From assembly GCA_028824125.1 (NCBI GenBank), contig JAPPES010000126.1, forward strand, positions 1 to 64,000: a DNA stretch of 64,000 nt, read 5' to 3'. A program made the translations under genes and the position numbers. This document shows, piece after piece, positions 1 through 64,000 of this stretch (position 1 is the first letter of the stretch; each line of letters begins with the position of its first letter). This DNA is from Candidatus Poribacteria bacterium. Its GTDB lineage: Bacteria > Poribacteria > WGA-4E > WGA-3G. A model generated the notes under the pieces. The model was not told the origin of the DNA and searched no databases. It was given only the letters and a program-made list of their open reading frames with translations.

Positions 1-94
1 TCTGCTGGCGAGGTTTCCTAACCTCGCCACATTACCCAATTTATTTTTTAATCTTTATACAGATTGTGCTACATAAGTGGCAACTTAGGTTATT
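1..94. repeat. Truncated copies of two interspersed palindromic repeats
   Basis: Bases 1-55 are the right half of a hairpin repeat also seen whole at 10592-10680 (same tail ending ATTTTTTAATCTT). Within it, GGCGAGGTT and AACCTCGCC form a short hairpin. Bases 58-94 match a second repeat, AGATTGTGCTACATAAGTGG and onward, found again at 57107-57142 and inverted at 61428-61467. The window edge cuts the first repeat. The hairpin lies just past the stop of the minus-strand gene that follows and could end its transcript. Confidence 0.7.
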
Positions 95-1255
95 TTATTG
101 TCCGTATAGCCGTTCAGTTTCTTGTGATAACCAGGTACCGTAATCGCGCGGCATCTCTTTAGGTGCACCGAGTCCGTTTTCATTACGCCATCGGAGTAAT
201 GGATGCTCACGATTTTTCTGCGGTAGCTCTACCCGTATACCGTAAATTGCAGACTCAAATATACCCATTAAAATCTCAATTACATGACGACCTTCTTCAC
301 CGCTGCATTCGTGTTCACGGTTTTCGTCAAGTGCATTCACATATTCATCAACGATACAGTAATCGTCTGCATTTGCCCCTTTGTCTTTGTCAAAATGTTC
401 AGGATAGATAGGTGTTAGTTTCTCCCATCGGTCATGTGTACCATCAGGGACAAAGTGTGGTGTGGGTAACCACCACGAACCTTTTAATTCAGACCAGAAC
501 AATCTGCCTTCACTGCCGTAGAGTTCTAAAACATACGCGTCGCTACTTACCTTTGGAAATCGCTGTTGGATCAGGGTTCCTGTAACATTTCCATCAAATT
601 GAAGTGTAGAAGTAGTATATTCAGCGGTGACTATCCCCATACCTGCCGGTGATGGAAGGACATCCTCTGGTGTAAGTTCGCGTCCGCCTGCCGTTGCTTG
701 TGTCATAATGCTGCGGCAGTGTCCGCCGAAACGGAGCATATTATTGACAACATGCGTGCCGATGTTCATCAACCCGTAGCCCGCATAATACCCTTTTCCA
801 CATGCGTAAATATAACGCAGATCGCCAATTTTACCTTCATCAAGTGCTTTCGCAACAGCCTGCATCGTGGGGCTAACCCGTCTTTGGTGATGCACAACGA
901 CACGCGCGTTTTTCTCTTTTGCTTTTGCTATGATTGCATCTGCTTGCACTAAGTCAACGCATAGCGGTTTTTCTACTTCAATATTTACGCCGTGTTCAAG
1001 CACGCGCATGCAAAGCGGATAGTGCATATCTGTTGCTGTCGGGATTGCAACGATATCAGGAGTGGTCTGCTGTATCATTTCATCTAAATCGGTGAAATGT
1101 GTTGAGACGTTCACGATCTTGCCGAGTGCATCTAACCGTTCCTGAACAAGATCGCAAAGCGCCACGATTTCTGTGCGCGGGTGTGCGTGATACGCCTTTG
1201 CTGCGGAAGTGCCACGGCTACGACACCCCAATATGGCAACACGGTAGTTTTTCAT
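95..1255 (-). CDS. Gfo/Idh/MocA family oxidoreductase
   Basis: A 386-residue NAD(P)-dependent oxidoreductase of the family acting on sugars, inositols and related polyols. The N-terminus is a Rossmann fold (VAILGCRSRG near residues 6-15). The family's EKP signature is present (IEVEKPLCVD, about residue 93), supplying the catalytic lysine, followed by the alpha/beta substrate domain with HHQRR near 122 and GTHVVNN near 166. Length is normal for the family. The protein has no signal peptide and should be cytoplasmic. The substrate cannot be read from sequence. No operon partner is visible: the next gene is divergent and nearly 700 bases away. Confidence 0.93.
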   Translation of the reverse strand: MKNYRVAILGCRSRGTSAAKAYHAHPRTEIVALCDLVQERLDALGKIVNVSTHFTDLDEMIQQTTPDIVAIPTATDMHYPLCMRVLEHGVNIEVEKPLCVDLVQADAIIAKAKEKNARVVVHHQRRVSPTMQAVAKALDEGKIGDLRYIYACGKGYYAGYGLMNIGTHVVNNMLRFGGHCRSIMTQATAGGRELTPEDVLPSPAGMGIVTAEYTTSTLQFDGNVTGTLIQQRFPKVSSDAYVLELYGSEGRLFWSELKGSWWLPTPHFVPDGTHDRWEKLTPIYPEHFDKDKGANADDYCIVDEYVNALDENREHECSGEEGRHVIEILMGIFESAIYGIRVELPQKNREHPLLRWRNENGLGAPKEMPRDYGTWLSQETERLYGQ

Positions 1256-1392
1256 AAATGTTTTCGCTAAATTCCGCTTATACGGCGAAATTACCTTTCT
1301 TTAATTTTCTCCATAAATCCTAATTTGTGAACACTATTTTGTTTAATGCTAACCTATTTTGAGAATGTAGTCAAGTTCAATCTCATGAAGGG

Positions 1393-1411
1393 GTGTGTAA
1401 AGTTTTTGGCA
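1393..1411 (+). repeat. Solo terminal repeat resembling IS256-type ends
   Basis: The 19-base string GTGTGTAAAGTTTTTGGCA occurs here and again, identical, at 20128-20146, both intergenic and in the same orientation. It resembles the terminal inverted repeats of IS256-family elements as I remember them. No transposase or partner end is nearby, so these would be relics. The family assignment is from memory. Confidence 0.45.
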
Positions 1412-1480
1412 TGTGTGTTGTCTGAATCTCGGATTTTAATACACTGTCCGATGAAGTGTTTTGTTTGAATCAGCGTCCCG

Positions 1481-1622
1481 GTGTTCTATAGCTGGACGAT
1501 GCCATTCTGCTGGCATCGTCCGGGCAAGGTTGTCTCGCCTCCCGTTAGAACACATCCTACCCGTCAGCAGTGGCTGGGAGCGGGATGTGACAAGGGTGGT
1601 AAGCGGATGGGGACCCCGATCC
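1481..1622 (+). ncRNA. Candidate structured RNA or complex palindrome upstream of nrdJ
   Basis: Several nested pairings are visible. GTGTTCTA (1481-1488) pairs with TAGAACAC (1546-1553). Inside it GGACGATGCCA (1494-1504) pairs perfectly with TGGCATCGTCC (1511-1521), and CGGG (1521-1524) with CCCG (1541-1544). Downstream, CAGC/GCTG (1565-1576) and GGAT/ATCC around 1605-1622 form two further hairpins. The segment is far more G+C-rich than its AT-rich surroundings. It does not match the cobalamin riboswitch core, and the nrdJ promoter lies downstream of it, so it is probably not the nrdJ leader. Strand and identity are uncertain. Confidence 0.4.
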
Positions 1623-1885
1623 TACGTGCAGTGACAAAATATTTACATACCCTGAATAAAGAAGATGTTCAAAAAACTTTCTTGTTCCAAACATTTTGTA
1701 TTTAACGTTAATATATTGAAGTTGAGAAATAGAAACGGTGCAGATTTCATTTTCTGCGTCCTTTATTGAATAGTGAAGATTCAGTTCAACTTTTGCTACA
1801 AAAAGAGTTAGATTTAAGATAAAATTTGTATGCATGTCTTAGCAATTTTAAATTAAATGTTTTTAAGTTAATTAAAATATTTTAC

Positions 1886-1914
1886 TTGCATAATTTTTAA
1901 TTTTTTGATAGAAT
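1886..1914 (+). promoter_or_regulatory. nrdJ promoter
   Basis: A -35 element TTGCAT (1886-1891) and a -10 element TAGAAT (1909-1914) are separated by 17 bases. Transcription would start near 1921, leaving a leader of about 17 bases with AGGAGG just before the ATG at 1938. This excludes the upstream in-frame ATG at 1905. Confidence 0.6.
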
Positions 1915-1937
1915 ATAGAAACTTAGGAGGAATAATT

Positions 1938-4900
1938 ATGGCAGCTGATAATACCAAAGAAATAGATGAGGCTGTCGAGCATCCGATGGAAGGCGATGGG
2001 ACAGGACTTACCTTTGGTCGCTATTTTACGAAATCGGCGGTTCACCCGTTTGATGAGATTGAATGGGAACGCCGCGATTCTGCGATTTATAATGAAAAAG
2101 GGAATGTCATTTTTAAACAGGATCAGGTTGAAGTCCCTACTTTTTGGACCCAACTTGCAACGGATATTGCTGCCTCAAAATATTTCCGAAAGGCTGGTGT
2201 TCCTGATGTAGAATCAGAGGACAGCGCCCGCCAATTAGTTACCCGCGTTGCCCGTACACTTCGCCATGCAGGTGAAGAAATTGGAGGTTATTTTGCGACC
2301 TCCGATGACGCAGAAACGTTCGAAATGGAGTTAACACATATCCTTGTCACACAACGAGGCGCTTTCAATTCTCCCGTATGGTTTAACTGTGGTTTGTGGC
2401 ATGAATACGGAATTAAAGGTGCTGGTGGCAATTACCATTGGGATAGAGAAGCACAGAAAGTTAATATCACGCAAAATGCTTATCAGTATCCACAAAACTC
2501 AGCATGTTTTATCCAAAGTGTTGATGACTCTTTAGATTCCATGCTTGATCTGCAAAAGGCTGAGGTCCGACTCTTTAAATATGGCAGTGGAACCGGTTCT
2601 AATTTCAGCAAGGTTCGCGCCAAAGGTGAACACCTCTCCAGTGGTGGTGAAAGTTCTGGTGTGCTTTCATTTCTTGAAGGATTCGACAGATGGGCAGGCA
2701 GTATTAAGTCTGGCGGCACAACACGCCGCGCCGCAAAGATGGTCATTTTAGACATGGACCACCCGGAAATCGTTGACTATATTGACTGGAAAATGAAAGA
2801 GGAAGAGAAAGCGAAGACTCTCATTGCTGCGGGGTATCCCGCTGACTTTAATGGTGAAGCTTATGGCACTGTGAGTGGACAAAACAGTAATAATTCGGTA
2901 CGGATTCCAGATGTTTTCATGGAAGCCTACCTACAAGGAAAACCGTGGCAAACAACTTATCGCACCAGCGGTGATGTCGCTGACGAGTATGAAGCGAAAA
3001 TGCTGATGGACAAAATTGCGAAGGCGGCATGGGCTTGTGCCGATCCAGGTGTACAATTTGATGGGACGATTCAGAAATGGCACACTTGTAAACAGACAGA
3101 TCGCATTTATGCAAGTAATCCGTGCAGCGAATATCTTTTCTTAGACGACTCAGCATGTAATCTTGCGAGCATAAATCTTGTCAAATATCTCAATGATGAT
3201 GACACTTTTGATATTGATGGATTCCGAGCGACTGCCCGTGTGTTTATCACCGCGATGGAAATTATTGTCAGTCTGTCTTCGTACCCGACTGCCAAAATAG
3301 CCAGACGTTCCCATGAATATCGCCCTCTTGGGCTTGGGTTTGCTAACTTAGGCGCACTCTTAATGCGATTAGGCATCCCTTATGATAGCGCGGAAGCGTG
3401 CAGCTATGCAGGTGCTATTACTGCTATCCTTAGTGGACAGGGGTACCAAACAAGTGCTGAAATCGCTAAAAGTATCGGAACTTTTGCTGGATACGCTAAG
3501 AATCGGGATTCAATGTTAGGCGTTATCAGCATGCATCGAGATGCTGCCTACAAAATTGATGCAACGACTTGCCCATCCGATCTTCTGGAGGCAGCACGCG
3601 AAGATTGGGACATCTGTCAGCAAAAGGGAGAAAACTGGGGATATCGCAATTCGCAAATCAGTGTCATCGCACCGACGGGAACCATTGCGCTCCTAATGGA
3701 TTGTGATACAACTGGAATTGAACCTGAATTTGCCCTTGTCAAGTTTAAAAAGTTAGCTGGCGGCGGTTATATCAAGATTGTAAATCAGAGTGTGCGCAAT
3801 GCCTTGCAAAAACTCGGCTACATACCGCAACACATTGAGGCGATTGTCACACATATTGTTGGAACAGGGACACTTGAAGGCACACCGTATATCAATCCTG
3901 AATCCCTTAAATATAAAGGGTTCACTGAAGAAGATATTGCGCGTGTAGAGGAAATGTTACCGAGTGCTTTTGACCTGAATCTTGCTTTCGCACCGGGGTT
4001 CCTTGGGGAAGAATGTCTTGAAAGATTAGGAATTGCTGCTGATAAAGCTGACTCCCCGGACTTTGACCTTCTCACCTATCTTGGATTCAATCCAAGTGAA
4101 ATCGCAACTGCAGAGGAATTCATCTGTGGCACAGGTACTGTTGAAGGTGCGCCGCATCTGTCTTCTAAACATTATCCTGTTTTTGATTGTGCGGTTCAAT
4201 CTGGTAAGCACGGCACTCGCTTTATTCATCACATGGGACCACTGAAATTAATGGCGGCTGTGCAACCTTTTATCTCAGGTGCTATTTCAAAAACAGTGAA
4301 CGTCCCGCGTGAAGCAACGGTTGACGACATTAAAGAACTTTATGTGGAAGCGTGGCGGCTTGGTGTGAAATGTCTCGCTATTTATCGTGATGGGAGCAAA
4401 GGCAGCCAACCGCTTTCAACCAGCAGCCAACAAGATGTCCAGGATGAAGCAGGTGAACGTCCTATCCGGAGACGCCTCACAGATACCCGAGACTCCAGAA
4501 CACATAAATTCAGTGTCGGTGGTCATGAAGGGTACATGCATGTCGGCTTTTTTGAAGATGGCAGCCCCGGTGAAGTCTTCCTTACCATGAGTAAACAGGG
4601 GTCTACCATGTCAGGCCTCATGGATTCTATTGCTATCCTTATCTCTGTTGCTCTGCAGTACGGTGTGCCGTTAGAAGCACTTGTTGATAAGTTCAGTCAC
4701 GTCCGGTTTGAACCGTCAGGGTTCACGCAGGACCGTGATATTCCAATGGCAACATCAATTGTAGACTATGTTTTCCGATGGCTCGGAAAAGAGTTTCTGC
4801 CAAAAGATGCACAGGAACATACTACGGATGTTCTTGAGTTAGATGATCAGATAGCATTACCGGAAGGAACACCTCCGCATGCACACGGCAATAACGGGGA

Positions 4901-5045
4901 CGTAAATCCATGGGCAGATCGCGAACGGGTGATCACACTCCGCCACGGAGATGCACCACCTTGTCACGAATGTGGCACAATTATGATCCGAAGCGGAGTC
5001 TGCTACCGATGCGCTAATTGCGGTGCAACGAGTGGATGTTCATAG
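1938..5045 (+). CDS. nrdJ: Adenosylcobalamin-dependent ribonucleotide reductase (class II)
   Basis: This enzyme reduces ribonucleotides to deoxyribonucleotides, using coenzyme B12 to make the thiyl radical, and so does not need oxygen. Visible signatures of the 1035-residue protein are FNSPVWFNCG, SGTGSNFSK, and the active-site block NPCSE at residues 394-398 with the radical Cys396 and Glu398. The C-terminal tail carries paired cysteines (CHECG from residue 1009, then CYRCANCG), as in the long NrdJ type that ends in a zinc-binding redox tail. The start at 1938 has AGGAGG 6-8 bases upstream and suits the promoter. A strong terminator follows. It is a single-gene transcript, likely an essential housekeeping gene. 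Confidence 0.97.
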   Translation: MAADNTKEIDEAVEHPMEGDGTGLTFGRYFTKSAVHPFDEIEWERRDSAIYNEKGNVIFKQDQVEVPTFWTQLATDIAASKYFRKAGVPDVESEDSARQLVTRVARTLRHAGEEIGGYFATSDDAETFEMELTHILVTQRGAFNSPVWFNCGLWHEYGIKGAGGNYHWDREAQKVNITQNAYQYPQNSACFIQSVDDSLDSMLDLQKAEVRLFKYGSGTGSNFSKVRAKGEHLSSGGESSGVLSFLEGFDRWAGSIKSGGTTRRAAKMVILDMDHPEIVDYIDWKMKEEEKAKTLIAAGYPADFNGEAYGTVSGQNSNNSVRIPDVFMEAYLQGKPWQTTYRTSGDVADEYEAKMLMDKIAKAAWACADPGVQFDGTIQKWHTCKQTDRIYASNPCSEYLFLDDSACNLASINLVKYLNDDDTFDIDGFRATARVFITAMEIIVSLSSYPTAKIARRSHEYRPLGLGFANLGALLMRLGIPYDSAEACSYAGAITAILSGQGYQTSAEIAKSIGTFAGYAKNRDSMLGVISMHRDAAYKIDATTCPSDLLEAAREDWDICQQKGENWGYRNSQISVIAPTGTIALLMDCDTTGIEPEFALVKFKKLAGGGYIKIVNQSVRNALQKLGYIPQHIEAIVTHIVGTGTLEGTPYINPESLKYKGFTEEDIARVEEMLPSAFDLNLAFAPGFLGEECLERLGIAADKADSPDFDLLTYLGFNPSEIATAEEFICGTGTVEGAPHLSSKHYPVFDCAVQSGKHGTRFIHHMGPLKLMAAVQPFISGAISKTVNVPREATVDDIKELYVEAWRLGVKCLAIYRDGSKGSQPLSTSSQQDVQDEAGERPIRRRLTDTRDSRTHKFSVGGHEGYMHVGFFEDGSPGEVFLTMSKQGSTMSGLMDSIAILISVALQYGVPLEALVDKFSHVRFEPSGFTQDRDIPMATSIVDYVFRWLGKEFLPKDAQEHTTDVLELDDQIALPEGTPPHAHGNNGDVNPWADRERVITLRHGDAPPCHECGTIMIRSGVCYRCANCGATSGCS

Positions 5046-5063
5046 ACGCTTCGCTATGCTTAC

Positions 5064-5119
5064 AAAAAAATAGGACGGACGCAACCCAAAGTAGGGATTC
5101 GCGTCCGTCCTATTTTTTT
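5064..5119 (+). terminator. Bidirectional rho-independent terminator after nrdJ
   Basis: A perfect 19-base inverted repeat: the left arm starts with seven A and the right arm ends with seven T, around the core TAGGACGGACGC. The loop is 18 bases. It begins 19 bases after the nrdJ stop and can terminate on either strand. Confidence 0.9.
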
Positions 5120-5130
5120 ATTTGATGTCA

Positions 5131-5292
5131 AAAACGCGGATTTCACGGATGACGCGGAAAACGCGGATTAGTGACTTCGGGACTCCCAAACCCTATTCTA
5201 AAGTATGCCCCAATCGTTTGAAAAGGAATTCATCTTACCAAACCCCTCTCCGCGTTTTCTGCGTTCTCCGCGCCCCTCCGCGATTCAGACAA
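5131..5292. repeat. Interspersed palindromic element, copy A (left flank of the 5.6-8.4 kb cassette)
   Basis: The left part is rich in ACGCGGATT and the right part carries its complement ending GATTCAGACAA. A non-palindromic centre begins GGACTCCCAAA and contains TTGAAAAGGAA. The same centre and ends recur at 8569-8732 in the same orientation. No coding potential is seen. The rest of the gap to 5582 contains a further GATTCAGACA end (5412-5424) and a hairpin with CTTCCAG/CTGGAAG arms (about 5306-5354). Confidence 0.75.
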
Positions 5293-5582
5293 CAAACAAC
5301 TGTAGCATAAACTTCCAGTTTGTGCCACAAAGCGCAATCTGGAAGATTACGCTACAAGAATCTGAAAAACGACTCGGCAGCCCCAACCCCTTTCCGTGTT
5401 CTCCGCGAAAATCCGCGATTCAGACAACACGCACGGGAGAAACCCCGATCGGACGAAGAATTTTCTCACATTATGCACCCTTCCGACATAATCTTGTGTC
5501 TTAACATGATGAGAGGCATCAAATGTTCCAGTTTTGCAAAAAGTGCCCAATTTCAGTTAATTTACATTTTATTAAATTTAAC

Positions 5583-5611
5583 TTGACATTTTGTTGTTTA
5601 TGTTTTATAAT
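5583..5611 (+). promoter_or_regulatory. Consensus sigma-70 promoter of the first leader-RNA cassette
   Basis: TTGACA at 5583-5588 and TATAAT at 5606-5611 with exactly 17 bases between: a full consensus match. The start point would be near 5618, giving a leader of about 175 bases before the ATG at 5793. ATTTTGT in the spacer and ACAAAAT downstream of the -10 form a loose inverted repeat that might be an operator. Confidence 0.8.
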
Positions 5612-5643
5612 ACTTATATCGACAAAATCAACTTGCTATTTTA

Positions 5644-5772
5644 ATGGGTATCCTTCACTAAAATATACACAAAATATACTTTTAGTAAGTTGCTTTTGTC
5701 GGCAGGGGGTGCCCGAGTTTTTTTAAGGCACGGGTCCATCTGCCGCTAAAGCAACTGATAAAGGATACCCAT
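5644..5772 (+). ncRNA. Three-way-junction structured leader RNA (possible riboswitch or regulatory RNA)
   Basis: P1: ATGGGTATCCTT (5644-5655) pairs perfectly with AAGGATACCCAT (5761-5772). P2: ACTAAAA (5657-5663) with TTTTAGT (5680-5686). P3: AGTTGCTTT (5688-5696) with AAAGCAACT (5748-5756), continued by CGGCAG (5700-5705) with CTGCCG (5740-5745) and GTGCC (5709-5713) with GGCAC (5727-5731). All stems nest without conflict. The ribosome binding site of the next gene follows P1 closely. It lies between a consensus promoter and a gene start, the position of a cis-regulatory RNA. No known riboswitch class is recognised. Confidence 0.7.
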
Positions 5773-5792
5773 AATAAAAAGAGAGGTATTAG

Positions 5793-6011
5793 ATGAAGCA
5801 CTTCATCTTGAAAATTATGCAAACATTTTTTGTAATGTTTCTAATCGGTGGTGGTCTGCTTATTGGCGCGCGAAATATCACGCGCGCCACACAAACTGGC
5901 CCGCCCCCGTGCCAACAAGAGCGCAAACCGGAATGTTTCCCACGTGGAGAAAGACCGGTTTGCCCATATCCAAACCCAATTTCCTCTTGCCCGCTGGACA
6001 CAGCGAAGTGA
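5793..6011 (+). CDS. Small secreted or membrane-anchored Cys/Pro-rich protein, unknown function
   Basis: A 72-residue protein, not recognised. Residues 4-26 form a hydrophobic signal or anchor segment ending GGGLLIGA. The exported tail is rich in Pro and has four cysteines spaced as in PPPCQQ, PECFP, RPVCPY and SSCPL. The ATG is preceded by GAGAGGT six bases upstream, and it is the first gene after the structured leader. It sits 29 bases before the next gene, so the three genes of the cassette are probably one transcript. The Cys pattern suggests disulfide stabilisation outside the cytoplasm. Confidence 0.65.
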   Translation: MKHFILKIMQTFFVMFLIGGGLLIGARNITRATQTGPPPCQQERKPECFPRGERPVCPYPNPISSCPLDTAK

Positions 6012-6040
6012 AGCGAGAGATATTCCTATAGGAGGAAGAC

Positions 6041-6781
6041 ATGTTAAAAAAATTGAATTGGCGTATAGTCGCCTTGATTGTTTTCATGATTGCTGCTGGT
6101 GGATTCATCTATTGGAATGTGTCCACAGTGCAGCAGATGAAAAAACAAGCTGCACTATTTGAGAAGATGTTGGAAAAAGAGAAGGAACCGGCCGTAGCGA
6201 AGGAGCCGCCCCCTGCGGCCCCCGGCAAGAAGTGGGTGCCGCATGGTGACCACTTTCATGAGGTGCCGATTGACGCACCGGATGTGTGGCAGGGTGAACC
6301 GCATGAGCCTGTTTCCCGCGTTAAAGCTTATAGGGGACCGCTGACATTCCACAAGGACCTTTTAGAGAAGCATCCTGTAGAGGCACTGCGGCAGCAAGCA
6401 CGGGAAGCGGGGCATTGGAGTGCTGAACATATTCCACCGTTTCCACCAGATGACACAGAGGCAGCAGAATTCGCACGAGAACTGTATCTCTACAGATATT
6501 ATAAGTGGACAGGACAGACCGACAACCCTGCCTATAGGCGTCATGGAATTGCACAGAGTGAAATATGGAAGGCAATTGCGGGACGTGATGATAAAACCCC
6601 GTGGGAACATGCCCGATCCAACGATTTGCTAAAACTAACATGGCCCGATACGACGACTGGACCACTTCCGTACGTCCGTTTTACGACAACCTTCACAGAG
6701 AGGATCAACCCATTAACAGCCCGCCCTTTACTTCCTTTTGAACTTGAGATGTCAAATCGGCAAACGGCGGAAAACGATTGA
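6041..6781 (+). CDS. Single-pass membrane protein with histidine-triad motif
   Basis: A 246-residue protein with an N-terminal transmembrane helix (about residues 9-27), a Lys/Glu-rich segment to residue 58, a Pro/Ala stretch, then VPHGDHFHEVP at about residues 66-76. HGDHFH fits the HxxHxH triad known from zinc-binding surface proteins such as the streptococcal Pht family. The rest is polar and unrecognised. AGGAGG lies six bases before the ATG. It is followed after 22 bases by the Cys-rich gene. The role is unknown; metal binding at the cell surface is an inference from the triad. Confidence 0.75.
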   Translation: MLKKLNWRIVALIVFMIAAGGFIYWNVSTVQQMKKQAALFEKMLEKEKEPAVAKEPPPAAPGKKWVPHGDHFHEVPIDAPDVWQGEPHEPVSRVKAYRGPLTFHKDLLEKHPVEALRQQAREAGHWSAEHIPPFPPDDTEAAEFARELYLYRYYKWTGQTDNPAYRRHGIAQSEIWKAIAGRDDKTPWEHARSNDLLKLTWPDTTTGPLPYVRFTTTFTERINPLTARPLLPFELEMSNRQTAEND

Positions 6782-6803
6782 TATACAAAGGAGATATATT
6801 ATC

Positions 6804-8354
6804 ATGCAAAAATTTTTCACAGTCCTCACATTGACATTCTTAATGCTCACATTTTTTGTGTGGGATGCCGCACACGCTGATTGGAACGGTGATGTTGACG
6901 TCGCAAAGTTGAACGAATCAACCGCTAAACGTAAGGCGGATACACAATATGATGTCGTGCGGAATGCCGCTTCCCTATATTCTACGGCAAAATCGGAATA
7001 TGAGGAAAACGAAGCAAAAATAGAAAGAGGGACAACTGTCACCGCTGCCAAACTGTTGGCAGCAACCGTGTCTGTCTATGTAAGCGGCACTCTGTCCGCC
7101 CCCGTAGCCGTGAGTACCCTTGTAGAAATGCTGGACTTATCCGAGGCGATTCAGGATTCAACATCGCTCCTTTCAGCGTATGAAACAGCGATCTCCAGTA
7201 AATTCAACGAGATCGAAGAGTTTGAAATTCTCTCCATAGCGTACACGAACACGTATGACATTTATATTGGGGTGCTCGCTGGACATACAGGGTGGACCGA
7301 ATCCTATCTCTCTACGTACATCGAAAACGAATATAATCGTAGCCAGGGGATAAAACATAAAGGTAGTATTACTCCCAGTAATAAGCATGGGATCGTGGGA
7401 GAAAAAGAATGGGGTCCGTATGATAAATCCCTTCCCTCATACCCTTGCGAGGGTACCTGCACAGAGTCGTTTATGATGCCAACGAGTGATCATGAAATAA
7501 TCTGTGGTGGCCCCGAAGATCCCAGCACCAGTCAGGTCGGAGGATGCTGGGTAAAATACTATTCTTGCGATACTGTAAATGCAGCGGTACACACACCAGG
7601 TCCCTGCGTGACACAGAAGTGGTATCAGGCATGGAATCGGGGTCCTAATGGAGAGTCTGTTTCGGCTTGGGTGCTCCGCGATTGTGGTGATTTCACACGA
7701 ATGTGTTTCCACCACACGGGTGGTCATGCTAGTCCTGCTGAGCCAGGTAACAACAACTTAAGTATGCTGCACACCTTGGAGGCGGCAGAAGAACCTGAAA
7801 CCCCGACACCAGAATCCACACCCGTTGCCGAAACAGACCTTTCTCCTGACTGCGATAGTTGTACAACGGGCGGGTGTTCCAGTTGTCCGATCACAGGTGC
7901 TTGCGGACACACCTATTCACCGAGCGAAGCAAATTCGCACGCCTTACAAGCGAGTTGCTCGATTTCAAATAATTGGATGCGCACTTGCACGGCCACGAAC
8001 TTTTATGCGTGTCAGGGGCATACGTGCGTGTTCCCCACTTTCCAGTGTGGACGGGCAAGTTGTACGCAGGCAGTAGCCGACCCCAACGAACATCGCCGCA
8101 CCTGTATAAACGGCCACAACTATTGGTCGTGTAATACGAGCCCCCTGAACGGAGTGGAGTACCACAAGACTCGCACGTGCACGCGTAGAAAGGTGCTTTA
8201 TAGAAAATGGATCCGACACCTGGGAATTTATAAAGGTATTTCGGGTGTGTGCAATGAGTCCTGGGCGAACTGTGATCGGAGGAGTTGCATGGATGTTTAC
8301 AGGGCGGTGCGAGACCACGAAGAGGGGACGGAGACACCGGTCATACCCGAATGA
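6804..8354 (+). CDS. Large secreted cysteine-rich protein, unknown function
   Basis: A 516-residue protein from the ATG at 6804, preceded by AAAGGAG; an in-frame ATG at 6738 overlaps the preceding gene and lacks a site. A signal peptide covers residues 1-24 (cleavage near AHA). Residues 30-190 are Ala/Ser/Glu-rich and probably helical. The remainder has about 25 cysteines, many in CxxC or CxxxxC spacing (for example CDSC, CSSC), with a Pro/Glu/Thr linker near 330-350. It resembles an extracellular disulfide-bonded or adhesion protein. I recognise no family. It is last in the cassette, followed by a terminator. Confidence 0.8.
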   Translation: MQKFFTVLTLTFLMLTFFVWDAAHADWNGDVDVAKLNESTAKRKADTQYDVVRNAASLYSTAKSEYEENEAKIERGTTVTAAKLLAATVSVYVSGTLSAPVAVSTLVEMLDLSEAIQDSTSLLSAYETAISSKFNEIEEFEILSIAYTNTYDIYIGVLAGHTGWTESYLSTYIENEYNRSQGIKHKGSITPSNKHGIVGEKEWGPYDKSLPSYPCEGTCTESFMMPTSDHEIICGGPEDPSTSQVGGCWVKYYSCDTVNAAVHTPGPCVTQKWYQAWNRGPNGESVSAWVLRDCGDFTRMCFHHTGGHASPAEPGNNNLSMLHTLEAAEEPETPTPESTPVAETDLSPDCDSCTTGGCSSCPITGACGHTYSPSEANSHALQASCSISNNWMRTCTATNFYACQGHTCVFPTFQCGRASCTQAVADPNEHRRTCINGHNYWSCNTSPLNGVEYHKTRTCTRRKVLYRKWIRHLGIYKGISGVCNESWANCDRRSCMDVYRAVRDHEEGTETPVIPE

Positions 8355-8374
8355 ACACAGGTCCGAATGAACAC

Positions 8375-8411
8375 AGGCAGGTATCCTCTTTGGGTATCTG
8401 CCTTTTCTTTT
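8375..8411 (+). terminator. Terminator of the first leader-RNA cassette
   Basis: AGGCAGGTATCC (8375-8386) pairs with GGGTATCTGCCT (8392-8403), followed by TTTTCTTTT. The 3' arm and tail are nearly the same as the terminator at 54590-54631 that ends the second cassette. Confidence 0.85.
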
Positions 8412-8568
8412 GTCTGAATCGCGGAGGATACGGAATTTGCCTTTTGTACCACGGGGAATGCCATTAAGGCGAATGCGCGTATGGCATTCGCCATGATTCA
8501 TACCGTTGATTTTACTTTTAGTTTGCGTTTTGTGGCACAAACTGGAAAGTTTGTGCCACATTTTTATT
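8412..8568. repeat. Palindromic repeat cluster with an invertible-core element
   Basis: An orphan TGTCTGAATC end lies at 8411-8420. At 8452-8512 lies a small palindromic element (CGGGGAAT, 36-base core, ATTCATACCGTTGATTT) whose core at 8460-8495 is in the reverse orientation to the copy at 20531-20590. At 8531-8560 TGTGGCACAAACT and AGTTTGTGCCACA form a perfect 13-base hairpin followed by TTTTTATT, which could terminate transcription. No gene is visible. Confidence 0.75.
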
Positions 8569-8732
8569 GTCTGAATCGCTGAAAACACGGAGGACGCAGA
8601 AAACGCGGATTATTGAGTTTGGGACTCCCAAACGCCTATTCAAAGTGTGCCTCAATCTCTTGAAAAGGAACTTATTTTGCCAAACCCCATCCGCGTCTTC
8701 CGCGTCTTCCGCGTAATCCGTGATTCAGACAG
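8569..8732. repeat. Interspersed palindromic element, copy B (right flank of the cassette)
   Basis: Begins TGTCTGAATC and ends GATTCAGACA, its reverse complement. The inner arms are rich in ACGCGGATTA and TAATCCG. The centre starting GGGACTCCCAAA matches copy A at 5131-5292. Downstream to about 8780 there is another CCGCGATTCAG end. Nothing in 8733-8957 looks coding. Confidence 0.75.
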
Positions 8733-8957
8733 AGAGTAGGTATAATTCGCGCAATCTGCGATAATCCGCGATTCAGAAACACACAAACCGACAATGCAAT
8801 AAAACCGGAACACTCTTCTTAAATTGACACATAAGGATAGAGCAAAAGCGAAACCCAACAAATCTTGTAAAAGGCGTTTGCAACACCGATAAATCGGGCG
8901 GATAACCCCAAGAGTGGTTCGCGAGAATTACATAGTTTGGAAAATTGTAGATTTATG

Positions 8958-8986
8958 TTGCCTATTGGCACAAAATATGGTATCCT
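8958..8986 (+). promoter_or_regulatory. rnpB promoter
   Basis: TTGCCT (8958-8963) and TATCCT (8981-8986) are spaced by 17 bases. The expected start, five or six bases later, coincides with the first paired base of the RNase P RNA. Confidence 0.65.
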
Positions 8987-8991
8987 TAAAA

Positions 8992-9338
8992 TGCTTGAGT
9001 TGAGGAGATGGTCGCGTCCCAAATTTGGGGTGAGGAAAGTCCGGACTCCATTGGGCAAGGGTGCTGGGTAACCCCCAGGAGCGGCAACGCTATGGAAAGT
9101 GTAATAGAAAATAGACTACAACGTATTACACGTTGTACAGGTGGAAAGGTGTGGTAAAAGCGCACCAGTCCATAAGGTGACTTATGGAGCTATCAAACCC
9201 CGCCTGGAGCAAGGTAAAACAGGGATATTTAGAGGCATGCCCGCCTCGTCCCGGGTAACCGCTTGAGGTCAAATGGTAACATTGATCCCAGATGAATGAC
9301 CATCAAATACAGAATCCGGCTTATTCTTGGCTCAAGCA
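8992..9338 (+). ncRNA. rnpB: RNase P RNA, bacterial class A
   Basis: The RNA subunit of RNase P, which trims tRNA 5' leaders. The conserved P4 5' block GAGGAAAGTCCGGAC is at about 9032-9046, and the matching 3' block ACAGAATCCGGCTTAT at 9310-9325. The ends pair as helix P1: TGCTTGAG (8992-8999) with CTCAAGCA (9331-9338). The length, 347 nucleotides, is typical. A promoter sits directly upstream. The gene overlaps the first 43 bases of an open frame beginning at 9296, so that frame's start is not used. Confidence 0.96.
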
Positions 9339-9397
9339 AATCTATAGGAAATTTCGCTTACCAATTTATTTTCTCACATAATTTCAACCGAGATAAT

Positions 9398-10339
9398 ATG
9401 ATCGCTAAAGTCAATTCTGACCTTTTTGGGACCTCTTTAAGGGTTTTATTTTTAAATGCGCTCAGAAGCCAAGGCAAGTACAAATATGCACGTTACAGAG
9501 GTCTACCGTTACGGTATGCTGGTGGGAAAAGTCTTGGAGTCGGGCATATAGTGGAGCAACTCCCTGATGGATTGGAGAAACTCGTATCACCGTTCATGGG
9601 AGGCGGTGCCGTTGAAATCGCATGTGCCAAAGAACTTGGTATACAGGTTTGTGCTTACGACATCTTTGATATTCTCGTAAATTATTGGCAAGTACAGCTT
9701 TCGTTAGCCAGCGCGCTTGCTAAACGACTTAAACAGTGGCAGCCCACGAAAGCACAATATGCTGAGGTTAAAAGTCGACTTAAGGACCATTGGAATGCCG
9801 AAAAACTTATTTCTGATCCTTTGGAATTAGCGGTACATTATTGGTTTAATCACAATCTCTCCTACGGTCCCGGTTTCCTTGGGTGGATGTCAAAAATTTA
9901 CGAATCACCAGAAAGATATGTTAGAACATTGCAAACTGTACGGGATTTTAAGTGTCCTAACTTGTCTGTTAATACTGGTAGATTTGAGGAAACCCTCCCA
10001 ACGCATGCTGAAGACTACCTATATTGCGATCCTCCCTATTATCTTGATGAGGGAGAAATGTTCCGTGGCATCTATCCGCAACGGAATTTTCCTGTTCATC
10101 ACAAAGGTTTTAATCACGAATTACTGCGCGATCTACTCTATGAGCACAAAGAAGGTTTCGTTCTTTCGTATAACGATTGCAAAACTATTCGTCAATGGTA
10201 CGCTGACTTCCAAATTTTTGAGGTGCAATGGCAATATACTTTAGGACAAGGTGAAACCCGTATCGGTAAGAATCGGATTGAAAATGGAACAGGACATGTC
10301 AAGCAATCCCATGAACTTTTGATTGTAAAGAAGTCTTGA
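9398..10339 (+). CDS. D12-class N6-adenine DNA methyltransferase (orphan, Dam-like)
   Basis: A 313-residue protein that methylates adenine in DNA. The AdoMet motif FMGGGAVE is at residues 66-73 and the catalytic DPPYY at 211-215. An RYAGGK-like block comes just before motif I, the motif order of the D12 (Dam) group. I chose the ATG at 9398 because the earlier in-frame ATG at 9296 lies inside RNase P RNA. No strong ribosome binding site is visible. No restriction endonuclease gene is adjacent, so it is an orphan methylase or the remainder of a restriction system. Confidence 0.9.
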   Translation: MIAKVNSDLFGTSLRVLFLNALRSQGKYKYARYRGLPLRYAGGKSLGVGHIVEQLPDGLEKLVSPFMGGGAVEIACAKELGIQVCAYDIFDILVNYWQVQLSLASALAKRLKQWQPTKAQYAEVKSRLKDHWNAEKLISDPLELAVHYWFNHNLSYGPGFLGWMSKIYESPERYVRTLQTVRDFKCPNLSVNTGRFEETLPTHAEDYLYCDPPYYLDEGEMFRGIYPQRNFPVHHKGFNHELLRDLLYEHKEGFVLSYNDCKTIRQWYADFQIFEVQWQYTLGQGETRIGKNRIENGTGHVKQSHELLIVKKS

Positions 10340-10379
10340 CATTATATCAAAATAACGAAATTACAGAATTACCATTTCT

Positions 10380-10408
10380 TTGACATTACATGGAATTATA
10401 CGTTATCA
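10380..10408 (+). promoter_or_regulatory. Possible promoter cut off from its gene by a repeat element
   Basis: TTGACA (10380-10385), 17 bases, TTATCA (10403-10408). The next gene starts at 10741, with a 278-base palindromic element in between. Confidence 0.4.
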
Positions 10409-10434
10409 TAATATTATCCAAAAAATATAAGAAA

Positions 10435-10712
10435 TAGGACTTACGCATCTTTCTTAAAGTCCCACTGATAAGGGGGATTTAGGGGGCGGGTCCCCATAGC
10501 GATAGCGTATGGGGAGATAGATTGCTGAAATAGCACTTTTTAACCCCCCTAACCCCCTTATATGGAGTTTAAATAGATATTTCGGTAAGGGGGCGAGGTT
10601 AGGAAACCTTGCCAGCAGCAGGTGTACATCTCTGCTGGCAAGGTTTCCTAACCTTGCCAAATTACCCAATTTATTTTTTAATCTTCATTCAAGGGGGAAG
10701 GCGTAAGTCCTA
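10435..10712. mobile_element. MITE-like element with TAGGACTTACGC ends
   Basis: The ends TAGGACTTACGC (10435-10446) and GCGTAAGTCCTA (10701-10712) are perfect 12-base inverted repeats. The inside holds two large hairpins. One has ATAAGGGGG at its base and TCCCCATA/TATGGGGA near its tip (about 10467-10561). The other has 27-base arms at 10592-10618 and 10632-10658. The second hairpin is the repeat truncated at window position 1. There is no open frame, so any movement would need a transposase in trans. Confidence 0.75.
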
Positions 10713-10740
10713 AAAAAAATAAAACAATTCAATATCATAT

Positions 10741-13191
10741 ATGTTTCAACAAAAATCGAAAAACACCATTTTGCGTAATAAACCAGTAACCTCTTTCAGA
10801 TACATTTTATTATCCTTTTGTCTGCTCTTGCTATTGATGTTTGTTTCACTGAAATCCAGTATCGGTGAAAAGAGTACTCCCGACTTTGGAAAAGAAGGGA
10901 TTCCGTTCTTAAAGCAGTACTGTTTTGGCTGCCATGCTGGTGATGAACCCAGTGCTGATCTCTCACTTGACGCATTTGAAGACAACTTTTCGTTGATCAA
11001 AAATCACGATGTCTGGGAGAGAGTCTTAGAGATGTTAGAGACAAACCAAATGCCGCCATCGGATGCCGATCAACCACCTCTAAGGGAGTTGGAATCTTTT
11101 ATCCAGCACGTTGATACCATTTTTGAGGATGCAAGTCGCACGGCAAAACCGGATCCAGGCCGTATAACAGTTCGCAGGCTTAATAGGGTTGAATACAGAA
11201 ACAGCGTTAGAGATTTGCTGGGCGCGGATTTTGACCCGACTGAAAATTTTCCTGCAGACGATGTTGGACACGGATTTGATAATATCGGGGATGTGCTGAC
11301 GATGTCACCACTGCTAATGGAACGGTACCTTGAAGCAGCAGAAGCGGTTGTTACGCGTGTTATTATCGTAAATCCACCGAAGCCGTCCACAAACTATATA
11401 AACACAAAGTATCTTAATCCGCGACACAAAGATGTTCCTAATGGACGTTTCCGTCTGCTTGATCCAAATGCAGCTGAACCGTGGAAATCAGGGCCATTTA
11501 TAACCCCCGCAGCCCCACTCAAACTCTTACCTAATGTGGAAACATATTTCCGTGCCACGCTTTATGCTGAAACTGAAAGTGAAACGCCTGTTCAAGTCGC
11601 ACTTTTCATTCAAGGCAAGGCTCTGGAAGATGCGACACCGCAAGAAGAACTTGCAAAGTTAGTCGGTTACGATCCTACTACAAAGAACAGAATCAAGATA
11701 CTCCAGATATTTGAAATTACTGCCCGTGATCCGAAGAAGCTTCAAACAATTAGACATCTCGTTAACCGCGTCCCAAATATTGATAATGCCGGAATTGCAA
11801 TGGTAAAACCTGAACAAGGTGAACCACAAGCAAGACTTCAAATTCGTTCCATCACGTCGGTAGGGCCGTTGGAGACAAGACCAAAATCACATCTCAAGAT
11901 ATTAGCCTGCACACCAGACATCCCGCAAGCAGAGCAAACTCGTGAAGTGTTAACAAGATTGCTTCGCAAGGCATATCGCCGTCCACCGAGTGATCAGGAA
12001 ATAGAGCAGCTTGCACAGTTTGTAGCATCCGTTCAAGCAGACGGTGCTAAATGGGAAGTAGGTATTCAGCAAGCGATAAAAGTCATTCTCTGTTCACCCA
12101 AGTTTCTATTTCGGTTGGAGTTAGATGATCGTCCGCAAAGCGAGGAACCGATCCCGATTGACGAGTTCCATCTTGCGTCGCGACTTTCTTACTTCTTATG
12201 GAGCAGTATCCCAGACGACGAACTTCTCCAACTTGCAGAGAAAAACCAACTGACCGAAAACCTTGAAGCACAAGTTAAGCGGATGCTGGCAGACCCAAAA
12301 GCAACGGAATTGGCTACCAATTTCGGTGTGCAATGGTTACAAATCCAACGATTAGAAACCGTTACACCTGATCCGAAACGTTTTCCAACTTTCAATTCTA
12401 AACTGCGTAATGCTATGTTAAAAGAAACGGAACTTTTTCTGGAGTCAATCTTTCGTGAAGATCGGAGTATCCTCGATTTGATTGATGCAGACTACACTTT
12501 TCTCAATCAACGGTTAGCTGGACACTACGAAATTTGGAGAAACGAACAGGGAAATCCAATTAAGGGCAATGCTTTTCAGCGAGTTGCATTGAGCAATCCT
12601 GATCGTGGTGGTATCTTGACACAAGCCAGCGTGCTGACGGTAACCTCCAATCCTACCCGCACCTCACCTGTGAAAAGAGGACGTTGGGTTCTGGAGCAGT
12701 TACTCGGTACACCGCCACCTCCGCCACCACCGGATGTCCCTGAATTAGAAGAAGACCACGACGCTATTACCGGCACTACATTGCGAGAAAGGCTTGAACA
12801 GCACCGCGAAGACCCCGCTTGCGCTAACTGCCACGCTAAAATGGATCCTATCGGATTTGCAATGGAAAACTACAACACCATCGGTAAGTTCCGGACAAAG
12901 GACGGGGAACAAGATATTGATACAGCCGGGCAATTACCTGATGGCACCTCATTTGAAGGAATAGCAGACTTAAAGCAGATTCTCAGGGATAGAAAAAAAC
13001 AGTTTGCCAGATGCTTAACGGAAAAGATGTTGACCTTTGCTTTAGGTAGAGGCTTAGAATATTTTGACAAACCAACCGTCGACCGAATTGTTACTGAACT
13101 TGAGACAAATAATTATAGAAGTTCGGTTTTGATTACAGAAATTGTTAAAAGCGATCCGTTTCGGTTGCGACGTGGCATAAAGGAAAATTAA
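10741..13191 (+). CDS. DUF1587/DUF1592/DUF1588/DUF1585 c-type cytochrome-like protein
   Basis: An 816-residue exported protein of a family expanded in Planctomycetes and relatives. Residues 24-40 form a signal or anchor helix. A first haem-type motif CFGCH lies at residues 61-65 (planctomycete cytochrome C domain). RRLNRVEYRNSVRDLLG near residue 142 marks DUF1587. The DUF1592, DUF1588 and DUF1585 regions follow, with a second CANCH motif at 694-698 and a proline run just before it. It is usually encoded next to a DUF1552 protein, as here (16478). The role is unproven; electron transfer at the cell surface is suspected. No clear ribosome binding site is visible before the ATG, which comes 28 bases after the MITE. 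Confidence 0.93.
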   Translation: MFQQKSKNTILRNKPVTSFRYILLSFCLLLLLMFVSLKSSIGEKSTPDFGKEGIPFLKQYCFGCHAGDEPSADLSLDAFEDNFSLIKNHDVWERVLEMLETNQMPPSDADQPPLRELESFIQHVDTIFEDASRTAKPDPGRITVRRLNRVEYRNSVRDLLGADFDPTENFPADDVGHGFDNIGDVLTMSPLLMERYLEAAEAVVTRVIIVNPPKPSTNYINTKYLNPRHKDVPNGRFRLLDPNAAEPWKSGPFITPAAPLKLLPNVETYFRATLYAETESETPVQVALFIQGKALEDATPQEELAKLVGYDPTTKNRIKILQIFEITARDPKKLQTIRHLVNRVPNIDNAGIAMVKPEQGEPQARLQIRSITSVGPLETRPKSHLKILACTPDIPQAEQTREVLTRLLRKAYRRPPSDQEIEQLAQFVASVQADGAKWEVGIQQAIKVILCSPKFLFRLELDDRPQSEEPIPIDEFHLASRLSYFLWSSIPDDELLQLAEKNQLTENLEAQVKRMLADPKATELATNFGVQWLQIQRLETVTPDPKRFPTFNSKLRNAMLKETELFLESIFREDRSILDLIDADYTFLNQRLAGHYEIWRNEQGNPIKGNAFQRVALSNPDRGGILTQASVLTVTSNPTRTSPVKRGRWVLEQLLGTPPPPPPPDVPELEEDHDAITGTTLRERLEQHREDPACANCHAKMDPIGFAMENYNTIGKFRTKDGEQDIDTAGQLPDGTSFEGIADLKQILRDRKKQFARCLTEKMLTFALGRGLEYFDKPTVDRIVTELETNNYRSSVLITEIVKSDPFRLRRGIKEN

Positions 13192-14213
13192 TGATGCGAA
13201 TTATTAACACTATACTTTTTACTATCACAGTTTTTCTAATAGGTTGTTATACAGTTCATTTAGAGACATTTAGTGACGATCCGATTTTAAAACTCAAACA
13301 AAAATATTCTGCCCATTTAGGCGTTACGTGGACAGCAAAACAGGCGGATTCGCTTTTAAAAATCTTTGAATCCTTCTCTACAAACCTAAATTTCCACCCT
13401 TCTATATGGAAAATAAGTGGTGATTTAGAAGAAGATATTAAGATAGATTTTCAAAACAGTTTGAAATTTGTTACTATCAGCAGTGATGTTTTTCCTATTG
13501 AGGGGTATCAAGGGATATTGGCACCGGACAAACGTCTTTTTGAAGCTGTCGTTCAATTTGTAACAGAGGGTGGGACAAATAGATCTGCTATAAAACAAAT
13601 CCTACAAGAACGTTACGGGATTAGCATAGATGCACCTTCTTATGAAATATTAACCAAAGGGAATACAAAGGAAACAGGAGTACGCTTATCGAACTTTGAA
13701 AACGAAGACCTGATGACCTTTATATCAATACTTGAAGAATTCCCACATGCATTACATAAGGTAACTCAATTAAAGTATTTGGTGTGTAGATCCGATGATA
13801 ATATGGATGCCGCCGCAAGAGCATGGACCACTCTCAATTTTATTGAGGTGGCCGAATCTGTTTTTGATAATTCTGATTTCAAGTACATTTGTCATATAAT
13901 GGTTCATGAAAAAGCTCACTTTTTATGGACGCATTTTTTCCCCGACCAGCTTAAAGGGGACTGGATGAAACTTGGCGGATGGCAAAAAGACTCAAACAGT
14001 GAATCCGGTTGGTCAACAACTAAAGATCGAAAGGAATTTGTATCAGATTACGCCCATGAAAAGAATCCGAACGAGGACATGGCGGAAAGTCTTGGATTTT
14101 ATCTTGTATTTCCAGATAAACTACGCGCTTGTTCCCAAGCTAAATACGATTTCATTCATGAGCGAATTATGTTAACGTACGGCGCACGTTATGTGGCACC
14201 AGATCGTATGTGA
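13191..14213 (+). CDS. Lipoprotein zinc metallopeptidase (HExxH)
   Basis: A 340-residue protein whose start overlaps the previous stop (TAATG), indicating translational coupling. A lipoprotein signal ends LIGC with Cys19. The zinc-binding motif HEKAH is at residues 239-243, flanked by hydrophobic residues (IMVHEKAHFLW). A likely third ligand is in NEDMAES (Glu295 to Glu299). These three elements fit a zincin-type protease anchored in a membrane. I do not recognise the family. Coupling to the DUF1592-type gene suggests a shared location in the envelope. Confidence 0.75.
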   Translation: MMRIINTILFTITVFLIGCYTVHLETFSDDPILKLKQKYSAHLGVTWTAKQADSLLKIFESFSTNLNFHPSIWKISGDLEEDIKIDFQNSLKFVTISSDVFPIEGYQGILAPDKRLFEAVVQFVTEGGTNRSAIKQILQERYGISIDAPSYEILTKGNTKETGVRLSNFENEDLMTFISILEEFPHALHKVTQLKYLVCRSDDNMDAAARAWTTLNFIEVAESVFDNSDFKYICHIMVHEKAHFLWTHFFPDQLKGDWMKLGGWQKDSNSESGWSTTKDRKEFVSDYAHEKNPNEDMAESLGFYLVFPDKLRACSQAKYDFIHERIMLTYGARYVAPDRM

Positions 14214-14300
14214 ATTAACTTGACAAAACATTGGGCGCATGGTAAACTAACATCATTTATACTTAACAAAGTGTCATTCCAATTTTTGGTTTTTTTCTTT

Positions 14301-14345
14301 GTAGGAGCGACCTCCTGGTCGCGACCGGGAGGTCGCTCCTACAGA
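14301..14345. repeat. Near-perfect palindrome (REP-like)
   Basis: GTAGGAGCGACCTCCTGGTC followed by its complement, about 44 bases in all. The same palindrome occurs at 36281-36324. It lies between two same-strand genes and could end transcription or stabilise RNA. Confidence 0.85.
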
Positions 14346-14404
14346 AGAGGGTGTTGCATTCTTCTAACCGATTTATGAAATAGTGTCCTATCATTATTTA
14401 GAAA

Positions 14405-14413
14405 TGGTATAAC
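14405..14413 (+). promoter_or_regulatory. Extended -10 promoter TGGTATAAC
   Basis: The string GAAATGGTATAAC carries an extended -10 (TGnTATAAC). The same motif lies upstream of the LamG gene (45627-45635) and, on the minus strand, upstream of the DUF5916 gene (27530-27538). Transcription from here would begin near 14420, supporting 14434 as the start codon. Confidence 0.5.
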
Positions 14414-14433
14414 ATCAACCGATGGATATATTT

Positions 14434-15483
14434 ATGAACACTTCAAAACAATTTTCACGTCGATCATTTTTACGCGGACTGGGTGTAAGTGTAGCGCTGC
14501 CTTGTATCGGTGCAATGGGACCATTGACATCTTGGGCAGACACATTTGCAGATGGTAAAACCGTAAAACGTTACCCAGACCCTGCGGTAGAAGTCCTTGA
14601 CCAACGTTTCAAGAAATACAAAATCGGAAACGCTGTTGTGGAACGGTTATGGACAGGTGCGCGTTGGTCGGAAGGTCCCGTTTGGTTCGGCGATGGCGGA
14701 TTTCTCCTCTGGAGCGATATTCCAAACAACCGTATTCTGAAATGGCAAGAAGCCACTGGCAAGGTGAGCGTCTATCGCAAACCGTCTAACTATACCAACG
14801 GTCATACTCGCGATCGGCAGGGTAGACTTATCAGTTGTGAACACGGCACGCGGCGCGTCACACGAACCGAATATGATGGAGCGATTACTGTGCTAATAGA
14901 CAATTTTGAGGGCAAGCGGTTCAACGCCCCAAATGATGCCGTAGTCCATCCCGATGGACATATCTGGTTTACGGATCCTGGATACGGGATCATGTTCAAT
15001 TACGAAGGACATAAAGCTGAATTTGAATTGCCGACTTCCGTCTATCGTCTCAATCCAGAGACGGGTAAAGCCACAGTCGTAACGAGTGATCCCGAAAAAC
15101 CGAACGGACTTTGCTTTTCACCGAACTACGATAAACTCTATGTTGCTGACACAGGCTCACCAAAGAACATCGTTGTCTTTGATGTTATAGACGGTGAGCG
15201 GTTAGGGAAAAAACAGGTGTTTTATGAGACAGCACCCGGCAACGCTGATGGGCTGCGGTGTGATACTGATGGAAATGTGTGGGCAGGTGCAGGTTGGGTC
15301 GGTGAAGGTTATGATGGCGTGCATATCTTTGCCCCGGACGGAACGCTTATCGGTAAGATTCATCTCCCAGAAATTTGTGCCAATATCTGTTTTGGTGGCG
15401 TTAAACGTAACAGACTCTTTATGGCGGCGAGTCAATCTCTCTATTCGGTTTATGTGGAAGCACAAGGGGCACCGCTTTTTTAG
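14434..15483 (+). CDS. Tat-exported SMP-30/gluconolactonase-family protein
   Basis: A 349-residue protein. The N-terminus SRRSFLRGLGVSVALP is a twin-arginine signal. The mature part is an SMP-30/gluconolactonase beta-propeller: EGPVWF near residue 76, NDAVVHPDGHIWFTDP near 166, and NGLCF and NADGL further on. These are the family's metal-binding and catalytic blocks. The signal is almost the same as that of the DUF1552 protein at 16478, an unusual leader for this family. An alternative ATG at 14422 adds four residues. Substrates are probably sugar lactones outside the cytoplasm (inferred). Confidence 0.88.
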   Translation: MNTSKQFSRRSFLRGLGVSVALPCIGAMGPLTSWADTFADGKTVKRYPDPAVEVLDQRFKKYKIGNAVVERLWTGARWSEGPVWFGDGGFLLWSDIPNNRILKWQEATGKVSVYRKPSNYTNGHTRDRQGRLISCEHGTRRVTRTEYDGAITVLIDNFEGKRFNAPNDAVVHPDGHIWFTDPGYGIMFNYEGHKAEFELPTSVYRLNPETGKATVVTSDPEKPNGLCFSPNYDKLYVADTGSPKNIVVFDVIDGERLGKKQVFYETAPGNADGLRCDTDGNVWAGAGWVGEGYDGVHIFAPDGTLIGKIHLPEICANICFGGVKRNRLFMAASQSLYSVYVEAQGAPLF

Positions 15484-15495
15484 ATTCTTAGATTT

Positions 15496-16368
15496 ATGTG
15501 GCAGATAAAAAAAGTTAGCATACTCCTTTTATTTTTAATCTTTTTTGCTTCGTGTTCTGGAGAAGAACCGCTTCAAAATCCACAAACCGGTGAAAATGTT
15601 GAAAACCAGAAAATCAAGGTAGCTGTAAGAATCGGTTTCCAAGATAATTTATCCTGGGATCATAATGAATTGCGTGATGGTGTTAACCGTTTATACAATA
15701 TAGTTACTTACAATAGTATTGCTATCAAATTACTTGAACTACCAGATATTGAATTTGTCCGTGATGACTCTATAGATGGAATCTGGGATTATATGATAGA
15801 ATTTGGAATATCTTCTGTTGATAATGATGGAAATAGTGCTGTTTATTGGATAATCTTACAAAATGCAGATAATTCAGATAGTAAATCACGAATCGTTTTC
15901 TACCCTGACATTAGTTTAGCAAGAATATACTATTACTATGAATCTGAAAGTATTGGTAACAAAGTAGTAGAGCAAAAACAATATGCATCTGAAGGCACAA
16001 AAAACCAAAAAGCCAAAGTAGCTATAAATATACATGAAAATAGTGCATATAAAGAGGGTGCTTATAATAGCATTGCAAAAAATTTGGTTGTGTTACAAGA
16101 TGTTGAGTTTAAAGGTGATAGTACAATAGATGGCGTATGGGATTATATGGTAGAATTTGGAATGCTTTTTCCCCATAATGACGGAAGTAGAAATATCGCT
16201 TATTGGACAACCTTACAAAATGCAGATAGTTCAAATGGTGAATCGCGAACTGTTTTCTATCCCGATATAAATTTTAAAATATTGGATTTTGCTGATTTTG
16301 CTCAACTGCAAAATATTAATAGAAATATAGTAGAACAATTTCGCAGTAATTATCTTGATACTCGTTGA
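15496..16368 (+). CDS. Lipoprotein with tandemly duplicated domain, unknown function
   Basis: A 290-residue lipoprotein (signal ending FFASC, Cys20). Two copies of a domain follow, at about residues 38-140 and 170-265. Each has YNSIA, a D-x-E-F strand, IDG[IV]WDYM[IV]EFG, Y-W-x-x-LQNAD and a closing R-x-VFYPDI. The family is not recognised. The gene starts 12 bases after the SMP-30 gene and is probably cotranscribed with it. It is markedly more AT-rich than its neighbours, which may indicate separate origin. Confidence 0.75.
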   Translation: MWQIKKVSILLLFLIFFASCSGEEPLQNPQTGENVENQKIKVAVRIGFQDNLSWDHNELRDGVNRLYNIVTYNSIAIKLLELPDIEFVRDDSIDGIWDYMIEFGISSVDNDGNSAVYWIILQNADNSDSKSRIVFYPDISLARIYYYYESESIGNKVVEQKQYASEGTKNQKAKVAINIHENSAYKEGAYNSIAKNLVVLQDVEFKGDSTIDGVWDYMVEFGMLFPHNDGSRNIAYWTTLQNADSSNGESRTVFYPDINFKILDFADFAQLQNINRNIVEQFRSNYLDTR

Positions 16369-16477
16369 TTGATCGAAGAGATGTAAAAAATTTGGGAAAA
16401 GAAATAGCCGATTGTCTGCAAAATTCATTATGAAATTTATGTTAAATGGATCATCAAATAAGGAGTAAAAAACATAC

Positions 16478-17827
16478 ATGAAAACATCAAAACAACTTTC
16501 ACGTCGAACATTTTTACGCGGGTTAGGTGTCAGCATTGCCCTACCGTGGTTAGAATCAATGGGACCGCTCACAAGTTGGGCAACCGCAGCCACAAAAGGG
16601 ATAACAGGACAAATAACACCGAATCGGATGGCATTCCTCTATGTGCCAAACGGGAAAATCATGGAGGATTGGACACCGACACAGGCGGGTGTTAACTATG
16701 AGCTTACGGATATCTTAAAACCGCTTGCAAATATAAAAGAAAAAACGTTGGTTCTGAGTGGATTGACAGCAGATAAGGCACGCGCAAACGGTGATGGTGG
16801 CGGCGATCACGCCAGAGCGATGGCGGCATTCCTTACAGGCGCACAACCCCGCAAAACAAGCGGCACAGACATTCACGCAGGAATTTCCGTTGACCAAGCT
16901 GCTGCGTCACATATCGGTAATCAAACAAGGTTACCTTCGCTTGAACTCGGTATTGATCCCGGTTACAGAGCAGGCAATTGCGACTCCGGTTATAGCTGCG
17001 TTTATTCAGCAACGATGGCATGGAAGTCAGCAACGCAACCGCTTCCAAAAGAGGTTAATCCGAAACTCGCTTTTGAACGTTTATTCACCACCGAGCCTAA
17101 CGCCCAAAAAATACAGCGTGATGAAGAACGAAAAAGTATCCTTGATTTTGTCAAGCAGGATTCAAAAGACCTCATCCGCCAAGTCAGTGGAAACGATGTC
17201 CGAAAACTTGATGAATACTTCTCTGCTATTCGCGACATTGAAATGCGGATCGAATCGGCAGAAAAGTTTCCGCCAATCGAAAATCCTGAGTACATTGCGC
17301 CAGAGGAAATTCCGGCAGATTTTCAAGAACATGTGCGTCTGATGTTGGATCTCATCGCACTTGCATTCCAAACAGATGTGACCCGAATTGTGACCTTTAC
17401 GTTAGCAAATGAGGGTAGCAACAAGACATATCCAGCTATCAATGTTTCTCAAGGACACCATAATTTGTCACATCACGGTGGAGATAAGGCAAAAATAGAT
17501 AAAATTCGGAAAATAGATATTTTTCACATGCAGCAGCTTGCATACCTGCTGGAAAAACTTGACTCCATTCCTGAAGGGGAAGGTACACTCCTTGACCATT
17601 CTATGATTTTATATGGCAGCGGAAATTCTGATGGCAATCGTCATAGCCATCACGATCTTCCAATTCTATTAGCTGGTCAAGGATGTGGCACACTGAAAAG
17701 CGGTCGACATATCCAATATCCGAAGGAAACACCACTCAACAATCTGTGGTTGTCTATGCTTAATCGAATGGATGTTAATTTGCGGCAATTGGGGGATAGC
17801 ACAGGTAGTCTAAAAGAGTTATCCTAA
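16478..17827 (+). CDS. DUF1552 family Tat-exported protein
   Basis: A 449-residue protein with a twin-arginine signal (SRRTFLRGLGVSIALPWLESM), PNRMAFLYVPNGKIMEDW near residue 50, and the family's D/E/H-rich core including GGDHARAMAAFLTG near residue 108 and GHHNLSHHG near 328. DUF1552 belongs to the alkaline-phosphatase/sulfatase-like fold group (known family relation) and is found beside DUF1592-type cytochromes, as here. The ribosome binding site AAGGAG precedes the ATG. Its exact reaction is unknown. Confidence 0.92.
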   Translation: MKTSKQLSRRTFLRGLGVSIALPWLESMGPLTSWATAATKGITGQITPNRMAFLYVPNGKIMEDWTPTQAGVNYELTDILKPLANIKEKTLVLSGLTADKARANGDGGGDHARAMAAFLTGAQPRKTSGTDIHAGISVDQAAASHIGNQTRLPSLELGIDPGYRAGNCDSGYSCVYSATMAWKSATQPLPKEVNPKLAFERLFTTEPNAQKIQRDEERKSILDFVKQDSKDLIRQVSGNDVRKLDEYFSAIRDIEMRIESAEKFPPIENPEYIAPEEIPADFQEHVRLMLDLIALAFQTDVTRIVTFTLANEGSNKTYPAINVSQGHHNLSHHGGDKAKIDKIRKIDIFHMQQLAYLLEKLDSIPEGEGTLLDHSMILYGSGNSDGNRHSHHDLPILLAGQGCGTLKSGRHIQYPKETPLNNLWLSMLNRMDVNLRQLGDSTGSLKELS

Positions 17828-17841
17828 ATCCAAACACTTGT

Positions 17842-18180
17842 TGTAGCACAATCTGTTAGATTGTGCCTGAAAACACGCAGACTAACAGTTTGCGTTACGA
17901 AATCCTAATTTATAGATTATCCGCACAAGATAAGGATGATCCCGTCAAAAACGGCGCGTTTACAAAACGCGTCTACCATGAGATAACAACAGTTTTCAAT
18001 TTAACAATATTAACGAGTTGTGCTAAATAACTATATGTAGAACTCTATTTCACAAAAGAAGATGTTTTGAAAGTCACTATCCTATATTTATATGGTCTTC
18101 AGTCCCGTAGGGACGATATGTTTATAGAAAAAGGTCGGACGAGCACTTTTTAGTCCCGTAGGGACGATATGTTTATAACA
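17842..18180. repeat. Intergenic palindromic repeats
   Basis: At 17842-17864 GCACAATCT and AGATTGTGC form a hairpin of the family also found at 57096 and 61445; it may terminate the DUF1552 transcript. At 18101-18126 and 18152-18177 two direct copies of AGTCCCGTAGGGACGATATG plus TTTATA are separated by 25 bases. No gene is seen between 17828 and 18240. Confidence 0.75.
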
Positions 18181-18240
18181 CCAATGCAAATATATGTGAA
18201 AATCAACAAAATATTTTGTTAACTGGCACAAGTCGTAATA

Positions 18241-19824
18241 TTAGTGATCGCTCGTTTCTGCCTTCCCGTAACCGCCACCGCCCGGCGTTTCAATCTGAAT
18301 AATATCGCCTTTGTGTGTAGGAAATGTGGCTTTACCAGAAAGAGTCTGTTCCTCGCCATCACGGATTAACACGTTACGTCCCAATTGTCCAGATTCACCG
18401 TCTTGCAAACCGTAGGGTTGAAACACGCGGCGTTCTGATAAGATAGTAACCTCCGCATCCGCGAGAAGTTTTAGAGAGCGTACAATTCCCGCGCCGCCTT
18501 GGAATTTGCCTGCGCCCCCAGTCCCACGCCTAATCGCATATTTTTCTACCTGCATCGGATAACTCGTCTCAATTGCTTCTATAGGCGTATTCATTGTATT
18601 TGTCATGTGGGTGTGGATAGCATCAATTCCGTTACAGTTAGGACGTGCTCCCATCCCACCCGCGATGGTCTCATAGTAGGTAAAATCTCTGCCACGTGAC
18701 ACATCATATCCGCCTACGGTAATATTACTCATAGACCCGCAACTCGCGGCAGGAATTCGATCAGGGCATGCTTTTGCCAATGCACCGAAAAGCACATCAA
18801 CAATTCGTTGTGAGGTTTCAACGTTTCCACCGGCAACTGCTGCAGGGAATTTTGCATTGATTACAGTACCTGTAGGTGCAATAATTTGGATAGGTTCCAG
18901 ACACCCTGCATTGGAAGGTACATCCTCACCTGCGATGCATCGGAATGTATAAAAGACAGCTGAAACTGTGATGGCATAAATAGCATTGATAGAGCCGCGT
19001 ACTTGCTCTGATGTCCCCGTAAAATCTATTACGGCAATATCATCTTTGATTTCTATGGCAACCCGGATTTCAATCGGTTCATCAGTAATTCCATCGTTAT
19101 CTAAAAAATCTGAATATTCGTACCTACCATCCGGTATTTCTTGTAAAAGGGCTCTGACCATTCGACTTGAATACGCGCAAAGTTCCTGCATATATGCCTC
19201 AATTTCCGAAGTCCCGTATTTTGCCACCATCTCCTGTAGTCTCCGTTCACCGATACGGTTGGCGGCGAGTTGTGCTTCCATGTCGCCACGGCGTTCTGCT
19301 GGTGTGCGTACATTCGCAAGAATTAGTTCCCACAGATCAGTATCCAGTTTTCCACTTCGGACCAGCTTAACAGGTGGAATGCGAATCCCTTCCTGAATCA
19401 CGCTTGTTGCGAGAGGCATGGAACCTGGAGTCATACCACCGACATCTGCGTGATGGGCGCGGTTGGCAACAAAGAAAATTGGGCGACTTGAAGATGTTTC
19501 TCCGAACACAGGGGCAACCAAAGTAATATCTGGCAGATGTGTTCCGCCGCGATATGGATCATTTAGTACAATCATATCACCTTGTTCCATGTTGGTGTGT
19601 TCAATTGCCGCTAAAACCGAAAGTGGCATGGAACCGAGATGGACTGGGATATGTGCGGCTTGCGCAACCATCTGTCCAGATGCATCAAAAACCGCACATG
19701 AAAAATCAAGCCGTTCCTTGATATTCGGTGAAAAGGCGGTTCGTTGCAGTGTAACACCCATTTCTTCCGATACGGAGGTAAGTATATTCTTATAAAGTTC
19801 TAATTTGATGGGGTCAAAGTTCAT
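18241..19824 (-). CDS. Hydantoinase B / 5-oxoprolinase-type hydrolase subunit
   Basis: A 527-residue HyuB-family protein. These act with a HyuA partner in ATP-dependent cleavage of N-methylhydantoin, 5-oxoproline or related rings. Typical blocks are ERLDFSCAVFDASGQMVAQAAHIPVHLGSM near residue 36, NDPYRGGTHLPDI near 88, ANRAHHADVGG near 120, and a Gly-rich C-terminus GGGGYG. Length is normal for the B subunit. No HyuA gene is in the window on either side, so the partner is elsewhere or the gene is orphaned. It should be cytoplasmic. Confidence 0.93.
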   Translation of the reverse strand: MNFDPIKLELYKNILTSVSEEMGVTLQRTAFSPNIKERLDFSCAVFDASGQMVAQAAHIPVHLGSMPLSVLAAIEHTNMEQGDMIVLNDPYRGGTHLPDITLVAPVFGETSSSRPIFFVANRAHHADVGGMTPGSMPLATSVIQEGIRIPPVKLVRSGKLDTDLWELILANVRTPAERRGDMEAQLAANRIGERRLQEMVAKYGTSEIEAYMQELCAYSSRMVRALLQEIPDGRYEYSDFLDNDGITDEPIEIRVAIEIKDDIAVIDFTGTSEQVRGSINAIYAITVSAVFYTFRCIAGEDVPSNAGCLEPIQIIAPTGTVINAKFPAAVAGGNVETSQRIVDVLFGALAKACPDRIPAASCGSMSNITVGGYDVSRGRDFTYYETIAGGMGARPNCNGIDAIHTHMTNTMNTPIEAIETSYPMQVEKYAIRRGTGGAGKFQGGAGIVRSLKLLADAEVTILSERRVFQPYGLQDGESGQLGRNVLIRDGEEQTLSGKATFPTHKGDIIQIETPGGGGYGKAETSDH

Positions 19825-20127
19825 TTGATAGAAATGAATTATGTAGATGGATTGATATGGGCAGTGAAGGACACCATAATGCGAATAGAATAAATCATAG
19901 TCATTACAGAAACCCTATGAACAATAAGAGGGGATGATTGTTTCCCTCTCTTAATTCTCTTTGGAGGTAGAGTCGGCACTCTCTAAAGATCAATGACCTA
20001 CTCCACCAAAATGTGAATCAACTGATCCCTTTAGAATTTACGCAATACACAATTTACCATCTGCCTGCATAAGTTTAAGAATTATACTATATTTTTAAGA
20101 AAAAGTCAATTCATTTTCAAGCCAGGA

Positions 20128-20146
20128 GTGTGTAAAGTTTTTGGCA
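20128..20146 (+). repeat. Solo IS256-like terminal repeat, second copy
   Basis: Same 19-base string as at 1393-1411. It lies in the 1-kb gap between hydantoinase B and the enolase-superfamily gene. The stretch 19825-20127 upstream holds nothing I can name. Confidence 0.45.
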
Positions 20147-20172
20147 CTGATTATTTTTTTACAAAATTAACT

Positions 20173-20216
20173 TGACAAACCAATATAGTTGTGTTAATAT
20201 TATTATCACAACTAAT
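20173..20216 (+). promoter_or_regulatory. Sigma-70 promoter with overlapping palindromic operator
   Basis: TTGACA, a 17-base spacer, then TAATAT. AGTTGTG and CACAACT form a 7-base inverted repeat embracing the -10, as expected of a dimeric repressor site. The only things downstream before 20860 are an iteron array and repeats; there is no open frame with a start and ribosome binding site. Confidence 0.65.
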
Positions 20217-20286
20217 TAAATAGTATTCTCAATATATGCAAAAATTCTAAAGAACAAAGAGAAGAAAAACAAAAAAGCTGAAAATT

Positions 20287-20427
20287 ACGTCACAATCCTT
20301 GTCCTGATTGACTTCTGCACGTCCCTAGGACGTGCAAAACGTCCTAAAATAGCCTAAATGTGACGCGAAATACGTCCTAAATGTGACGTGTAACGTCCTA
20401 AATGTGACGTGCAAACGTCCTAATTCA
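20287..20427. repeat. Iteron-like array of CGTCCTA and TGTGACGTG boxes
   Basis: A 19-base palindrome GCACGTCCCTAGGACGTGC (20318-20336) is followed by units starting CGTCCTA at 20341, 20374, 20395 and 20417. Two complete units of CGTCCTAAATGTGACGTG are spaced 21 bases apart, a variant precedes them and a partial follows. TGTGACG also appears inverted at 20287-20293. The 21-base period places the boxes on one DNA face. This resembles protein-binding iterons. Confidence 0.7.
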
Positions 20428-20475
20428 ATGTGTAGAACGGAGCGAAACCCTTATGTGTCAATTTAAGGATATATA

Positions 20476-20622
20476 AGGGGCGAGGTTAGGAAACCTCACC
20501 AGCAGCAGGTGTACATCTCTGCTGGCGAGGCGGGGAATCATGGTGAATACCATACGCGTATTCGCCCAATGGCATTCATACCGTTGATTTCTTGATTTCT
20601 TCCTAACCTCGCCCCTTACATA
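20476..20622. repeat. GGCGAGG hairpin repeat interrupted by a small palindromic element
   Basis: The left arm and loop match the hairpin at 10592-10658, but the right arm is split after GGCGAGG. About 70 bases (20531-20600) are inserted, and the arm then resumes at TTCCTAACCTCGCC. The insert is the element also found at 8452-8512, with its central 35 bases (20539-20573) reversed. Confidence 0.8.
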
Positions 20623-20627
20623 TCCTA

Positions 20628-20721
20628 TTGTTGGAGGGGCTTGTAGCCCCGATTTCAGATATACAACCTGAAAATCGGGGCTACAAACCCGCAGCATGCC
20701 AAACGCGCATGCTGCCAACAA
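20628..20721. repeat. Two-hairpin palindromic repeat
   Basis: The outer arms TTGTTGG and CCAACAA enclose one hairpin with 15-base arms (TTGTAGCCCCGATTT) and a second with GCAGCATG/CATGCTGC. The element is non-coding. The upstream region of the next gene, 20722-20859, is otherwise plain. Confidence 0.75.
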
Positions 20722-20859
20722 AGATGTTTTGTGACAATTGAATGTCTCTGCCTTTGGTCTGATTCTACTTGATAAATTAACTGTAAAATGATAAGATACA
20801 GAAGTTGGTATTCAGGAAGATTTTCATGACTAAGTGGACCTCGGAGTACACACTAAAAC

Positions 20860-21996
20860 ATGAGCAAAATCACACACGTAGAGATTTATCCCACTGCTGT
20901 TGGTATGAAAGACGTTTTTACCATCGGAACAGGTTTTGTTGGTGATACTGAAGCTGCGGGACACCATATCTTTGTCAAGATTACAACAGATGATGGCTAT
21001 ATCGGTTGGGGAGAACAACGTGCACTTCCGTCCTGGAGTTATGAGACAACAGAGTCTATCACAACAACGATTCGACACCACATTGCACCCTTACTTCTGG
21101 GACAAAATCCGTTGAACCGCAACGAAATCCACAACACTATCTATCAGGCGTTAAAACCTGCTGTTAGCAACGGACACCCCTTTGCGAAAGCTGCTGTTGA
21201 CATTGCGCTACATGACTTGTGTGGTAAAATTCTGAACATCCCACTCCATACCCTTTTTGGAGGTAAACGACATAACACGCTGCCGCTCAGTTATGCATTG
21301 AGCATTGATACCCCAGAGATAATGGCATTGAAGGCAAAAGCCTTATCTCCCTGTACCTGCTTCAAAGTGAAGGTTGCAGGCACGCCAACAGTAGATGAAG
21401 ATCGATTACGTGCAATCAACGAAGCTGCGCCCAATGCAAAACTTTGGATTGATGCAAATCAGTCGTATACGCCATCTAACGCATTAGAACTGCTGAAACG
21501 TGTAGAGGATATTAACGAGGTCTATTGCATGGAACAGCCAGTCGCAAGCCAAGATTGGTTCGGGATGAAAAGAGTACGAGAGGCAGCTTCAATTCCAATT
21601 GCCATTGATGAAGGTTGTTTTACATATTTCGATCTTGGCAAAATTGCACGCCTTGAATGCGCGGATGCTGTCGTTTTGAAAGTATGCAAATCCGGCGGTC
21701 TAACTGAATGTCTTAAGAGTGTTTATGTCGCAGAAACCAACGCGCTTGAACTGCTTGGTAGTGGTCTTACGGAGGCGGGGATAGGTTTTATCGCAAGTGT
21801 TCACCTTTTTTCAACTATGGACCTCGCCTTGCCTGCCGAACTGAATGCTCCTGTATTTTTAGAGACTATGGCAATAAGTGGTGCTGAAATTCATGATCAT
21901 GTCGTCACAGTCCCAGATGGTCCAGGTCTCGGTATTACACCAGACGAAGATTACATCAAAGCGCATCCGCTGATAATCGATTCTTTGATGCAATAA
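20860..21996 (+). CDS. Enolase-superfamily enzyme, muconate-lactonising/dipeptide-epimerase subgroup
   Basis: A 378-residue protein. Catalytic residues line up with the MLE subgroup: the KxK pair Lys169 and Lys171, metal ligands Asp198, Glu225 and Asp250, and Lys274 as the second acid/base. The N-terminal capping domain includes the lid loop. The family abstracts a proton alpha to a carboxylate; members include muconate cycloisomerase, o-succinylbenzoate synthase and dipeptide epimerases. The specificity is not readable. The convergent MFS gene overlaps its last 41 bases. Confidence 0.9.
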   Translation: MSKITHVEIYPTAVGMKDVFTIGTGFVGDTEAAGHHIFVKITTDDGYIGWGEQRALPSWSYETTESITTTIRHHIAPLLLGQNPLNRNEIHNTIYQALKPAVSNGHPFAKAAVDIALHDLCGKILNIPLHTLFGGKRHNTLPLSYALSIDTPEIMALKAKALSPCTCFKVKVAGTPTVDEDRLRAINEAAPNAKLWIDANQSYTPSNALELLKRVEDINEVYCMEQPVASQDWFGMKRVREAASIPIAIDEGCFTYFDLGKIARLECADAVVLKVCKSGGLTECLKSVYVAETNALELLGSGLTEAGIGFIASVHLFSTMDLALPAELNAPVFLETMAISGAEIHDHVVTVPDGPGLGITPDEDYIKAHPLIIDSLMQ

Positions 21997-23140
21997 TTAT
22001 TTCTACCCCAATTGCAATCACAATTACCACAGCACACAACAGATAAGGGCTTTGCGGTCCCAATTTGGAATCCGCAGCCATACCACCTACAAATGGACCT
22101 AATAAACTACCAATACCCAAGATCGCTTCGTGCCAACCGCTCTTGTTTCCTTTGTCCACATGCCGGTCCAAGCCGTAGTAAAGACTACTGAAATAGGAAA
22201 ACGCCACTGCCACGCCGATAACTGCAAATGCAAATCCCCAGAAAATAGTGTGTTGGACTCGCCATATTCCCACGAAACTCAAAACCGCCAACCCCTGAAC
22301 CATTAACAATGGACTTAAGCGGTAATGCCAACGAGTCGAATAACCAGTACCGAGAAATAGGAATGTCAGTGTTTGCACACCACCGAGTGCAAGCATCAAG
22401 TTTCCGAATGTTGTCGGAAGCATGCCCATTTCCTTTGTAAGTTTCGGGGCGAGACTCCGCAATATGCCGAGAGCAAACCACGAGGCAAAATTGGCACACC
22501 GTGCCACGTTGAGATAAGCCTTCCGCGTTACTCGGGGTGGAAATAGTGTCTGTATCGGTTCAGATTGCTCCTTTGTTGTTTGAAAAGTAGGATTGAATTT
22601 AGAAAAGAAAATAATAACAAACGTAAGCAATCCAACAGCACTTACAAGATAAAAAAGCTTGAACGGATTTGCATCTTGATACAGATAACCCGACACTGCG
22701 GGGCCTAAGGTTATTCCGATACTCCAGAACAGATTAAAAAGCATAACCCGTTGAAGTAATTCACCGTCGCCCTCACGTTCAGCAAGCCACGCTTCATACG
22801 CAGGCCAAAAAAGTGACAGACTGATACCGATCCAAGGAAAAATTAGTAAAAGATGGATTTTTTTATGACAGAGGGGGAGTCCAATACTTACAGTTGCGAG
22901 TAAAAGACAACCTGCGTATAGCATACCCCGACGTTCAACGCGGTCAGATAACTTCCCGAATGGAATCGCAAGGAACGCATAAAAGGCTATTGCAATAGCC
23001 ACGAGCAAACCAAGAAAACTTGAGGAAAATTTTAGATAACTGCTATAAAAAGAGGAATTGGTTAAGACGCTGCTAAAAGCGAAATCTATTAACAACGCGG
23101 GGAAATAGACGATGAAAAGTTGAAGAGGTTTTAAGCGCAT
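21956..23140 (-). CDS. Major facilitator superfamily transporter
   Basis: A 394-residue membrane protein with about 11-12 hydrophobic helices. FGKLSDRVERRG near residue 61 is the loop 2-3 signature of MFS carriers. A central hydrophilic segment (about residues 178-205) separates two six-helix halves. The substrate is unknown. Its 3' end overlaps the convergent enolase-superfamily gene by 41 bases. It follows the sulfite-oxidase-like gene by 67 bases and may be in the same transcript. Confidence 0.88.
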   Translation of the reverse strand: MRLKPLQLFIVYFPALLIDFAFSSVLTNSSFYSSYLKFSSSFLGLLVAIAIAFYAFLAIPFGKLSDRVERRGMLYAGCLLLATVSIGLPLCHKKIHLLLIFPWIGISLSLFWPAYEAWLAEREGDGELLQRVMLFNLFWSIGITLGPAVSGYLYQDANPFKLFYLVSAVGLLTFVIIFFSKFNPTFQTTKEQSEPIQTLFPPRVTRKAYLNVARCANFASWFALGILRSLAPKLTKEMGMLPTTFGNLMLALGGVQTLTFLFLGTGYSTRWHYRLSPLLMVQGLAVLSFVGIWRVQHTIFWGFAFAVIGVAVAFSYFSSLYYGLDRHVDKGNKSGWHEAILGIGSLLGPFVGGMAADSKLGPQSPYLLCAVVIVIAIGVEIIIASKNRLSADAL

Positions 23141-23207
23141 TTATAGCGTTTTTTAGAGAAAGTTAATACATTCCTTTCCATAGTAATTTTGAAAGTAGGT
23201 AGTTTTC

Positions 23208-24200
23208 TTATGGATCCACAATTTTTGCATCGACGGTGTGGTAACCTAATATGTCCACTGGTTTGACCTGAATCCCAAACTCATCTTGGGTGACTCCGCT
23301 GTTAGTTGTAGCTCTCGCGTAAACCTCAACGGGCCCTTTTTTCTTCGGAACTTGCCACTTCCACTTCCAAAGCACCCATGCAAGGGGTGTATCCTTTGCC
23401 CAAATTTCTGTTTCTTCCCATGTTTCCCCGTAATCAACACTCACTTCGACTTTCTTAATTCCACCATGGTGCCCCGCATCAAAAGCCGCTCCACTTACGA
23501 AATAAGTGGAACCTGCGATAATCTCTTCTTCTGCACTGGGAGTTCCAATAACTGTTGCAAGTTTCACATTCGCAATAGGATCCCAGCCGCGTTTTTCCCA
23601 ATAGCTCTCGTGTTTTTCTGCTAATTGGATATTCACAATCCATTTCGGATTTTTAGTGCCATAATGACCGGGATTCAGCAAACGGACAGGAAATCCGTGA
23701 TCTGTGGGAAGGGGTTCACCGTTCATCTCATAAGCAAGAATTGTATTTTCGTGCATAGCATCCTCTAACGGAATTGCGGTATGATAACCGTCTGCACACC
23801 GAAACACTACAACTTTTGCTTCATCCTTGACACCAACTTTCTGGAGCAGATCGCGCAAACGAGCACCTTTCCATTCTGCATTTCCCATCTGCTCGGTCCC
23901 AATCGGATCACCGATGCATTTCAAGGTTCGCATTGTCTCGATCAATTCCATCGCTTTGATGTCCTCAAGTCGAAACAATGTCCCGGGTTTCTCAACCAAG
24001 CCAGTAATCGCCAACTGCCAGTTTGCTGCGTTAATGACCTCAGGATCATCTATCTGAAGGATATAGAATTCCTCATTAGGTGTTATTAAAGTGCGAGGCC
24101 TTAGCAGAGGCACATCAGCTACTTGAGCTTCCAACTGAAGCGGTAAAACTATTCCGGCAGCACTTATCGCGCTTAATTTTATGAAGGTCCTGCGTTTCAT
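23208..24200 (-). CDS. Sulfite-oxidase-like molybdopterin oxidoreductase, Tat-exported
   Basis: A 330-residue protein. The N-terminus KRRTFIKLSAISAAG is a twin-arginine signal, so it should act in the periplasm. The molybdopterin-binding domain contains TLKCIGDPIG with the molybdenum-ligand Cys95. The C-terminal immunoglobulin-like dimerisation domain (about residues 215-320) has VEVSVDYGETWEE. There is no haem domain, so electrons go to a separate acceptor. AAGGAGAT precedes the ATG, and the start overlaps by one base the stop of the small membrane gene upstream, which may supply a membrane partner as in MsrP/Q-like pairs (inference). Confidence 0.92.
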   Translation of the reverse strand: MKRRTFIKLSAISAAGIVLPLQLEAQVADVPLLRPRTLITPNEEFYILQIDDPEVINAANWQLAITGLVEKPGTLFRLEDIKAMELIETMRTLKCIGDPIGTEQMGNAEWKGARLRDLLQKVGVKDEAKVVVFRCADGYHTAIPLEDAMHENTILAYEMNGEPLPTDHGFPVRLLNPGHYGTKNPKWIVNIQLAEKHESYWEKRGWDPIANVKLATVIGTPSAEEEIIAGSTYFVSGAAFDAGHHGGIKKVEVSVDYGETWEETEIWAKDTPLAWVLWKWKWQVPKKKGPVEVYARATTNSGVTQDEFGIQVKPVDILGYHTVDAKIVDP

Positions 24201-24412
24201 TATATCTCCTTGTTCTGCGAATCTGGCTTGGTTTTATCATCACGCATCCGCATCGTTATTTTCGTTACACCTCTTATCATAATGGCTGTACCGAATATGA
24301 GAAACAGTGGTAATCCCCACTTCCAATGAGAGAAATAGTATGCAATAAAACACACAACCATCAAGACAATTAAAATATTCAAAAGTGTTCTGTTTTCATA
24401 CCATTTCTGCAT
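24200..24412 (-). CDS. Small two-helix membrane protein
   Basis: A 70-residue protein with two hydrophobic helices (about residues 10-27 and 32-48) and a basic, polar tail. The stop codon overlaps the start of the molybdoenzyme gene (TAATG), so the two are translationally coupled. It is probably a membrane anchor or accessory of the molybdoenzyme. No family is recognised. Confidence 0.7.
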   Translation of the reverse strand: MQKWYENRTLLNILIVLMVVCFIAYYFSHWKWGLPLFLIFGTAIMIRGVTKITMRMRDDKTKPDSQNKEI

Positions 24413-24424
24413 CTGTTTACAATT

Positions 24425-24490
24425 CTATTCTGGATGTCTGCAGATTTGACTGATAGTGTGTATAATCATCAAAGTATTCACGACTACCAT
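24425..24490 (-). pseudogene. Remnant of the 5' end of a LamG gene (duplication scar)
   Basis: The segment downstream of the YwqK-like gene at 24532 matches the segment downstream of its paralogue at 28583. It includes the GGAGGCAGAAA leader and the first codons of the LamG gene at 28541 (ATG, then AATACTTTG). Here the frame ends after 21 residues, so only the start of the LamG gene was copied or survives. Confidence 0.65.
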
Positions 24491-24531
24491 TTTCTGCCTC
24501 CTTTTATTCTATTATACCATGCGACAAACTG

Positions 24532-24996
24532 TTAGTCCAGTTCCGTACCGCATCGTGGACAGTTATTGCCCCATGTCGAACGTCTGCCTTCACCGCAACC
24601 GTGGCATTCCCCAAACGGGTGTTCATCCGGTTTTGCGCGGGCACCACCCTTTTTATATGTAATTATACGCCACACCGTTTCGCCATCTTCTTCCCAACAG
24701 TGCCATACGCCTTCTTTTCTTCCATCAGAAGAAGTGCCATCATGTTTTTTGTAGAGACCGCCCCATTTGCGATTTCCATTTTCATGATAACAGATATACT
24801 CTCCTTCGTACTTATCATCTCGGAAGTAAGCCACGCTGGATATATTCCCATTCTTGTGGTATAGAATCCATTTCCCATCCTTTTTACCATGGACAAAGTT
24901 GCCTTCGCTCCGTTTTAATCCATTTGCGTAATATGTGATCCAATACCCGTGTTTTTTGCCATTGACCATTTCGCCAGTATCTCGTGAACTTGCCAT
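24532..24996 (-). CDS. YwqK-like (MORN_2 repeat) protein with C-terminal zinc ribbon, copy 1
   Basis: A 154-residue protein made of about four antiparallel repeats of the type G-x-W-x-x-Y-x-x-NG-x-x-x-x-E-G-x-[FY], as in YwqK-type proteins. The C-terminus has CHGCGEGRR and CPRCG, a likely four-Cys zinc ribbon. YwqK-like proteins are annotated as antitoxins by similarity to Bacillus YwqK, but no toxin gene is adjacent. It is very similar to 28583-29047 and related to 29063-29533 and 32456-32749. GGGAGAT lies before the ATG. Confidence 0.85.
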   Translation of the reverse strand: MASSRDTGEMVNGKKHGYWITYYANGLKRSEGNFVHGKKDGKWILYHKNGNISSVAYFRDDKYEGEYICYHENGNRKWGGLYKKHDGTSSDGRKEGVWHCWEEDGETVWRIITYKKGGARAKPDEHPFGECHGCGEGRRSTWGNNCPRCGTELD

Positions 24997-25058
24997 AATT
25001 TATCTCCCAAACAGGTTAGAAATGCCTGCCCGTTTTTTTCAGAAATACTTATTAGATA

Positions 25059-27506
25059 TTATATTCCAAACCAATACCGACATTTAATCAGAAAGATGTT
25101 TTGTCCTTTGTCCGTGAAACTGCTGCCTAATCGATGCAACGGACGAAGATCAAGGTCTGCTTCCTGAACTGATTCCAAGACAGCTTCACGCGATTGAGAC
25201 CATACTAAAAATAGTGTGCTGCCGGGACGAAATTCCCAGCGGAGAACGGTGTTGCCACGCAACGAACGCCGATGGAAGTCACGGTTCTCATTGAGTGGGT
25301 ACGGTTGAAACTGGTAAGATTTCGGTTCTATCAATTCTTTAAAGTTAGTATAATCACCAATGGTGATGAAAGGCTGCACGTAGAATTGTAAGCTTAGCGT
25401 TGGTGTAAAACTGATGTTCGCGCGCGTGGTGAAGTCTAAAGTGCGGTTCTCAAGTTTCCCATAAACATAATGTTGCTGCGTTTTCCCATTGATATGCTTT
25501 TCAACGATATCCACCCATTGTGCATCCCACTTCTGATAGTTATACCGTGGACCAACGGTAAACTCAACGTTAGATGCGATCCGAATGCGTAGATGGAACC
25601 GGACATCATACCCATACGAACGTTTCTCGTCATCCCACGAGATGATTGGATTTAGCGCTAACTGAACCATTTTGCGGCTGTCAGTCGAAAAATTGGTGAA
25701 AACCCACCAACCCGGTGGATTTTTAATCAGTGTGCCGCCACGTCTTACATCTTCATCACTAAACGATTCTAAGTTACGTCCAATCCAAAGGGCGTAGTCC
25801 CAATAGTTTTTAAAGCGACCGATTGTCCAGATTTCTGAATAACTATTAATATTCACCCTGTCGTAATTCCAGGTACGCCAGCCATAAAGCCCAAATCTGA
25901 CGTATCGAAAAATGCCAAACGGATTCTCTTTGCGTATCGTGAAATCGTAATTCCACTCTATTTTGTCACTACGTTGGTGAAAGCCGAGATCATTTGTCTC
26001 AAAAGCGGGAGAGAGTGCTTTAAAATCGGTATCAAATTTCAACCATCCGCCGCGTTTAGCAAAGTTGAGGTGGGCGAGGTAGCCCGATTTACGGGTTTCA
26101 AGTTTTCCTGCCTGACTTCCTGCTAAGGTGCCGCTTATTAAGAAACGTTCCTGGACAAACTTCAAATCCCAATCAAGTCCACCTACATAAGCAGCATTGG
26201 AGTTTTGACGGTTAACAGCTGTGGTTATTAATCCAACACGCGAATTCCCCTTTAACACATCTTGATTAATTCGCCCTACAAAGTGGTTCGTCAAGGGTTC
26301 AATGAGATGTTCATTGCGATTGTCATTTTCCTTGATATGGGCGTATTCGGGTGCGGTGACTGCCTCCATGATGCCAAAGGAAGTGTTGTTTTGCGTTCTG
26401 CCGACAATTTTGGCAGCACCGAGAATCGTTGTTGATTCAGGTCGGCTCAGTTCCTCTGCACCAGTGGGGATATAAAAATGTCCCGGGCGCCGTCCAATAC
26501 GGCGGGAATAAAAGAAACGATGTCCACTGGTTTGAAAGATGGACGCTCCTTTGACAAAGAAGGGACGACGTTCCTCAAAATACTCCTCATAAGCTGAGAG
26601 ATTTAAGCTGGCAGGGTCTGCTTCTACCTGTCCAAAATCGGGGTTGATTGTCGCGTTGAGGGTGGTTCCGGTGCTAATCCCATATTGGATATCAGTGCCA
26701 ATATTTCCCCACAAATCTGTTTCGTCATTGAGGATTGTCCTGCCCATTGCATAAGGCACAATTTCAAGATGTCGGGAGGGATGAATATCTTTGATGCCAG
26801 TTAGGTCTCCCAAGCGGGCAACCCAGCCGGGCTCATCTTTCTTAATCAAACGCCAATGGGCATCCTCTTTTTTTCTGCTAATATATCGATTAACTTGGAG
26901 TCCCCAAACATATTCATCTTTTGGAGAAAAACGCAGCACATGAAACGGAATTTTATATTCGACTGACCAACCCTCCGCGTGAATTTGCGTCTTGGCATCC
27001 CACACCCCATCCCATGTCCTATCGGGATATTTGTTATCGGAAATGATTCCGTCTGTCACAGATCCTGAAGGATGCACAGTAAACCAGAAAGCACTCTGTC
27101 TGTTGTAATGTGGGTCAATGTTAATATTGACTTTATCTGAGTCAACAAAAACATTGTCACGCCTAATCAATTGCGTATCTATTTTATCTGGCTCACTGTC
27201 ATAGCACATGATTCCAAAGTAGAGTGCATCGTCATCGTAGACGATTTGGAACGTAGTGCGTTCAGATGCGGGCTCTCCTTCATTGGGATCGCGTTGACGA
27301 AAACCTTCGTGGAGTGGCGCAATTTTCCAGATGTCGTCATCTAAAACGCCATCCAATTTTGGCGGTGCACCTTCAATACGGATAGCTACTGCTGTGCGGT
27401 GTGCTGAGGTTTTTTCGGCTTCAGCAAATAAATCGCCTGAGAGTTGAAACGCGAAAAAAATCGCAAGCAATCCCCAGGCGATCCAGTAGTCTAAATCAAT
27501 TTTCAT
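25059..27506 (-). CDS. DUF5916 outer-membrane beta-barrel protein with CBM9-like N-terminal domain
   Basis: An 815-residue protein. An N-terminal signal (hydrophobic residues 8-28) is followed by a carbohydrate-binding family 9-like domain (about 40-240) with KLDGVLDDDIWK and a closing W-S-V-E-Y-K-I-P-F block. The DUF5916 region then has beta-strand-rich, aromatic sequence up to a terminal aromatic residue near the end (CRYWFGI), as in outer-membrane barrels. Proteins of this type may bind or import glycans. An extended -10 promoter lies just upstream. Confidence 0.9.
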   Translation of the reverse strand: MKIDLDYWIAWGLLAIFFAFQLSGDLFAEAEKTSAHRTAVAIRIEGAPPKLDGVLDDDIWKIAPLHEGFRQRDPNEGEPASERTTFQIVYDDDALYFGIMCYDSEPDKIDTQLIRRDNVFVDSDKVNINIDPHYNRQSAFWFTVHPSGSVTDGIISDNKYPDRTWDGVWDAKTQIHAEGWSVEYKIPFHVLRFSPKDEYVWGLQVNRYISRKKEDAHWRLIKKDEPGWVARLGDLTGIKDIHPSRHLEIVPYAMGRTILNDETDLWGNIGTDIQYGISTGTTLNATINPDFGQVEADPASLNLSAYEEYFEERRPFFVKGASIFQTSGHRFFYSRRIGRRPGHFYIPTGAEELSRPESTTILGAAKIVGRTQNNTSFGIMEAVTAPEYAHIKENDNRNEHLIEPLTNHFVGRINQDVLKGNSRVGLITTAVNRQNSNAAYVGGLDWDLKFVQERFLISGTLAGSQAGKLETRKSGYLAHLNFAKRGGWLKFDTDFKALSPAFETNDLGFHQRSDKIEWNYDFTIRKENPFGIFRYVRFGLYGWRTWNYDRVNINSYSEIWTIGRFKNYWDYALWIGRNLESFSDEDVRRGGTLIKNPPGWWVFTNFSTDSRKMVQLALNPIISWDDEKRSYGYDVRFHLRIRIASNVEFTVGPRYNYQKWDAQWVDIVEKHINGKTQQHYVYGKLENRTLDFTTRANISFTPTLSLQFYVQPFITIGDYTNFKELIEPKSYQFQPYPLNENRDFHRRSLRGNTVLRWEFRPGSTLFLVWSQSREAVLESVQEADLDLRPLHRLGSSFTDKGQNIFLIKCRYWFGI

Positions 27507-27529
27507 AATGCTTCTATTCCCCTTGTGTT

Positions 27530-27538
27530 CTTATACCA
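27530..27538 (-). promoter_or_regulatory. Extended -10 promoter TGGTATAAG for the DUF5916 gene
   Basis: On the minus strand, AGAAATGGTATAAG lies about 24 bases before the ATG. It shares GAAATGGTATAA with sites at 14402 and 45624. The rest of the gap to 27767 includes a hairpin GCGCAATgaATTGCGC at about 27604-27619. Confidence 0.5.
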
Positions 27539-27767
27539 TTTCTAAAAAATGAAACTTCATAATGATGATTTTCGGTTCAAGCAGCTGGAAAATGTAAGAG
27601 GCGCAATGAATTGCGCGACTACAAAGGCGTTTTTTGTTTATGAAAGGCGATCAATTAGAAATGGTATTGTTTCTACCTTAACACTTCATCAAATGAGCTT
27701 GTAGTAAAACCCTCCTACCAAAGGAAGTTGTGAATGTTTTTAGGCGTAGGTTCACTATTGCATTATT

Positions 27768-28541
27768 TTATCTTTTTAATGTCCCCCAAGTTGTTGTTAA
27801 CCTACCCAAGGGAAAAACTGCCAGTGCTTCTTCAAGCCCTTTTGTCATAATATCATTGATGTCGTCTACATCCAGCGGCGCGTTAAAAATTGCCACTTCG
27901 TCAAGGACTCCCGAAAAATCCCAACCTGCTCCACCCTTCCATCGTGCTAACCAGATGGAACCGTTTTCGTTCTTTTTGGTGAGGTCTGGCTGTCCAACGT
28001 TTATGTCTGCAACTTGTTCACCGTCAACATATAATATAAGCGTCTTGCCGTCGTGCGTGAGTGCGACAAAACTCCATTCTTCCATTTCCCATGTCCCACT
28101 CCGTATTTGGCTATTGTCTATTCCGCCATTGAATACAAAACTACCATAGAAATCATTGGGACCGATAAGAATATTTGGATTGTGCCAATCTCTTTCTATG
28201 AGACGAATATGCGGACCACCGGGCACTCCCAGCGGTTTCACCCAGAGCAGGTAAGTAAATCCATCACGGTAATCGTCAATCGTTGCACTTGCGGGAATGA
28301 CCACATGATTACTTCCGTCAAATTCTATTCCCATGCCAATCTTCCCTTCTACTCGCTTAGCACCAACAATCTTTCCATCATTTCCTTTACCTGAGGAATC
28401 CTTAACTTCTGCCCCTTTTCCTGAATCGAAGAGCCACACTCCCATTACAGATTCTGCATCAATTTCCGCACAACTTTCATAAACCCACAATCCAGTAATA
28501 GATAGGACCAATATAACAACCAAAGTATTTATGACTTTCAT
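27768..28541 (-). CDS. Secreted LamG-domain protein with C-terminal TTWG motif
   Basis: A 257-residue protein with a signal peptide (residues 1-26) and one LamG/concanavalin-like domain (about 33-235). The domain includes GVWLFDSGKG, DSSGKGNDG, MGIEFDGSNHV, W-S-F-V-A-L-T-H-D and DEVAIFNAPL, all standard for the family. The extreme C-terminus is LGRLTTTWGTLKR, closely matching the tails of the LamG protein at 45679 and the propeller at 53564. It is 41 bases downstream of a YwqK-like gene and probably in its operon. The role is likely glycan or surface binding. Confidence 0.88.
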   Translation of the reverse strand: MKVINTLVVILVLSITGLWVYESCAEIDAESVMGVWLFDSGKGAEVKDSSGKGNDGKIVGAKRVEGKIGMGIEFDGSNHVVIPASATIDDYRDGFTYLLWVKPLGVPGGPHIRLIERDWHNPNILIGPNDFYGSFVFNGGIDNSQIRSGTWEMEEWSFVALTHDGKTLILYVDGEQVADINVGQPDLTKKNENGSIWLARWKGGAGWDFSGVLDEVAIFNAPLDVDDINDIMTKGLEEALAVFPLGRLTTTWGTLKR

Positions 28542-28582
28542 TTTCTGCCTCCTTTTATTCTATTATCCCGTACTACGAACTG

Positions 28583-29047
28583 TTAGTCCAGTTCTGTACC
28601 GCATCGTGGACAATTATCGCCCCATGTCGAACGTCTGGCTTCACCGCAACCGTGACATTCTCCAAATGGGTGTTCGTCCGGTTTTGCGCGGGCACCACCC
28701 TTTTTATAGGTAATGATACGCCATACCGTCTCGCCATCCTCTTCCCAACAAAGCCACACACCTTCTTTTCTCCCATCGGAAGAAGTGCCATCATGTTTTT
28801 TGTAGGGACCGCCCCATTTACGATTTCCATTTTCATGATAGCATATATAATCGCCTTCGTACTTATCATCACGGAAGTAGGCTATGCTGGAAATATTCCC
28901 ATTCTTGTGATAGAGAATCCATTTCCCATCCTTTTTACCGTGAATAAAGTTACCTTCGCTTCTTTTTAATCCACTCGCGAAATAGGTAATCCAATACCCG
29001 TGTTTTTTACCATGGACCATTTCACCCGTATCTCGTGTACTTGCCAT
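28583..29047 (-). CDS. YwqK-like protein with zinc ribbon, copy 2
   Basis: 154 residues, closely similar to copy 1 at 24532 over the whole length, including GEMVHGKKHGYWI at the start and the CHGCGEARR/CPRCG zinc ribbon. It is preceded by copy 3 after 15 bases and followed by the LamG gene, so these three form an operon. The near identity of copies 1 and 2, extending into the LamG start, shows a recent segmental duplication. Confidence 0.85.
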   Translation of the reverse strand: MASTRDTGEMVHGKKHGYWITYFASGLKRSEGNFIHGKKDGKWILYHKNGNISSIAYFRDDKYEGDYICYHENGNRKWGGPYKKHDGTSSDGRKEGVWLCWEEDGETVWRIITYKKGGARAKPDEHPFGECHGCGEARRSTWGDNCPRCGTELD

Positions 29048-29062
29048 AATCTACCTCATTGC

Positions 29063-29533
29063 TTATGCCTCATCAACTTCTGCGCCACATTTTGGACAAC
29101 TATCACCCCAACTTAAACGTCTTCCTTCGCCACAAACGTCGCACGTTCCGAGGGGATACTCATCCGGTTTTGCACGGCTGCCACCTTTTTTGTAGGTTAC
29201 GATGAGCCATACTGTTTCGCCATCTTCTTCGTAACCATAAAATGGTCCTTCCTTTTTCCCATCGTAGGATTTACCCTCATGTTTAGGATAGGCACCACTG
29301 GATCTAAGGTTCCCGTTTTCATGATAGCTGATACAAGGTCCTTCGTATTTTCCATCGCGGAAAGAGGCTTCACCCGACTTGTTCCCATTTTTGTGGTAAT
29401 TGATCCAGGGTCCATCCTTTTCACCGTGAATGTAGTTCCCTTCGCTTCGCTTTATCCCGTTCGCATAATAGGTAATCCAATATCCGTGTTTTTTGCCATC
29501 AACCATCTCACCCGTATCAAGTTTACTTGGCAT
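29063..29533 (-). CDS. YwqK-like protein with zinc ribbon, copy 3
   Basis: 156 residues with the same repeat plan (GEMVDGKKHGYWI, then NGIKRSEGNYIHGEKDGPW) and a C-terminal CDVCGEGRR/CPKCG zinc ribbon. It is more diverged than copies 1 and 2. It is the first gene of the operon that runs through copy 2 to LamG. An inverted-repeat element lies upstream. Confidence 0.85.
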   Translation of the reverse strand: MPSKLDTGEMVDGKKHGYWITYYANGIKRSEGNYIHGEKDGPWINYHKNGNKSGEASFRDGKYEGPCISYHENGNLRSSGAYPKHEGKSYDGKKEGPFYGYEEDGETVWLIVTYKKGGSRAKPDEYPLGTCDVCGEGRRLSWGDSCPKCGAEVDEA

Positions 29534-29550
29534 GATTCACCTCAGTCCCT

Positions 29551-29769
29551 GTAGGTCGGGTAGAGCGTGCGAAACCCGACACGTTTAGCGCCTGTGGGGG
29601 TTTGGAAACGAAAACCCCCCCAACAAATTAAAAAAAAAAAAATTTTATAAAAGGTTCCTAAAAAATTTTTAGGCCAATTAACACCCACCCCCCCGGTGGG
29701 GGGTCTCCCCCCTCAAAACCCCCAAACTTAAACCCCCCTGTCGGGTTTCGCAAGCTCTACCCGACCTAC
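29551..29769. repeat. Inverted-repeat element with homopolymer-rich interior
   Basis: 31-base ends at 29551-29581 and 29739-29769 are inverted repeats with one mismatch; both contain GCGAAACCCGACA. The 157-base interior holds runs of A, T, C and G, including C-runs around CCGGTGGGG. It is non-coding. A compact version of the same ends, joined by a short loop, is at 61761-61820. Confidence 0.85.
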
Positions 29770-29777
29770 GATGTAAA

Positions 29778-30263
29778 CTACAACAAATTTTCATCAAGGT
29801 ATTCCTCAAATTTCTCTATTGTTTTCGGACCGATACCTTTGATCCCCTTCAGTTTACCATCATCAATTGCTGTTCGGAGTGATAGGAGGCTGTCAATGCC
29901 TACCTCCTGATATAGAAGTTTAATAGTTTTAGGACCGAGTCCGGGGATAGGAATGAGTTCAACAATTGTATCTGGAACGTCGCTCGCGTATTCCTGTAAT
30001 TTTGAACATGTTCCAGTCTCAACATATTCAGTAATGATGGTTGAGACTATATCGCCAACACCCGGAATTGCCTCTTGTAACTTTCCTTGAGATGCCAGTT
30101 CCGCCACAGACTCCTCCATACGAGAAATTGTATACGCTAAACGCGGATAGCGCGTTGCGTGGTCTTCCGGATAGTCAGCGACAATCAAAATGGTATGGAG
30201 TTCCATCAATTTCTGTGCAATTTCACCGTTGCTCAGTCCATCAGTGCGGTCTTTTTCGTCCAT
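29778..30263 (-). CDS. PolX N-terminal-like helix-hairpin-helix protein, copy 1
   Basis: A 161-residue protein corresponding to the N-terminal 8-kDa-like and HhH region of family X DNA polymerases, with no polymerase or PHP domain. Two HhH motifs are visible: IPGVGDI near residue 85 and IPGLGPKT near 117, and a third, IKGIGPKT, near 145. The first residues include ELHTILIVADYP. It is a DNA-binding module without catalytic residues. A paralogue is at 32778. It lies 18 bases downstream of the ankyrin gene, so likely cotranscribed. Confidence 0.82.
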   Translation of the reverse strand: MDEKDRTDGLSNGEIAQKLMELHTILIVADYPEDHATRYPRLAYTISRMEESVAELASQGKLQEAIPGVGDIVSTIITEYVETGTCSKLQEYASDVPDTIVELIPIPGLGPKTIKLLYQEVGIDSLLSLRTAIDDGKLKGIKGIGPKTIEKFEEYLDENLL

Positions 30264-30281
30264 TTTGGTACCATCCTTACT

Positions 30282-30905
30282 TTAAATCTTATTCTTTAAA
30301 ACGAAGAACATTAAGGATTGCTTCAGATCGTTTTTCTGAACAGCAAAATCATAGGGACTCATCCCAGAGAAGTTGCGGATTGTTTTGTCCGCACCTTGGC
30401 TAAGTAAGAATCGAATAACGCCAACTGATGCTAATGCAGCAGCAATATGTAGCGGGGTTTCTCCATCCATCGGTCCAAACTCTAATTCAGACTCTCCACT
30501 TTTTGAGCGTTGATTGACTTCAGCACCATGCTCGATTAACATATCTATTGCGCTGAGTTGGTTCGCTTCTGCAGCGTTGTGTAAAGGTGTCTCACCGCCT
30601 TTCGGCATGGCATGATTAACATCTGCACCGACATCAATTAAGTACTCACAGAACCTTAACTCACCATCTCTGGCTGCGAAACTCAACAGGACACCTTCTG
30701 AAAAAGCATCGTGATTGACGTTGCCGCCCTGTTCTATCAGGTATTTTGCAATATCCACGTTCCTTTCAAAGTATGCCCACATAAATGGTGGAATCCAACT
30801 GTAATTGGGATCTGCCCCATTTTCTACGAGTTCACGAACTTGCGTCATATCACCACGTTTTGCTGCTGTAATTAAACTTTCGCCTAATGCTTTCTTATTT
30901 TTCAT
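30282..30905 (-). CDS. Ankyrin-repeat protein
   Basis: 207 residues. After a short N-terminal helix come about five ankyrin repeats, with motifs GETPLHNAAEANQLSAIDML, GETPLHIAAALASVGVIRFL and HGAEVNQRS. There is no signal peptide, so a cytoplasmic protein-protein interaction role is expected. The next gene encodes the HhH-only protein. No enzymatic domain is seen. Confidence 0.9.
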   Translation of the reverse strand: MKNKKALGESLITAAKRGDMTQVRELVENGADPNYSWIPPFMWAYFERNVDIAKYLIEQGGNVNHDAFSEGVLLSFAARDGELRFCEYLIDVGADVNHAMPKGGETPLHNAAEANQLSAIDMLIEHGAEVNQRSKSGESELEFGPMDGETPLHIAAALASVGVIRFLLSQGADKTIRNFSGMSPYDFAVQKNDLKQSLMFFVLKNKI

Positions 30906-30939
30906 TTTTTCTCCATTTTAGAATTTATCTCATAACCAC

Positions 30940-31115
30940 TCGTAGGGTGGGATCAACGCCAAGTGTTCTTTTAGTATTTGACATCTCTTCTCTTGTTGGA
31001 GGGGTTTCTAACCCCGATACTCTTACATCCTTGGTAGATGCGGTTTCTAACCGTAGCGAAAACTATCATTCTGTAGGTTGGGTTGACACGCAAAACCCAA
31101 CACGTATTTTGACCG
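30940..31115. repeat. REP-like palindromes
   Basis: A short stretch of imperfect palindromes, among them GGTTGGGTT/AACCCAACA around 31076-31103 and GGAGGGGTTTCTAACCCC near 31000. Related sequences occur at 20636 and 36400. No gene is seen. Confidence 0.55.
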
Positions 31116-31120
31116 TAGCG

Positions 31121-32401
31121 TTAGTCGTAGATCCGAATGGTCCCGTCCCCACTTGCACTCATGAGTGTGTTTCCATCCGGACTGAACGAAACGCTTGAAA
31201 TCCATTTTGTATGCTCTGTGAATACTTGCAACTCTGTCCCTGTCGCAACATCCCATAGACGAACATTGTCAAGGGAATCTCCAGTAGCGACGGCCTTTCC
31301 ATTTGGGCTGAATGAGACGCTGGTGACTTGTGCCGGACCCATTATAGTTGTTCGGATCTGTTTCCCTGTGGAGGCATCCCAAAGAGTGAAAGTATACCCA
31401 CTCCCACTTGCGATTGTTTTTCCATCTGGACTGAATGTGACACTGAGGAACTTACGCGAATTCTCTGTGAGGGTTCGCAGATGGTCACCTGTGGCAGCAT
31501 CCCAAAGACGGATGGTACCGTCATCACTGGCACTTGCGATTGTTTTTCCATCTGGACTGAACGAGACACTCCAGACTATATTCTCATGTCCTATCAGTGT
31601 TCGTAGATGTTGTCCTGTCGCAGCATCCCAAAGATGCACGGTACTATTGATATGCCCTCCGCCACTTGCGATTGTTTTTCCATCTGGACTAAATGAGACA
31701 CTGATGAAATCTTTCACTTCGTCGATATTATCCGCATTCCCTGTTATTGTTTGGAGCTGTAGCCCTGTGGCAGCATTCCAAAGATAGATATCTATCCCAC
31801 TTGCAGTAACGATTGTTTTTCCATCTGGACTGAATGAGACGCTGGTAACCGAACTCTTATGTCCTGTGATTGTTCGTAGATGTTGTCCTGTCGCAGCATC
31901 CCACAAACGGATAGTCTTATCCTGACTCCCACTTGCGATTGTTTTTCCATCTGGACTGAACGTTACGCTATAGACTTGATCAGTATGCCCTGTAAGAACT
32001 CGGGTGTGGTGTTTGGCAAAGGTCTTTGGTTGAGAATTTAGGATCATTTTCTCTGCTTTTATGGGTTTACCGACCCCATCACTCACAGAGACAATGACGT
32101 TAGCGGACCCAGCATCCTTAGGAGCAGTCCATTTTACCGTTGTGCCCGATGTTGCGTTCAGTTTTCCGACATCTACTTCCCATATATATGTTAATGCGTC
32201 CCCATCTTTGTCATGAGCAGCAATCCTAAATTCAAGTGTTTCTCCAGGCTCAAACACGGTTGGAACGCTAAAATCTGCAACAATAGGTAAATTATTATTG
32301 AGTGGTTTAATGACACCGTCAATCAAAGAAGCACAACCCGTCATATAAAAGGCGACTAAACACGCGCTAACAAAAGTCAAAAAACGACATGTATTGTTCA
32401 T
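31121..32401 (-). CDS. WD40-repeat lipoprotein with PKD-like N-terminal domain
   Basis: A 426-residue lipoprotein (signal ending MTGC, Cys23). Residues 38-120 resemble a PKD/Ig-like fold ([21 protein letters not shown]). Then come about seven WD40 repeats with the recurring [15 protein letters not shown] and [10 protein letters not shown], which form a closed propeller. The repeats are so alike at DNA level that recent internal duplication or conversion is likely. A scaffold on the envelope is the likeliest role; a specific function is unknown. Confidence 0.92.
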
Positions 32402-32455
32402 CTGTTCCTTCTTAAATTTGAGAGTACCGGTCGAATAGTAGTGCGGGAGTTGGCT

Positions 32456-32749
32456 TTACTCCTTTAATCCCTTCGTACCATATCTATTGTAAAAATGATA
32501 ACAATAGGTACCAATCATTCCGATGTTCCCATTTTCATGATAGGAGGTGTAAGTGCCTTCATGTTTATCATCACGGAAAAAGGTTTCAACATAGATGTTC
32601 CGATTCTTGTGGTACTGAATCCAAGGTCCGCCCTTTTTGCCATGGATATAGTTTCCTTCGCTGCGTTTTATTCCATTCGCGTAGTAGGTAATCCAATATC
32701 CATGTTTTTTGCCATCAACCATTTCACCGGTTGTTCGTGAGTTTGCCAT
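32456..32749 (-). CDS. YwqK-like protein, truncated copy 4 without zinc ribbon
   Basis: 97 residues from the ATG at 32749. The first 70 residues match the other YwqK-like proteins (GEMVDGKKHGYWI, NGIKRSEGNYIHGKKGGPW). The reading then departs after YHENGNIGMIG and ends in an unrelated tail, losing the CxxC zinc ribbon. It may be a decaying copy. It lies 28 bases downstream of the second HhH-only gene. Confidence 0.7.
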   Translation of the reverse strand: MANSRTTGEMVDGKKHGYWITYYANGIKRSEGNYIHGKKGGPWIQYHKNRNIYVETFFRDDKHEGTYTSYHENGNIGMIGTYCYHFYNRYGTKGLKE

Positions 32750-32777
32750 AATATTCTGTCCATTTTGGAAATACCTA

Positions 32778-33284
32778 CTACAAATTCGCGTCAAGGTATT
32801 CCTCAATTTTGTCTAACGTTTTCTTGCCTATACCTTTGAATCCTTTGAGTTTCCCCTCATCAATTGCTGTTCGGAGGGTGGCAAGACTATCAACTTCAAT
32901 ATCCTCATATAACCGTTTTATTGTTTTTGCGCCAAGTCCAGGGATAGGGACAAGTTCAGCAACCGTCTGCGGAATGTCACCTGCGTAGTCCTGTATTTTT
33001 GAGCATGTTCCAGTTTGTAGATATTCTGTGATGATAGTTTCAACTATTTCACCAACTCCGCCAATTTCTTCTATCAACCGTCCTTGTTCAACAAGATCCG
33101 CGATGGATTCTGGAAAACGGGAGATAGAATGTGCCAAACGAGGATATCGCGATGCATGATCTTCTGGATAGTCGGCAATAATCAGGAATGTATGAAGTTC
33201 GAGTAATCTGTCAGAGATTTCATCGTTGACGCGCCATCGGGTGCGTCCCTTTTCATCAGTATAAGATTCATTATTATTGTGCAT
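32778..33284 (-). CDS. PolX N-terminal-like helix-hairpin-helix protein, copy 2
   Basis: 168 residues from the ATG at 33284, a start that overlaps the end of the propeller gene by 11 bases. It has the same plan as 29778: ELHTFLIIADYPEDHA, a region with GVGEIVETIITEY, IPGLGAKTIKRLY and FKGIGKKT. No polymerase domain is present. In both loci the HhH gene is next to ankyrin, propeller or YwqK-like genes, so the whole group seems to have been duplicated. Confidence 0.8.
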   Translation of the reverse strand: MHNNNESYTDEKGRTRWRVNDEISDRLLELHTFLIIADYPEDHASRYPRLAHSISRFPESIADLVEQGRLIEEIGGVGEIVETIITEYLQTGTCSKIQDYAGDIPQTVAELVPIPGLGAKTIKRLYEDIEVDSLATLRTAIDEGKLKGFKGIGKKTLDKIEEYLDANL

Positions 33285-34299
33285 CTTTTTTCCACTTAAA
33301 AATTTGAATTGTGGCATCCCATAATGCGACTGCCAAATACTCACCGTTGGGTGAGAAGGCTAACGCTTGGATACCGGTTGGGTAGGTTTCCCAAACTACT
33401 GATTCACCACCGGGGATTTTCCATATTCGGAGATTTCCTTTCTCATCTCCGGAGGCAAGGTATTCTGTAGAATTTGAATTTTCATTGGGCGCAAAAGCAA
33501 GTGCGCGCGTCCAATACGCCTCAAACCCTGATTTATTGAGGAGTTGTGTGCCTGTTTTTGTATCCCATACGCGGATCCCAGATTTTGCGTTGAGTTGTGT
33601 GTCAACAGCAAGCATCGTTCCGCCACCTGAAAATATCAAATTCCATACGCCAAGAATTTCACCGGTGTTGAAAACACGCATAGGTTGTTTTTCAGTTTTT
33701 GCATCCCAAATTTCAATAATTGTGCGATGCCCTTCACCATCACGGTAACTGCCTTCGGCAGCTGCAATATATTTGCCATCGTTAGAAAGCGTAAGACCAT
33801 TTCTAATCGGCAAAGTTGTCTGAAAAGTCTTCACCTGCTCCGGACTCTTCTTAACGAGTTGCCAAAATTCAAACTCTTTTTCGCCTTTTGACAACACTGC
33901 CAAAGTACCGTCTGCTGATAGACTCCCACTTTCATACTGTCCCTTTGTTACCTGTGTCTTATTGCTATCTCCGAGATTGAGAATCGTGACATCATCCTCT
34001 TTCTGAATTAAAAGTTGATTAGTGCCAGCAGCATAAACAAACAATCGCTTTGCTTGAATATTTCCAATTTCTTGCTTTTGGCGTGAGTAAATATCCCACT
34101 CTACCAAGATTCCACTCATCCCTTTGGCAATCAACTTTGTACTATCCTTATTAAAAGCCATATATCGTGGGACATCAGGGAGCAATCTGTCAAGTCGCGG
34201 GTTCTGTTTTTCGCCCAGTTGAAAGGTGAACTCCAACGATGCGCCATGAGCTGACAAACATAATAGACAAAAAAGAAAGGATAGGGCGATTTTTTTCAT
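33274..34299 (-). CDS. Secreted WD40/YVTN-type beta-propeller protein
   Basis: 341 residues from the ATG at 34299, which opens a clear signal peptide (KKIALSFLFCLLCLSAHG). A longer frame starting at 34473 would run through the previous gene's end and lacks sense. The body has propeller blades with GIRVWDTKTGTQLL and QALAFSPNGEYLAVALWD. It is exported. The downstream HhH gene overlaps its 3' end. Confidence 0.85.
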   Translation of the reverse strand: MKKIALSFLFCLLCLSAHGASLEFTFQLGEKQNPRLDRLLPDVPRYMAFNKDSTKLIAKGMSGILVEWDIYSRQKQEIGNIQAKRLFVYAAGTNQLLIQKEDDVTILNLGDSNKTQVTKGQYESGSLSADGTLAVLSKGEKEFEFWQLVKKSPEQVKTFQTTLPIRNGLTLSNDGKYIAAAEGSYRDGEGHRTIIEIWDAKTEKQPMRVFNTGEILGVWNLIFSGGGTMLAVDTQLNAKSGIRVWDTKTGTQLLNKSGFEAYWTRALAFAPNENSNSTEYLASGDEKGNLRIWKIPGGESVVWETYPTGIQALAFSPNGEYLAVALWDATIQIFKWKKDAQ

Positions 34300-34310
34300 T
34301 TGACAAAAAA

Positions 34311-34341
34311 GTAGGGCAGAGGCACAAAACCTCGCCCTACA
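34311..34341. repeat. Hairpin at the end of the Rieske gene
   Basis: GTAGGGC and GCCCTAC flank a short loop with GAGG/CCTC-type pairing. Located just after the Rieske gene stop on the minus strand, it could attenuate transcription into the propeller gene. Confidence 0.5.
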
Positions 34342-34357
34342 ATTGTAGTTAACTACT

Positions 34358-36106
34358 TTACTCGTAAAGTTCTGTAGCGGTTTCGCCTTTTGCAAAACGG
34401 TGTGCAGTTTGCACCGCCGAATCGTTGCCAGCATTTCTGCGAACATCCGTTGCCCATCGTGCCAACCCAACAATCAGTTGGTTTCTTGCAGGATGTTTCT
34501 CACAGTAATGCCACTCTCTATCCACAATGTGAATCGTGCTGAGGAGGCTCTCACCGTTATCATCCTTGAGAATACACTGTCCCATCTCAGCCATCAATTT
34601 TTCCGCGGAACATCCAGCATTTAGATATTCACGGGTACGCCGACCAATTTCTTGGATACGAACAGATTCAATCCCATCAATAATTGCGTCGAGTGCCATA
34701 TCCTCATCAAGGACTTTAGTAGTTGAAGTCGTTCTCGCCTCTGAAATCGGTTGATGGCGTATATTTAGCCATCGGTTAGCGTAAAATCTCCATCCACAAT
34801 GGTAGAGTGCCTTCGCGGCAATTTTGGTGCCACCAAAACGGAGTACCTTTCTGATGTTGGCGGCTAATTCCATCTCTTCTTGTAGATCCCACCAACCGGG
34901 ACTCATGTTGACCGGTGTTCTTGCCATCCTATCAGCAGAAGTCATGACCATAGTTGTAGCAATCGCATCAATGGAAGCACCTGCTGTAAGGACTTTCGTT
35001 ATAGCCTCAAAAATTGTGTCTATGTCCCCACTGACCAGATCGGCAGATAATTCATCTTCGTCAAAATCAACGTTTGCGTCAGGTGATTTTTCCTGCGGAA
35101 GGTCGTTAAAGATATGATCAATTTCTTCCAATTTTTGGAGCGCTTCACGGAGCCGTTCACCGGGTCTGCCGCGGCCTTGTCCAAGTATCTTTGCGCCGAG
35201 GTTACATACTAACTCTCCAGTCAACTCCCAACCCCATTTTTCAAGCACTTCAGCCAAATGGCAAAGATCAATGAGATTTCTGGAGTGTGTGAGAAAGAAC
35301 CATTGGGACGCGCAATCAAGAAAGAGCGGGATGAATTTGTCTTCATGCCCTCCTAACTGTCTTGCTGTGATAAGACATTTTTCAATGCCTTCCCATTCTT
35401 TATCGGCGGTGAACACTCTAATCCAGTTTTCAAGTTTTTCCCAGTCAATAGGTGGTGGAAGCGGTTGACGATCAGGACGATCATTGTGTCCACCCGCAGC
35501 ATGCGTCGCAGCCATCATCAGCGGAATAAGCCGGTCATCCGTTTCATACATGTGGGCGACCTTAATCCCGTGCATCAGCGTTGCAATGCGACCACCACCG
35601 CTACGTGCGCCTTCCGCTGTCGAAATATGCCGTACCATGTGCTTAACCATTATCTCCAACGTTTCATCTTCTGAAACGCCTTTCGCTAACATAATGGCGA
35701 TAGCTTTGGAAAGCGTCCAACTGTCATGCGAAAACAGTCCCTCTTTCAACAAGAGGAAATGCGCATCATCCCGTTTTTTTCCGCCACTGCCGATATCCAC
35801 ATAGATATCATCGTTCCTTACGTCAACGGGAAACGTAGCGAGGTCGTCACAACCGCCGGTGAAACATCCGCCGCCTTCCATGTCGTAACTCCAACCGTGC
35901 CAGTCACACGACAAAACGCCTCTTTTGACATGCCCTCTGATTAGCGGATATCCCATGTGTGGACACTGGTTATCTGTTGCATAAACATTGCCTTCATGCT
36001 CAAAGAGGGCAATACTATGTCCTTCAACTCTGACTGCCCTCGGTTTTCCCTCTGCTATATCACTTCGGGCAGCGACTTTTACGAAATTTCCATTTTCTGA
36101 TAACAT
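34358..36106 (-). CDS. Rieske [2Fe-2S] protein with a large unknown C-terminal domain, copy 1
   Basis: 582 residues from the ATG at 36106, preceded by AGGAG. The Rieske domain covers about residues 8-110, with CPHMGY (Cys48, His50) and CDWHGW (Cys67, His70) binding the cluster. The following 470 residues are helix-rich and share many blocks with the paralogue at 38397: LSKAIAIML, a KHMVRHI segment, DWEKLENWIRVF, ADRMARTPVN and LIVGLARWATD. No catalytic mononuclear-iron motif of aromatic-ring dioxygenases is seen, so this is not a standard oxygenase. Function unknown; cytoplasmic. Confidence 0.85.
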   Translation of the reverse strand: MLSENGNFVKVAARSDIAEGKPRAVRVEGHSIALFEHEGNVYATDNQCPHMGYPLIRGHVKRGVLSCDWHGWSYDMEGGGCFTGGCDDLATFPVDVRNDDIYVDIGSGGKKRDDAHFLLLKEGLFSHDSWTLSKAIAIMLAKGVSEDETLEIMVKHMVRHISTAEGARSGGGRIATLMHGIKVAHMYETDDRLIPLMMAATHAAGGHNDRPDRQPLPPPIDWEKLENWIRVFTADKEWEGIEKCLITARQLGGHEDKFIPLFLDCASQWFFLTHSRNLIDLCHLAEVLEKWGWELTGELVCNLGAKILGQGRGRPGERLREALQKLEEIDHIFNDLPQEKSPDANVDFDEDELSADLVSGDIDTIFEAITKVLTAGASIDAIATTMVMTSADRMARTPVNMSPGWWDLQEEMELAANIRKVLRFGGTKIAAKALYHCGWRFYANRWLNIRHQPISEARTTSTTKVLDEDMALDAIIDGIESVRIQEIGRRTREYLNAGCSAEKLMAEMGQCILKDDNGESLLSTIHIVDREWHYCEKHPARNQLIVGLARWATDVRRNAGNDSAVQTAHRFAKGETATELYE

Positions 36107-36216
36107 TATATATTCTCCTATCATGTCAAAGGTGAGAGGCTATTGCTCTTACCAATGACTAATACGTATCTCATAAATTCAATTGTGAGGTTTCACTCTG
36201 TTCTATCCATAACTGT

Positions 36217-36415
36217 CAATTTAAGCACATAATTACCAGGTTTTCTCTTGTAGGAGGGCTTTGTCCGCCCGATTTTCTTCTGTAGGAGCGACCTCCTGGT
36301 CGCGACCAGGAGGTCGCTCCTACAGAATGTAAGAGGCGACAAATGCCAAAAAGCGCATTTGGCGTTGATTTGGCAATGAATTGCGCGACTACAAACACAT
36401 ATATTCTTAAATTGA
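36217..36415. repeat. Mosaic of REP palindromes, one inserted in another
   Basis: A 44-base palindrome at 36281-36324 matches 14301-14345. At 36328-36393 the hairpin TGTAAGAGGCG...CAATGAATTGCGCGACTACA, seen intact at 27596-27627, is split by about 35 bases containing AAATGCC...GGCGTTGATTT, which resembles the element at 8452 and 20531. No gene is seen between 36107 and 36478. Confidence 0.7.
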
Positions 36416-36478
36416 CAGTGCTGGGTTTCACTTCGTTCTACCCAACCTACATACTGTTAAACTGATGGGCAGTGTATT

Positions 36479-37039
36479 CTATACTTCTGCAGCACCGATG
36501 CTACGCAAATACGCAATCGCACCTCTGTTTCCACTTTTTAAGGCAATCCCAAGTGGGGTTTGGTTCTGATAATGGCGTCGATCATTCATATCAGCACCCG
36601 CATCAATCAGGATTTGCAGTGTCTCTGCGTATTCTTGTTCTCGCCCTTCACCACACGAAGAACCGCCAAACGCAGCAGCATGAACTGCATCTAAAGACGT
36701 AGGATCCGCTCCATTTGCAAGAAGTAAGCGTATCGTTGAAGTCTGTGCATTGTTAGCAGCCCAAGAAAGCACAGAACGATACCAGTTTGCATCACTCGCA
36801 TTAATATCTGAACCACATTCCAGTAACTTAAGAACAAGCTGATCTTTTCCATCATTGGCAGCGTAATGCAGCGCGGTACTGCCTTTGACAAATGGTTGTC
36901 CTTGTTCATCCGGACCAGGCCACGCCAATTGTGCAATTTCTGGATGTGCTTCAACGATGGCAATTCCATGAGCTTCCTCTTCTTGCTTATATTTCGTAGC
37001 AAGTAATTTATAGAATGGCGAATTATCATCGTATTGCAT
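36479..37039 (-). CDS. Ankyrin-repeat protein
   Basis: 186 residues from the ATG at 37039, which has AGGAGG nine bases upstream; an upstream in-frame start inside the previous gene is less likely. About four ankyrin repeats follow, with GSTALHYAANDGKDQLVLKL, LSWAANNAQTSTIRLLLANG and TPLGIALKSGNRGAIAYLR. It is last in the Rieske-ankyrin operon (40133 to 36479). Confidence 0.88.
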   Translation of the reverse strand: MQYDDNSPFYKLLATKYKQEEEAHGIAIVEAHPEIAQLAWPGPDEQGQPFVKGSTALHYAANDGKDQLVLKLLECGSDINASDANWYRSVLSWAANNAQTSTIRLLLANGADPTSLDAVHAAAFGGSSCGEGREQEYAETLQILIDAGADMNDRRHYQNQTPLGIALKSGNRGAIAYLRSIGAAEV

Positions 37040-37100
37040 CTCAAATCCTCCTAACACTTGATTAGTCAAAACACCGGATACAGCATTTAGCAGATGTCGG

Positions 37101-38390
37101 TCATTTACCACTTTTCGCCCCTAATTTTGTTAGAAAATTGGCAACCGATTTCCGCTTTGCTTTCTTAGCATAATCAAGCGGCGTCTTTCCAGCATCATCG
37201 TGTGCATTGAGATCAGCACCATGCTCAATCAGCAGCTCGGCTTGGTTTTTGCCAACACCCTTCTGTGCAATGAAGTGTAACGGCGTTTGCCCTTTGTCAT
37301 CGGTTACATTCGGGTTAGCACCGTTTGCCAATAAACAGGCGACACCGTTTGTCAAACCGCGTTGTGCAACCCAATGTAATGGTGTCCACATGCCACGCCG
37401 ATGCTTTTGAAGCGCGTTGATATCCAGACCCTTGGCAAGAAACCCTTTCAACAATGTATCAAACCGCTTCGGTCCCTGTCCAACCAGCACATACCAATCT
37501 CGCAGGTTTATCTCATAACCTAAATCAATAAGCAGCTCAACGATTTCTGGTTGATCTGATTGAAGTGCGATTTCAAGCAGCGGCATAGTCGGTCCGACCT
37601 GATAAGCATAGACATGTCCACCAGGAACGACCTGTGGATGGTCGCCGCTAACCTTTGGCGGTTTAGACGAGGGGATAATATATCCTTCACGTGCTTTCAT
37701 ATTAATTCGAAGCGTGAGAAGTTCAGGATTCTTTTGAAATTCTGCCCTTGCCTGTTCAACGTACCCCTTTGCACAATAGAGGACAACATCCGTTTCAGCA
37801 CCTTGGTCAAGTAGGTATTTACATACTTCAGGTCGTCTCCGTATTGTCCATTGCGCTGCAGTTCCCCAATGATCGCGGTCGCGAAGATTTATGTCCGCGC
37901 CGTTCTTGAGGAGCAGTTCAGCAATTCGAGGTGTCGCTGAGAAATGAAGTGGAGACATGCCATCGCATCCTGGTGCGTTAACAACATCGGGATTTTCATG
38001 AATCAACGCCTCAAGCGTTTCAAACATATCCAAACCTGCAGCTGAATGTGCGTCAATCGTAGCACCGCGTCCAATTAGATACTCAGCCATTTTCGGGCTG
38101 TATCCGAGCATTGACCCTGCTGCGTGCTGCAGTGCTGTCGTTCCGCCTGCCCACCATGAACTCTTAGCGTTGATGTCTGCTCCGGCATCAAGCAGCACCT
38201 CTACAAGCGGACGATCAACCATTGAAGCGGCAAACACAACTGCAGGAGCGTCAAATTCGAACCAAGGTTCATCAATGAACTCAAGAAGTTCCTTGTTATC
38301 TGCTAACAAGGATTTGACTCGGTTCTCGTCCCTTATATTTACTGCTTCAATATATTCTGCACGTGGCAAGTGCAAACCATTTTGAGCCAT
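37101..38390 (-). CDS. Ankyrin-repeat protein, large
   Basis: 429 residues with about nine ankyrin units, such as LVEVLLDAGADINAKS, SPLHFSATPRIAELLL, TPLHWVAQRGLTNGVACLL and TPLHFIAQKGVGKNQAELL. There is no signal peptide. It starts six bases after the stop of the Rieske gene, tight enough to imply one transcript and perhaps a physical partnership. Some repeats are interrupted by longer loops (about residues 205-270). Confidence 0.92.
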   Translation of the reverse strand: MAQNGLHLPRAEYIEAVNIRDENRVKSLLADNKELLEFIDEPWFEFDAPAVVFAASMVDRPLVEVLLDAGADINAKSSWWAGGTTALQHAAGSMLGYSPKMAEYLIGRGATIDAHSAAGLDMFETLEALIHENPDVVNAPGCDGMSPLHFSATPRIAELLLKNGADINLRDRDHWGTAAQWTIRRRPEVCKYLLDQGAETDVVLYCAKGYVEQARAEFQKNPELLTLRINMKAREGYIIPSSKPPKVSGDHPQVVPGGHVYAYQVGPTMPLLEIALQSDQPEIVELLIDLGYEINLRDWYVLVGQGPKRFDTLLKGFLAKGLDINALQKHRRGMWTPLHWVAQRGLTNGVACLLANGANPNVTDDKGQTPLHFIAQKGVGKNQAELLIEHGADLNAHDDAGKTPLDYAKKAKRKSVANFLTKLGAKSGK

Positions 38391-38396
38391 TAGAGA

Positions 38397-40133
38397 TTAC
38401 TCCTCAAAGACCTCAATTGTAGTTCTGCCTTCAGCAAAATTCATCGCTGTGGTAGCTGCGGATTTGTTATCCGTGTTGGATCGGATGTCTGTGACGTAGC
38501 GCGCTAATCCGACCAGCAGTTGAGGTTGCGCGGGATGTCCTTCGGCGTGCTTCCATTCATCAAATACTGTGCGCAATGTCGGGAGAACTTCACTTCCAGT
38601 ATCGTCCCAAAGCACTGAATGTCCGATTGCTTCAATCAGTTTTTCGCCAGAATAACCAGCATTTAGATAGCCAAGTACTTGTGGTCCCACATCTTGCACG
38701 TTGAGTGACTCAATCGTTCCGATAATGTGCTTGATTCCCTCTGCCTCACTTGCGACATCAAGTTTTTCTTCACTCAACGGTTCACTAAGGAGGCGTGTGG
38801 GGATATTTATCCATCGGTCTGCGAAGATTTGCCACGCAACATGGAAAAGCCCTTTCGCTGCGACAAGGCTTCCACCAACCTGTTGTGCACTTCTTAAAGA
38901 CGCTGCAAGGTTGAGTTCCATTGTTAAGTTCCACCAACCCGCATCTACATTCACAGGTGTGTTCGCCATCCTGTCTGCTGCGAGCAGAACAAGTGATGTG
39001 ATAACCCTATCTAACATGACACCATCAACTATCACTGCCTGAACTTCCTCAAAAGAACGTTGGAGATTGACACTGGTAAGTGCTTCAACAAAGGCATCTT
39101 CGTCAAATTTATTGGTTCGCTCTAAGGCTGCAGCTTCAATTATAGGCATCATCTCTTTCATGAGATTGATCGCGTCTCTGCGATACCGTTCTGGATCCGA
39201 GGGATGATGTCCAACGAGGTCTGCACTAAGATAGAAGAACAGGTCCGCAGTGCGGTCCCATCCAAATTCGTCAACGACTTCAGAAAGATAACTGACATAA
39301 AGCGGGATCTGCGGATTATCAATAAAATTAGGTTCTACAGCACATTCAAAAAGCAGTGGACGTAATTTATCCGCATCGCCTTTATGGTATGCTGTAAACA
39401 AGCATCGCTCAATACGACCAGATTGCCCCTCATAAGAGAAGATACGGACCCATCGTTCTATCTTTTCCCAACTGACCGGTTCAGGCAGCGGTACAACTTC
39501 AAGGCGTTGCCGTGCTTCTCCTGCAGCAGAACATGCAGCGGTAGTGACAGCGATGAGTCTATCCTCACCCTCATACCGACTTCCAACTCTGAGACCATTG
39601 ATGAGTCTTGAGACATCTTCCCCACCTTCTGACCCGTGAGCACTGGGAATGTGTCGGGCGACGTGTTCCAGAATCGCTCCCATGACCTCTTCTTCTGGTA
39701 CACCGCCTTTAAGTAACAGAGCAATTGCTTTGGACATTGTCCAACGGTCTTCGCTTAAAAGACCTTCTCGGAGCAGTTGCTTATGTTCTTCTGCGCGGCG
39801 GTAAGTCATATCTCCCGGTTCAATCCAAATTTCATCGCCTCGGATTTCAACTGGAAAAACCTTCAAATCATCACATTCGACATGGAAACAGCCACCACCC
39901 TCTAAATCAAAACTGCGGCGGTGCCAATCGCATGTCAAAATGCCATTTCGGATTGTGCCTCGCGTTAACGGGTATCCCATGTGCGGACACTGATTATCGG
40001 TCGCGTAAATTTTGCCATCAACATTAAAGAGGGCAATACTACGCCCCTCTCCCATTTTAATTGCCTTCGGTTGTCCCTCAGGCACTTCGTTTAACTCAGC
40101 TACTTTCACCCAATCGGGTGCTCTGTTTTCCAT
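38397..40133 (-). CDS. Rieske [2Fe-2S] protein with a large unknown C-terminal domain, copy 2
   Basis: 578 residues, paralogue of 34358. The cluster ligands are Cys49/His51 (CPHMGY) and Cys68/His71 (CDWHRR). The C-terminal region shares blocks with copy 1: ILEHVARHIPSAHG, WEKIERWVRIF, ADRMANTPVNV and LLVGLARYVTDIRSN. It heads the operon with two ankyrin genes. Rieske plus this domain is not a fusion I recognise by name. An electron-transfer role in a cytoplasmic complex is plausible. Confidence 0.85.
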   Translation of the reverse strand: MENRAPDWVKVAELNEVPEGQPKAIKMGEGRSIALFNVDGKIYATDNQCPHMGYPLTRGTIRNGILTCDWHRRSFDLEGGGCFHVECDDLKVFPVEIRGDEIWIEPGDMTYRRAEEHKQLLREGLLSEDRWTMSKAIALLLKGGVPEEEVMGAILEHVARHIPSAHGSEGGEDVSRLINGLRVGSRYEGEDRLIAVTTAACSAAGEARQRLEVVPLPEPVSWEKIERWVRIFSYEGQSGRIERCLFTAYHKGDADKLRPLLFECAVEPNFIDNPQIPLYVSYLSEVVDEFGWDRTADLFFYLSADLVGHHPSDPERYRRDAINLMKEMMPIIEAAALERTNKFDEDAFVEALTSVNLQRSFEEVQAVIVDGVMLDRVITSLVLLAADRMANTPVNVDAGWWNLTMELNLAASLRSAQQVGGSLVAAKGLFHVAWQIFADRWINIPTRLLSEPLSEEKLDVASEAEGIKHIIGTIESLNVQDVGPQVLGYLNAGYSGEKLIEAIGHSVLWDDTGSEVLPTLRTVFDEWKHAEGHPAQPQLLVGLARYVTDIRSNTDNKSAATTAMNFAEGRTTIEVFEE

Positions 40134-40303
40134 AGTAAATATTCCTTTTTCTCATTATTTACCGTTTAAAACACATTAACATCACCTAAAATGTTAATGA
40201 TAACCTATACAACTATAAAACATTAGTGCTATAATATATTAACGTTACAATAACCTGAAACGTTACAAAAAATTTTTCGCTATGTTGAAGTTTGTATCAC
40301 CTT

Positions 40304-41542
40304 TTATTTTAGCGTAAACTGGATCGTATTAAAACGTTGTGCTACTCGCGCAACTTTAGGTTTGACTGTATCCGGCGATTGCCCAGAAAGCGCATCAATG
40401 ATGCAATCTGCAATATCCGATGCATCTTCCGGTGTCATTCCCCATCGAGTTACCTCTTGCACACCAAATCGCAAGCCAGAGGTGCCAACTTCAGGTGATA
40501 GTCCTGCAGCCCCCGCAATAATGTGGCATGCTTCCAATTGATTTGCTAATTTACCACCTTCACCGAAAGCGTCTACAATTGGTATTAATGTATGCGACTC
40601 TGTAAATCCGAGTTCTGCACCGAGCATTGGAACATCACGATCTGTCAACGCCTGTCCCAAACCCTTCGCGTTAGCGATAATTGCATCTGCATGTTCTGCA
40701 CCACAGGCCATCCATTCTATAAACGTCCCTGCTAATGCTGGCAAGCGACTCAAGTGGTGATTACTCATCAGCAACGGGTACAGCGTTTTCCCAATTCGTT
40801 CTGCAATAGATTCATCGTTGGTTAGAATCATGCCACCCTGCGGGCCTGCAAGGGTTTTATGTGTGCTGGAGATGATAACATCCGCTCCCTCTGCAAATGG
40901 CGATTGAAACCTGCCACCCGCTATGAGTCCAATAACGTGTGCAGCGTCATAAATGAGATATGAGTCTGGATTTGCTTGACGCATCGCGTTTTTCAGTTCT
41001 GCAACAGGTTGTGGAAAGAGAAACACACCTGAACCGATATTTACAATTTTCGGTTTGTGTTGCTCAATCAGTTCAAGTGTTGCAGGAAGATCAATGTTTG
41101 ATCGGTGTCCATCCCACGGAATTGGAATTGACTGCAGTTCAACCTTTAACGGTGACGAAGCAAGTTTATTGGCATAACGATGACCGTTATGCACTTCTAA
41201 TGCTATATCCCCCGGTTCTGCGAGCGCGAATGTCGTGGCAATTCCCGCGATGTTTCCAGAAAGTGGACGGAAATCAACAAATTTCGCATTGAACAGTTCT
41301 TTTGCCAATTCCTGCGTCCATGCTTCTATTTCAGCGATATAGCGGTTGCCTTTGTAGTTCCGCTGATAAAGATCAATTCCAGAATAATTTCCGTATCGCC
41401 GCGCCAGCTTCTCGTCAAAAAGTTCTTCTACTAAAGGTGATGGCGTATTTTCCGAAGCAATGAGATTTAAGCAGGTTTCGCGATATTCATGATGTTTATT
41501 GAGAAGTGAGGTCAGTTTTTCAATTTTTTCATTCGGGTTCAT
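40304..41542 (-). CDS. glyA: Serine hydroxymethyltransferase family protein
   Basis: 412 residues. It is PLP-dependent, and the canonical activity interconverts serine and glycine using tetrahydrofolate. The PLP lysine is Lys229 in STHKTLAGPQGG, and the DAAHVIGLIAGG block binds the cofactor ring. The substrate strands include LIASEN and an RRYGNYSG variant of the usual RYYGG. These changes, and the presence of SVFLFPQPV-type sequence, suggest a diverged SHMT-like member that may use another aldehyde or acceptor. Confidence is high in the family, moderate in the exact reaction. Confidence 0.88.
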   Translation of the reverse strand: MNPNEKIEKLTSLLNKHHEYRETCLNLIASENTPSPLVEELFDEKLARRYGNYSGIDLYQRNYKGNRYIAEIEAWTQELAKELFNAKFVDFRPLSGNIAGIATTFALAEPGDIALEVHNGHRYANKLASSPLKVELQSIPIPWDGHRSNIDLPATLELIEQHKPKIVNIGSGVFLFPQPVAELKNAMRQANPDSYLIYDAAHVIGLIAGGRFQSPFAEGADVIISSTHKTLAGPQGGMILTNDESIAERIGKTLYPLLMSNHHLSRLPALAGTFIEWMACGAEHADAIIANAKGLGQALTDRDVPMLGAELGFTESHTLIPIVDAFGEGGKLANQLEACHIIAGAAGLSPEVGTSGLRFGVQEVTRWGMTPEDASDIADCIIDALSGQSPDTVKPKVARVAQRFNTIQFTLK

Positions 41543-41795
41543 TCAGAAGCATCCCCACAGGAAAGAATTTTGTATAAAGGTTTTCAGTTTGTTTTAGGTA
41601 AGGTGTAGTGTAAGCACTATTCGGGAGATATTTATGTATGTGTTAAGTAGATGTTTCAGTGAACCCGCGTTTTTTTCCAAAATATATAACGATAACAAAA
41701 AATTAAAGTTTCTTAATTTCTGAAATCGGAAACGCAGAGAATTCGTTAAATATCCCACGCCCATAAGGAGTCTCAAGGTTTCATATATTCATTGT

Positions 41796-43763
41796 TTAAA
41801 ACAAGAACCGATACATAGGCGTATTCAGCGTAATCCCGATAAGACTCCACACACCGCCAACAATAAACTCCCCCAGAATCAAACCGAGGAAAAACGGAAT
41901 AAGTTTACGGTGCAGATTCATCCCACCTTGCTTCAGAATAATCCATTTGATAACAGAACTGACAAAGATTGAAAACCAAAACACGTTCATTGACCAACTG
42001 CTTGAAATAGCAAACCCCGCGGGATGAAAGGGCCACCAAAACAACTGTATCCGCATCATCATCAAGAACCCAGTAATTAGAAATCCGACACACATCGCGA
42101 TACTCGCTGGGATGTCTGGTGCTCTGGGTGAAGTGAGCCAACTTTGAAGGCGGTTGAACGGTCTCCCCGCAAACCAATCGCGCGCCCCTTCAATGTATGA
42201 AATATGATAAAATGCCCAAAATGATCCAAATGTACCAACAACAATTGCCACACACATTGCGATAAGGAGTCTACGATTGGAAATTCGTGTGCGTTCAGCA
42301 AGTTTAAAGCCTTCCAAGATATGTGGCATCGGATGCCCACGATAGGCACGGTTGAAGGAAAAAAGATAGGCAAGCATGGTTAGGTTTCGCGGTCCGAGCA
42401 GGCGCGTTCCAAAGATGCGGGGCATCATCTCATCCGGCCCAATAAAATGCAAATCGTGTACGGGTGAACCGAGTTCTGCACGCATACGAGTCACTGCGGT
42501 GGAAATAGCGTAGTAAATGCCGAAGAAAACCGCAATTGCCCACACCGACATCCCCGCAGCGTTACAAAAGATAGCGATAAACATTAGGCTACCGATGAGA
42601 CAAAGGACCATACCGAGATAGGACATCGGTTCATCAGAATCATTGCCTTCCCGCGGCTTAAAAATTTTGCGTGCTACTTGTGCAAGGTGTTTTCGCGTGG
42701 CGATTATCGCAATAACAAACAAACCAATATACGCCCCAAACGATTGCTCATCGGTGAATGGGAAGTTCGGCATCCCTCTGATCCCTAAAGCATCTCCGAA
42801 AATCCGTTCTGCCTTCCAAAACAGATAAAAGAACCAACAAGAAAACGACAGGTCCAGTGGAATAAAAAACGCCATCCCTACAGCAAACGGAAACACAGCA
42901 ACAGGAGTCCATCCAATCGCGCTCCACGGTTTCTGAGTAAAAAATGGACGTAAATCATAGAGGCGACCACCGAGACTCGGCACAGTCGGAAAGAGATAGT
43001 GTAATCCGTTGAGAATATCAATCGCACCTGCAATCCCGAAGCCAAGCCACATCATCCTGTTTGTCAGCAGGTTTGTTTTGCCGACGTTTGTCAATTCAAG
43101 CGGGAGTTGAATAATCGGATAACTCAGTTTTTCGTGTTCTGTCCACTGCTTGCGAACGAGGGTATTGATAAAAACCATGACGAACACAAGCGCGCACAAA
43201 AAACCACCCCAAGTGAGGGTGGTGGTCATCCATCCTTCAAGGATTTCCCAACGGTATAAACTGGTTTCGCCTCGGTAATACTCCGTTAAAAATGTCCTAT
43301 CTTTGACTGCTATCCAATCAGGAATATAACGGTGAAATAGATGTGCCCAGTCGTTTTCGGGAGTAGCATACCAAAAAGCATAGGGAATCATCGGGATTAA
43401 GACGCGGAGAACATCGTGCCCTGCCAAGGAAGAGGCAATCGCGAGCATGACATAGATAGTCAATAGTTCGCCTTGTTGAAAAGCGACTCGCGGCAAAACC
43501 CGTATCAATGCCAAATTTGCACCTGTCAAAACAAAGATGCAAAAAATGACATTGAAATAGAGTGAAATTGTGGTTGGGTACCCTTGTCCAGCCGAATCTA
43601 AAATCCAATAGACGTTGGGAATAGTGAGGCCGGTGCCAATTAAAATAGCACGCCACGTGGCACCGAAGTGTCGTTTTGTGTTGTTAGTGAACGATGCGTC
43701 CTTTCTTGAGCGTTTCCTGAGTGCTGTGAAGTTGTAGGTCTCAAAATTGATTTTGAATAACAA
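41796..43763 (-). CDS. Polytopic membrane protein, OPT-like (DUF6785/DUF6784 type)
   Basis: A 655-residue frame with 14 or so hydrophobic helices, for example residues 38-60, 68-90, 96-115 and 180-205. The loops LSYPIIQLPLEL, TRMRAELGSPVHDLHFIGPDEMM and LSFNRAYRGHPMPH resemble oligopeptide-transporter-like membrane proteins of Planctomycetes and Poribacteria. The annotated start is TTG, with no obvious ribosome binding site, so the true N-terminus is uncertain. A transporter role is inferred. The gap 41543-41795 shows nothing notable. Confidence 0.8.
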   Translation of the reverse strand: MLFKINFETYNFTALRKRSRKDASFTNNTKRHFGATWRAILIGTGLTIPNVYWILDSAGQGYPTTISLYFNVIFCIFVLTGANLALIRVLPRVAFQQGELLTIYVMLAIASSLAGHDVLRVLIPMIPYAFWYATPENDWAHLFHRYIPDWIAVKDRTFLTEYYRGETSLYRWEILEGWMTTTLTWGGFLCALVFVMVFINTLVRKQWTEHEKLSYPIIQLPLELTNVGKTNLLTNRMMWLGFGIAGAIDILNGLHYLFPTVPSLGGRLYDLRPFFTQKPWSAIGWTPVAVFPFAVGMAFFIPLDLSFSCWFFYLFWKAERIFGDALGIRGMPNFPFTDEQSFGAYIGLFVIAIIATRKHLAQVARKIFKPREGNDSDEPMSYLGMVLCLIGSLMFIAIFCNAAGMSVWAIAVFFGIYYAISTAVTRMRAELGSPVHDLHFIGPDEMMPRIFGTRLLGPRNLTMLAYLFSFNRAYRGHPMPHILEGFKLAERTRISNRRLLIAMCVAIVVGTFGSFWAFYHISYIEGARDWFAGRPFNRLQSWLTSPRAPDIPASIAMCVGFLITGFLMMMRIQLFWWPFHPAGFAISSSWSMNVFWFSIFVSSVIKWIILKQGGMNLHRKLIPFFLGLILGEFIVGGVWSLIGITLNTPMYRFLF

Positions 43764-44080
43764 ACACTTGTAGTGGGTTGGAAAGATATAACTTATAACT
43801 ATGTTCTAAACCTTATTACGTTCAAAATTAGGCAACTGTTTCAAATATGAATAGGTAAATTACATCCAAGCTCCCAACGTTCTTTTGTAATGAGTTCCCA
43901 ACGGCTAAAAATATCTGGCATGACTTCAGAATTGAATCCGTGATGTTCCTCAAGGGAAGTCCCTTAATGATTCTGAAAAACTTCAAAACATATAAGAGGG
44001 TATTAACAAAATGGACTGTGGATTTTAGCATCATTATTTGGTTTATACCGCCTTCTTGTTTTCACTGCCAACTCAAAATG

Positions 44081-44526
44081 ATACCAAGATTTTTAGTTTC
44101 TCTACTTCATAGCTACCCGTTCAGAAGTCACGTTATAGCAACATCATCAGACATAACCCTCCCAAGGACTTCATGGAATGCTTTAGGAGAATTCACTTTC
44201 ACACTTCCATCATCTACCGAACAAGAACAAATCGTCTCTGAACTTAAGCGGTACCTTTCAATCGCTGATGCGGTAGAAGTGCCCTTGATACTGAACTGAA
44301 ACGCGCGGAACGTTTGTGGCAGTTTATCCTCAAGTATCCGTTTTTTGGCAACTTGTCCCGCAAGACCCAAACGATGAACCGACAAGTGTGTTGTTAGAGA
44401 AAATCCGAGAAGAGAAAGAACATCCGCAACTGCAGTGGAAGAAGGATAAGACAGAAGTAAAATACTTACTTCGGCAAAGCAATTGTGGCTTCCACTTGGC
44501 TGAAGATTTTCTGAAACTAAAGTGAA
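44081..44526 (+). pseudogene. hsdS: Degraded type I restriction specificity subunit (hsdS) 3' fragment
   Basis: Three pieces of one HsdS C-terminal half lie in three frames. SYPFRSHVIATSSDITLPRTSWN and LPSSTEQEQIVSEL (to 44285) are followed by ALDTELKRAERLWQFILKY (from 44281) in a second frame. LVPQDPNDEPTSVLLEKIREEKE (from about 44350) is in a third, ending at 44526. Two frameshifts separate them, and the first target-recognition domain is absent. No hsdM or hsdR is nearby. The 43764-44080 stretch upstream shows no intact gene. Confidence 0.8.
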
Positions 44527-44540
44527 ATACGTTTTGTGTT

Positions 44541-44606
44541 TCATGGAAATTTGTGCTAAAATAGGTGCATATTAGGGAACTTATCTCATATTTGTATAGG
44601 TGAATA
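44541..44606 (+). repeat. Duplicated upstream segment, copy 1 (before module A1)
   Basis: TTCATGGAAATTTGTGCTAA and the following 45 bases recur at 45562-45627 upstream of the LamG gene, with few differences. It includes a possible promoter (TTGTGT, 17 bases, TAAAAT) ending near 44561. Confidence 0.7.
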
Positions 44607-44608
44607 AT

Positions 44609-45025
44609 ATGGAAACCGGGGAAAAAGAATACAACCTTCCTGTACCGCCAGCAGACAAAGTCTTGTTTCAGAAACAGGTGCAGCACGAATTAGATGAAAT
44701 CCGACAAGAAGCCGAGGAAGCGTGCACCCTGGATAACGAAATTGACCCTGTCCCAGATTCTGCTTACGATGATGTATCTGTTTTGTTAGAGATACTTTGT
44801 AATTACACCCTGCCCATGCCTGAAGTCAGTTGGGCAGAAGATGGCAGTCTTAGTGTTGGATGGTACCCGGATGATGGCATGGTAACAATAGGGATATATG
44901 GAGACCATCTTGTCATCTATAATGCCTTTTTTGAAGAAAAACGTCAATTTGAAGGTATCTGTGAATTATCAGATAGCCCAGTGTTGTCTGGTTTTCTCTC
45001 AACGTTAGAAAATATCCTCGTGTAA
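44609..45025 (+). CDS. Unknown two-gene module, protein A1
   Basis: 138 residues, start ATG at 44609 with AGGTGA just upstream. The protein is acidic and has no signal peptide. It shares with A3 (47052) the blocks PADK[VI]LF, HELDEIR or SELDEIR, a PVP-x-x-AY motif, the PMP segment, a W-x-EDG-x-[LI]-x-[LV] strand, [TI]I-x-[IL]YGD, and a closing G[IV]C-x-LSD. A more distant copy is A2 (46589). B1 starts 14 bases after its stop. No family is recognised. The predicted fold is a helical N-terminus followed by a small beta sheet. Confidence 0.8.
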   Translation: METGEKEYNLPVPPADKVLFQKQVQHELDEIRQEAEEACTLDNEIDPVPDSAYDDVSVLLEILCNYTLPMPEVSWAEDGSLSVGWYPDDGMVTIGIYGDHLVIYNAFFEEKRQFEGICELSDSPVLSGFLSTLENILV

Positions 45026-45039
45026 TAAGGGTTGTTGTT

Positions 45040-45459
45040 ATGAATGTTTCACCGGGTGAGGTACTCACCCGCTTTATTCGTTATAACAGTCATTTTTCCG
45101 TTGTGACTAACAGAGTTAAACCTGATGCTTTTCTTCCGCATAGAAAGCGTATTGATGTATCCGTGTTTTGTATTTCAGGACTCAATGACAGTGCAGAACT
45201 CTCAAAAAACGAGGTATGGCAAATTGGGTGGAAATATGTTCAAACAGAAGAAAGACCGATAAAAGCAAGAGCTGATCTTTTGGCTGCCGTTGTTTATGAG
45301 AATAATCTTGAAGTTGTGTCAGATGAGCCTCCTCAAAAGCACGCGAACATAACGCCTTTTCCTGCAGAGAATAGTCCTACAGATAGAAAAGCGCGAAGAG
45401 CTATCGCAATCAAGCTTGCTGATGCCAGCAAATTAGTTGTTCTACCAGAAAATACCTGA
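45040..45459 (+). CDS. Unknown two-gene module, protein B1
   Basis: 139 residues, the second gene of the A-B pair. It shares with B2 (47481) the blocks RFI....HFS, a KPDAFLPH-like or KYGAFIPP-like segment, SVF[CF][IV]S, [EV]WQIG or EIWEIG, KARADL, VV-x-D-x-x-P and HANITPFP, plus a helical end with ASKL. There is no signal peptide. The strict pairing with A suggests the two proteins act together, perhaps as a complex or a toxin-antitoxin pair. This is inference; neither family is recognised. Confidence 0.8.
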   Translation: MNVSPGEVLTRFIRYNSHFSVVTNRVKPDAFLPHRKRIDVSVFCISGLNDSAELSKNEVWQIGWKYVQTEERPIKARADLLAAVVYENNLEVVSDEPPQKHANITPFPAENSPTDRKARRAIAIKLADASKLVVLPENT

Positions 45460-45561
45460 TTTCAAGTATGGGAAATTGAGAAACACATATAGCCAAGGAA
45501 TTCGCAACAATTGTCCAGGAACTACGGAATTCCTGCAATGTTCTCCGAAATGAAGTATCGC

Positions 45562-45627
45562 TTCATGGAAATTTGTGCTAAAATAAGTGTATATTAGGGA
45601 CTTATCTCAAAGTTGCATAGATGAAAT
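45562..45627 (+). repeat. Duplicated upstream segment, copy 2 (before the LamG gene)
   Basis: Matches 44541-44606 closely. The LamG gene thus has an upstream region copied from the A1 gene, or the other way round. Confidence 0.7.
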
Positions 45628-45635
45628 GGTATAAC
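45627..45635 (+). promoter_or_regulatory. Extended -10 promoter TGGTATAAC for the LamG gene
   Basis: GAAATGGTATAAC, the same string as at 14402-14413. A TATAAT lies shortly after at 45650-45655. The LamG ATG is at 45679 with AAGGAGG. Confidence 0.5.
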
Positions 45636-45678
45636 GTCTCCATTATCTTTATAATTGAAACCTAAGGAGGAATTTAAA

Positions 45679-46500
45679 ATGCGTAATCAACTTATTACAC
45701 TCACACTTTTCACACTTATTGTTACTGTATCTTTCTGCTCTATTGCAGTAGCAAGTTTGGACAAGGGATTAATCGTCTATTATCCATTTGATGAGGCTAA
45801 TGGTGAAACCGCGTCTGATGAGAGTAGAAACGACAACGATGCTACGCTTACCGGTAGTGCCAGTTGGGAACCCAACGGTGGAAAAATTGGTGGGGCATTG
45901 AAACTTGATGGCACCAATAGTTCCGCTGAAGATAACGATGGTGGGGACTACATCAACGGACTTGAGGCTTTTTCTGTTTCCGTTTGGGTTAAATCTGATT
46001 CAGTTGGACATGACCGGGGTATCTTTCACGGTATTGACCCTGGTGGCGGAGACATTGTATTTACACTGCGATACGATTCTGCAAGCTGGGAAGTGAAAGG
46101 GGGAACTAATCTTATCAAAGGCGCCATTACGACAACAGGTGGTGTTCTGCCCTACGAAAGTAAAAGCAATGTGCAAACGACAGAATGGCAACACCTCGTG
46201 TTTGCGTGGCGCAGTGGCGAACAACTTTCACTTTATATTGATGGTACACTTGATGACGATCCGATATTTAATGCTGACGCGAAAAATGGTGAAATTTCTG
46301 GAGCCTCCAAATTTGTCATCGGCAGAGGCGCAAAAGATGGTGCAGCACTTGGATGGACCGGACTTATTGATGATGTTCGTCTTTACAACAGGGTATTAGA
46401 GGAAAACGAAATTGCGGAATTGGCTTCCGGTGTTCTTCCAGTCGAACCGACTGAAAAGTTAGCAACGACTTGGGCAGGCCTTAAGCAAAAACGTGATTAA
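45679..46500 (+). CDS. Secreted LamG-domain protein with C-terminal TTWA/G motif
   Basis: 273 residues from the ATG at 45679, preceded by AAGGAGG. A signal peptide (residues 1-23) is followed by a LamG domain: GLIVYYPFDEANG, GGALKLDGTNS, FSVSVWVKSD, W-QHLVFAWRSG, LYIDG and IDDVRLYNRVL. The end is LPVEPTEKLATTWAGLKQKRD, the tail motif shared with 27768 and 53564. It sits between module A1-B1 and A2, an odd position that suggests insertion into the module cluster. The role is likely surface binding. Confidence 0.9.
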   Translation: MRNQLITLTLFTLIVTVSFCSIAVASLDKGLIVYYPFDEANGETASDESRNDNDATLTGSASWEPNGGKIGGALKLDGTNSSAEDNDGGDYINGLEAFSVSVWVKSDSVGHDRGIFHGIDPGGGDIVFTLRYDSASWEVKGGTNLIKGAITTTGGVLPYESKSNVQTTEWQHLVFAWRSGEQLSLYIDGTLDDDPIFNADAKNGEISGASKFVIGRGAKDGAALGWTGLIDDVRLYNRVLEENEIAELASGVLPVEPTEKLATTWAGLKQKRD

Positions 46501-46588
46501 TCGGTTTGTGTGCCTAAAATAGAGCAGGCGTGTCTTTGCCTGGAAGACCTGGAGGCGCGCCTTGCAAAACAAATAGGTAGGGAGAATT

Positions 46589-46987
46589 ATGCAGTCACAT
46601 TTTGATACCTCATCAACAGATGCGGGTACGTTTCGATACAGTATTAAACGTGAATTAGCGGAACTTTACGGAAAGGCTGAGGAAGACTGGACGCTGGATA
46701 GCGAAATTGATGTTATCCCAGAGGCAGCATGCAATGACGCTCTTTTTTTGCTTGAATTTCTTTTTAATTCGGGTGTTCCCATGCCAAACATCAATCGGAC
46801 AGCACACGGTAACCTTAGTTTTAACTGGTATCCAGAAGAAGGCACAGCGACAATGGAACTCTGTGGTGATGGGCTTGTTGTCTACAACGCTTTTTTTGAT
46901 GAAGATCGTCAAGATGAGGGTGCTTGTGTCTTGACAGACAGCGCTGCGCTTGATGAACTTTTGGGCGCGTTGCGCTGCGTTTATTAA
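46589..46987 (+). CDS. Unknown two-gene module, protein A2 (no B partner)
   Basis: 132 residues, start with AGGGAG upstream. It is a diverged relative of A1 and A3: ELAELYGKAEEDW, DSEIDVIPEAA, VPMPNI, FNWYPEEGTATMELCGDGLVVYNAFFDE and G-A-C-V-LTDS. It lacks the PADK segment. No B gene follows; the next gene is A3. It may be a free-standing or decaying copy. Confidence 0.75.
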   Translation: MQSHFDTSSTDAGTFRYSIKRELAELYGKAEEDWTLDSEIDVIPEAACNDALFLLEFLFNSGVPMPNINRTAHGNLSFNWYPEEGTATMELCGDGLVVYNAFFDEDRQDEGACVLTDSAALDELLGALRCVY

Positions 46988-47051
46988 CAATAGAATTTTA
47001 TTACAAAATGCTGTTATTGAGAATTATTTCTATTTATATGGGGCATACATC

Positions 47052-47477
47052 ATGGCAACCGTACAAAACGAACTTGATTTTGATTTTGCTCGGTCCCCTG
47101 CTGACAAGATACTGTTTCTAAAACATGTCCAAAGCGAATTAGACGAAATTCGTGAGGAAGTTGAAGAGACTTGTGCAGTGGTTTCCGAAGTTGAACCTGT
47201 CCCAGAACAGGCTTATAATGATACTTTATCTCTAATGGAACAGATCTCTCATGGCATACCAATGCCTGATTTGATGTGGTTGGAAGATGGGGGTATTGGA
47301 TTAGAATGGAGACCCGGCGAAGGTATTGCAACAATAAGTCTATATGGTGATGGAAACGTTATTTGCGGTGTTTTTTTTAGTGACAAGTGTGAAGTTGACG
47401 GAATTTGTTCCTTGTCAGACTATGCCCTTCTCCAAGGGTTCCTTACGACGTTAAGTCTACTTTTCAATAAAGGATAA
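47052..47477 (+). CDS. Unknown two-gene module, protein A3
   Basis: 141 residues. Start chosen at 47052 because homology with A1 begins just after it; the longer frame from 46950 overlaps A2. The blocks SPADKILFLKHVQSELDEIREE, PVPEQAY, IPMPDLMW, EDGGIGLEWRPGEG and ATISLYGDG match A1. B2 starts three bases after its stop, and AAAGGATAAGG across the junction serves as B2's binding site. Confidence 0.8.
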   Translation: MATVQNELDFDFARSPADKILFLKHVQSELDEIREEVEETCAVVSEVEPVPEQAYNDTLSLMEQISHGIPMPDLMWLEDGGIGLEWRPGEGIATISLYGDGNVICGVFFSDKCEVDGICSLSDYALLQGFLTTLSLLFNKG

Positions 47478-47480
47478 GGT

Positions 47481-47885
47481 ATGGATTTATCGGGAGGCGA
47501 TATTCTTAGTCGCTTCATTTTTTCTAAAAGACATTTTTCAATAGAAAATAGGACTGTCAAATATGGTGCATTTATTCCACCTCCAAATAGTGCTGATTTA
47601 TCTGTGTTTTTTGTTTCATCCCTTACTCACAGCGAAATATGGGAAATCGGACGTGGATATGTCCAAACGGATGAGAGAAAACTGAAGGCAAGAGCCGACC
47701 TTACTGTGGAAAATGTTTATGCTGTTAATCTAAAAGTTGTCCCAGATACTCAACCTCACGAACTTCATGCCAATATCACACCTTTTCCATTAGACAAAAG
47801 AGAACGTGCTGCCCTTGCAAGAAAACTTGCAGTAGCGAGTAAGTTGGAAATGATTCCATCACAAGATACTGATTCAGATTCATAA
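47481..47885 (+). CDS. Unknown two-gene module, protein B2
   Basis: 134 residues, paralogue of B1. Conserved: RFIFSKRHFSIENR, YGAFIPP, LSVFFVSSL, EIWEIGRGYVQTDER, KARADL, LKVVPDTQP, HANITPFP, LARKLAVASKLEMIP. It is tightly coupled to A3. There is no signal peptide and no known catalytic motif. Confidence 0.8.
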   Translation: MDLSGGDILSRFIFSKRHFSIENRTVKYGAFIPPPNSADLSVFFVSSLTHSEIWEIGRGYVQTDERKLKARADLTVENVYAVNLKVVPDTQPHELHANITPFPLDKRERAALARKLAVASKLEMIPSQDTDSDS

Positions 47886-47977
47886 GTACAATTTGTGGAG
47901 AGTGTTTAAAGCAGGTTGCGCACTAAGCACACTGTTATTGTGATGCCCCTCTGGATACTTACAAAAGGAATTACTAT

Positions 47978-50434
47978 ATGACAAGTGATGCACACGCTGT
48001 CAAAGCGCACTTACCTGAAAATATGATAGAGATTCTTGAAAACATTCTCGGTTGCAAACTTGAAGATGTAACTACGGGAATGGATTTTAACCCTGATACC
48101 TTAGGAACCTTCCTTAATTCACTCCCCACAGACTCCCTTGAAAACTACCTTTCACCACAATGGGTAGTACTTGCTGCGGGGAAAGGCACACGAATTGATC
48201 CGACAGGCCGCTTGAGCAAAACGTTGGATATTATGTTCGGTGAGCAAAACATGCTGCAAAGGTCATGTCGTTTTCTGCCGGGTAACCGTTCGCATGTTGT
48301 TGTTATCAATCCGCAGATAGCAACCAGAATTTCAGAAAGTGAATCACCTGAACAATGGTTAGGTGCTGATGCTATTCCTTGTATTCAAGAAGAGATGAAC
48401 GGCACAGGCGGTGCGTTGCAAGCAGCTTTATCAGAACTTCGAAAATCAGACGCAGAGTGGGTTGGCGTAGCATTCGGTGATGAACCGTTTTTGGAAAAAG
48501 TTATTTTTGCACAAACATTATTATCCCATTTACTCTCTAATGCGGATGTTACATTGTGTGGCAAGGTCCCTGAAACAGTTGTGGATAAAGGCGGTCTCTT
48601 CTTTGGCGCAGATGGTCAATTTATTGGCACAACAGAGTGGTACGATATGACAGGCGCGGAAAAAGCGGAGATGTGGCAACGTTTGGAGCGCGGCGAGGCA
48701 TATACCAATACCGGTATCACAATCATACGAAAAAGTGCGTTATTGGAACGGATAGATCGATTGCAACCGCACACAAACCGAAACGGTGAACTCCATCACG
48801 TTGATCTGATTCACCTCTGTTATGAAGATGGACTAAAAACAAACGCATTTATCTATCGTGGTGATGTGTTGTCAGGGGTCAATCGTTGGTCAAACGTATT
48901 ATTAGGTGAAGATGCAATGTTTAAAAAAAACAGAGAATTTCTTGCCAGCAAAGGCATTCGTGTTGATCCAGCAGCACAGATAACGTTGGACAGTGAAGAT
49001 GTTGAAATCGGCACCGCATGTTATCTTATTGGCAGGATACATATAGGCAAAGATGTCAAGATAGGGGATTACTGTAGGCTTGAAAATGCTACGCTGCGCG
49101 GAGCAACGTGCGTTGGAAACTCAGTTGGCCTGCAGAATGTGTCTGCTGTGGACACGACATTTGAATCAAATCAGTTGCCAACGACTTTGGCAGAACCTGT
49201 TAGTGGGATTGCAACTGTAAGCAGAATAAAAAATTACACTTTTGATGCTGTTACAGTAGGAAGCAGCGTTCAGCTATCAGATGTTCAAGCACATGCAACA
49301 GTAATTCCATCTAATATTAGATTGGAAAATCAAACGTTAGGTGTTCCGCGTACTGAATCTCCATTGGGTGTACCGAGTTCGCTTTTCAATCAAATTGTTC
49401 CCGCAGATTATAGACCAGGTATATATACCTTTGGTGAGAAAAAAGATTTGCCAGATTGGGACAACCTTCGTGAACATGTGCGTTCACATAGTGCTACAGA
49501 ATTGATACCCCGCGCAACGCGCAACGCGCAATTGCAACAGGTTGTGTGCAATGCCGTAGATATGCTCTTAGATATGCGGCGTGCAAATGGAGATTATCTG
49601 ATTGAAGCACTTACGCCTGAAGAACTTTGGGGAACCATTTTTGAGATGGTGAAACTGCATACCGGCAACCCGAATCCTTATTATCAAGATAAACTAAAGG
49701 CACGCCGGACTGCACTTGAGCTTCTGCCAGAGTTTTGGGACGAAAATTGGTTGACGCGGTTAAAACTTGTTGTCGCAGGGAACGTAATTGATTACAGCAG
49801 CGCGCGGGTCGTCCAAAAAGTGAACGCTAATCCTGATTACTTTTCTCAAGCACTACGTGCTGCGGTTAAAACACCTTTTGCTATTGATTGTTATGAACTG
49901 TTTCGAAAAAAAGTGATTGATCCCCCCTCTCAGCATATTGTATGGCTTGCAGACAACGATGGCGAAATCATTTTTGATATTGCCTTCATTCAGGATATTG
50001 TTAGATGTGGACATAGATTATGTATTGTAGGAAAAGCCGACAACGCAAGCAATGACGTTACGCTTGCAGATTTGCATGATATTACAAAATATCCGCAATT
50101 TGAAGAACTTCAGCGCGCCATTCAGGACGGTGTTGTTACGCTGATGTCGTCAGGTGCAAAGACGATCGGGACAAATCTCTATAATGCTACACCCGAATTT
50201 ATTAACGCGCTATTAGATGCTGACCTTGTTATATCAAAAGGGCAAGGTAATTTCTTCACGACACCAGGATGGCATAAAGATACCTTTTATCTCCTACTCT
50301 CAAAAGGTATGACTGCTGAACGAAGCACAGGTGTTATAGCGAATAGAGATATGCCTATTGACGGACTGATTTTGGGGTATCTACCAGCTGGAACAAAACG
50401 GGATGCACCGTTATGCGATCTATGTAACCTTTGA
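47978..50434 (+). CDS. Fusion of GlmU-type sugar nucleotidyltransferase and DUF89 phosphatase
   Basis: 818 residues. Residues 61-330 form a nucleotidyltransferase with LAAGKGTRIDPTGRLSKTL (the LxxGxGtrl-K signature), EMNGTGGALQAAL and a late VDL segment. Residues 335-420 are hexapeptide-type beta-helix (IGTACYLIGRIHIGKDVKIGDY). Residues about 490-818 are a DUF89/ARMT1-like metal-dependent phosphatase with DNDGE at 659-663 and SKGQGNF at 753-759. DUF89 proteins are damage-control phosphatases on sugar phosphates in yeast and humans. A fusion of the two is unfamiliar to me. It implies a sugar-phosphate pathway with built-in clean-up. Cytoplasmic. Confidence 0.88.
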   Translation: MTSDAHAVKAHLPENMIEILENILGCKLEDVTTGMDFNPDTLGTFLNSLPTDSLENYLSPQWVVLAAGKGTRIDPTGRLSKTLDIMFGEQNMLQRSCRFLPGNRSHVVVINPQIATRISESESPEQWLGADAIPCIQEEMNGTGGALQAALSELRKSDAEWVGVAFGDEPFLEKVIFAQTLLSHLLSNADVTLCGKVPETVVDKGGLFFGADGQFIGTTEWYDMTGAEKAEMWQRLERGEAYTNTGITIIRKSALLERIDRLQPHTNRNGELHHVDLIHLCYEDGLKTNAFIYRGDVLSGVNRWSNVLLGEDAMFKKNREFLASKGIRVDPAAQITLDSEDVEIGTACYLIGRIHIGKDVKIGDYCRLENATLRGATCVGNSVGLQNVSAVDTTFESNQLPTTLAEPVSGIATVSRIKNYTFDAVTVGSSVQLSDVQAHATVIPSNIRLENQTLGVPRTESPLGVPSSLFNQIVPADYRPGIYTFGEKKDLPDWDNLREHVRSHSATELIPRATRNAQLQQVVCNAVDMLLDMRRANGDYLIEALTPEELWGTIFEMVKLHTGNPNPYYQDKLKARRTALELLPEFWDENWLTRLKLVVAGNVIDYSSARVVQKVNANPDYFSQALRAAVKTPFAIDCYELFRKKVIDPPSQHIVWLADNDGEIIFDIAFIQDIVRCGHRLCIVGKADNASNDVTLADLHDITKYPQFEELQRAIQDGVVTLMSSGAKTIGTNLYNATPEFINALLDADLVISKGQGNFFTTPGWHKDTFYLLLSKGMTAERSTGVIANRDMPIDGLILGYLPAGTKRDAPLCDLCNL

Positions 50435-51787
50435 AATTGTGAATTCTCTTTTTCCCGACTTTGGAAGTGGAATTTCATCCACAAATTCTATTTTTATAGA
50501 TATTTCTGCACCGAGCGCATCTTGGATTTTCTGGACGATATAATTACCTGTTTCCGCTGTCCACTGCTCGTTAATAACGAGTTTTAAAATACACTTTTCA
50601 AGTGTTTCCTGAATTAATTGAAATTGGTTTACACCAACGAGGTTATAGAACTGTTGTGTGAAATAACCTCCGTGTATCAACGTCTTCGTTTTTGTTCGGA
50701 AAGTTGCTGTGCTGCGCCCCAGAAGTTCTCCTAAAATGGGCAATTGATTGCCGCATGAACACACCTCGTCAGAGAGACGACCAATATCGCCAATCCGATA
50801 GCGGACAAACGGCATTATGTAGTTGTTCAATTGTGTAACGAGTAGATCGCCCGGTTTGGTATAGGGATCCTCACTGTCCACCTCAAGGTAAATATCTCTG
50901 CAGTTGATATGCATGCGTCCTTCTGCACATTCCATAGCAATTAATCCGACTTCCCGCCCACCATATCGGTTATAAATCTTTGTGTCAAAGACCGTTTCTG
51001 CAATTGAGCGGTAATGTGGGTGTAGCATCTCCGCAGATGAAATAATCCCTTTAATATCCCATTGTGGAGTTAATTTGTTCTCAGAGATAAATTTCGCAAA
51101 TTGATATAGCGATGAGGGATAGGCGAGAATTGTCTTAGGTCGCCACCTTTGCATTTTCAGAAAGGTATTGTGCATCGCTGAATCTGTTAAGTGGAATCCG
51201 TTTAGCCAGTGCTGATTTCGCCAATAACGGTTTAGGTACTGTTTCCAATTACCATCACTGTTGACATCAGCGGGTGCTCCCCAAATGATTAGCTGCGGTT
51301 CACCAAAATCCCACCCTGCCCATCGGTCAAAGTAATAGACGCTAAGATTCCGTTGATTCCAATAGGTTCTATCCTGATAAAACTTCAGTGGTGTACCTGT
51401 AGAACCGCCTGTCGCATTCTCAATTCGCTGATAGGTTGGAAATAGTTCAGAACAGAGATTTTCCAGTTGTTTTCGGATAGTCTGTTTTTCGAGTGGTAGA
51501 ATTTTTGATATGTCGATGGAATCAGCATTAATTTCTCGAAGCAAGTCACTTAGCTTTAATCCAAAATCTTTAAACAGATCGCGATAATATGGTGTCGTAC
51601 GGGCAGCATGTTGAATAAGTTGTTTCAGGCGTTCCCGCTGAAACTTTAAAATCGTTTCACGCGGCGCGTTGAACAATTCAGTTGTTTTGGATAGTTGGGA
51701 ACGGAAGAAAACACCTTTCCGATGTGTATTGTAGGCGTGCCATGCCGCTTTTGAAAATAGGGTTTTGACTGAACGACTAATTGACAT
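50420..51787 (-). CDS. PaaK/CapK-like AMP-forming ligase
   Basis: 455 residues, adenylate-forming family. ATGGSTGTPLKFYQD near residue 125 is the P-loop-like AMP motif. YNRYGGREVGLIAMEC (about 273) and NYIMPFVRYRIGDIG (about 320) are other core motifs, with a small C-terminal domain after GRSTATF. The CapK group is found in capsule and exopolysaccharide loci, where its substrate is unclear. It is convergent with the GlmU-DUF89 gene, overlapping it by 15 bases. Confidence 0.88.
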   Translation of the reverse strand: MSISRSVKTLFSKAAWHAYNTHRKGVFFRSQLSKTTELFNAPRETILKFQRERLKQLIQHAARTTPYYRDLFKDFGLKLSDLLREINADSIDISKILPLEKQTIRKQLENLCSELFPTYQRIENATGGSTGTPLKFYQDRTYWNQRNLSVYYFDRWAGWDFGEPQLIIWGAPADVNSDGNWKQYLNRYWRNQHWLNGFHLTDSAMHNTFLKMQRWRPKTILAYPSSLYQFAKFISENKLTPQWDIKGIISSAEMLHPHYRSIAETVFDTKIYNRYGGREVGLIAMECAEGRMHINCRDIYLEVDSEDPYTKPGDLLVTQLNNYIMPFVRYRIGDIGRLSDEVCSCGNQLPILGELLGRSTATFRTKTKTLIHGGYFTQQFYNLVGVNQFQLIQETLEKCILKLVINEQWTAETGNYIVQKIQDALGAEISIKIEFVDEIPLPKSGKREFTISKVT

Positions 51788-52100
51788 GATTTCAATTATA
51801 GCAAAATCCGAAAATATATGGACATCTCAATGAACAACAATCCCCACACCATCGATGCTGGCGAGATTTCCTAACCTCCGCCAATGTCCAAGTAATTGTG
51901 AGTTTTGTATCAGGACAGACGCATTCCCCTCGCTTGCGGGGATAGGGGTAAAATAGGCAGAAATCGGAGTTTTTATCTCCCCGGACTCTATCGCTATGGA
52001 TCCCCGTCCCCTAAGTCCCCTTATCAAGGAGACTTCAAAAGAAAATTCGTCTGTCCTGAAGAAAAAAGTTGTTGCGCAAAAAATTTAAACATTGTATAAT
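51788..52100. repeat. Decayed palindromic repeats
   Basis: GCTGGCGAGATTTCCTAACC at 51858-51877 is a worn copy of the GGCGAGG hairpin. 51973-52024 is an inverted partial copy of the left hairpin of the MITE at 10435-10712, with TATCGCTATGG and CCCCTTATCA. No gene is seen. Confidence 0.65.
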
Positions 52101-52130
52101 ACTTAAAAATGGAAATTACTTATAAAGTAG

Positions 52131-52170
52131 TTGACATTTTTTGTAAAGTTATGTATTATACTTTACAAAA
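52131..52170 (+). promoter_or_regulatory. Consensus sigma-70 promoter with palindromic operator
   Basis: TTGACA (52131-52136), 17 bases, TATTAT (52154-52159). TTTTGTAAAGT (52139-52149) and ACTTTACAAAA (52160-52170) are perfect 11-base arms around a 10-base centre covering the -10, the layout of a dimeric repressor site. Transcription would start near 52166. Confidence 0.8.
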
Positions 52171-52206
52171 GGTGTGATAAATGCACAAGATGTGTGTATG
52201 TTCCAC

Positions 52207-52491
52207 CTGGGCACGCTTACCCAGCTTGATCCTGGGGCGCGCTGATAGTGTTCAGACCACTTCCAGCGCGCGGCCATGCCATAACGATAGTATGACAGGG
52301 CTGGCTTTCATTATATCACAGATAGACTGTGATTGGAATATGAAAGCCAGCGGGCCCGAAGGAAACAGTTGACAGCAACTTTCATTTTCCTGCCAACATC
52401 TCTCCTTTCGGGACTGTCAGAATCAGAAAGATCGCTGGACAAAAATATCGTCCAGTGTGATAAATTCAACGATATGCTTTCCAAAGCATAT
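52207..52491 (+). ncRNA. Structured leader RNA of six hairpins (candidate regulatory RNA)
   Basis: Successive stems. CTGGG/CCCAG (52207-52224). GCGCGCTG/CAGCGCGC (52237-52271), with AGTG/CACT inside. GCTGGCTTTCA/TGAAAGCCAGC (52300-52351), with ATCACAG/CTGTGAT inside. CCCGAAGGA/TCCTTTCGGG (52355-52412), with AGTTG/CAACT inside. CGCTGGAC/GTCCAGTG (52433-52457). ATATGCTTT/AAAGCATAT (52472-52491). All lie between the promoter at 52131 and the ATG at 52517. CTGTCA near 52414 could pair with TGACAG near 52370, an alternative to the fourth stem. No known riboswitch is recognised. Confidence 0.7.
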
Positions 52492-52516
52492 TGACACAAT
52501 CTTAAGGAGATTGAAA

Positions 52517-53485
52517 ATGTTTAAATTATTTTTATCCAAACAGATCACCCATTTGGTGATGTTTGTTGTTTTTGTATGCCTCTCTTGTTGGCTCCCTGCT
52601 TCTGTTTTCGCGCATTTAGCGATGGATAGTCATATATCAACGAAATTATTTGATGATGGGAATACGGCTGTTTCCGCCTATGTCTCTATAGACAGTCTCA
52701 CGTATGATTCCTCCGGTGCAGGCGTGGCCTATCTGAACGGCACTTTTTTTCTGCACAACTATCACACAAGACATGGGTGCAACTATTCCGGCGATTTACG
52801 TCTGGATATCTCTGACGCAGAAGGTAATACCTTTGAACCTGATGCAAAAGCCACTATATCTGGCAGCTTAAAAAAGTGGGAGGATGACGCGCCTTTGAGT
52901 GCTATTCAGGTCAGTATACCGAAAGAAGTCAACTTATATATGGATTGTATAAGTGCCGATACTGGAGAGGAGCGTGTACAACCTGAAGCAGGCGAGAGGT
53001 ACACGATGTCTGCGGCGATAACGCTGCGTGTGACGATTCAGGGGACAAAAGAGGTATGGGCGATAAACGACCCAACCTATACATCTAAGTTTACATACTC
53101 GCCTCCAGAAGAGACCACCGGTCTGGGACCGACCACGGATGGCGAAACCTTTTCTGACAAGATCCTCGGTGACAACTGTACCTGCATTGGTGATCGTAAC
53201 TGGCAGTCGTTGATGATCACAGAGATTCCGTATGATGTAATTTACTGGTATGTCAAAGCCCCTGGAGATACCAGTTATTACGGCACAAACGTAGAAACGG
53301 ATTGGGGCGACGGTGCCGCAAAACGTGCGACCATGACCCACAAGTTCCCCGATGATGTCGATGATCCGGCAACTCCGAGGAAGAATGAGAGAGCGGTTTT
53401 CTATGATATTGGTGCCCTTGTTCACAGGTCGGATGATGAGATAGACTGGCATACTTACAAAGTCTGGGTTGTCGATAAAAAATAG
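52517..53485 (+). CDS. Secreted protein of unknown function, leader-RNA cassette 2
   Basis: 322 residues from the ATG at 52517, with AAGGAGAT upstream. A long signal peptide (residues 1-36, ends near VFA) is followed by a beta-rich region with Asp/Gly-rich turns. Four or so cysteines include C-N-Y-S and the CTC in GDNCTCIGD near residue 218. The second half has DVIYWYVKAPGDTSYYGTN. It may be an extracellular beta-sandwich. No family is recognised. It is followed by a hairpin and a propeller gene on the same strand. Confidence 0.75.
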   Translation: MFKLFLSKQITHLVMFVVFVCLSCWLPASVFAHLAMDSHISTKLFDDGNTAVSAYVSIDSLTYDSSGAGVAYLNGTFFLHNYHTRHGCNYSGDLRLDISDAEGNTFEPDAKATISGSLKKWEDDAPLSAIQVSIPKEVNLYMDCISADTGEERVQPEAGERYTMSAAITLRVTIQGTKEVWAINDPTYTSKFTYSPPEETTGLGPTTDGETFSDKILGDNCTCIGDRNWQSLMITEIPYDVIYWYVKAPGDTSYYGTNVETDWGDGAAKRATMTHKFPDDVDDPATPRKNERAVFYDIGALVHRSDDEIDWHTYKVWVVDKK

Positions 53486-53505
53486 AACGGACTTTATCCA
53501 TTACT

Positions 53506-53535
53506 TGTCGGGCGGGTCTCTGTGCCTGCCCGACA
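53506..53535 (+). other. Inter-cistronic hairpin without T-run
   Basis: TGTCGGGCGGG and CCTGCCCGACA pair over 11 bases. No T tract follows and a ribosome binding site comes soon after, so it is more likely a processing or mRNA-stability element between cotranscribed genes than a terminator. Confidence 0.6.
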
Positions 53536-53563
53536 CTTACACTCATGGAGGTGAACAGTGATC

Positions 53564-54559
53564 ATGCGTAAAATACCCCTTTATTGCTTGCTACTCTTCT
53601 TATTCTTACCAACGCTTACACATGCAAAAATCGTTTTCAAATCCGTGGTCCGCGGTGCAGGCGCGGGGCTGTATGTGATGGACGATGATGGACGTAATGT
53701 CCAAAGGATAACAAAAGGCGGCTGGTGGCCTGTTTGGTCTCCTGACGGGAAGCGAATTGCTTTTGAAAAAAGTCTCCCCGTGGCACCGAAGCAGAACCAA
53801 CAGTTCGCCATCTTCATCATCAATAGCGATGGTAGTAATGAACAGCGGCTCACCGACGACATAGAGGAGAATCTGGATGGGGGCCGTCTTTTTGAGGGGG
53901 GACCTTCGTGGTCACCAGATGGGCGGTACATCGTCTTCGAGAGTAGCAGAGATGCCAAACCGGGAAGAGCTAGAAGTGAGCTCTACACGATGGATTTAAC
54001 CACCCAAAAGATGCGGCGCCTGACGCGCAGAGAGAGTTCGAAAACGCAACCGCGCTGGTCGCCTGATGGCAAATATATTGCGTATCGGGACGATGCACTC
54101 AACAGGGGGTATCCCACTATCTTTTTGATGCGAGCGGACGGTAGCGGTCAACACGAACTCGCTAAGGGGGATGTGTCTCGTTTTCGTTCGATGCCGCGCT
54201 GGTCTCCCGATAGTCAATCTGTTATGTATATTGAGGAAAATGTTGGGCCGGGGCGTGGCAGGAAAGCTGTGATTCACAATATCGAAACGGACAAACGGGA
54301 GATTGTCCCGAAGCCAGACAACTGGCATGTCCATAGTGCATGTTTTATGGGCCGCAAGTACCTCTTGATTTCAGCAAAGGGGCGGAATGGCAATCCCGAT
54401 AAGTATGAGATCTACCGGTATCACCTCGTTACAGGGGAAATGGTCAACCTGACAAACACCCCTGGGGATGATTACGCGATGGATTGGATCAGTGATGATG
54501 TGTTGCCTGTGTCCCCACAGGGTAAAAAAAAAGTGACGTGGGGGGCGATTAAGGAGTAA
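53564..54559 (+). CDS. Secreted TolB/WD40-like beta-propeller protein with C-terminal TTWG-type motif
   Basis: 331 residues, start ATG at 53564 (GTG at 53558 is possible), with GGAGGTG upstream. A signal peptide (residues 1-20) is followed by propeller blades with the PD40 motif, such as PVWSPDGKRIAFEKS, GPSWSPDGRYIVFES and PRWSPDGKYIAY. The C-terminus is LPVSPQGKKKVTWGAIKE, a variant of the tail on the two LamG proteins. It probably acts outside the cytoplasm. It is last in cassette 2, before a terminator. Confidence 0.88.
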   Translation: MRKIPLYCLLLFLFLPTLTHAKIVFKSVVRGAGAGLYVMDDDGRNVQRITKGGWWPVWSPDGKRIAFEKSLPVAPKQNQQFAIFIINSDGSNEQRLTDDIEENLDGGRLFEGGPSWSPDGRYIVFESSRDAKPGRARSELYTMDLTTQKMRRLTRRESSKTQPRWSPDGKYIAYRDDALNRGYPTIFLMRADGSGQHELAKGDVSRFRSMPRWSPDSQSVMYIEENVGPGRGRKAVIHNIETDKREIVPKPDNWHVHSACFMGRKYLLISAKGRNGNPDKYEIYRYHLVTGEMVNLTNTPGDDYAMDWISDDVLPVSPQGKKKVTWGAIKE

Positions 54560-54589
54560 AGATGTCCGCTGTAACACCATATTTTGGAC

Positions 54590-54631
54590 AGGCAGGCACC
54601 CTTTTTTGTGGGTATCTGCCTATTTTCTTTG
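54590..54631 (+). terminator. Terminator of leader-RNA cassette 2
   Basis: AGGCAGGCACCC (54590-54601) pairs with GGGTATCTGCCT (54610-54621) across an internal mismatch, then TATTTTCTTT. The right arm is identical to that of the terminator at 8375-8411. Confidence 0.85.
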
Positions 54632-54781
54632 CGTTAATTGACAGCACTGTCAAAAGTAGCCTTATACCGAATTCACGTTAAGTGGACGAAACACAGAAAA
54701 ATTTAGCGGGATGGACAACTTTTCCGATATAATAACGTCTCTAATTTAAAAACACTAGATGTTTGTTTCGGCGGAATTATG

Positions 54782-56269
54782 TCAAGGACGTCCTCTGATA
54801 GGATCAATATGTGGTGAGTATCCTGGTGGGAGTTGATCGCTTGACGAGCGTCCATCTTGGAAAAGTTGGCCGGCATCAGGATTATCTGGTTCTATTGGTA
54901 GAGGGAATTCACGCCATCTGTTACCATCAAACGGGAGATCGTAACCATCTTCGTTGAACCAGTTAATCAACCGTTCCCGATATGCTCTAAGTGTTCGTCC
55001 ATAGCCTGGATTACCAGCGAGGTTTCGTTCATCAAGTCTTCCTGCCAAACGTCTGAAAAGCCATTCCTTTCGATCTGCAGCAGAATAGATATATTTGTAT
55101 TCATCAGTTAAAAGCATATACAATCCTCTGCTTTCACCTGCCAATTGCCCAATGATCGCATCTCGTTCTGTCCTGCCAGTAGCAATATCTGCAAGGTCAA
55201 CACCACTATGCTCCGAATTCGGTGTTAATCCTGCTGCGCCGAGACTGGTGGGTAGCACATCAACAAGACTCGTAGGGGTATCGCACTGCACATTTGCCTC
55301 AAAACGCTCAGGATAGCGGACAAGTAAAGGAATACGGGCAGCTGCATCAAGAAATGAACGTTTACCATAACAGTCATAATCCCCCAGTAGTTCACCATGG
55401 TCGGAAGTGTAAAGCATCAATGTCTTGTCAAGTTCACCTTCCGATTCAAGATATTCAAGGATTCGACCAACTTGATAGTCAATGAAGGAGATAGCGGCAT
55501 AGTACGCTGCTCGCATTGTTCGCAGCAGATTCATGTCTCTGCCTTGATCGCGATATTTGTAGCGATTCTGATGCCGATTCCAATGTGTGTGCAGCTGCTC
55601 ATAATCTGGTGGCAGGAAAGGCAACGGCATTTCGACTGTTCGATAGAGCCTATTCCACGGTACGGGCGATTCAAACGGTGGATGCGGTTTGATAAAACTT
55701 GTCCAGCACAAAAAAGGTCTACTCGTATCACGTTGAGAAAGAAACTGTAACGTTTTATCACCTACCCACTGCGTATGGTGTAGTCGGGCAGGGAGTTGGG
55801 AAGGTTGTGGGATGTAGTAGTATTCACTCCGTTCGCCGTGTGGGGCAATAATGTGGTCATAACCGTTTTCATGCAGAAATTCAGTGAAATCATCAGGACC
55901 GGCACCTTCCTCTGAAAAATCTCTGGTCTCAAATCCCCACATTTTGCGTCCCTGTGGCGTAAAGTGCATTTTGCCAATACCGTGTGTCTGATACCCTACC
56001 TCATTCAGCAGCTCCATTACTGAAGCGCGATCCTGTGGCATTGCTGAATTAGTTGTGCAGCCCGTTTCATGAGGCCATTGCCCAAGCAGGAAACTACAAC
56101 GAGATGCGACACATACAGGGGAAGGACAGTATGCTGAAGTGAAACTTGTGCCTTCGCGAACAATCCGGTCAAGTGCGGGTGTCTGAATAACAGGATTTCC
56201 GAGTGCACCTACCGTGTCAAAACGCTGCTGGTCTGTCATGAGGAAAATGATATTTGGTTTTTTTGCCAT
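54782..56269 (-). CDS. Sulfatase
   Basis: 495 residues. The formylglycine site is Cys53 in CVASR (C-x-A-x-R form), within SPVCVASRCSFLLG. Metal ligands are in IIFLMTDQQR at the start and TSDHGELLGDYD near residue 300. LDRIVREGTSFTSAYC and GYQTHGIGKMHF are other sulfatase blocks. It hydrolyses sulfate esters, probably on sulfated glycans, and Cys conversion needs a separate anaerobic or FGE-type maturase, not in this window. There is no clear signal peptide, so the location is uncertain. Confidence 0.93.
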   Translation of the reverse strand: MAKKPNIIFLMTDQQRFDTVGALGNPVIQTPALDRIVREGTSFTSAYCPSPVCVASRCSFLLGQWPHETGCTTNSAMPQDRASVMELLNEVGYQTHGIGKMHFTPQGRKMWGFETRDFSEEGAGPDDFTEFLHENGYDHIIAPHGERSEYYYIPQPSQLPARLHHTQWVGDKTLQFLSQRDTSRPFLCWTSFIKPHPPFESPVPWNRLYRTVEMPLPFLPPDYEQLHTHWNRHQNRYKYRDQGRDMNLLRTMRAAYYAAISFIDYQVGRILEYLESEGELDKTLMLYTSDHGELLGDYDCYGKRSFLDAAARIPLLVRYPERFEANVQCDTPTSLVDVLPTSLGAAGLTPNSEHSGVDLADIATGRTERDAIIGQLAGESRGLYMLLTDEYKYIYSAADRKEWLFRRLAGRLDERNLAGNPGYGRTLRAYRERLINWFNEDGYDLPFDGNRWREFPLPIEPDNPDAGQLFQDGRSSSDQLPPGYSPHIDPIRGRP

Positions 56270-56420
56270 GTGGTGTTTCGATCCTTTTGTAAGGAAATGT
56301 TGATGTGTTATGAATGTAGCATTTCTTCAAACAAAACACAATAGATATTGTATTGACAGGACAGACGCAAATATAACACAAGGTGGTAGGTTTTAGGTGT
56401 ATAGATATTAGGTCAAAAGC

Positions 56421-56696
56421 CTATGGGACAACCAACTCATCACCAACCGATTCGTATTGAACCGCCATGACCCATTCAGCTGTGCCTCGCAATTGTACGT
56501 TGCACTTTTTCAACCACTCAATTAGCGTTAATTTGTCGGGCGCTTCCCATTCACAAACCATTCTACCAGATAACGTATCACATAGGACACGAATGTTGCG
56601 GACATCATCGTTTGCTTCTTCTTGAAACCGCTTTAGTAGACGCGCCACATCTTGCCGTGTCATGCAGGCAATCGCATGGGCAGATATAAATCTCAT
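56421..56696 (-). CDS. Small protein, possibly DUF4242-like
   Basis: 91 residues. LSGRMVCEWEAPDKLTLIEWL is reminiscent of DUF4242-type small ferredoxin-fold proteins (CEWEAP, then a helix). The N-terminal part is unusual. No signal peptide. The assignment is weak. It lies between the sulfatase and the repeat region, with no close partner. Confidence 0.5.
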   Translation of the reverse strand: MRFISAHAIACMTRQDVARLLKRFQEEANDDVRNIRVLCDTLSGRMVCEWEAPDKLTLIEWLKKCNVQLRGTAEWVMAVQYESVGDELVVP

Positions 56697-56807
56697 GACA
56701 TGATCTTTCGTATATTATAACCCAAGTTGCTACCTATAAGTTTTTAGACATGGAAACACCGTTTTTTATAGAGAATAATGCATATTTCGCAAGATTTCGT
56801 AGCGCAA

Positions 56808-57045
56808 ACTGTATGAAGATTAAGTTATTAATTCGGTAATTTTTCATTATGCATATTCAGAACATTTTAAGTGCTCTTCAGTCCCGTAGGGACGATATGT
56901 TTATAGCAGCGCGGACAACCTCATCCCTTAGTCCCGTAGGGACGATATGTTTTGAAGCACATCAACAATAAATATGTCGTTCCTACGGAACTCAAGAGGG
57001 GAGAGACAACATTTTCTATAAACATATCGTCCCTACGGGACTAAA
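56808..57045. repeat. Complex palindromic element, copy 1
   Basis: Two direct copies of AGTCCCGTAGGGACGATATG (56880 and 56930) are followed by a diverged and a good inverted copy (56971-56992 and 57018-57043). The flank TTAATTCGGTAATTTTTCAT upstream (about 56829) is shared with the copy at 61480-61723. The gap 56697-57185 holds no gene. Confidence 0.85.
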
Positions 57046-57095
57046 GAAATTACCGAAATATTTATTTAATCCTCATTTAGTTTGCGGACTAATAT

Positions 57096-57142
57096 GCACA
57101 ATCTGACAGATTGTGCTACATAAGTGGCAACTTAGGTTATTA
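57096..57142. repeat. GCACAATCT/ACATAAGTGG repeat copy
   Basis: GCACAATCTGACAGATTGTGC is a hairpin, followed by TACATAAGTGGCAACTTAGG. The same tail is at 61-94 and, inverted, at 61428. Confidence 0.75.
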
Positions 57143-57147
57143 TAAGG

Positions 57148-57180
57148 AATTTGGGGCGATTCTAAGGATCGCCCCAAATT
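57148..57180 (-). terminator. Hairpin terminator of the sulfurtransferase gene
   Basis: AATTTGGGGCGAT and ATCGCCCCAAATT pair perfectly over 13 bases around a 7-base loop, just past the gene's stop on the minus strand. No long T-run follows, so termination may be partial. Confidence 0.65.
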
Positions 57181-57185
57181 CAAGT

Positions 57186-58034
57186 TTAATCGCGTGCTAT
57201 AGGTGCGCCGACCAGATTGCCCCATTCTGTCCAACTGCCATCATAGTTGCGCACCTTCTCATAGCCAAGTAGGTATTTCAGTACGAACCATGTATGTGAT
57301 GAACGTTCACCGATTCGGCAGTAAGCGATGGTCTCTTTACTGTCATCAACACCTGCGCCACCGTAGATAGATTGTAGTTCGTCGTGAGACTTAAAGGTGC
57401 CATCTTCAGCCACTGCGGTTGCCCACGGGATATTCGCTGCACCTGGGATGTGTCCACCCCGTTGTGCAGTTTCGCTCATGCCCGGCGGTGCGATCACTTC
57501 TCCCGAAAACTCCGCTGGTGAACGAACGTCAACAAGATTGATAACACCCTGTTCAAGCGTGGGTAAAATGTTGTCCTTTGTTGCGCGGACATTGTCATCG
57601 GGGAATTTCGCCTGATACCCAGTCGCAGCATAAGAAGGAATATTTTTAACGAGGTCTCTGCCTTCATCAATCCATTTTTGGCGACCACCGTTCATCACCT
57701 TCAGTAGACTCTCATCGTGTTCATAGTAACGGAATTGCCACAACGCGTACGTGGCGAACCAGTTGTTGTTATCACCATAAAAGATTATAGTGGTATCGTT
57801 AGCGATTCCACTGTCGTTGCAGAGTGCTTCAAACTGATCTTTTGTGAGAATATCGCGTCGGATTTGGTCGCACAACTGTGTCTGCCAATTCAAGCCGACT
57901 GCCCCGGCGATATGTCCCTCAGCATAAGCCGAAGTGTCTACATCAACTTCAAGTAGACGGATGCCAGCATCGCTGCCATGTTCGGCAACCCACTCTGTAC
58001 TTACCAAAACGTCAGGATTAGCGTAATCAGCCAT
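57186..58034 (-). CDS. sseA: Thiosulfate/3-mercaptopyruvate sulfurtransferase
   Basis: 282 residues with two rhodanese domains. It moves a sulfane sulfur from thiosulfate or mercaptopyruvate to cyanide or thiol acceptors. The catalytic Cys239 is in CRIGERSSHTWF, the form typical of thiosulfate sulfurtransferases. The N-terminal, inactive domain starts with VSTEWVAEH. Cytoplasmic. The gene name is a family label; the preferred donor cannot be decided. Confidence 0.92.
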   Translation of the reverse strand: MADYANPDVLVSTEWVAEHGSDAGIRLLEVDVDTSAYAEGHIAGAVGLNWQTQLCDQIRRDILTKDQFEALCNDSGIANDTTIIFYGDNNNWFATYALWQFRYYEHDESLLKVMNGGRQKWIDEGRDLVKNIPSYAATGYQAKFPDDNVRATKDNILPTLEQGVINLVDVRSPAEFSGEVIAPPGMSETAQRGGHIPGAANIPWATAVAEDGTFKSHDELQSIYGGAGVDDSKETIAYCRIGERSSHTWFVLKYLLGYEKVRNYDGSWTEWGNLVGAPIARD

Positions 58035-58262
58035 ATCTGTTTTGCCTCCTTGTCCAGAAATTAAAAGTAAATTTAGGTAATATGAGCATAAATCTTGTTT
58101 TTTATGTCTTTATGCTTGTTTGTATTTATATTATACGCTTTTGAATAATCTTTGTCAAATATGGATAGTATTTCGAGTGCAGAAAAAAGAAAGTAGTTGT
58201 CCATCGAATTGGGCACCGCAGCAATGTGTATTGCTCTATTGCAATGGTACTGCAATGTCTTA

Positions 58263-59720
58263 TCACGATCTAATCAATTTTCGCAACGTCTGAACCAGTG
58301 TTCCCTCCGAAATCCACTTCGCAGCTATGCGCCACACACTCGTTGAATAAGTTGGATACACGTGCATCATTCCGCTCAACTTCCGCAATGGAATCCCTTG
58401 CTGCATCGCCAAAACATACTCATGGATAACCTCACCCGCATTTGCACCGATAAGGTGTACCCCTAATATCTTCCCGCGCCACTTACTTGCGATGACTTTG
58501 CTAAATCCGTGTGTTTCCCCTTCAGCAACTGCCCTGTCAACATCTGCCTGATCCAGTGTAAACACATCAACGTCTCCATATTTCTCCCGTGCATCTGCTT
58601 CCGTCAATCCACAGCGAGCAACCTCTGGATCACAGAATGTCGTCCAGGGCACAACAGAGTAGCTAATCTTTTTGGCAACAGGTAACAGAAAATTTCGCAC
58701 GAGTAATTGTGCTTGAAAGGCTGCCACATGTGTAAAAAGATAGTGTCCGATTACGTCACCTGCAGCGTATATGTTTTTCACATGTGTCTGAAGTTTTTCA
58801 TTCACAACGATTCCACTTTTTTCAACTTGAACACCGATTTTATCAAGTCCTAATCCTTCAACATTCGGTGCGCGTCCTGCGGCAATCAGAATCTTATCAA
58901 AAACCTGCTCCAGATCTTCATTGGTAGGTGTATTTTGTGACCCCGAAAACGTCACATTTATACCTTCTTTCTGTTTTTCAACCTTCGCTATGTTCGTATT
59001 CAGGCGGACATCAATTCCTTCTGAAGTCAGGTAATTTAACATCCGCTCAGAGACATCCATATCCTCTTTTGTTAGAATACGTCCGCTTCGTTGCGCTATC
59101 GTAACCTCTGCACCGATGCGATGAAAAGCCTGTCCTAATTCAATGCCGATAGGACCTGCCCCGATAACAAGCAACCGTTGCGGTAATTCTTCTAATTCCC
59201 ATACATTTTCACTATCAAGATAATCACAAGATTCTAATCCGGGTATCGACGGTGCAAGAGGACGAGAACCTGTGCTAATTACAAACTTTTTGCTTTTGAT
59301 CGTTCGGGTTTGCCCATTTTCATTGTCTTCCACAACAAAGGTATCGCGTGATTCAAAATGTCCCTTTCCAAAGATGACATTAACCCCCATTTCGCGAAAA
59401 CGTTCAGGATTATCGTGTTCCGCTTCAATAACATGTTGTGTGCTACGCACATATTCCATCACTTTTTGCCAATCAGGCACAGTTTCAGCGGTAGTAATCC
59501 CATATTTCTCCGCGTTTCGGATATAATTTGCAACCTTCGCAGCTTTGAGTAATGCTTTAGAAGGCACACACCCTGTCCAGAGGCAATCACCGCCAATACG
59601 ATGTTTTTCCACAAGTGCAGTCTTTTTTCCGAGTTTAGCACCAGCGACTGCAAGCACAAGTCCAGCACTCCCTCCACCGATGATAGTTAAATCATAGATG
59701 TCCGCAGTATTTTGATTCAT
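58263..59720 (-). CDS. Pyridine nucleotide-disulfide oxidoreductase (class I)
   Basis: 485 residues. FAD-binding GGGSAG near residue 15, the redox disulfide Cys46/Cys51 in GGDCLWTGCVPSK, the NAD(P) motif VIGAGPIGIELG near 184, the second FAD motif NIYAAGDV near 317, and the dimerisation domain with MMHVYPTYS. This is the dihydrolipoamide dehydrogenase/mercuric reductase-like group. The C-terminal Cys pair of mercuric reductases and the His-Glu end of true dihydrolipoamide dehydrogenases are not apparent, so the substrate is unknown. It is separated by 10 bases from the deacylase gene upstream. Confidence 0.9.
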   Translation of the reverse strand: MNQNTADIYDLTIIGGGSAGLVLAVAGAKLGKKTALVEKHRIGGDCLWTGCVPSKALLKAAKVANYIRNAEKYGITTAETVPDWQKVMEYVRSTQHVIEAEHDNPERFREMGVNVIFGKGHFESRDTFVVEDNENGQTRTIKSKKFVISTGSRPLAPSIPGLESCDYLDSENVWELEELPQRLLVIGAGPIGIELGQAFHRIGAEVTIAQRSGRILTKEDMDVSERMLNYLTSEGIDVRLNTNIAKVEKQKEGINVTFSGSQNTPTNEDLEQVFDKILIAAGRAPNVEGLGLDKIGVQVEKSGIVVNEKLQTHVKNIYAAGDVIGHYLFTHVAAFQAQLLVRNFLLPVAKKISYSVVPWTTFCDPEVARCGLTEADAREKYGDVDVFTLDQADVDRAVAEGETHGFSKVIASKWRGKILGVHLIGANAGEVIHEYVLAMQQGIPLRKLSGMMHVYPTYSTSVWRIAAKWISEGTLVQTLRKLIRS

Positions 59721-59730
59721 GTTTTCACTT

Positions 59731-61281
59731 TTATCTATGATGACGTAAAACTTTCCCCGGCAGTTTCCCCGTCACATTGCCATCTTCAATCACGGGAATG
59801 CCGTTGACGAAAACCCAATCCACGCCAACAGGTGGTTGTACCGGATCAAACCAGGTGGATCGGTCTACCACAGTATCAGGGTTAAAAATGACAATATCAG
59901 CAGCAAGCCCACGCGCAATTCTGCCACGATCAGAAAGTCGGAATCGTTCTGCAGGAAAACCGCTCATCTTATAGACTGCTTCTTTCAGTGAGACTAACTG
60001 GCGTTCCCGGACAAATTTTCCAAGATACTGCACGAAACATCCATAACTTCGTGGATGCGGATGTGGAATGTTGTAGACACCATCGCTGGCAATCATCATG
60101 CGCGGATGATTTGCAGTGCGATTCAAAATCCGTTCATTTTCTTCAGAGGATGTTGCCCACGGCATAACAAAGGTTTCAATTGCCAATTCTTCTCGAATGA
60201 AATCAAAAGCGAATTCTTGATTAGATTTGCCTTCGTGCTTAGCAGCTTCGGAGAGTAGCATGCCGATATATCTTCCAGACTTATTGTAACCTACAATTTG
60301 GTTGCCTTCTCCTAATTTTTCTTGCAGATATGGGAGTGATTTTTCTCGGACATCGGGGTTCTCCAAATTTGCTAACATTTCATCAGGTGTACCAGTCTGA
60401 TATTCCATCGGAAGCATCATTGCAAGGTGTGTCATCCCCGCGGGGTAGAGATAGGATTCAAAAGTCAAATCTATATCTTCACGGTCAACCCGATCAAGCA
60501 CATCCGCCGCTTCATTGTCAACGCGTTCATGTGAAATATGGACAGGAATCTCTGTCCGTTGAGCGATCTCAATTGTCTCCTCCCAAGCAGGTTTTCTCCC
60601 AATAAGTTGATAGCGGATATGTGCAGCGTAGATTGCATCATAACTTGCTGCTACCTTTGATAGATACACTAACTCGTTCAAATCAGCATTCGCAGAGGGT
60701 TGATAATCCAGGCCGAGACAGAGACAGCATGCTCCCGCCTCAAGCCACTCACGGGTTATGCGTTCCATAACTTTCAATTCTTCTATCGTAGCTGGGCGTG
60801 CATCCCATCCCATCGCACCGAGGCGGACAGCACAGTGTGGTACTTGTGGATAGAGATTTGCGGGGATTCGTCCATCAAATATACGCAGATACTCATCTGG
60901 TGATTGCCAATTGAGTGGAAGTTCAGCATCTCCATACGCAAATTGTGTATAATGCCATAGTTCCTTTGCGAGTTTTGAGGGCAAGGGTGCCCATCCAAAA
61001 CCGTCTGGTGCTGCTAAGTGGGTAGTTACGCCTTGCATCACAGCAGCAAACTGATCACGCCCACCGAGCAGAGAGATCTCAGAATGCACGTGAACATCAA
61101 CGAAGCCAGGACACACAACCAATCCTGCTGCTGATATTCTCCGTGAGGTTTCCGCTTTTCCAAGGTCACCGATTGCTGTGATCCTATCGTTTTGAATTCC
61201 GATATCAGCGAGAAACGGCTCACGTTCACCAGTGCCATCAACAATGTTTCCATCTACAATGATAGTATCAAATTCCACCAA
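59731..61281 (-). CDS. N-acyl-D-amino-acid deacylase / D-aminoacylase family amidohydrolase
   Basis: 516 residues. Amidohydrolase metal motif HVH (His64, His66) in VCPGFVDVHVHSEIS. The opening IIVDGNIVDGTGEREPFLADIG and ending GKVLRHHR are typical of the D-aminoacylase group. EYL, VHISHER (about 240) and ASDGVYNIP (about 410) are the remaining core blocks. It hydrolyses N-acyl D-amino acids or related amides. It is first in an operon with the disulfide oxidoreductase. Confidence 0.92.
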   Translation of the reverse strand: MVEFDTIIVDGNIVDGTGEREPFLADIGIQNDRITAIGDLGKAETSRRISAAGLVVCPGFVDVHVHSEISLLGGRDQFAAVMQGVTTHLAAPDGFGWAPLPSKLAKELWHYTQFAYGDAELPLNWQSPDEYLRIFDGRIPANLYPQVPHCAVRLGAMGWDARPATIEELKVMERITREWLEAGACCLCLGLDYQPSANADLNELVYLSKVAASYDAIYAAHIRYQLIGRKPAWEETIEIAQRTEIPVHISHERVDNEAADVLDRVDREDIDLTFESYLYPAGMTHLAMMLPMEYQTGTPDEMLANLENPDVREKSLPYLQEKLGEGNQIVGYNKSGRYIGMLLSEAAKHEGKSNQEFAFDFIREELAIETFVMPWATSSEENERILNRTANHPRMMIASDGVYNIPHPHPRSYGCFVQYLGKFVRERQLVSLKEAVYKMSGFPAERFRLSDRGRIARGLAADIVIFNPDTVVDRSTWFDPVQPPVGVDWVFVNGIPVIEDGNVTGKLPGKVLRHHR

Positions 61282-61427
61282 TTTGCCCCTTATATTGAAT
61301 AGGATACACTTCCCTCATAGTACAGTACATACAGAGGAACGATTTGCTTCTTTAAAGCGCTGCCGAATTATAGCATACTACCTCGGAAGTAATCAATTGG
61401 TATTAATTCAGTTCCCCAAATATAACC

Positions 61428-61470
61428 TAAGTTGCCACTTATGTAGCATAATCTGTTAGATTGTGCCAGT
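61428..61470. repeat. Inverted copy of the ACATAAGTGG/GATTGTGC repeat
   Basis: AACCTAAGTTGCCACTTATG followed by AGCATAATCTGTTAGATTG. It is inverse to 61-94 and 57107-57142. It adjoins the large palindromic element. Confidence 0.7.
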
Positions 61471-61479
61471 GAGTGCACA

Positions 61480-61723
61480 AACTGAATGAAGATTAATCTA
61501 TTAATTCGGTAATTTTTCATTATGTATATTCGGAACATTTTAAGCGCTCTTCAGTCCCGTAGGGACGATATGTTTATAGCAGCGCGGATGCCCTCATCCC
61601 CTTAGTCCCGTAGGGACGATATGTTTATCTAATGTCTTTGTTCTACACATATCGTCCCTACGGGACTAAAGAGGGGGTGTCAACGTTTATCTATAAACAT
61701 ATCGTCCCTACGGGACTGAAGAG
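61480..61723. repeat. Complex palindromic element, copy 2
   Basis: Outer perfect 33-base inverted arms at 61547-61579 and 61691-61723 (CTCTTCAGTCCCGTAGGGAC and onward). Inner arms at about 61602-61624 and 61646-61668 carry the same box. Upstream about 65 bases match 56808-56875. A hairpin with GCGAAACCCGACA follows at 61761-61820. Nothing coding lies in 61282-62078. Confidence 0.88.
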
Positions 61724-61904
61724 GCTTTCTGCATGGAAAAATCTTTAAGTTTACACATAAGAGTAGAGCGTAGCGAAACCCGACATATACCAGACGTGTC
61801 GGATTTCGCAAACTCTACCCGACGGACAGGTGGTTTATATTGAAATGTGAAAATGGACCAGAAAAATCGAAAACTAAATAACCCTGCAGTTCCCCAAATA
61901 TACT

Positions 61905-61933
61905 TGAATTTTTCAAATACTTATGCTATACTT
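61905..61933 (+). promoter_or_regulatory. Possible promoter of the pspA cluster
   Basis: TTGAAT (61905-61910), 17 bases, TATACT (61928-61933). A weaker alternative, TTTACA with TAAAAT, lies near 61980-62008. No -24/-12 sigma-54 site, the usual pspA control, is evident. Confidence 0.5.
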
Positions 61934-62078
61934 TCCACATATCATAAGCATACTTGTGAACTTTTGTAGTTAATTCTCTTTACAAATTTTTGGAAAATAT
62001 GTTAAAATTTATTTCAGCACCTCTAAAAATAGCATATTGAACAGATAGATTTAATCTTATCCCTGATAGGTAATTCTA

Positions 62079-62774
62079 ATGGTTAATAGCATTACTCGTT
62101 ATTTCAAGGGAATATGGTATGCGCTTATTGGGCGTGCATATCAGCAGGCTGACAAACTTTCGGAGAACCCTGAAGCGGTGCGCGGGGTTTATGAAGATAT
62201 TAGCCGTGCCAAACAAGCGAATATTCAACGTTACAAACAAGCGATTGGTCAGTTAATGGCACTTGTTGAACAGAAAAGACTTTTGTTGAAGCACCTCACG
62301 GATGAGATTGTTGATCTCAAAAAGAAGAAGGCAAATGCAACTCAAAAAGCGAAAACTATTGCTGCTGAACTACGAGAAGCAGGAACACCTGAAGAGGAGA
62401 TCGGACAACATCCTGAATATATCCGATGTGTTTCTGCTAATGACGATTTCGAGTACACATTGAAAAAGAAAAACGTTCGCGTCGCAAAACTTGAGCGGGA
62501 TATTAAACGCGCGCAAGAAGATATTGAATGTCATAAAGCTCAGATATTGGACCTGCAACGCGATTTAGAAAAGATTAAAACTGAACAATCTGAAGCCGTT
62601 GAGGATATAATTGCTGTCCGCGAACAAGAGGAAATTGCTGATATGTTATCAGGTATAAGTATGGATGGCACTTCAGCAGAACTGACGCGGATGCGCGAAA
62701 TTCGGGAAAAAGAACCGAACGCGTTACATGCACAATTGGAAACAGATATAGACAAAGAACACAACGGATGCTAA
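62079..62774 (+). CDS. pspA: PspA/IM30-family protein, copy 1
   Basis: 231 residues, almost entirely coiled-coil with heptad Lys/Glu patterns from residue 25 to 190. PspA proteins are bacterial ESCRT-III relatives that form rods on stressed membranes. The N-terminal amphipathic helix is present (SITRYFKGIWYALIGRA), as is NPEAVRGVYEDI. The C-terminal domain (VRE, TRMREIREKEP) is short. Strongly similar to the copy starting at 63458. A membrane gene lies between them. Confidence 0.88.
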   Translation: MVNSITRYFKGIWYALIGRAYQQADKLSENPEAVRGVYEDISRAKQANIQRYKQAIGQLMALVEQKRLLLKHLTDEIVDLKKKKANATQKAKTIAAELREAGTPEEEIGQHPEYIRCVSANDDFEYTLKKKNVRVAKLERDIKRAQEDIECHKAQILDLQRDLEKIKTEQSEAVEDIIAVREQEEIADMLSGISMDGTSAELTRMREIREKEPNALHAQLETDIDKEHNGC

Positions 62775-62822
62775 AAGAACTGCGTGTCTTTGAAACGACG
62801 ATTAAATCAGGGAAATATTAGA

Positions 62823-63368
62823 ATGGATGATATTTTTGCTCCTGATACATTCAAAAAGGTATTCTTGTCTTACTTTTGGAAGTGGGGTGCAGTTTGGGGC
62901 GTTTTAATGATTTTAATCGTCACATTTATTGTAAAATTAAATGTGGTAAGCGTTGAATCTCAAATTAACTCTAACGGTATTGCCACTGGTCGTTTCGCAT
63001 TCGGAAATGTGGCAATGGGGGTACTTACTGGTTACGGTGTTTTCGGATCGGCTGTTGTATATGCTTTTGCAATTCTTGCTATGAGTCCTGTCCAAGCAGT
63101 AGGGGTTATAGCAATCGGTGGTATAAATGCAGGCGGTATTATCGCCATCGGTACCAACGCTTTTGGTATTATAGCGATCGGTGGTAATGCTTATGGAATT
63201 ATTGCTATCGGTCCACATACGTGGGGGATTTATACATTATCTAATTCTGAATTTGGCAAAGGCAGATATAGATTTTCACCTCATCATCAAGATGATCAAG
63301 CAGTCAAGTTTTTTACACATTTTATGCCAAAATTAAAGTCAGCATTTTCATCTACTTATAATGGATGA
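62823..63368 (+). CDS. Membrane protein with tandem G-x-IAIG repeats
   Basis: 181 residues from the ATG at 62823; AGGGA precedes it. Two hydrophobic helices (about residues 20-40 and 70-95) are followed by a repeat block VGVIAIGG, GGIIAIGT, GIIAIGG and GIIAIGP with a period of 8-10 residues and no charged residues. Such repeats could form a beta-solenoid or a membrane-embedded stack. The tail is polar. The family has no name I recognise. Position between two PspA genes suggests a role in membrane integrity. Confidence 0.8.
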   Translation: MDDIFAPDTFKKVFLSYFWKWGAVWGVLMILIVTFIVKLNVVSVESQINSNGIATGRFAFGNVAMGVLTGYGVFGSAVVYAFAILAMSPVQAVGVIAIGGINAGGIIAIGTNAFGIIAIGGNAYGIIAIGPHTWGIYTLSNSEFGKGRYRFSPHHQDDQAVKFFTHFMPKLKSAFSSTYNG

Positions 63369-63457
63369 ATACCGCAACTTGTTTTAAGGTTGTAATTATT
63401 GTAAAATTCAGAAACAAATTTTGAATAATACTTAAATTTCATATAGGAGGAATTAAA

Positions 63458-64000
63458 ATGGCAAACGGCATTACCCGTTTTTTCAAAGCAATCTGGTATT
63501 CAATAACCGGTCGTGCGCATGAGCAGGCAGACAAAATGATGGAGAATCCCGAAGCAGTACGTGGTGCTTATGAAGATATTATCAAAGATAAAAAGGGAAA
63601 TATCCAGCGCTATAAGGAAGCAATTGGACAACTCATGGCACTCGTTGAACAGAAAAGACTTTCACTAAAGAAACTCACGGATGATGTTGGTGATCTTGAA
63701 AAGAAGAAGGCAGGCGCAATCGCTAAAGCGAAAAGCACCGCAGCTGAGTTGCAAAAATCAGGCACTGCAGATGAAGAGATCAAGCAGCATCCGGAATATA
63801 CACGATGTGTAGCGGCCTTCAACGATTTTCGCTCTACCTCAGAAGAAAAAAATGCGCGCATAGATGAATTGGAGGAAGATATTGAACGCGCACAAGGCGA
63901 CATTGAATCGCACAAAGCTCAGATATTGGACCTGCAACGCGATTTAGATAAGATTAAGACCGAACAATCTGAGGCGTACGCGGATCTGATTACTGCACGT
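63458..64000 (+). CDS. pspA: PspA/IM30-family protein, copy 2 (runs off the window)
   Basis: Partial: 181 residues visible, in frame to the window end. ATAGGAGG precedes the ATG. It matches copy 1 closely: NGITRFFKAIWY, NPEAVRGAYEDI, QRYKEAIGQLMALVEQKRL, SHKAQILDLQRDLDKIKTEQSEA. It is coiled-coil throughout. The tandem arrangement suggests duplication around the IAIG-repeat gene. Confidence 0.88.
   Translation, partial: MANGITRFFKAIWYSITGRAHEQADKMMENPEAVRGAYEDIIKDKKGNIQRYKEAIGQLMALVEQKRLSLKKLTDDVGDLEKKKAGAIAKAKSTAAELQKSGTADEEIKQHPEYTRCVAAFNDFRSTSEEKNARIDELEEDIERAQGDIESHKAQILDLQRDLDKIKTEQSEAYADLITAR

Follow-up and report, generated by a model that had tools for sequence, protein, structure and literature searches.

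A nucleotidyltransferase-DUF89 fusion conserved across a class of Poribacteria as a candidate enzyme of UDP-GlcNAc synthesis

Introduction

Peptidoglycan and lipid A are both built from UDP-GlcNAc, an essential precursor whose standard bacterial source, GlmU, is a drug target. Poribacteria are a major group of uncultured sponge symbionts. We analyzed the first 64,000 nucleotides of a contig from a 5.6 Mb Candidatus Poribacteria genome (JAPPES010000126.1; this whole stretch is referred to below as the window), in which one gene appears to join a GlmU-like nucleotidyltransferase (NTase) to a DUF89 phosphatase. To our knowledge, the substrates of the DUF89 family are mostly unknown. The locus thus raises two questions: whether the fusion is real, and what a nucleotide-sugar enzyme and a phosphatase would be doing on the same chain.

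Architecture of the Fusion Protein

The gene at 47978-50434 (+ strand) translates as one intact frame of 818 amino acids with zero internal stops. The initial sequence-only reading had described an NTase, a beta-helix, and a DUF89 domain within this single frame, and that architecture was borne out, the beta-helix being its least certain part. The NTase domain (residues about 60-325; 48158-48952, +) was recovered by Pfam, NCBIfam, and PDB matches as well as by Foldseek and hhalign. It is followed by a short hexapeptide/left-handed beta-helix stretch (residues about 325-455; 48950-49342, +), which has a weak hexapeptide match in Pfam and mostly low pLDDT, and by a DUF89/ARMT1-like domain (residues about 465-818; 49370-50431, +) identified from PF01937, pLDDT, and Foldseek. 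Comparison with PDB sequences gave a clean split, with residues 62-383 matching GlmU and residues 551-776 matching PH1575 (2g8l). The AlphaFold2 model has a mean pLDDT of 81.8; most residues score about 80-95 in region 60-320, 36-60 in region 320-440, and at least about 90 in region 465-818. A Foldseek search of the PDB with this model recovered both folds: the first 37 matches were all GlmU except two chains of the DUF89 protein 2g8l.

Distribution of the Fusion

The fusion was detected in 78 of the 85 Poribacteria genomes searched, all 78 belonging to the 83 members of one class; in four of the 78 it is represented by contig-edge pieces only. At its lowest, in the most divergent family, identity to the window protein is 39-43%. 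The fusion was not matched in five members of the class, of which four are 73-81% complete and one (G016) is 96% complete, and the two Poribacteria genomes outside the class carry a standalone DUF89 only. The fusion seemed to be broken in two in G019 and G020, a reading that was rejected when ORF extraction yielded single frames of 871 and 888 amino acids with insertions; the break in G054 falls at contig ends. It had been considered at the outset that the fusion might be confined to this contig and caused by an assembly error, but such an artefact or chance joining is effectively excluded by orthologues of identical architecture and similar length in so many independent assemblies, including single-contig genomes. 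The fusion is fixed class-wide.

Outside the phylum, the fusion was found in none of about 300 sampled genomes, a sample rather than all species, and the best matches were to DUF89 alone. The contig-wide scan, with the window protein (P0001) as its sole query, extends to close relatives only. A search of plasmids returned GlmU and DUF89 matches only as separate entries, and in the flanks examined in 16 genomes outside the phylum no DUF89 gene was found beside GlmM, YvcK, NagB, or an NTase.

The N-Terminal Nucleotidyltransferase

Residues 63-192 match PF12804 (E 1.4e-9), and the top NCBIfam match of the N-terminal half is GlmU (TIGR01173; residues 63-386, 86.1 bits, E 2.2e-24). This score lies far under the curated cut-off of 366.85 bits, which identifies the domain as a non-canonical GlmU homologue. 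When a profile of 21 fusions was aligned with E. coli GlmU using hhalign, a probability of 98.6% was obtained and GlmU residues 9-320 were covered. The window protein is identical to E. coli GlmU at positions 14-18, K25, Q76, G81, T82, D105, G140, E154, N169, and N227; R18, K25, Q76, G81, and D105 correspond to R72, K81, Q137, G142, and D168 of the fusion, and G140, E154, N169, and N227 to G206, E220, N244, and N302. In an alignment of 40 fusions, every column of the uridylyltransferase site is either invariant or conserved to at least 90%. In GlmU itself, these residues are known to bind UTP/Mg2+ and the sugar.

The acetyltransferase half of GlmU was not found in the fusion. The hhalign alignment stops at E. 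coli residue 320, leaving no counterparts of R333, K351, and H363, and Y366 also lies outside it. Judged by these alignments, the N-terminal domain is most likely a monofunctional GlmU-type uridylyltransferase.

UDP-GlcNAc Synthesis in Poribacteria

No frame exceeded the TIGR01173 cut-off for GlmU in any of 13 Poribacteria genomes tested, and the fusion was the top GlmU-scoring frame in nine (G000, G009, G020, G024, G044, G037, G036, G057, and G050). MurA was above its cut-off in all 13. The window's own genome also contains a 436-aa frame similar to an LpxC-FabZ fusion and, after it, an LpxA-like one (L144:1205-3414), so that, with MurA also present, UDP-GlcNAc is presumably needed. The presence of MurA in all 13 genomes, the lack of a canonical GlmU, and the rank of the fusion among GlmU matches together make it most likely the UDP-GlcNAc pyrophosphorylase. 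The class otherwise seems to lack such an enzyme, for which the fusion is the best candidate.

Other candidates were less convincing. A UAP1-type pyrophosphorylase (PF01704) was found in G036 only. The GlmU profile also hit a 276-aa hexapeptide protein, which is LpxA-like and lies directly 3' of the LpxC/FabZ-like frame. A 455-aa GlmU-like protein in the window's own genome (C146; L149:2924-4288) scores 201 bits against archaeal-type GlmU, under the cut-off of 292, and carries an altered first NTase motif (LAAGLGRKVWP), making it a poor uridylyltransferase candidate. From its sequence it is a possible candidate for the missing GlcN-1-P acetyltransferase, and GlmU-like frames of about 455 amino acids are also present in other genomes.

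Two further observations bear on the source of UDP-GlcNAc. The outgroup families f9 and f10 (G060 and G061) lack the fusion as well as a canonical GlmU, and another enzyme evidently can serve there. In addition, class Poribacteria encode YvcK. The Listeria homolog, YvcK/GlmR, produces UDP-GlcNAc itself (PMC10128056), and the Bacillus homolog regulates UDP-GlcNAc synthesis and carbon partition into peptidoglycan (PMC6171935).

Among the 13 genomes, G036 and G044 alone have a GlmS above its cut-off, and they are also the only two in which NagB is missing. This complementary pattern suggests that GlcN-6-P is NagB-dependent or salvaged in most Poribacteria. In Akkermansia, which likewise has no GlmS, NagB is not usable synthetically and external GlcNAc is required (PMC5902328). 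For Poribacteria, the amino sugar may come from the sponge.

Gene Neighborhood

An amino-sugar cluster surrounds the fusion in two families, f5 and f7. Loci L056 and L059 show the order histidine kinase, response regulator, GlgC-like, GlmM, YvcK, fusion, and NagB, with partial versions of this order in L058, L060, L063/L065, and L066; in L062 the order is GlmM, YvcK, fusion, and NagA. The archaeal-type GlmM (phosphoglucosamine mutase), the UDP-GlcNAc-binding YvcK, NagB, and NagA all scored above their NCBIfam cut-offs. In L056, L058, and L059, yvcK and the fusion overlap, sharing 4-8 bases where the former ends and the latter starts. No conserved pathway neighbors were observed at the fusion in the window's own family; in this genome and others of families f1-f4 the GlmM-YvcK pair sits apart from the fusion, and in G044 it is followed by GlmS.

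The C-Terminal DUF89 Domain

The assignment of the C-terminal part to DUF89 was confirmed by a PF01937 match at residues 553-759 (E 1e-32, 114.1 bits, gathering cut-off 25) and by fold similarity to 2g8l (TM 0.80) and 2ffj (TM 0.78), both normalized by target length. The motifs DNDGE at 659 and SKGQGNF at 753, located correctly from the sequence at the start, correspond to D659-E663 (49952-49966, +) and S753-K-G-Q-G-N-F. The former is the metal-binding motif, equivalent to DNVGE of PH1575; the latter contains the phosphate-site motif K754-N758 (50237-50251, +), equivalent to KGQGN of PH1575. Together with N692-D693 (50051-50056, +), equivalent to ND of PH1575, these motifs show no variation among the 40 aligned fusions.

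The domain also departs from its relatives. The N-terminal CxxC module is found in none of the fusions, compared with 18 of 20 aligned standalone DUF89 proteins, the remaining two being sequences read from a start further in. The cysteine of the C-terminal KC motif is likewise absent from every fusion and present in 20 of 20 standalone proteins. The 19 fused domains included in a tree form one clade on a long branch (SH-aLRT 99), a topology compatible with a single origin. The cysteine loss and the long branch would fit a new phosphatase specificity, one of the two possibilities raised initially. A DUF89 domain within a frame of more than 3100 amino acids, likewise without the KC cysteine, was observed outside the phylum (L159, about 7679-8434, G311).

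In two genomes, G051 and G052 (L061 and L062), the fused DUF89 domain is shortened and DNxGE and KGQGN are gone, with the NTase motifs kept; G051 additionally encodes a separate canonical DUF89. The two activities are thus not strictly coupled. The other initial proposal, a direct link between synthesis and metabolite repair, stands only in part: the link to nucleotide-sugar synthesis is strongly supported by the gene cluster and the lack of a canonical GlmU, and strict coupling is contradicted by these two genomes. Metabolite repair is a plausible role for the fused domain. DUF89 proteins are metal-dependent phosphatases acting on sugar phosphates and other metabolites (PMC8669784).

Proposed Function

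The explanation that we favor, with confidence evenly balanced, is that the fusion is a bifunctional enzyme of amino-sugar activation combining a UDP-GlcNAc pyrophosphorylase with a DUF89 phosphatase that clears sugar phosphates. The N-terminal domain would convert UTP and GlcNAc-1-phosphate (or GlcN-1-phosphate) to UDP-GlcNAc, in place of the uridylyltransferase half of the GlmU that these genomes seem to lack. The C-terminal domain, a metal-dependent phosphatase judging by its motifs, would act from the same chain on hexose- or hexosamine-phosphates at the same node, be they side products, wrong isomers, or excess. Such clearing may keep sugar phosphates from blocking the pathway or from turning into wrong nucleotide sugars. 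For the NTase, the predicted site residues, the gene cluster, and the lack of alternatives give good support to a link with nucleotide-sugar synthesis. A phosphatase function of the C-terminal half is most likely, given its intact motifs and the known activity of DUF89 proteins on sugar phosphates.

This explanation has several weak points. YvcK could be the source of UDP-GlcNAc, and the GlmU score of the NTase is far under the cut-off. The outgroup manages without the fusion or GlmU, the fusion is not beside glmM-yvcK in the window's own family, and the DUF89 site has been lost in G051 and G052. Acetylation would have to fall to another protein, for which the 455-aa archaeal-GlmU-like protein is a candidate. 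A more far-reaching form of the proposal is tentative, and we regard it as improbable in full: the class would have rebuilt UDP-GlcNAc synthesis without GlmU and mostly without GlmS, its sole pyrophosphorylase carrying a cysteine-free, hexosamine-phosphate-specific DUF89 that joins synthesis with clearance or flux control.

Fused enzymes often perform successive steps, and the two domains may do so here. In heptose synthesis, a separate phosphatase (GmhB) and nucleotidyltransferase (HddC) carry out the order sugar bisphosphate, sugar-1-phosphate, NDP-sugar. The NTase of the fusion could similarly use another sugar-1-phosphate prepared by the DUF89 domain as the preceding biosynthetic phosphatase, leaving UDP-GlcNAc to YvcK/GlmR or another NTase. 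The low GlmU score is in keeping with this, as are the presence of further NTases in the genome and the ability of GlmR to make UDP-GlcNAc (PMC10128056). However, the residues of the GlmU uridylyltransferase site are retained, and the cluster consists of GlmM, NagB or NagA, and YvcK, with no bisphosphate-forming kinase. Moreover, the two genomes without the DUF89 site keep the NTase, which would be impossible for a required step unless another phosphatase substitutes. We consider consecutive catalysis unlikely.

The DUF89 domain could instead be mainly regulatory or structural, catalyzing little by itself and serving, for example, as a sugar-phosphate sensor or an oligomerization part of the uridylyltransferase. 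In favor of this, the CxxC and KC cysteines are lost, the branch is long, and in G051 and G052 the catalytic motifs have decayed beside an intact NTase. However, the invariance of D659-E663, N692-D693, and K754-N758 in 40 of 40 aligned fusions indicates that catalysis, or at a minimum the binding of metal and phosphate, has been selected for, and a mainly non-catalytic role is unlikely as well.

Alternatively, the phosphatase half may drain the pathway, hydrolyzing GlcNAc-1-P, GlcN-6-P, or GlcNAc-6-P when UDP-GlcNAc is high, so that one chain, with NagA/NagB and YvcK, would balance synthesis against the return of carbon. A UDP-GlcNAc-binding regulator and a deaminase are indeed neighbors of the fusion, and Bacillus GlmR controls carbon partition into peptidoglycan (PMC6171935). 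A two-way enzyme would, however, waste substrate unless tightly controlled, and we find a drain doubtful, the least probable of these roles.

Comparison with Known Systems

The fusion resembles GlmU (TIGR01173; PDB 9dqf, 2qkx, 2oi6) in its NTase fold, its uridylyltransferase-site residues, and the beginning of a left-handed beta-helix. GlmU is a bifunctional pyrophosphorylase/GlcN-1-P acetyltransferase, whereas the fusion has DUF89 where the acetyltransferase half would be. With standalone prokaryotic DUF89 proteins (PF01937; PH1575, 2g8l; AF1104, 2ffj) it shares the core fold and the DNxGE, ND, and KGQGN motifs; the domain described here differs in being always fused, in having neither CxxC nor the KC cysteine, and in forming its own long-branched clade. 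YvcK/GlmR acts in the same pathway, as a UDP-GlcNAc-binding protein and accessory uridylyltransferase, and adjoins the fusion in two families, but it belongs to the CofD family and could compete for the part of uridylyltransferase. A parallel in design is the eukaryotic PANK4-type PanK-DUF89 fusion, likened here by description and not by sequence, which also places a biosynthetic enzyme and a DUF89 phosphatase on one chain (PMC4921024, PMC8669784). There the pathway is that of CoA and the partner a kinase; here they are nucleotide-sugar synthesis and a nucleotidyltransferase. A DUF89 fusion has earlier revealed a pathway partner, in CoA synthesis (PMC4921024).

If the fusion is the source of UDP-GlcNAc, a metabolic gap of Poribacteria would be filled and a damage-control phosphatase would be tied to a defined pathway. 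It would also provide a short list of substrates for the DUF89 family, as the PanK-DUF89 fusion did for CoA. Both domains belong to known families; what may be new is their combination, its class-wide fixation, and the cysteine-free type of DUF89. No paper naming DUF89 with GlmU was found in the literature searched, which leaves out most subscription journals.

Other Genes near the Fusion

Upstream of the fusion (44600-47882 of the window), two families of small frames occur in tandem repeats, one at 44600-45022, 46577-46984, and 46935-47474 and the other at 44977-45456 and 47478-47882. They gave no Pfam matches, and the same small frames were observed near the fusion in several related loci. 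On the opposite strand, a convergent frame of 455 amino acids (50420-51787, -) shares 15 bases with the 3' end of the fusion. It gave no Pfam match at E 0.01, appears CapK/phenylacetate-CoA-ligase-like by eye, and has homologues in eight related loci.
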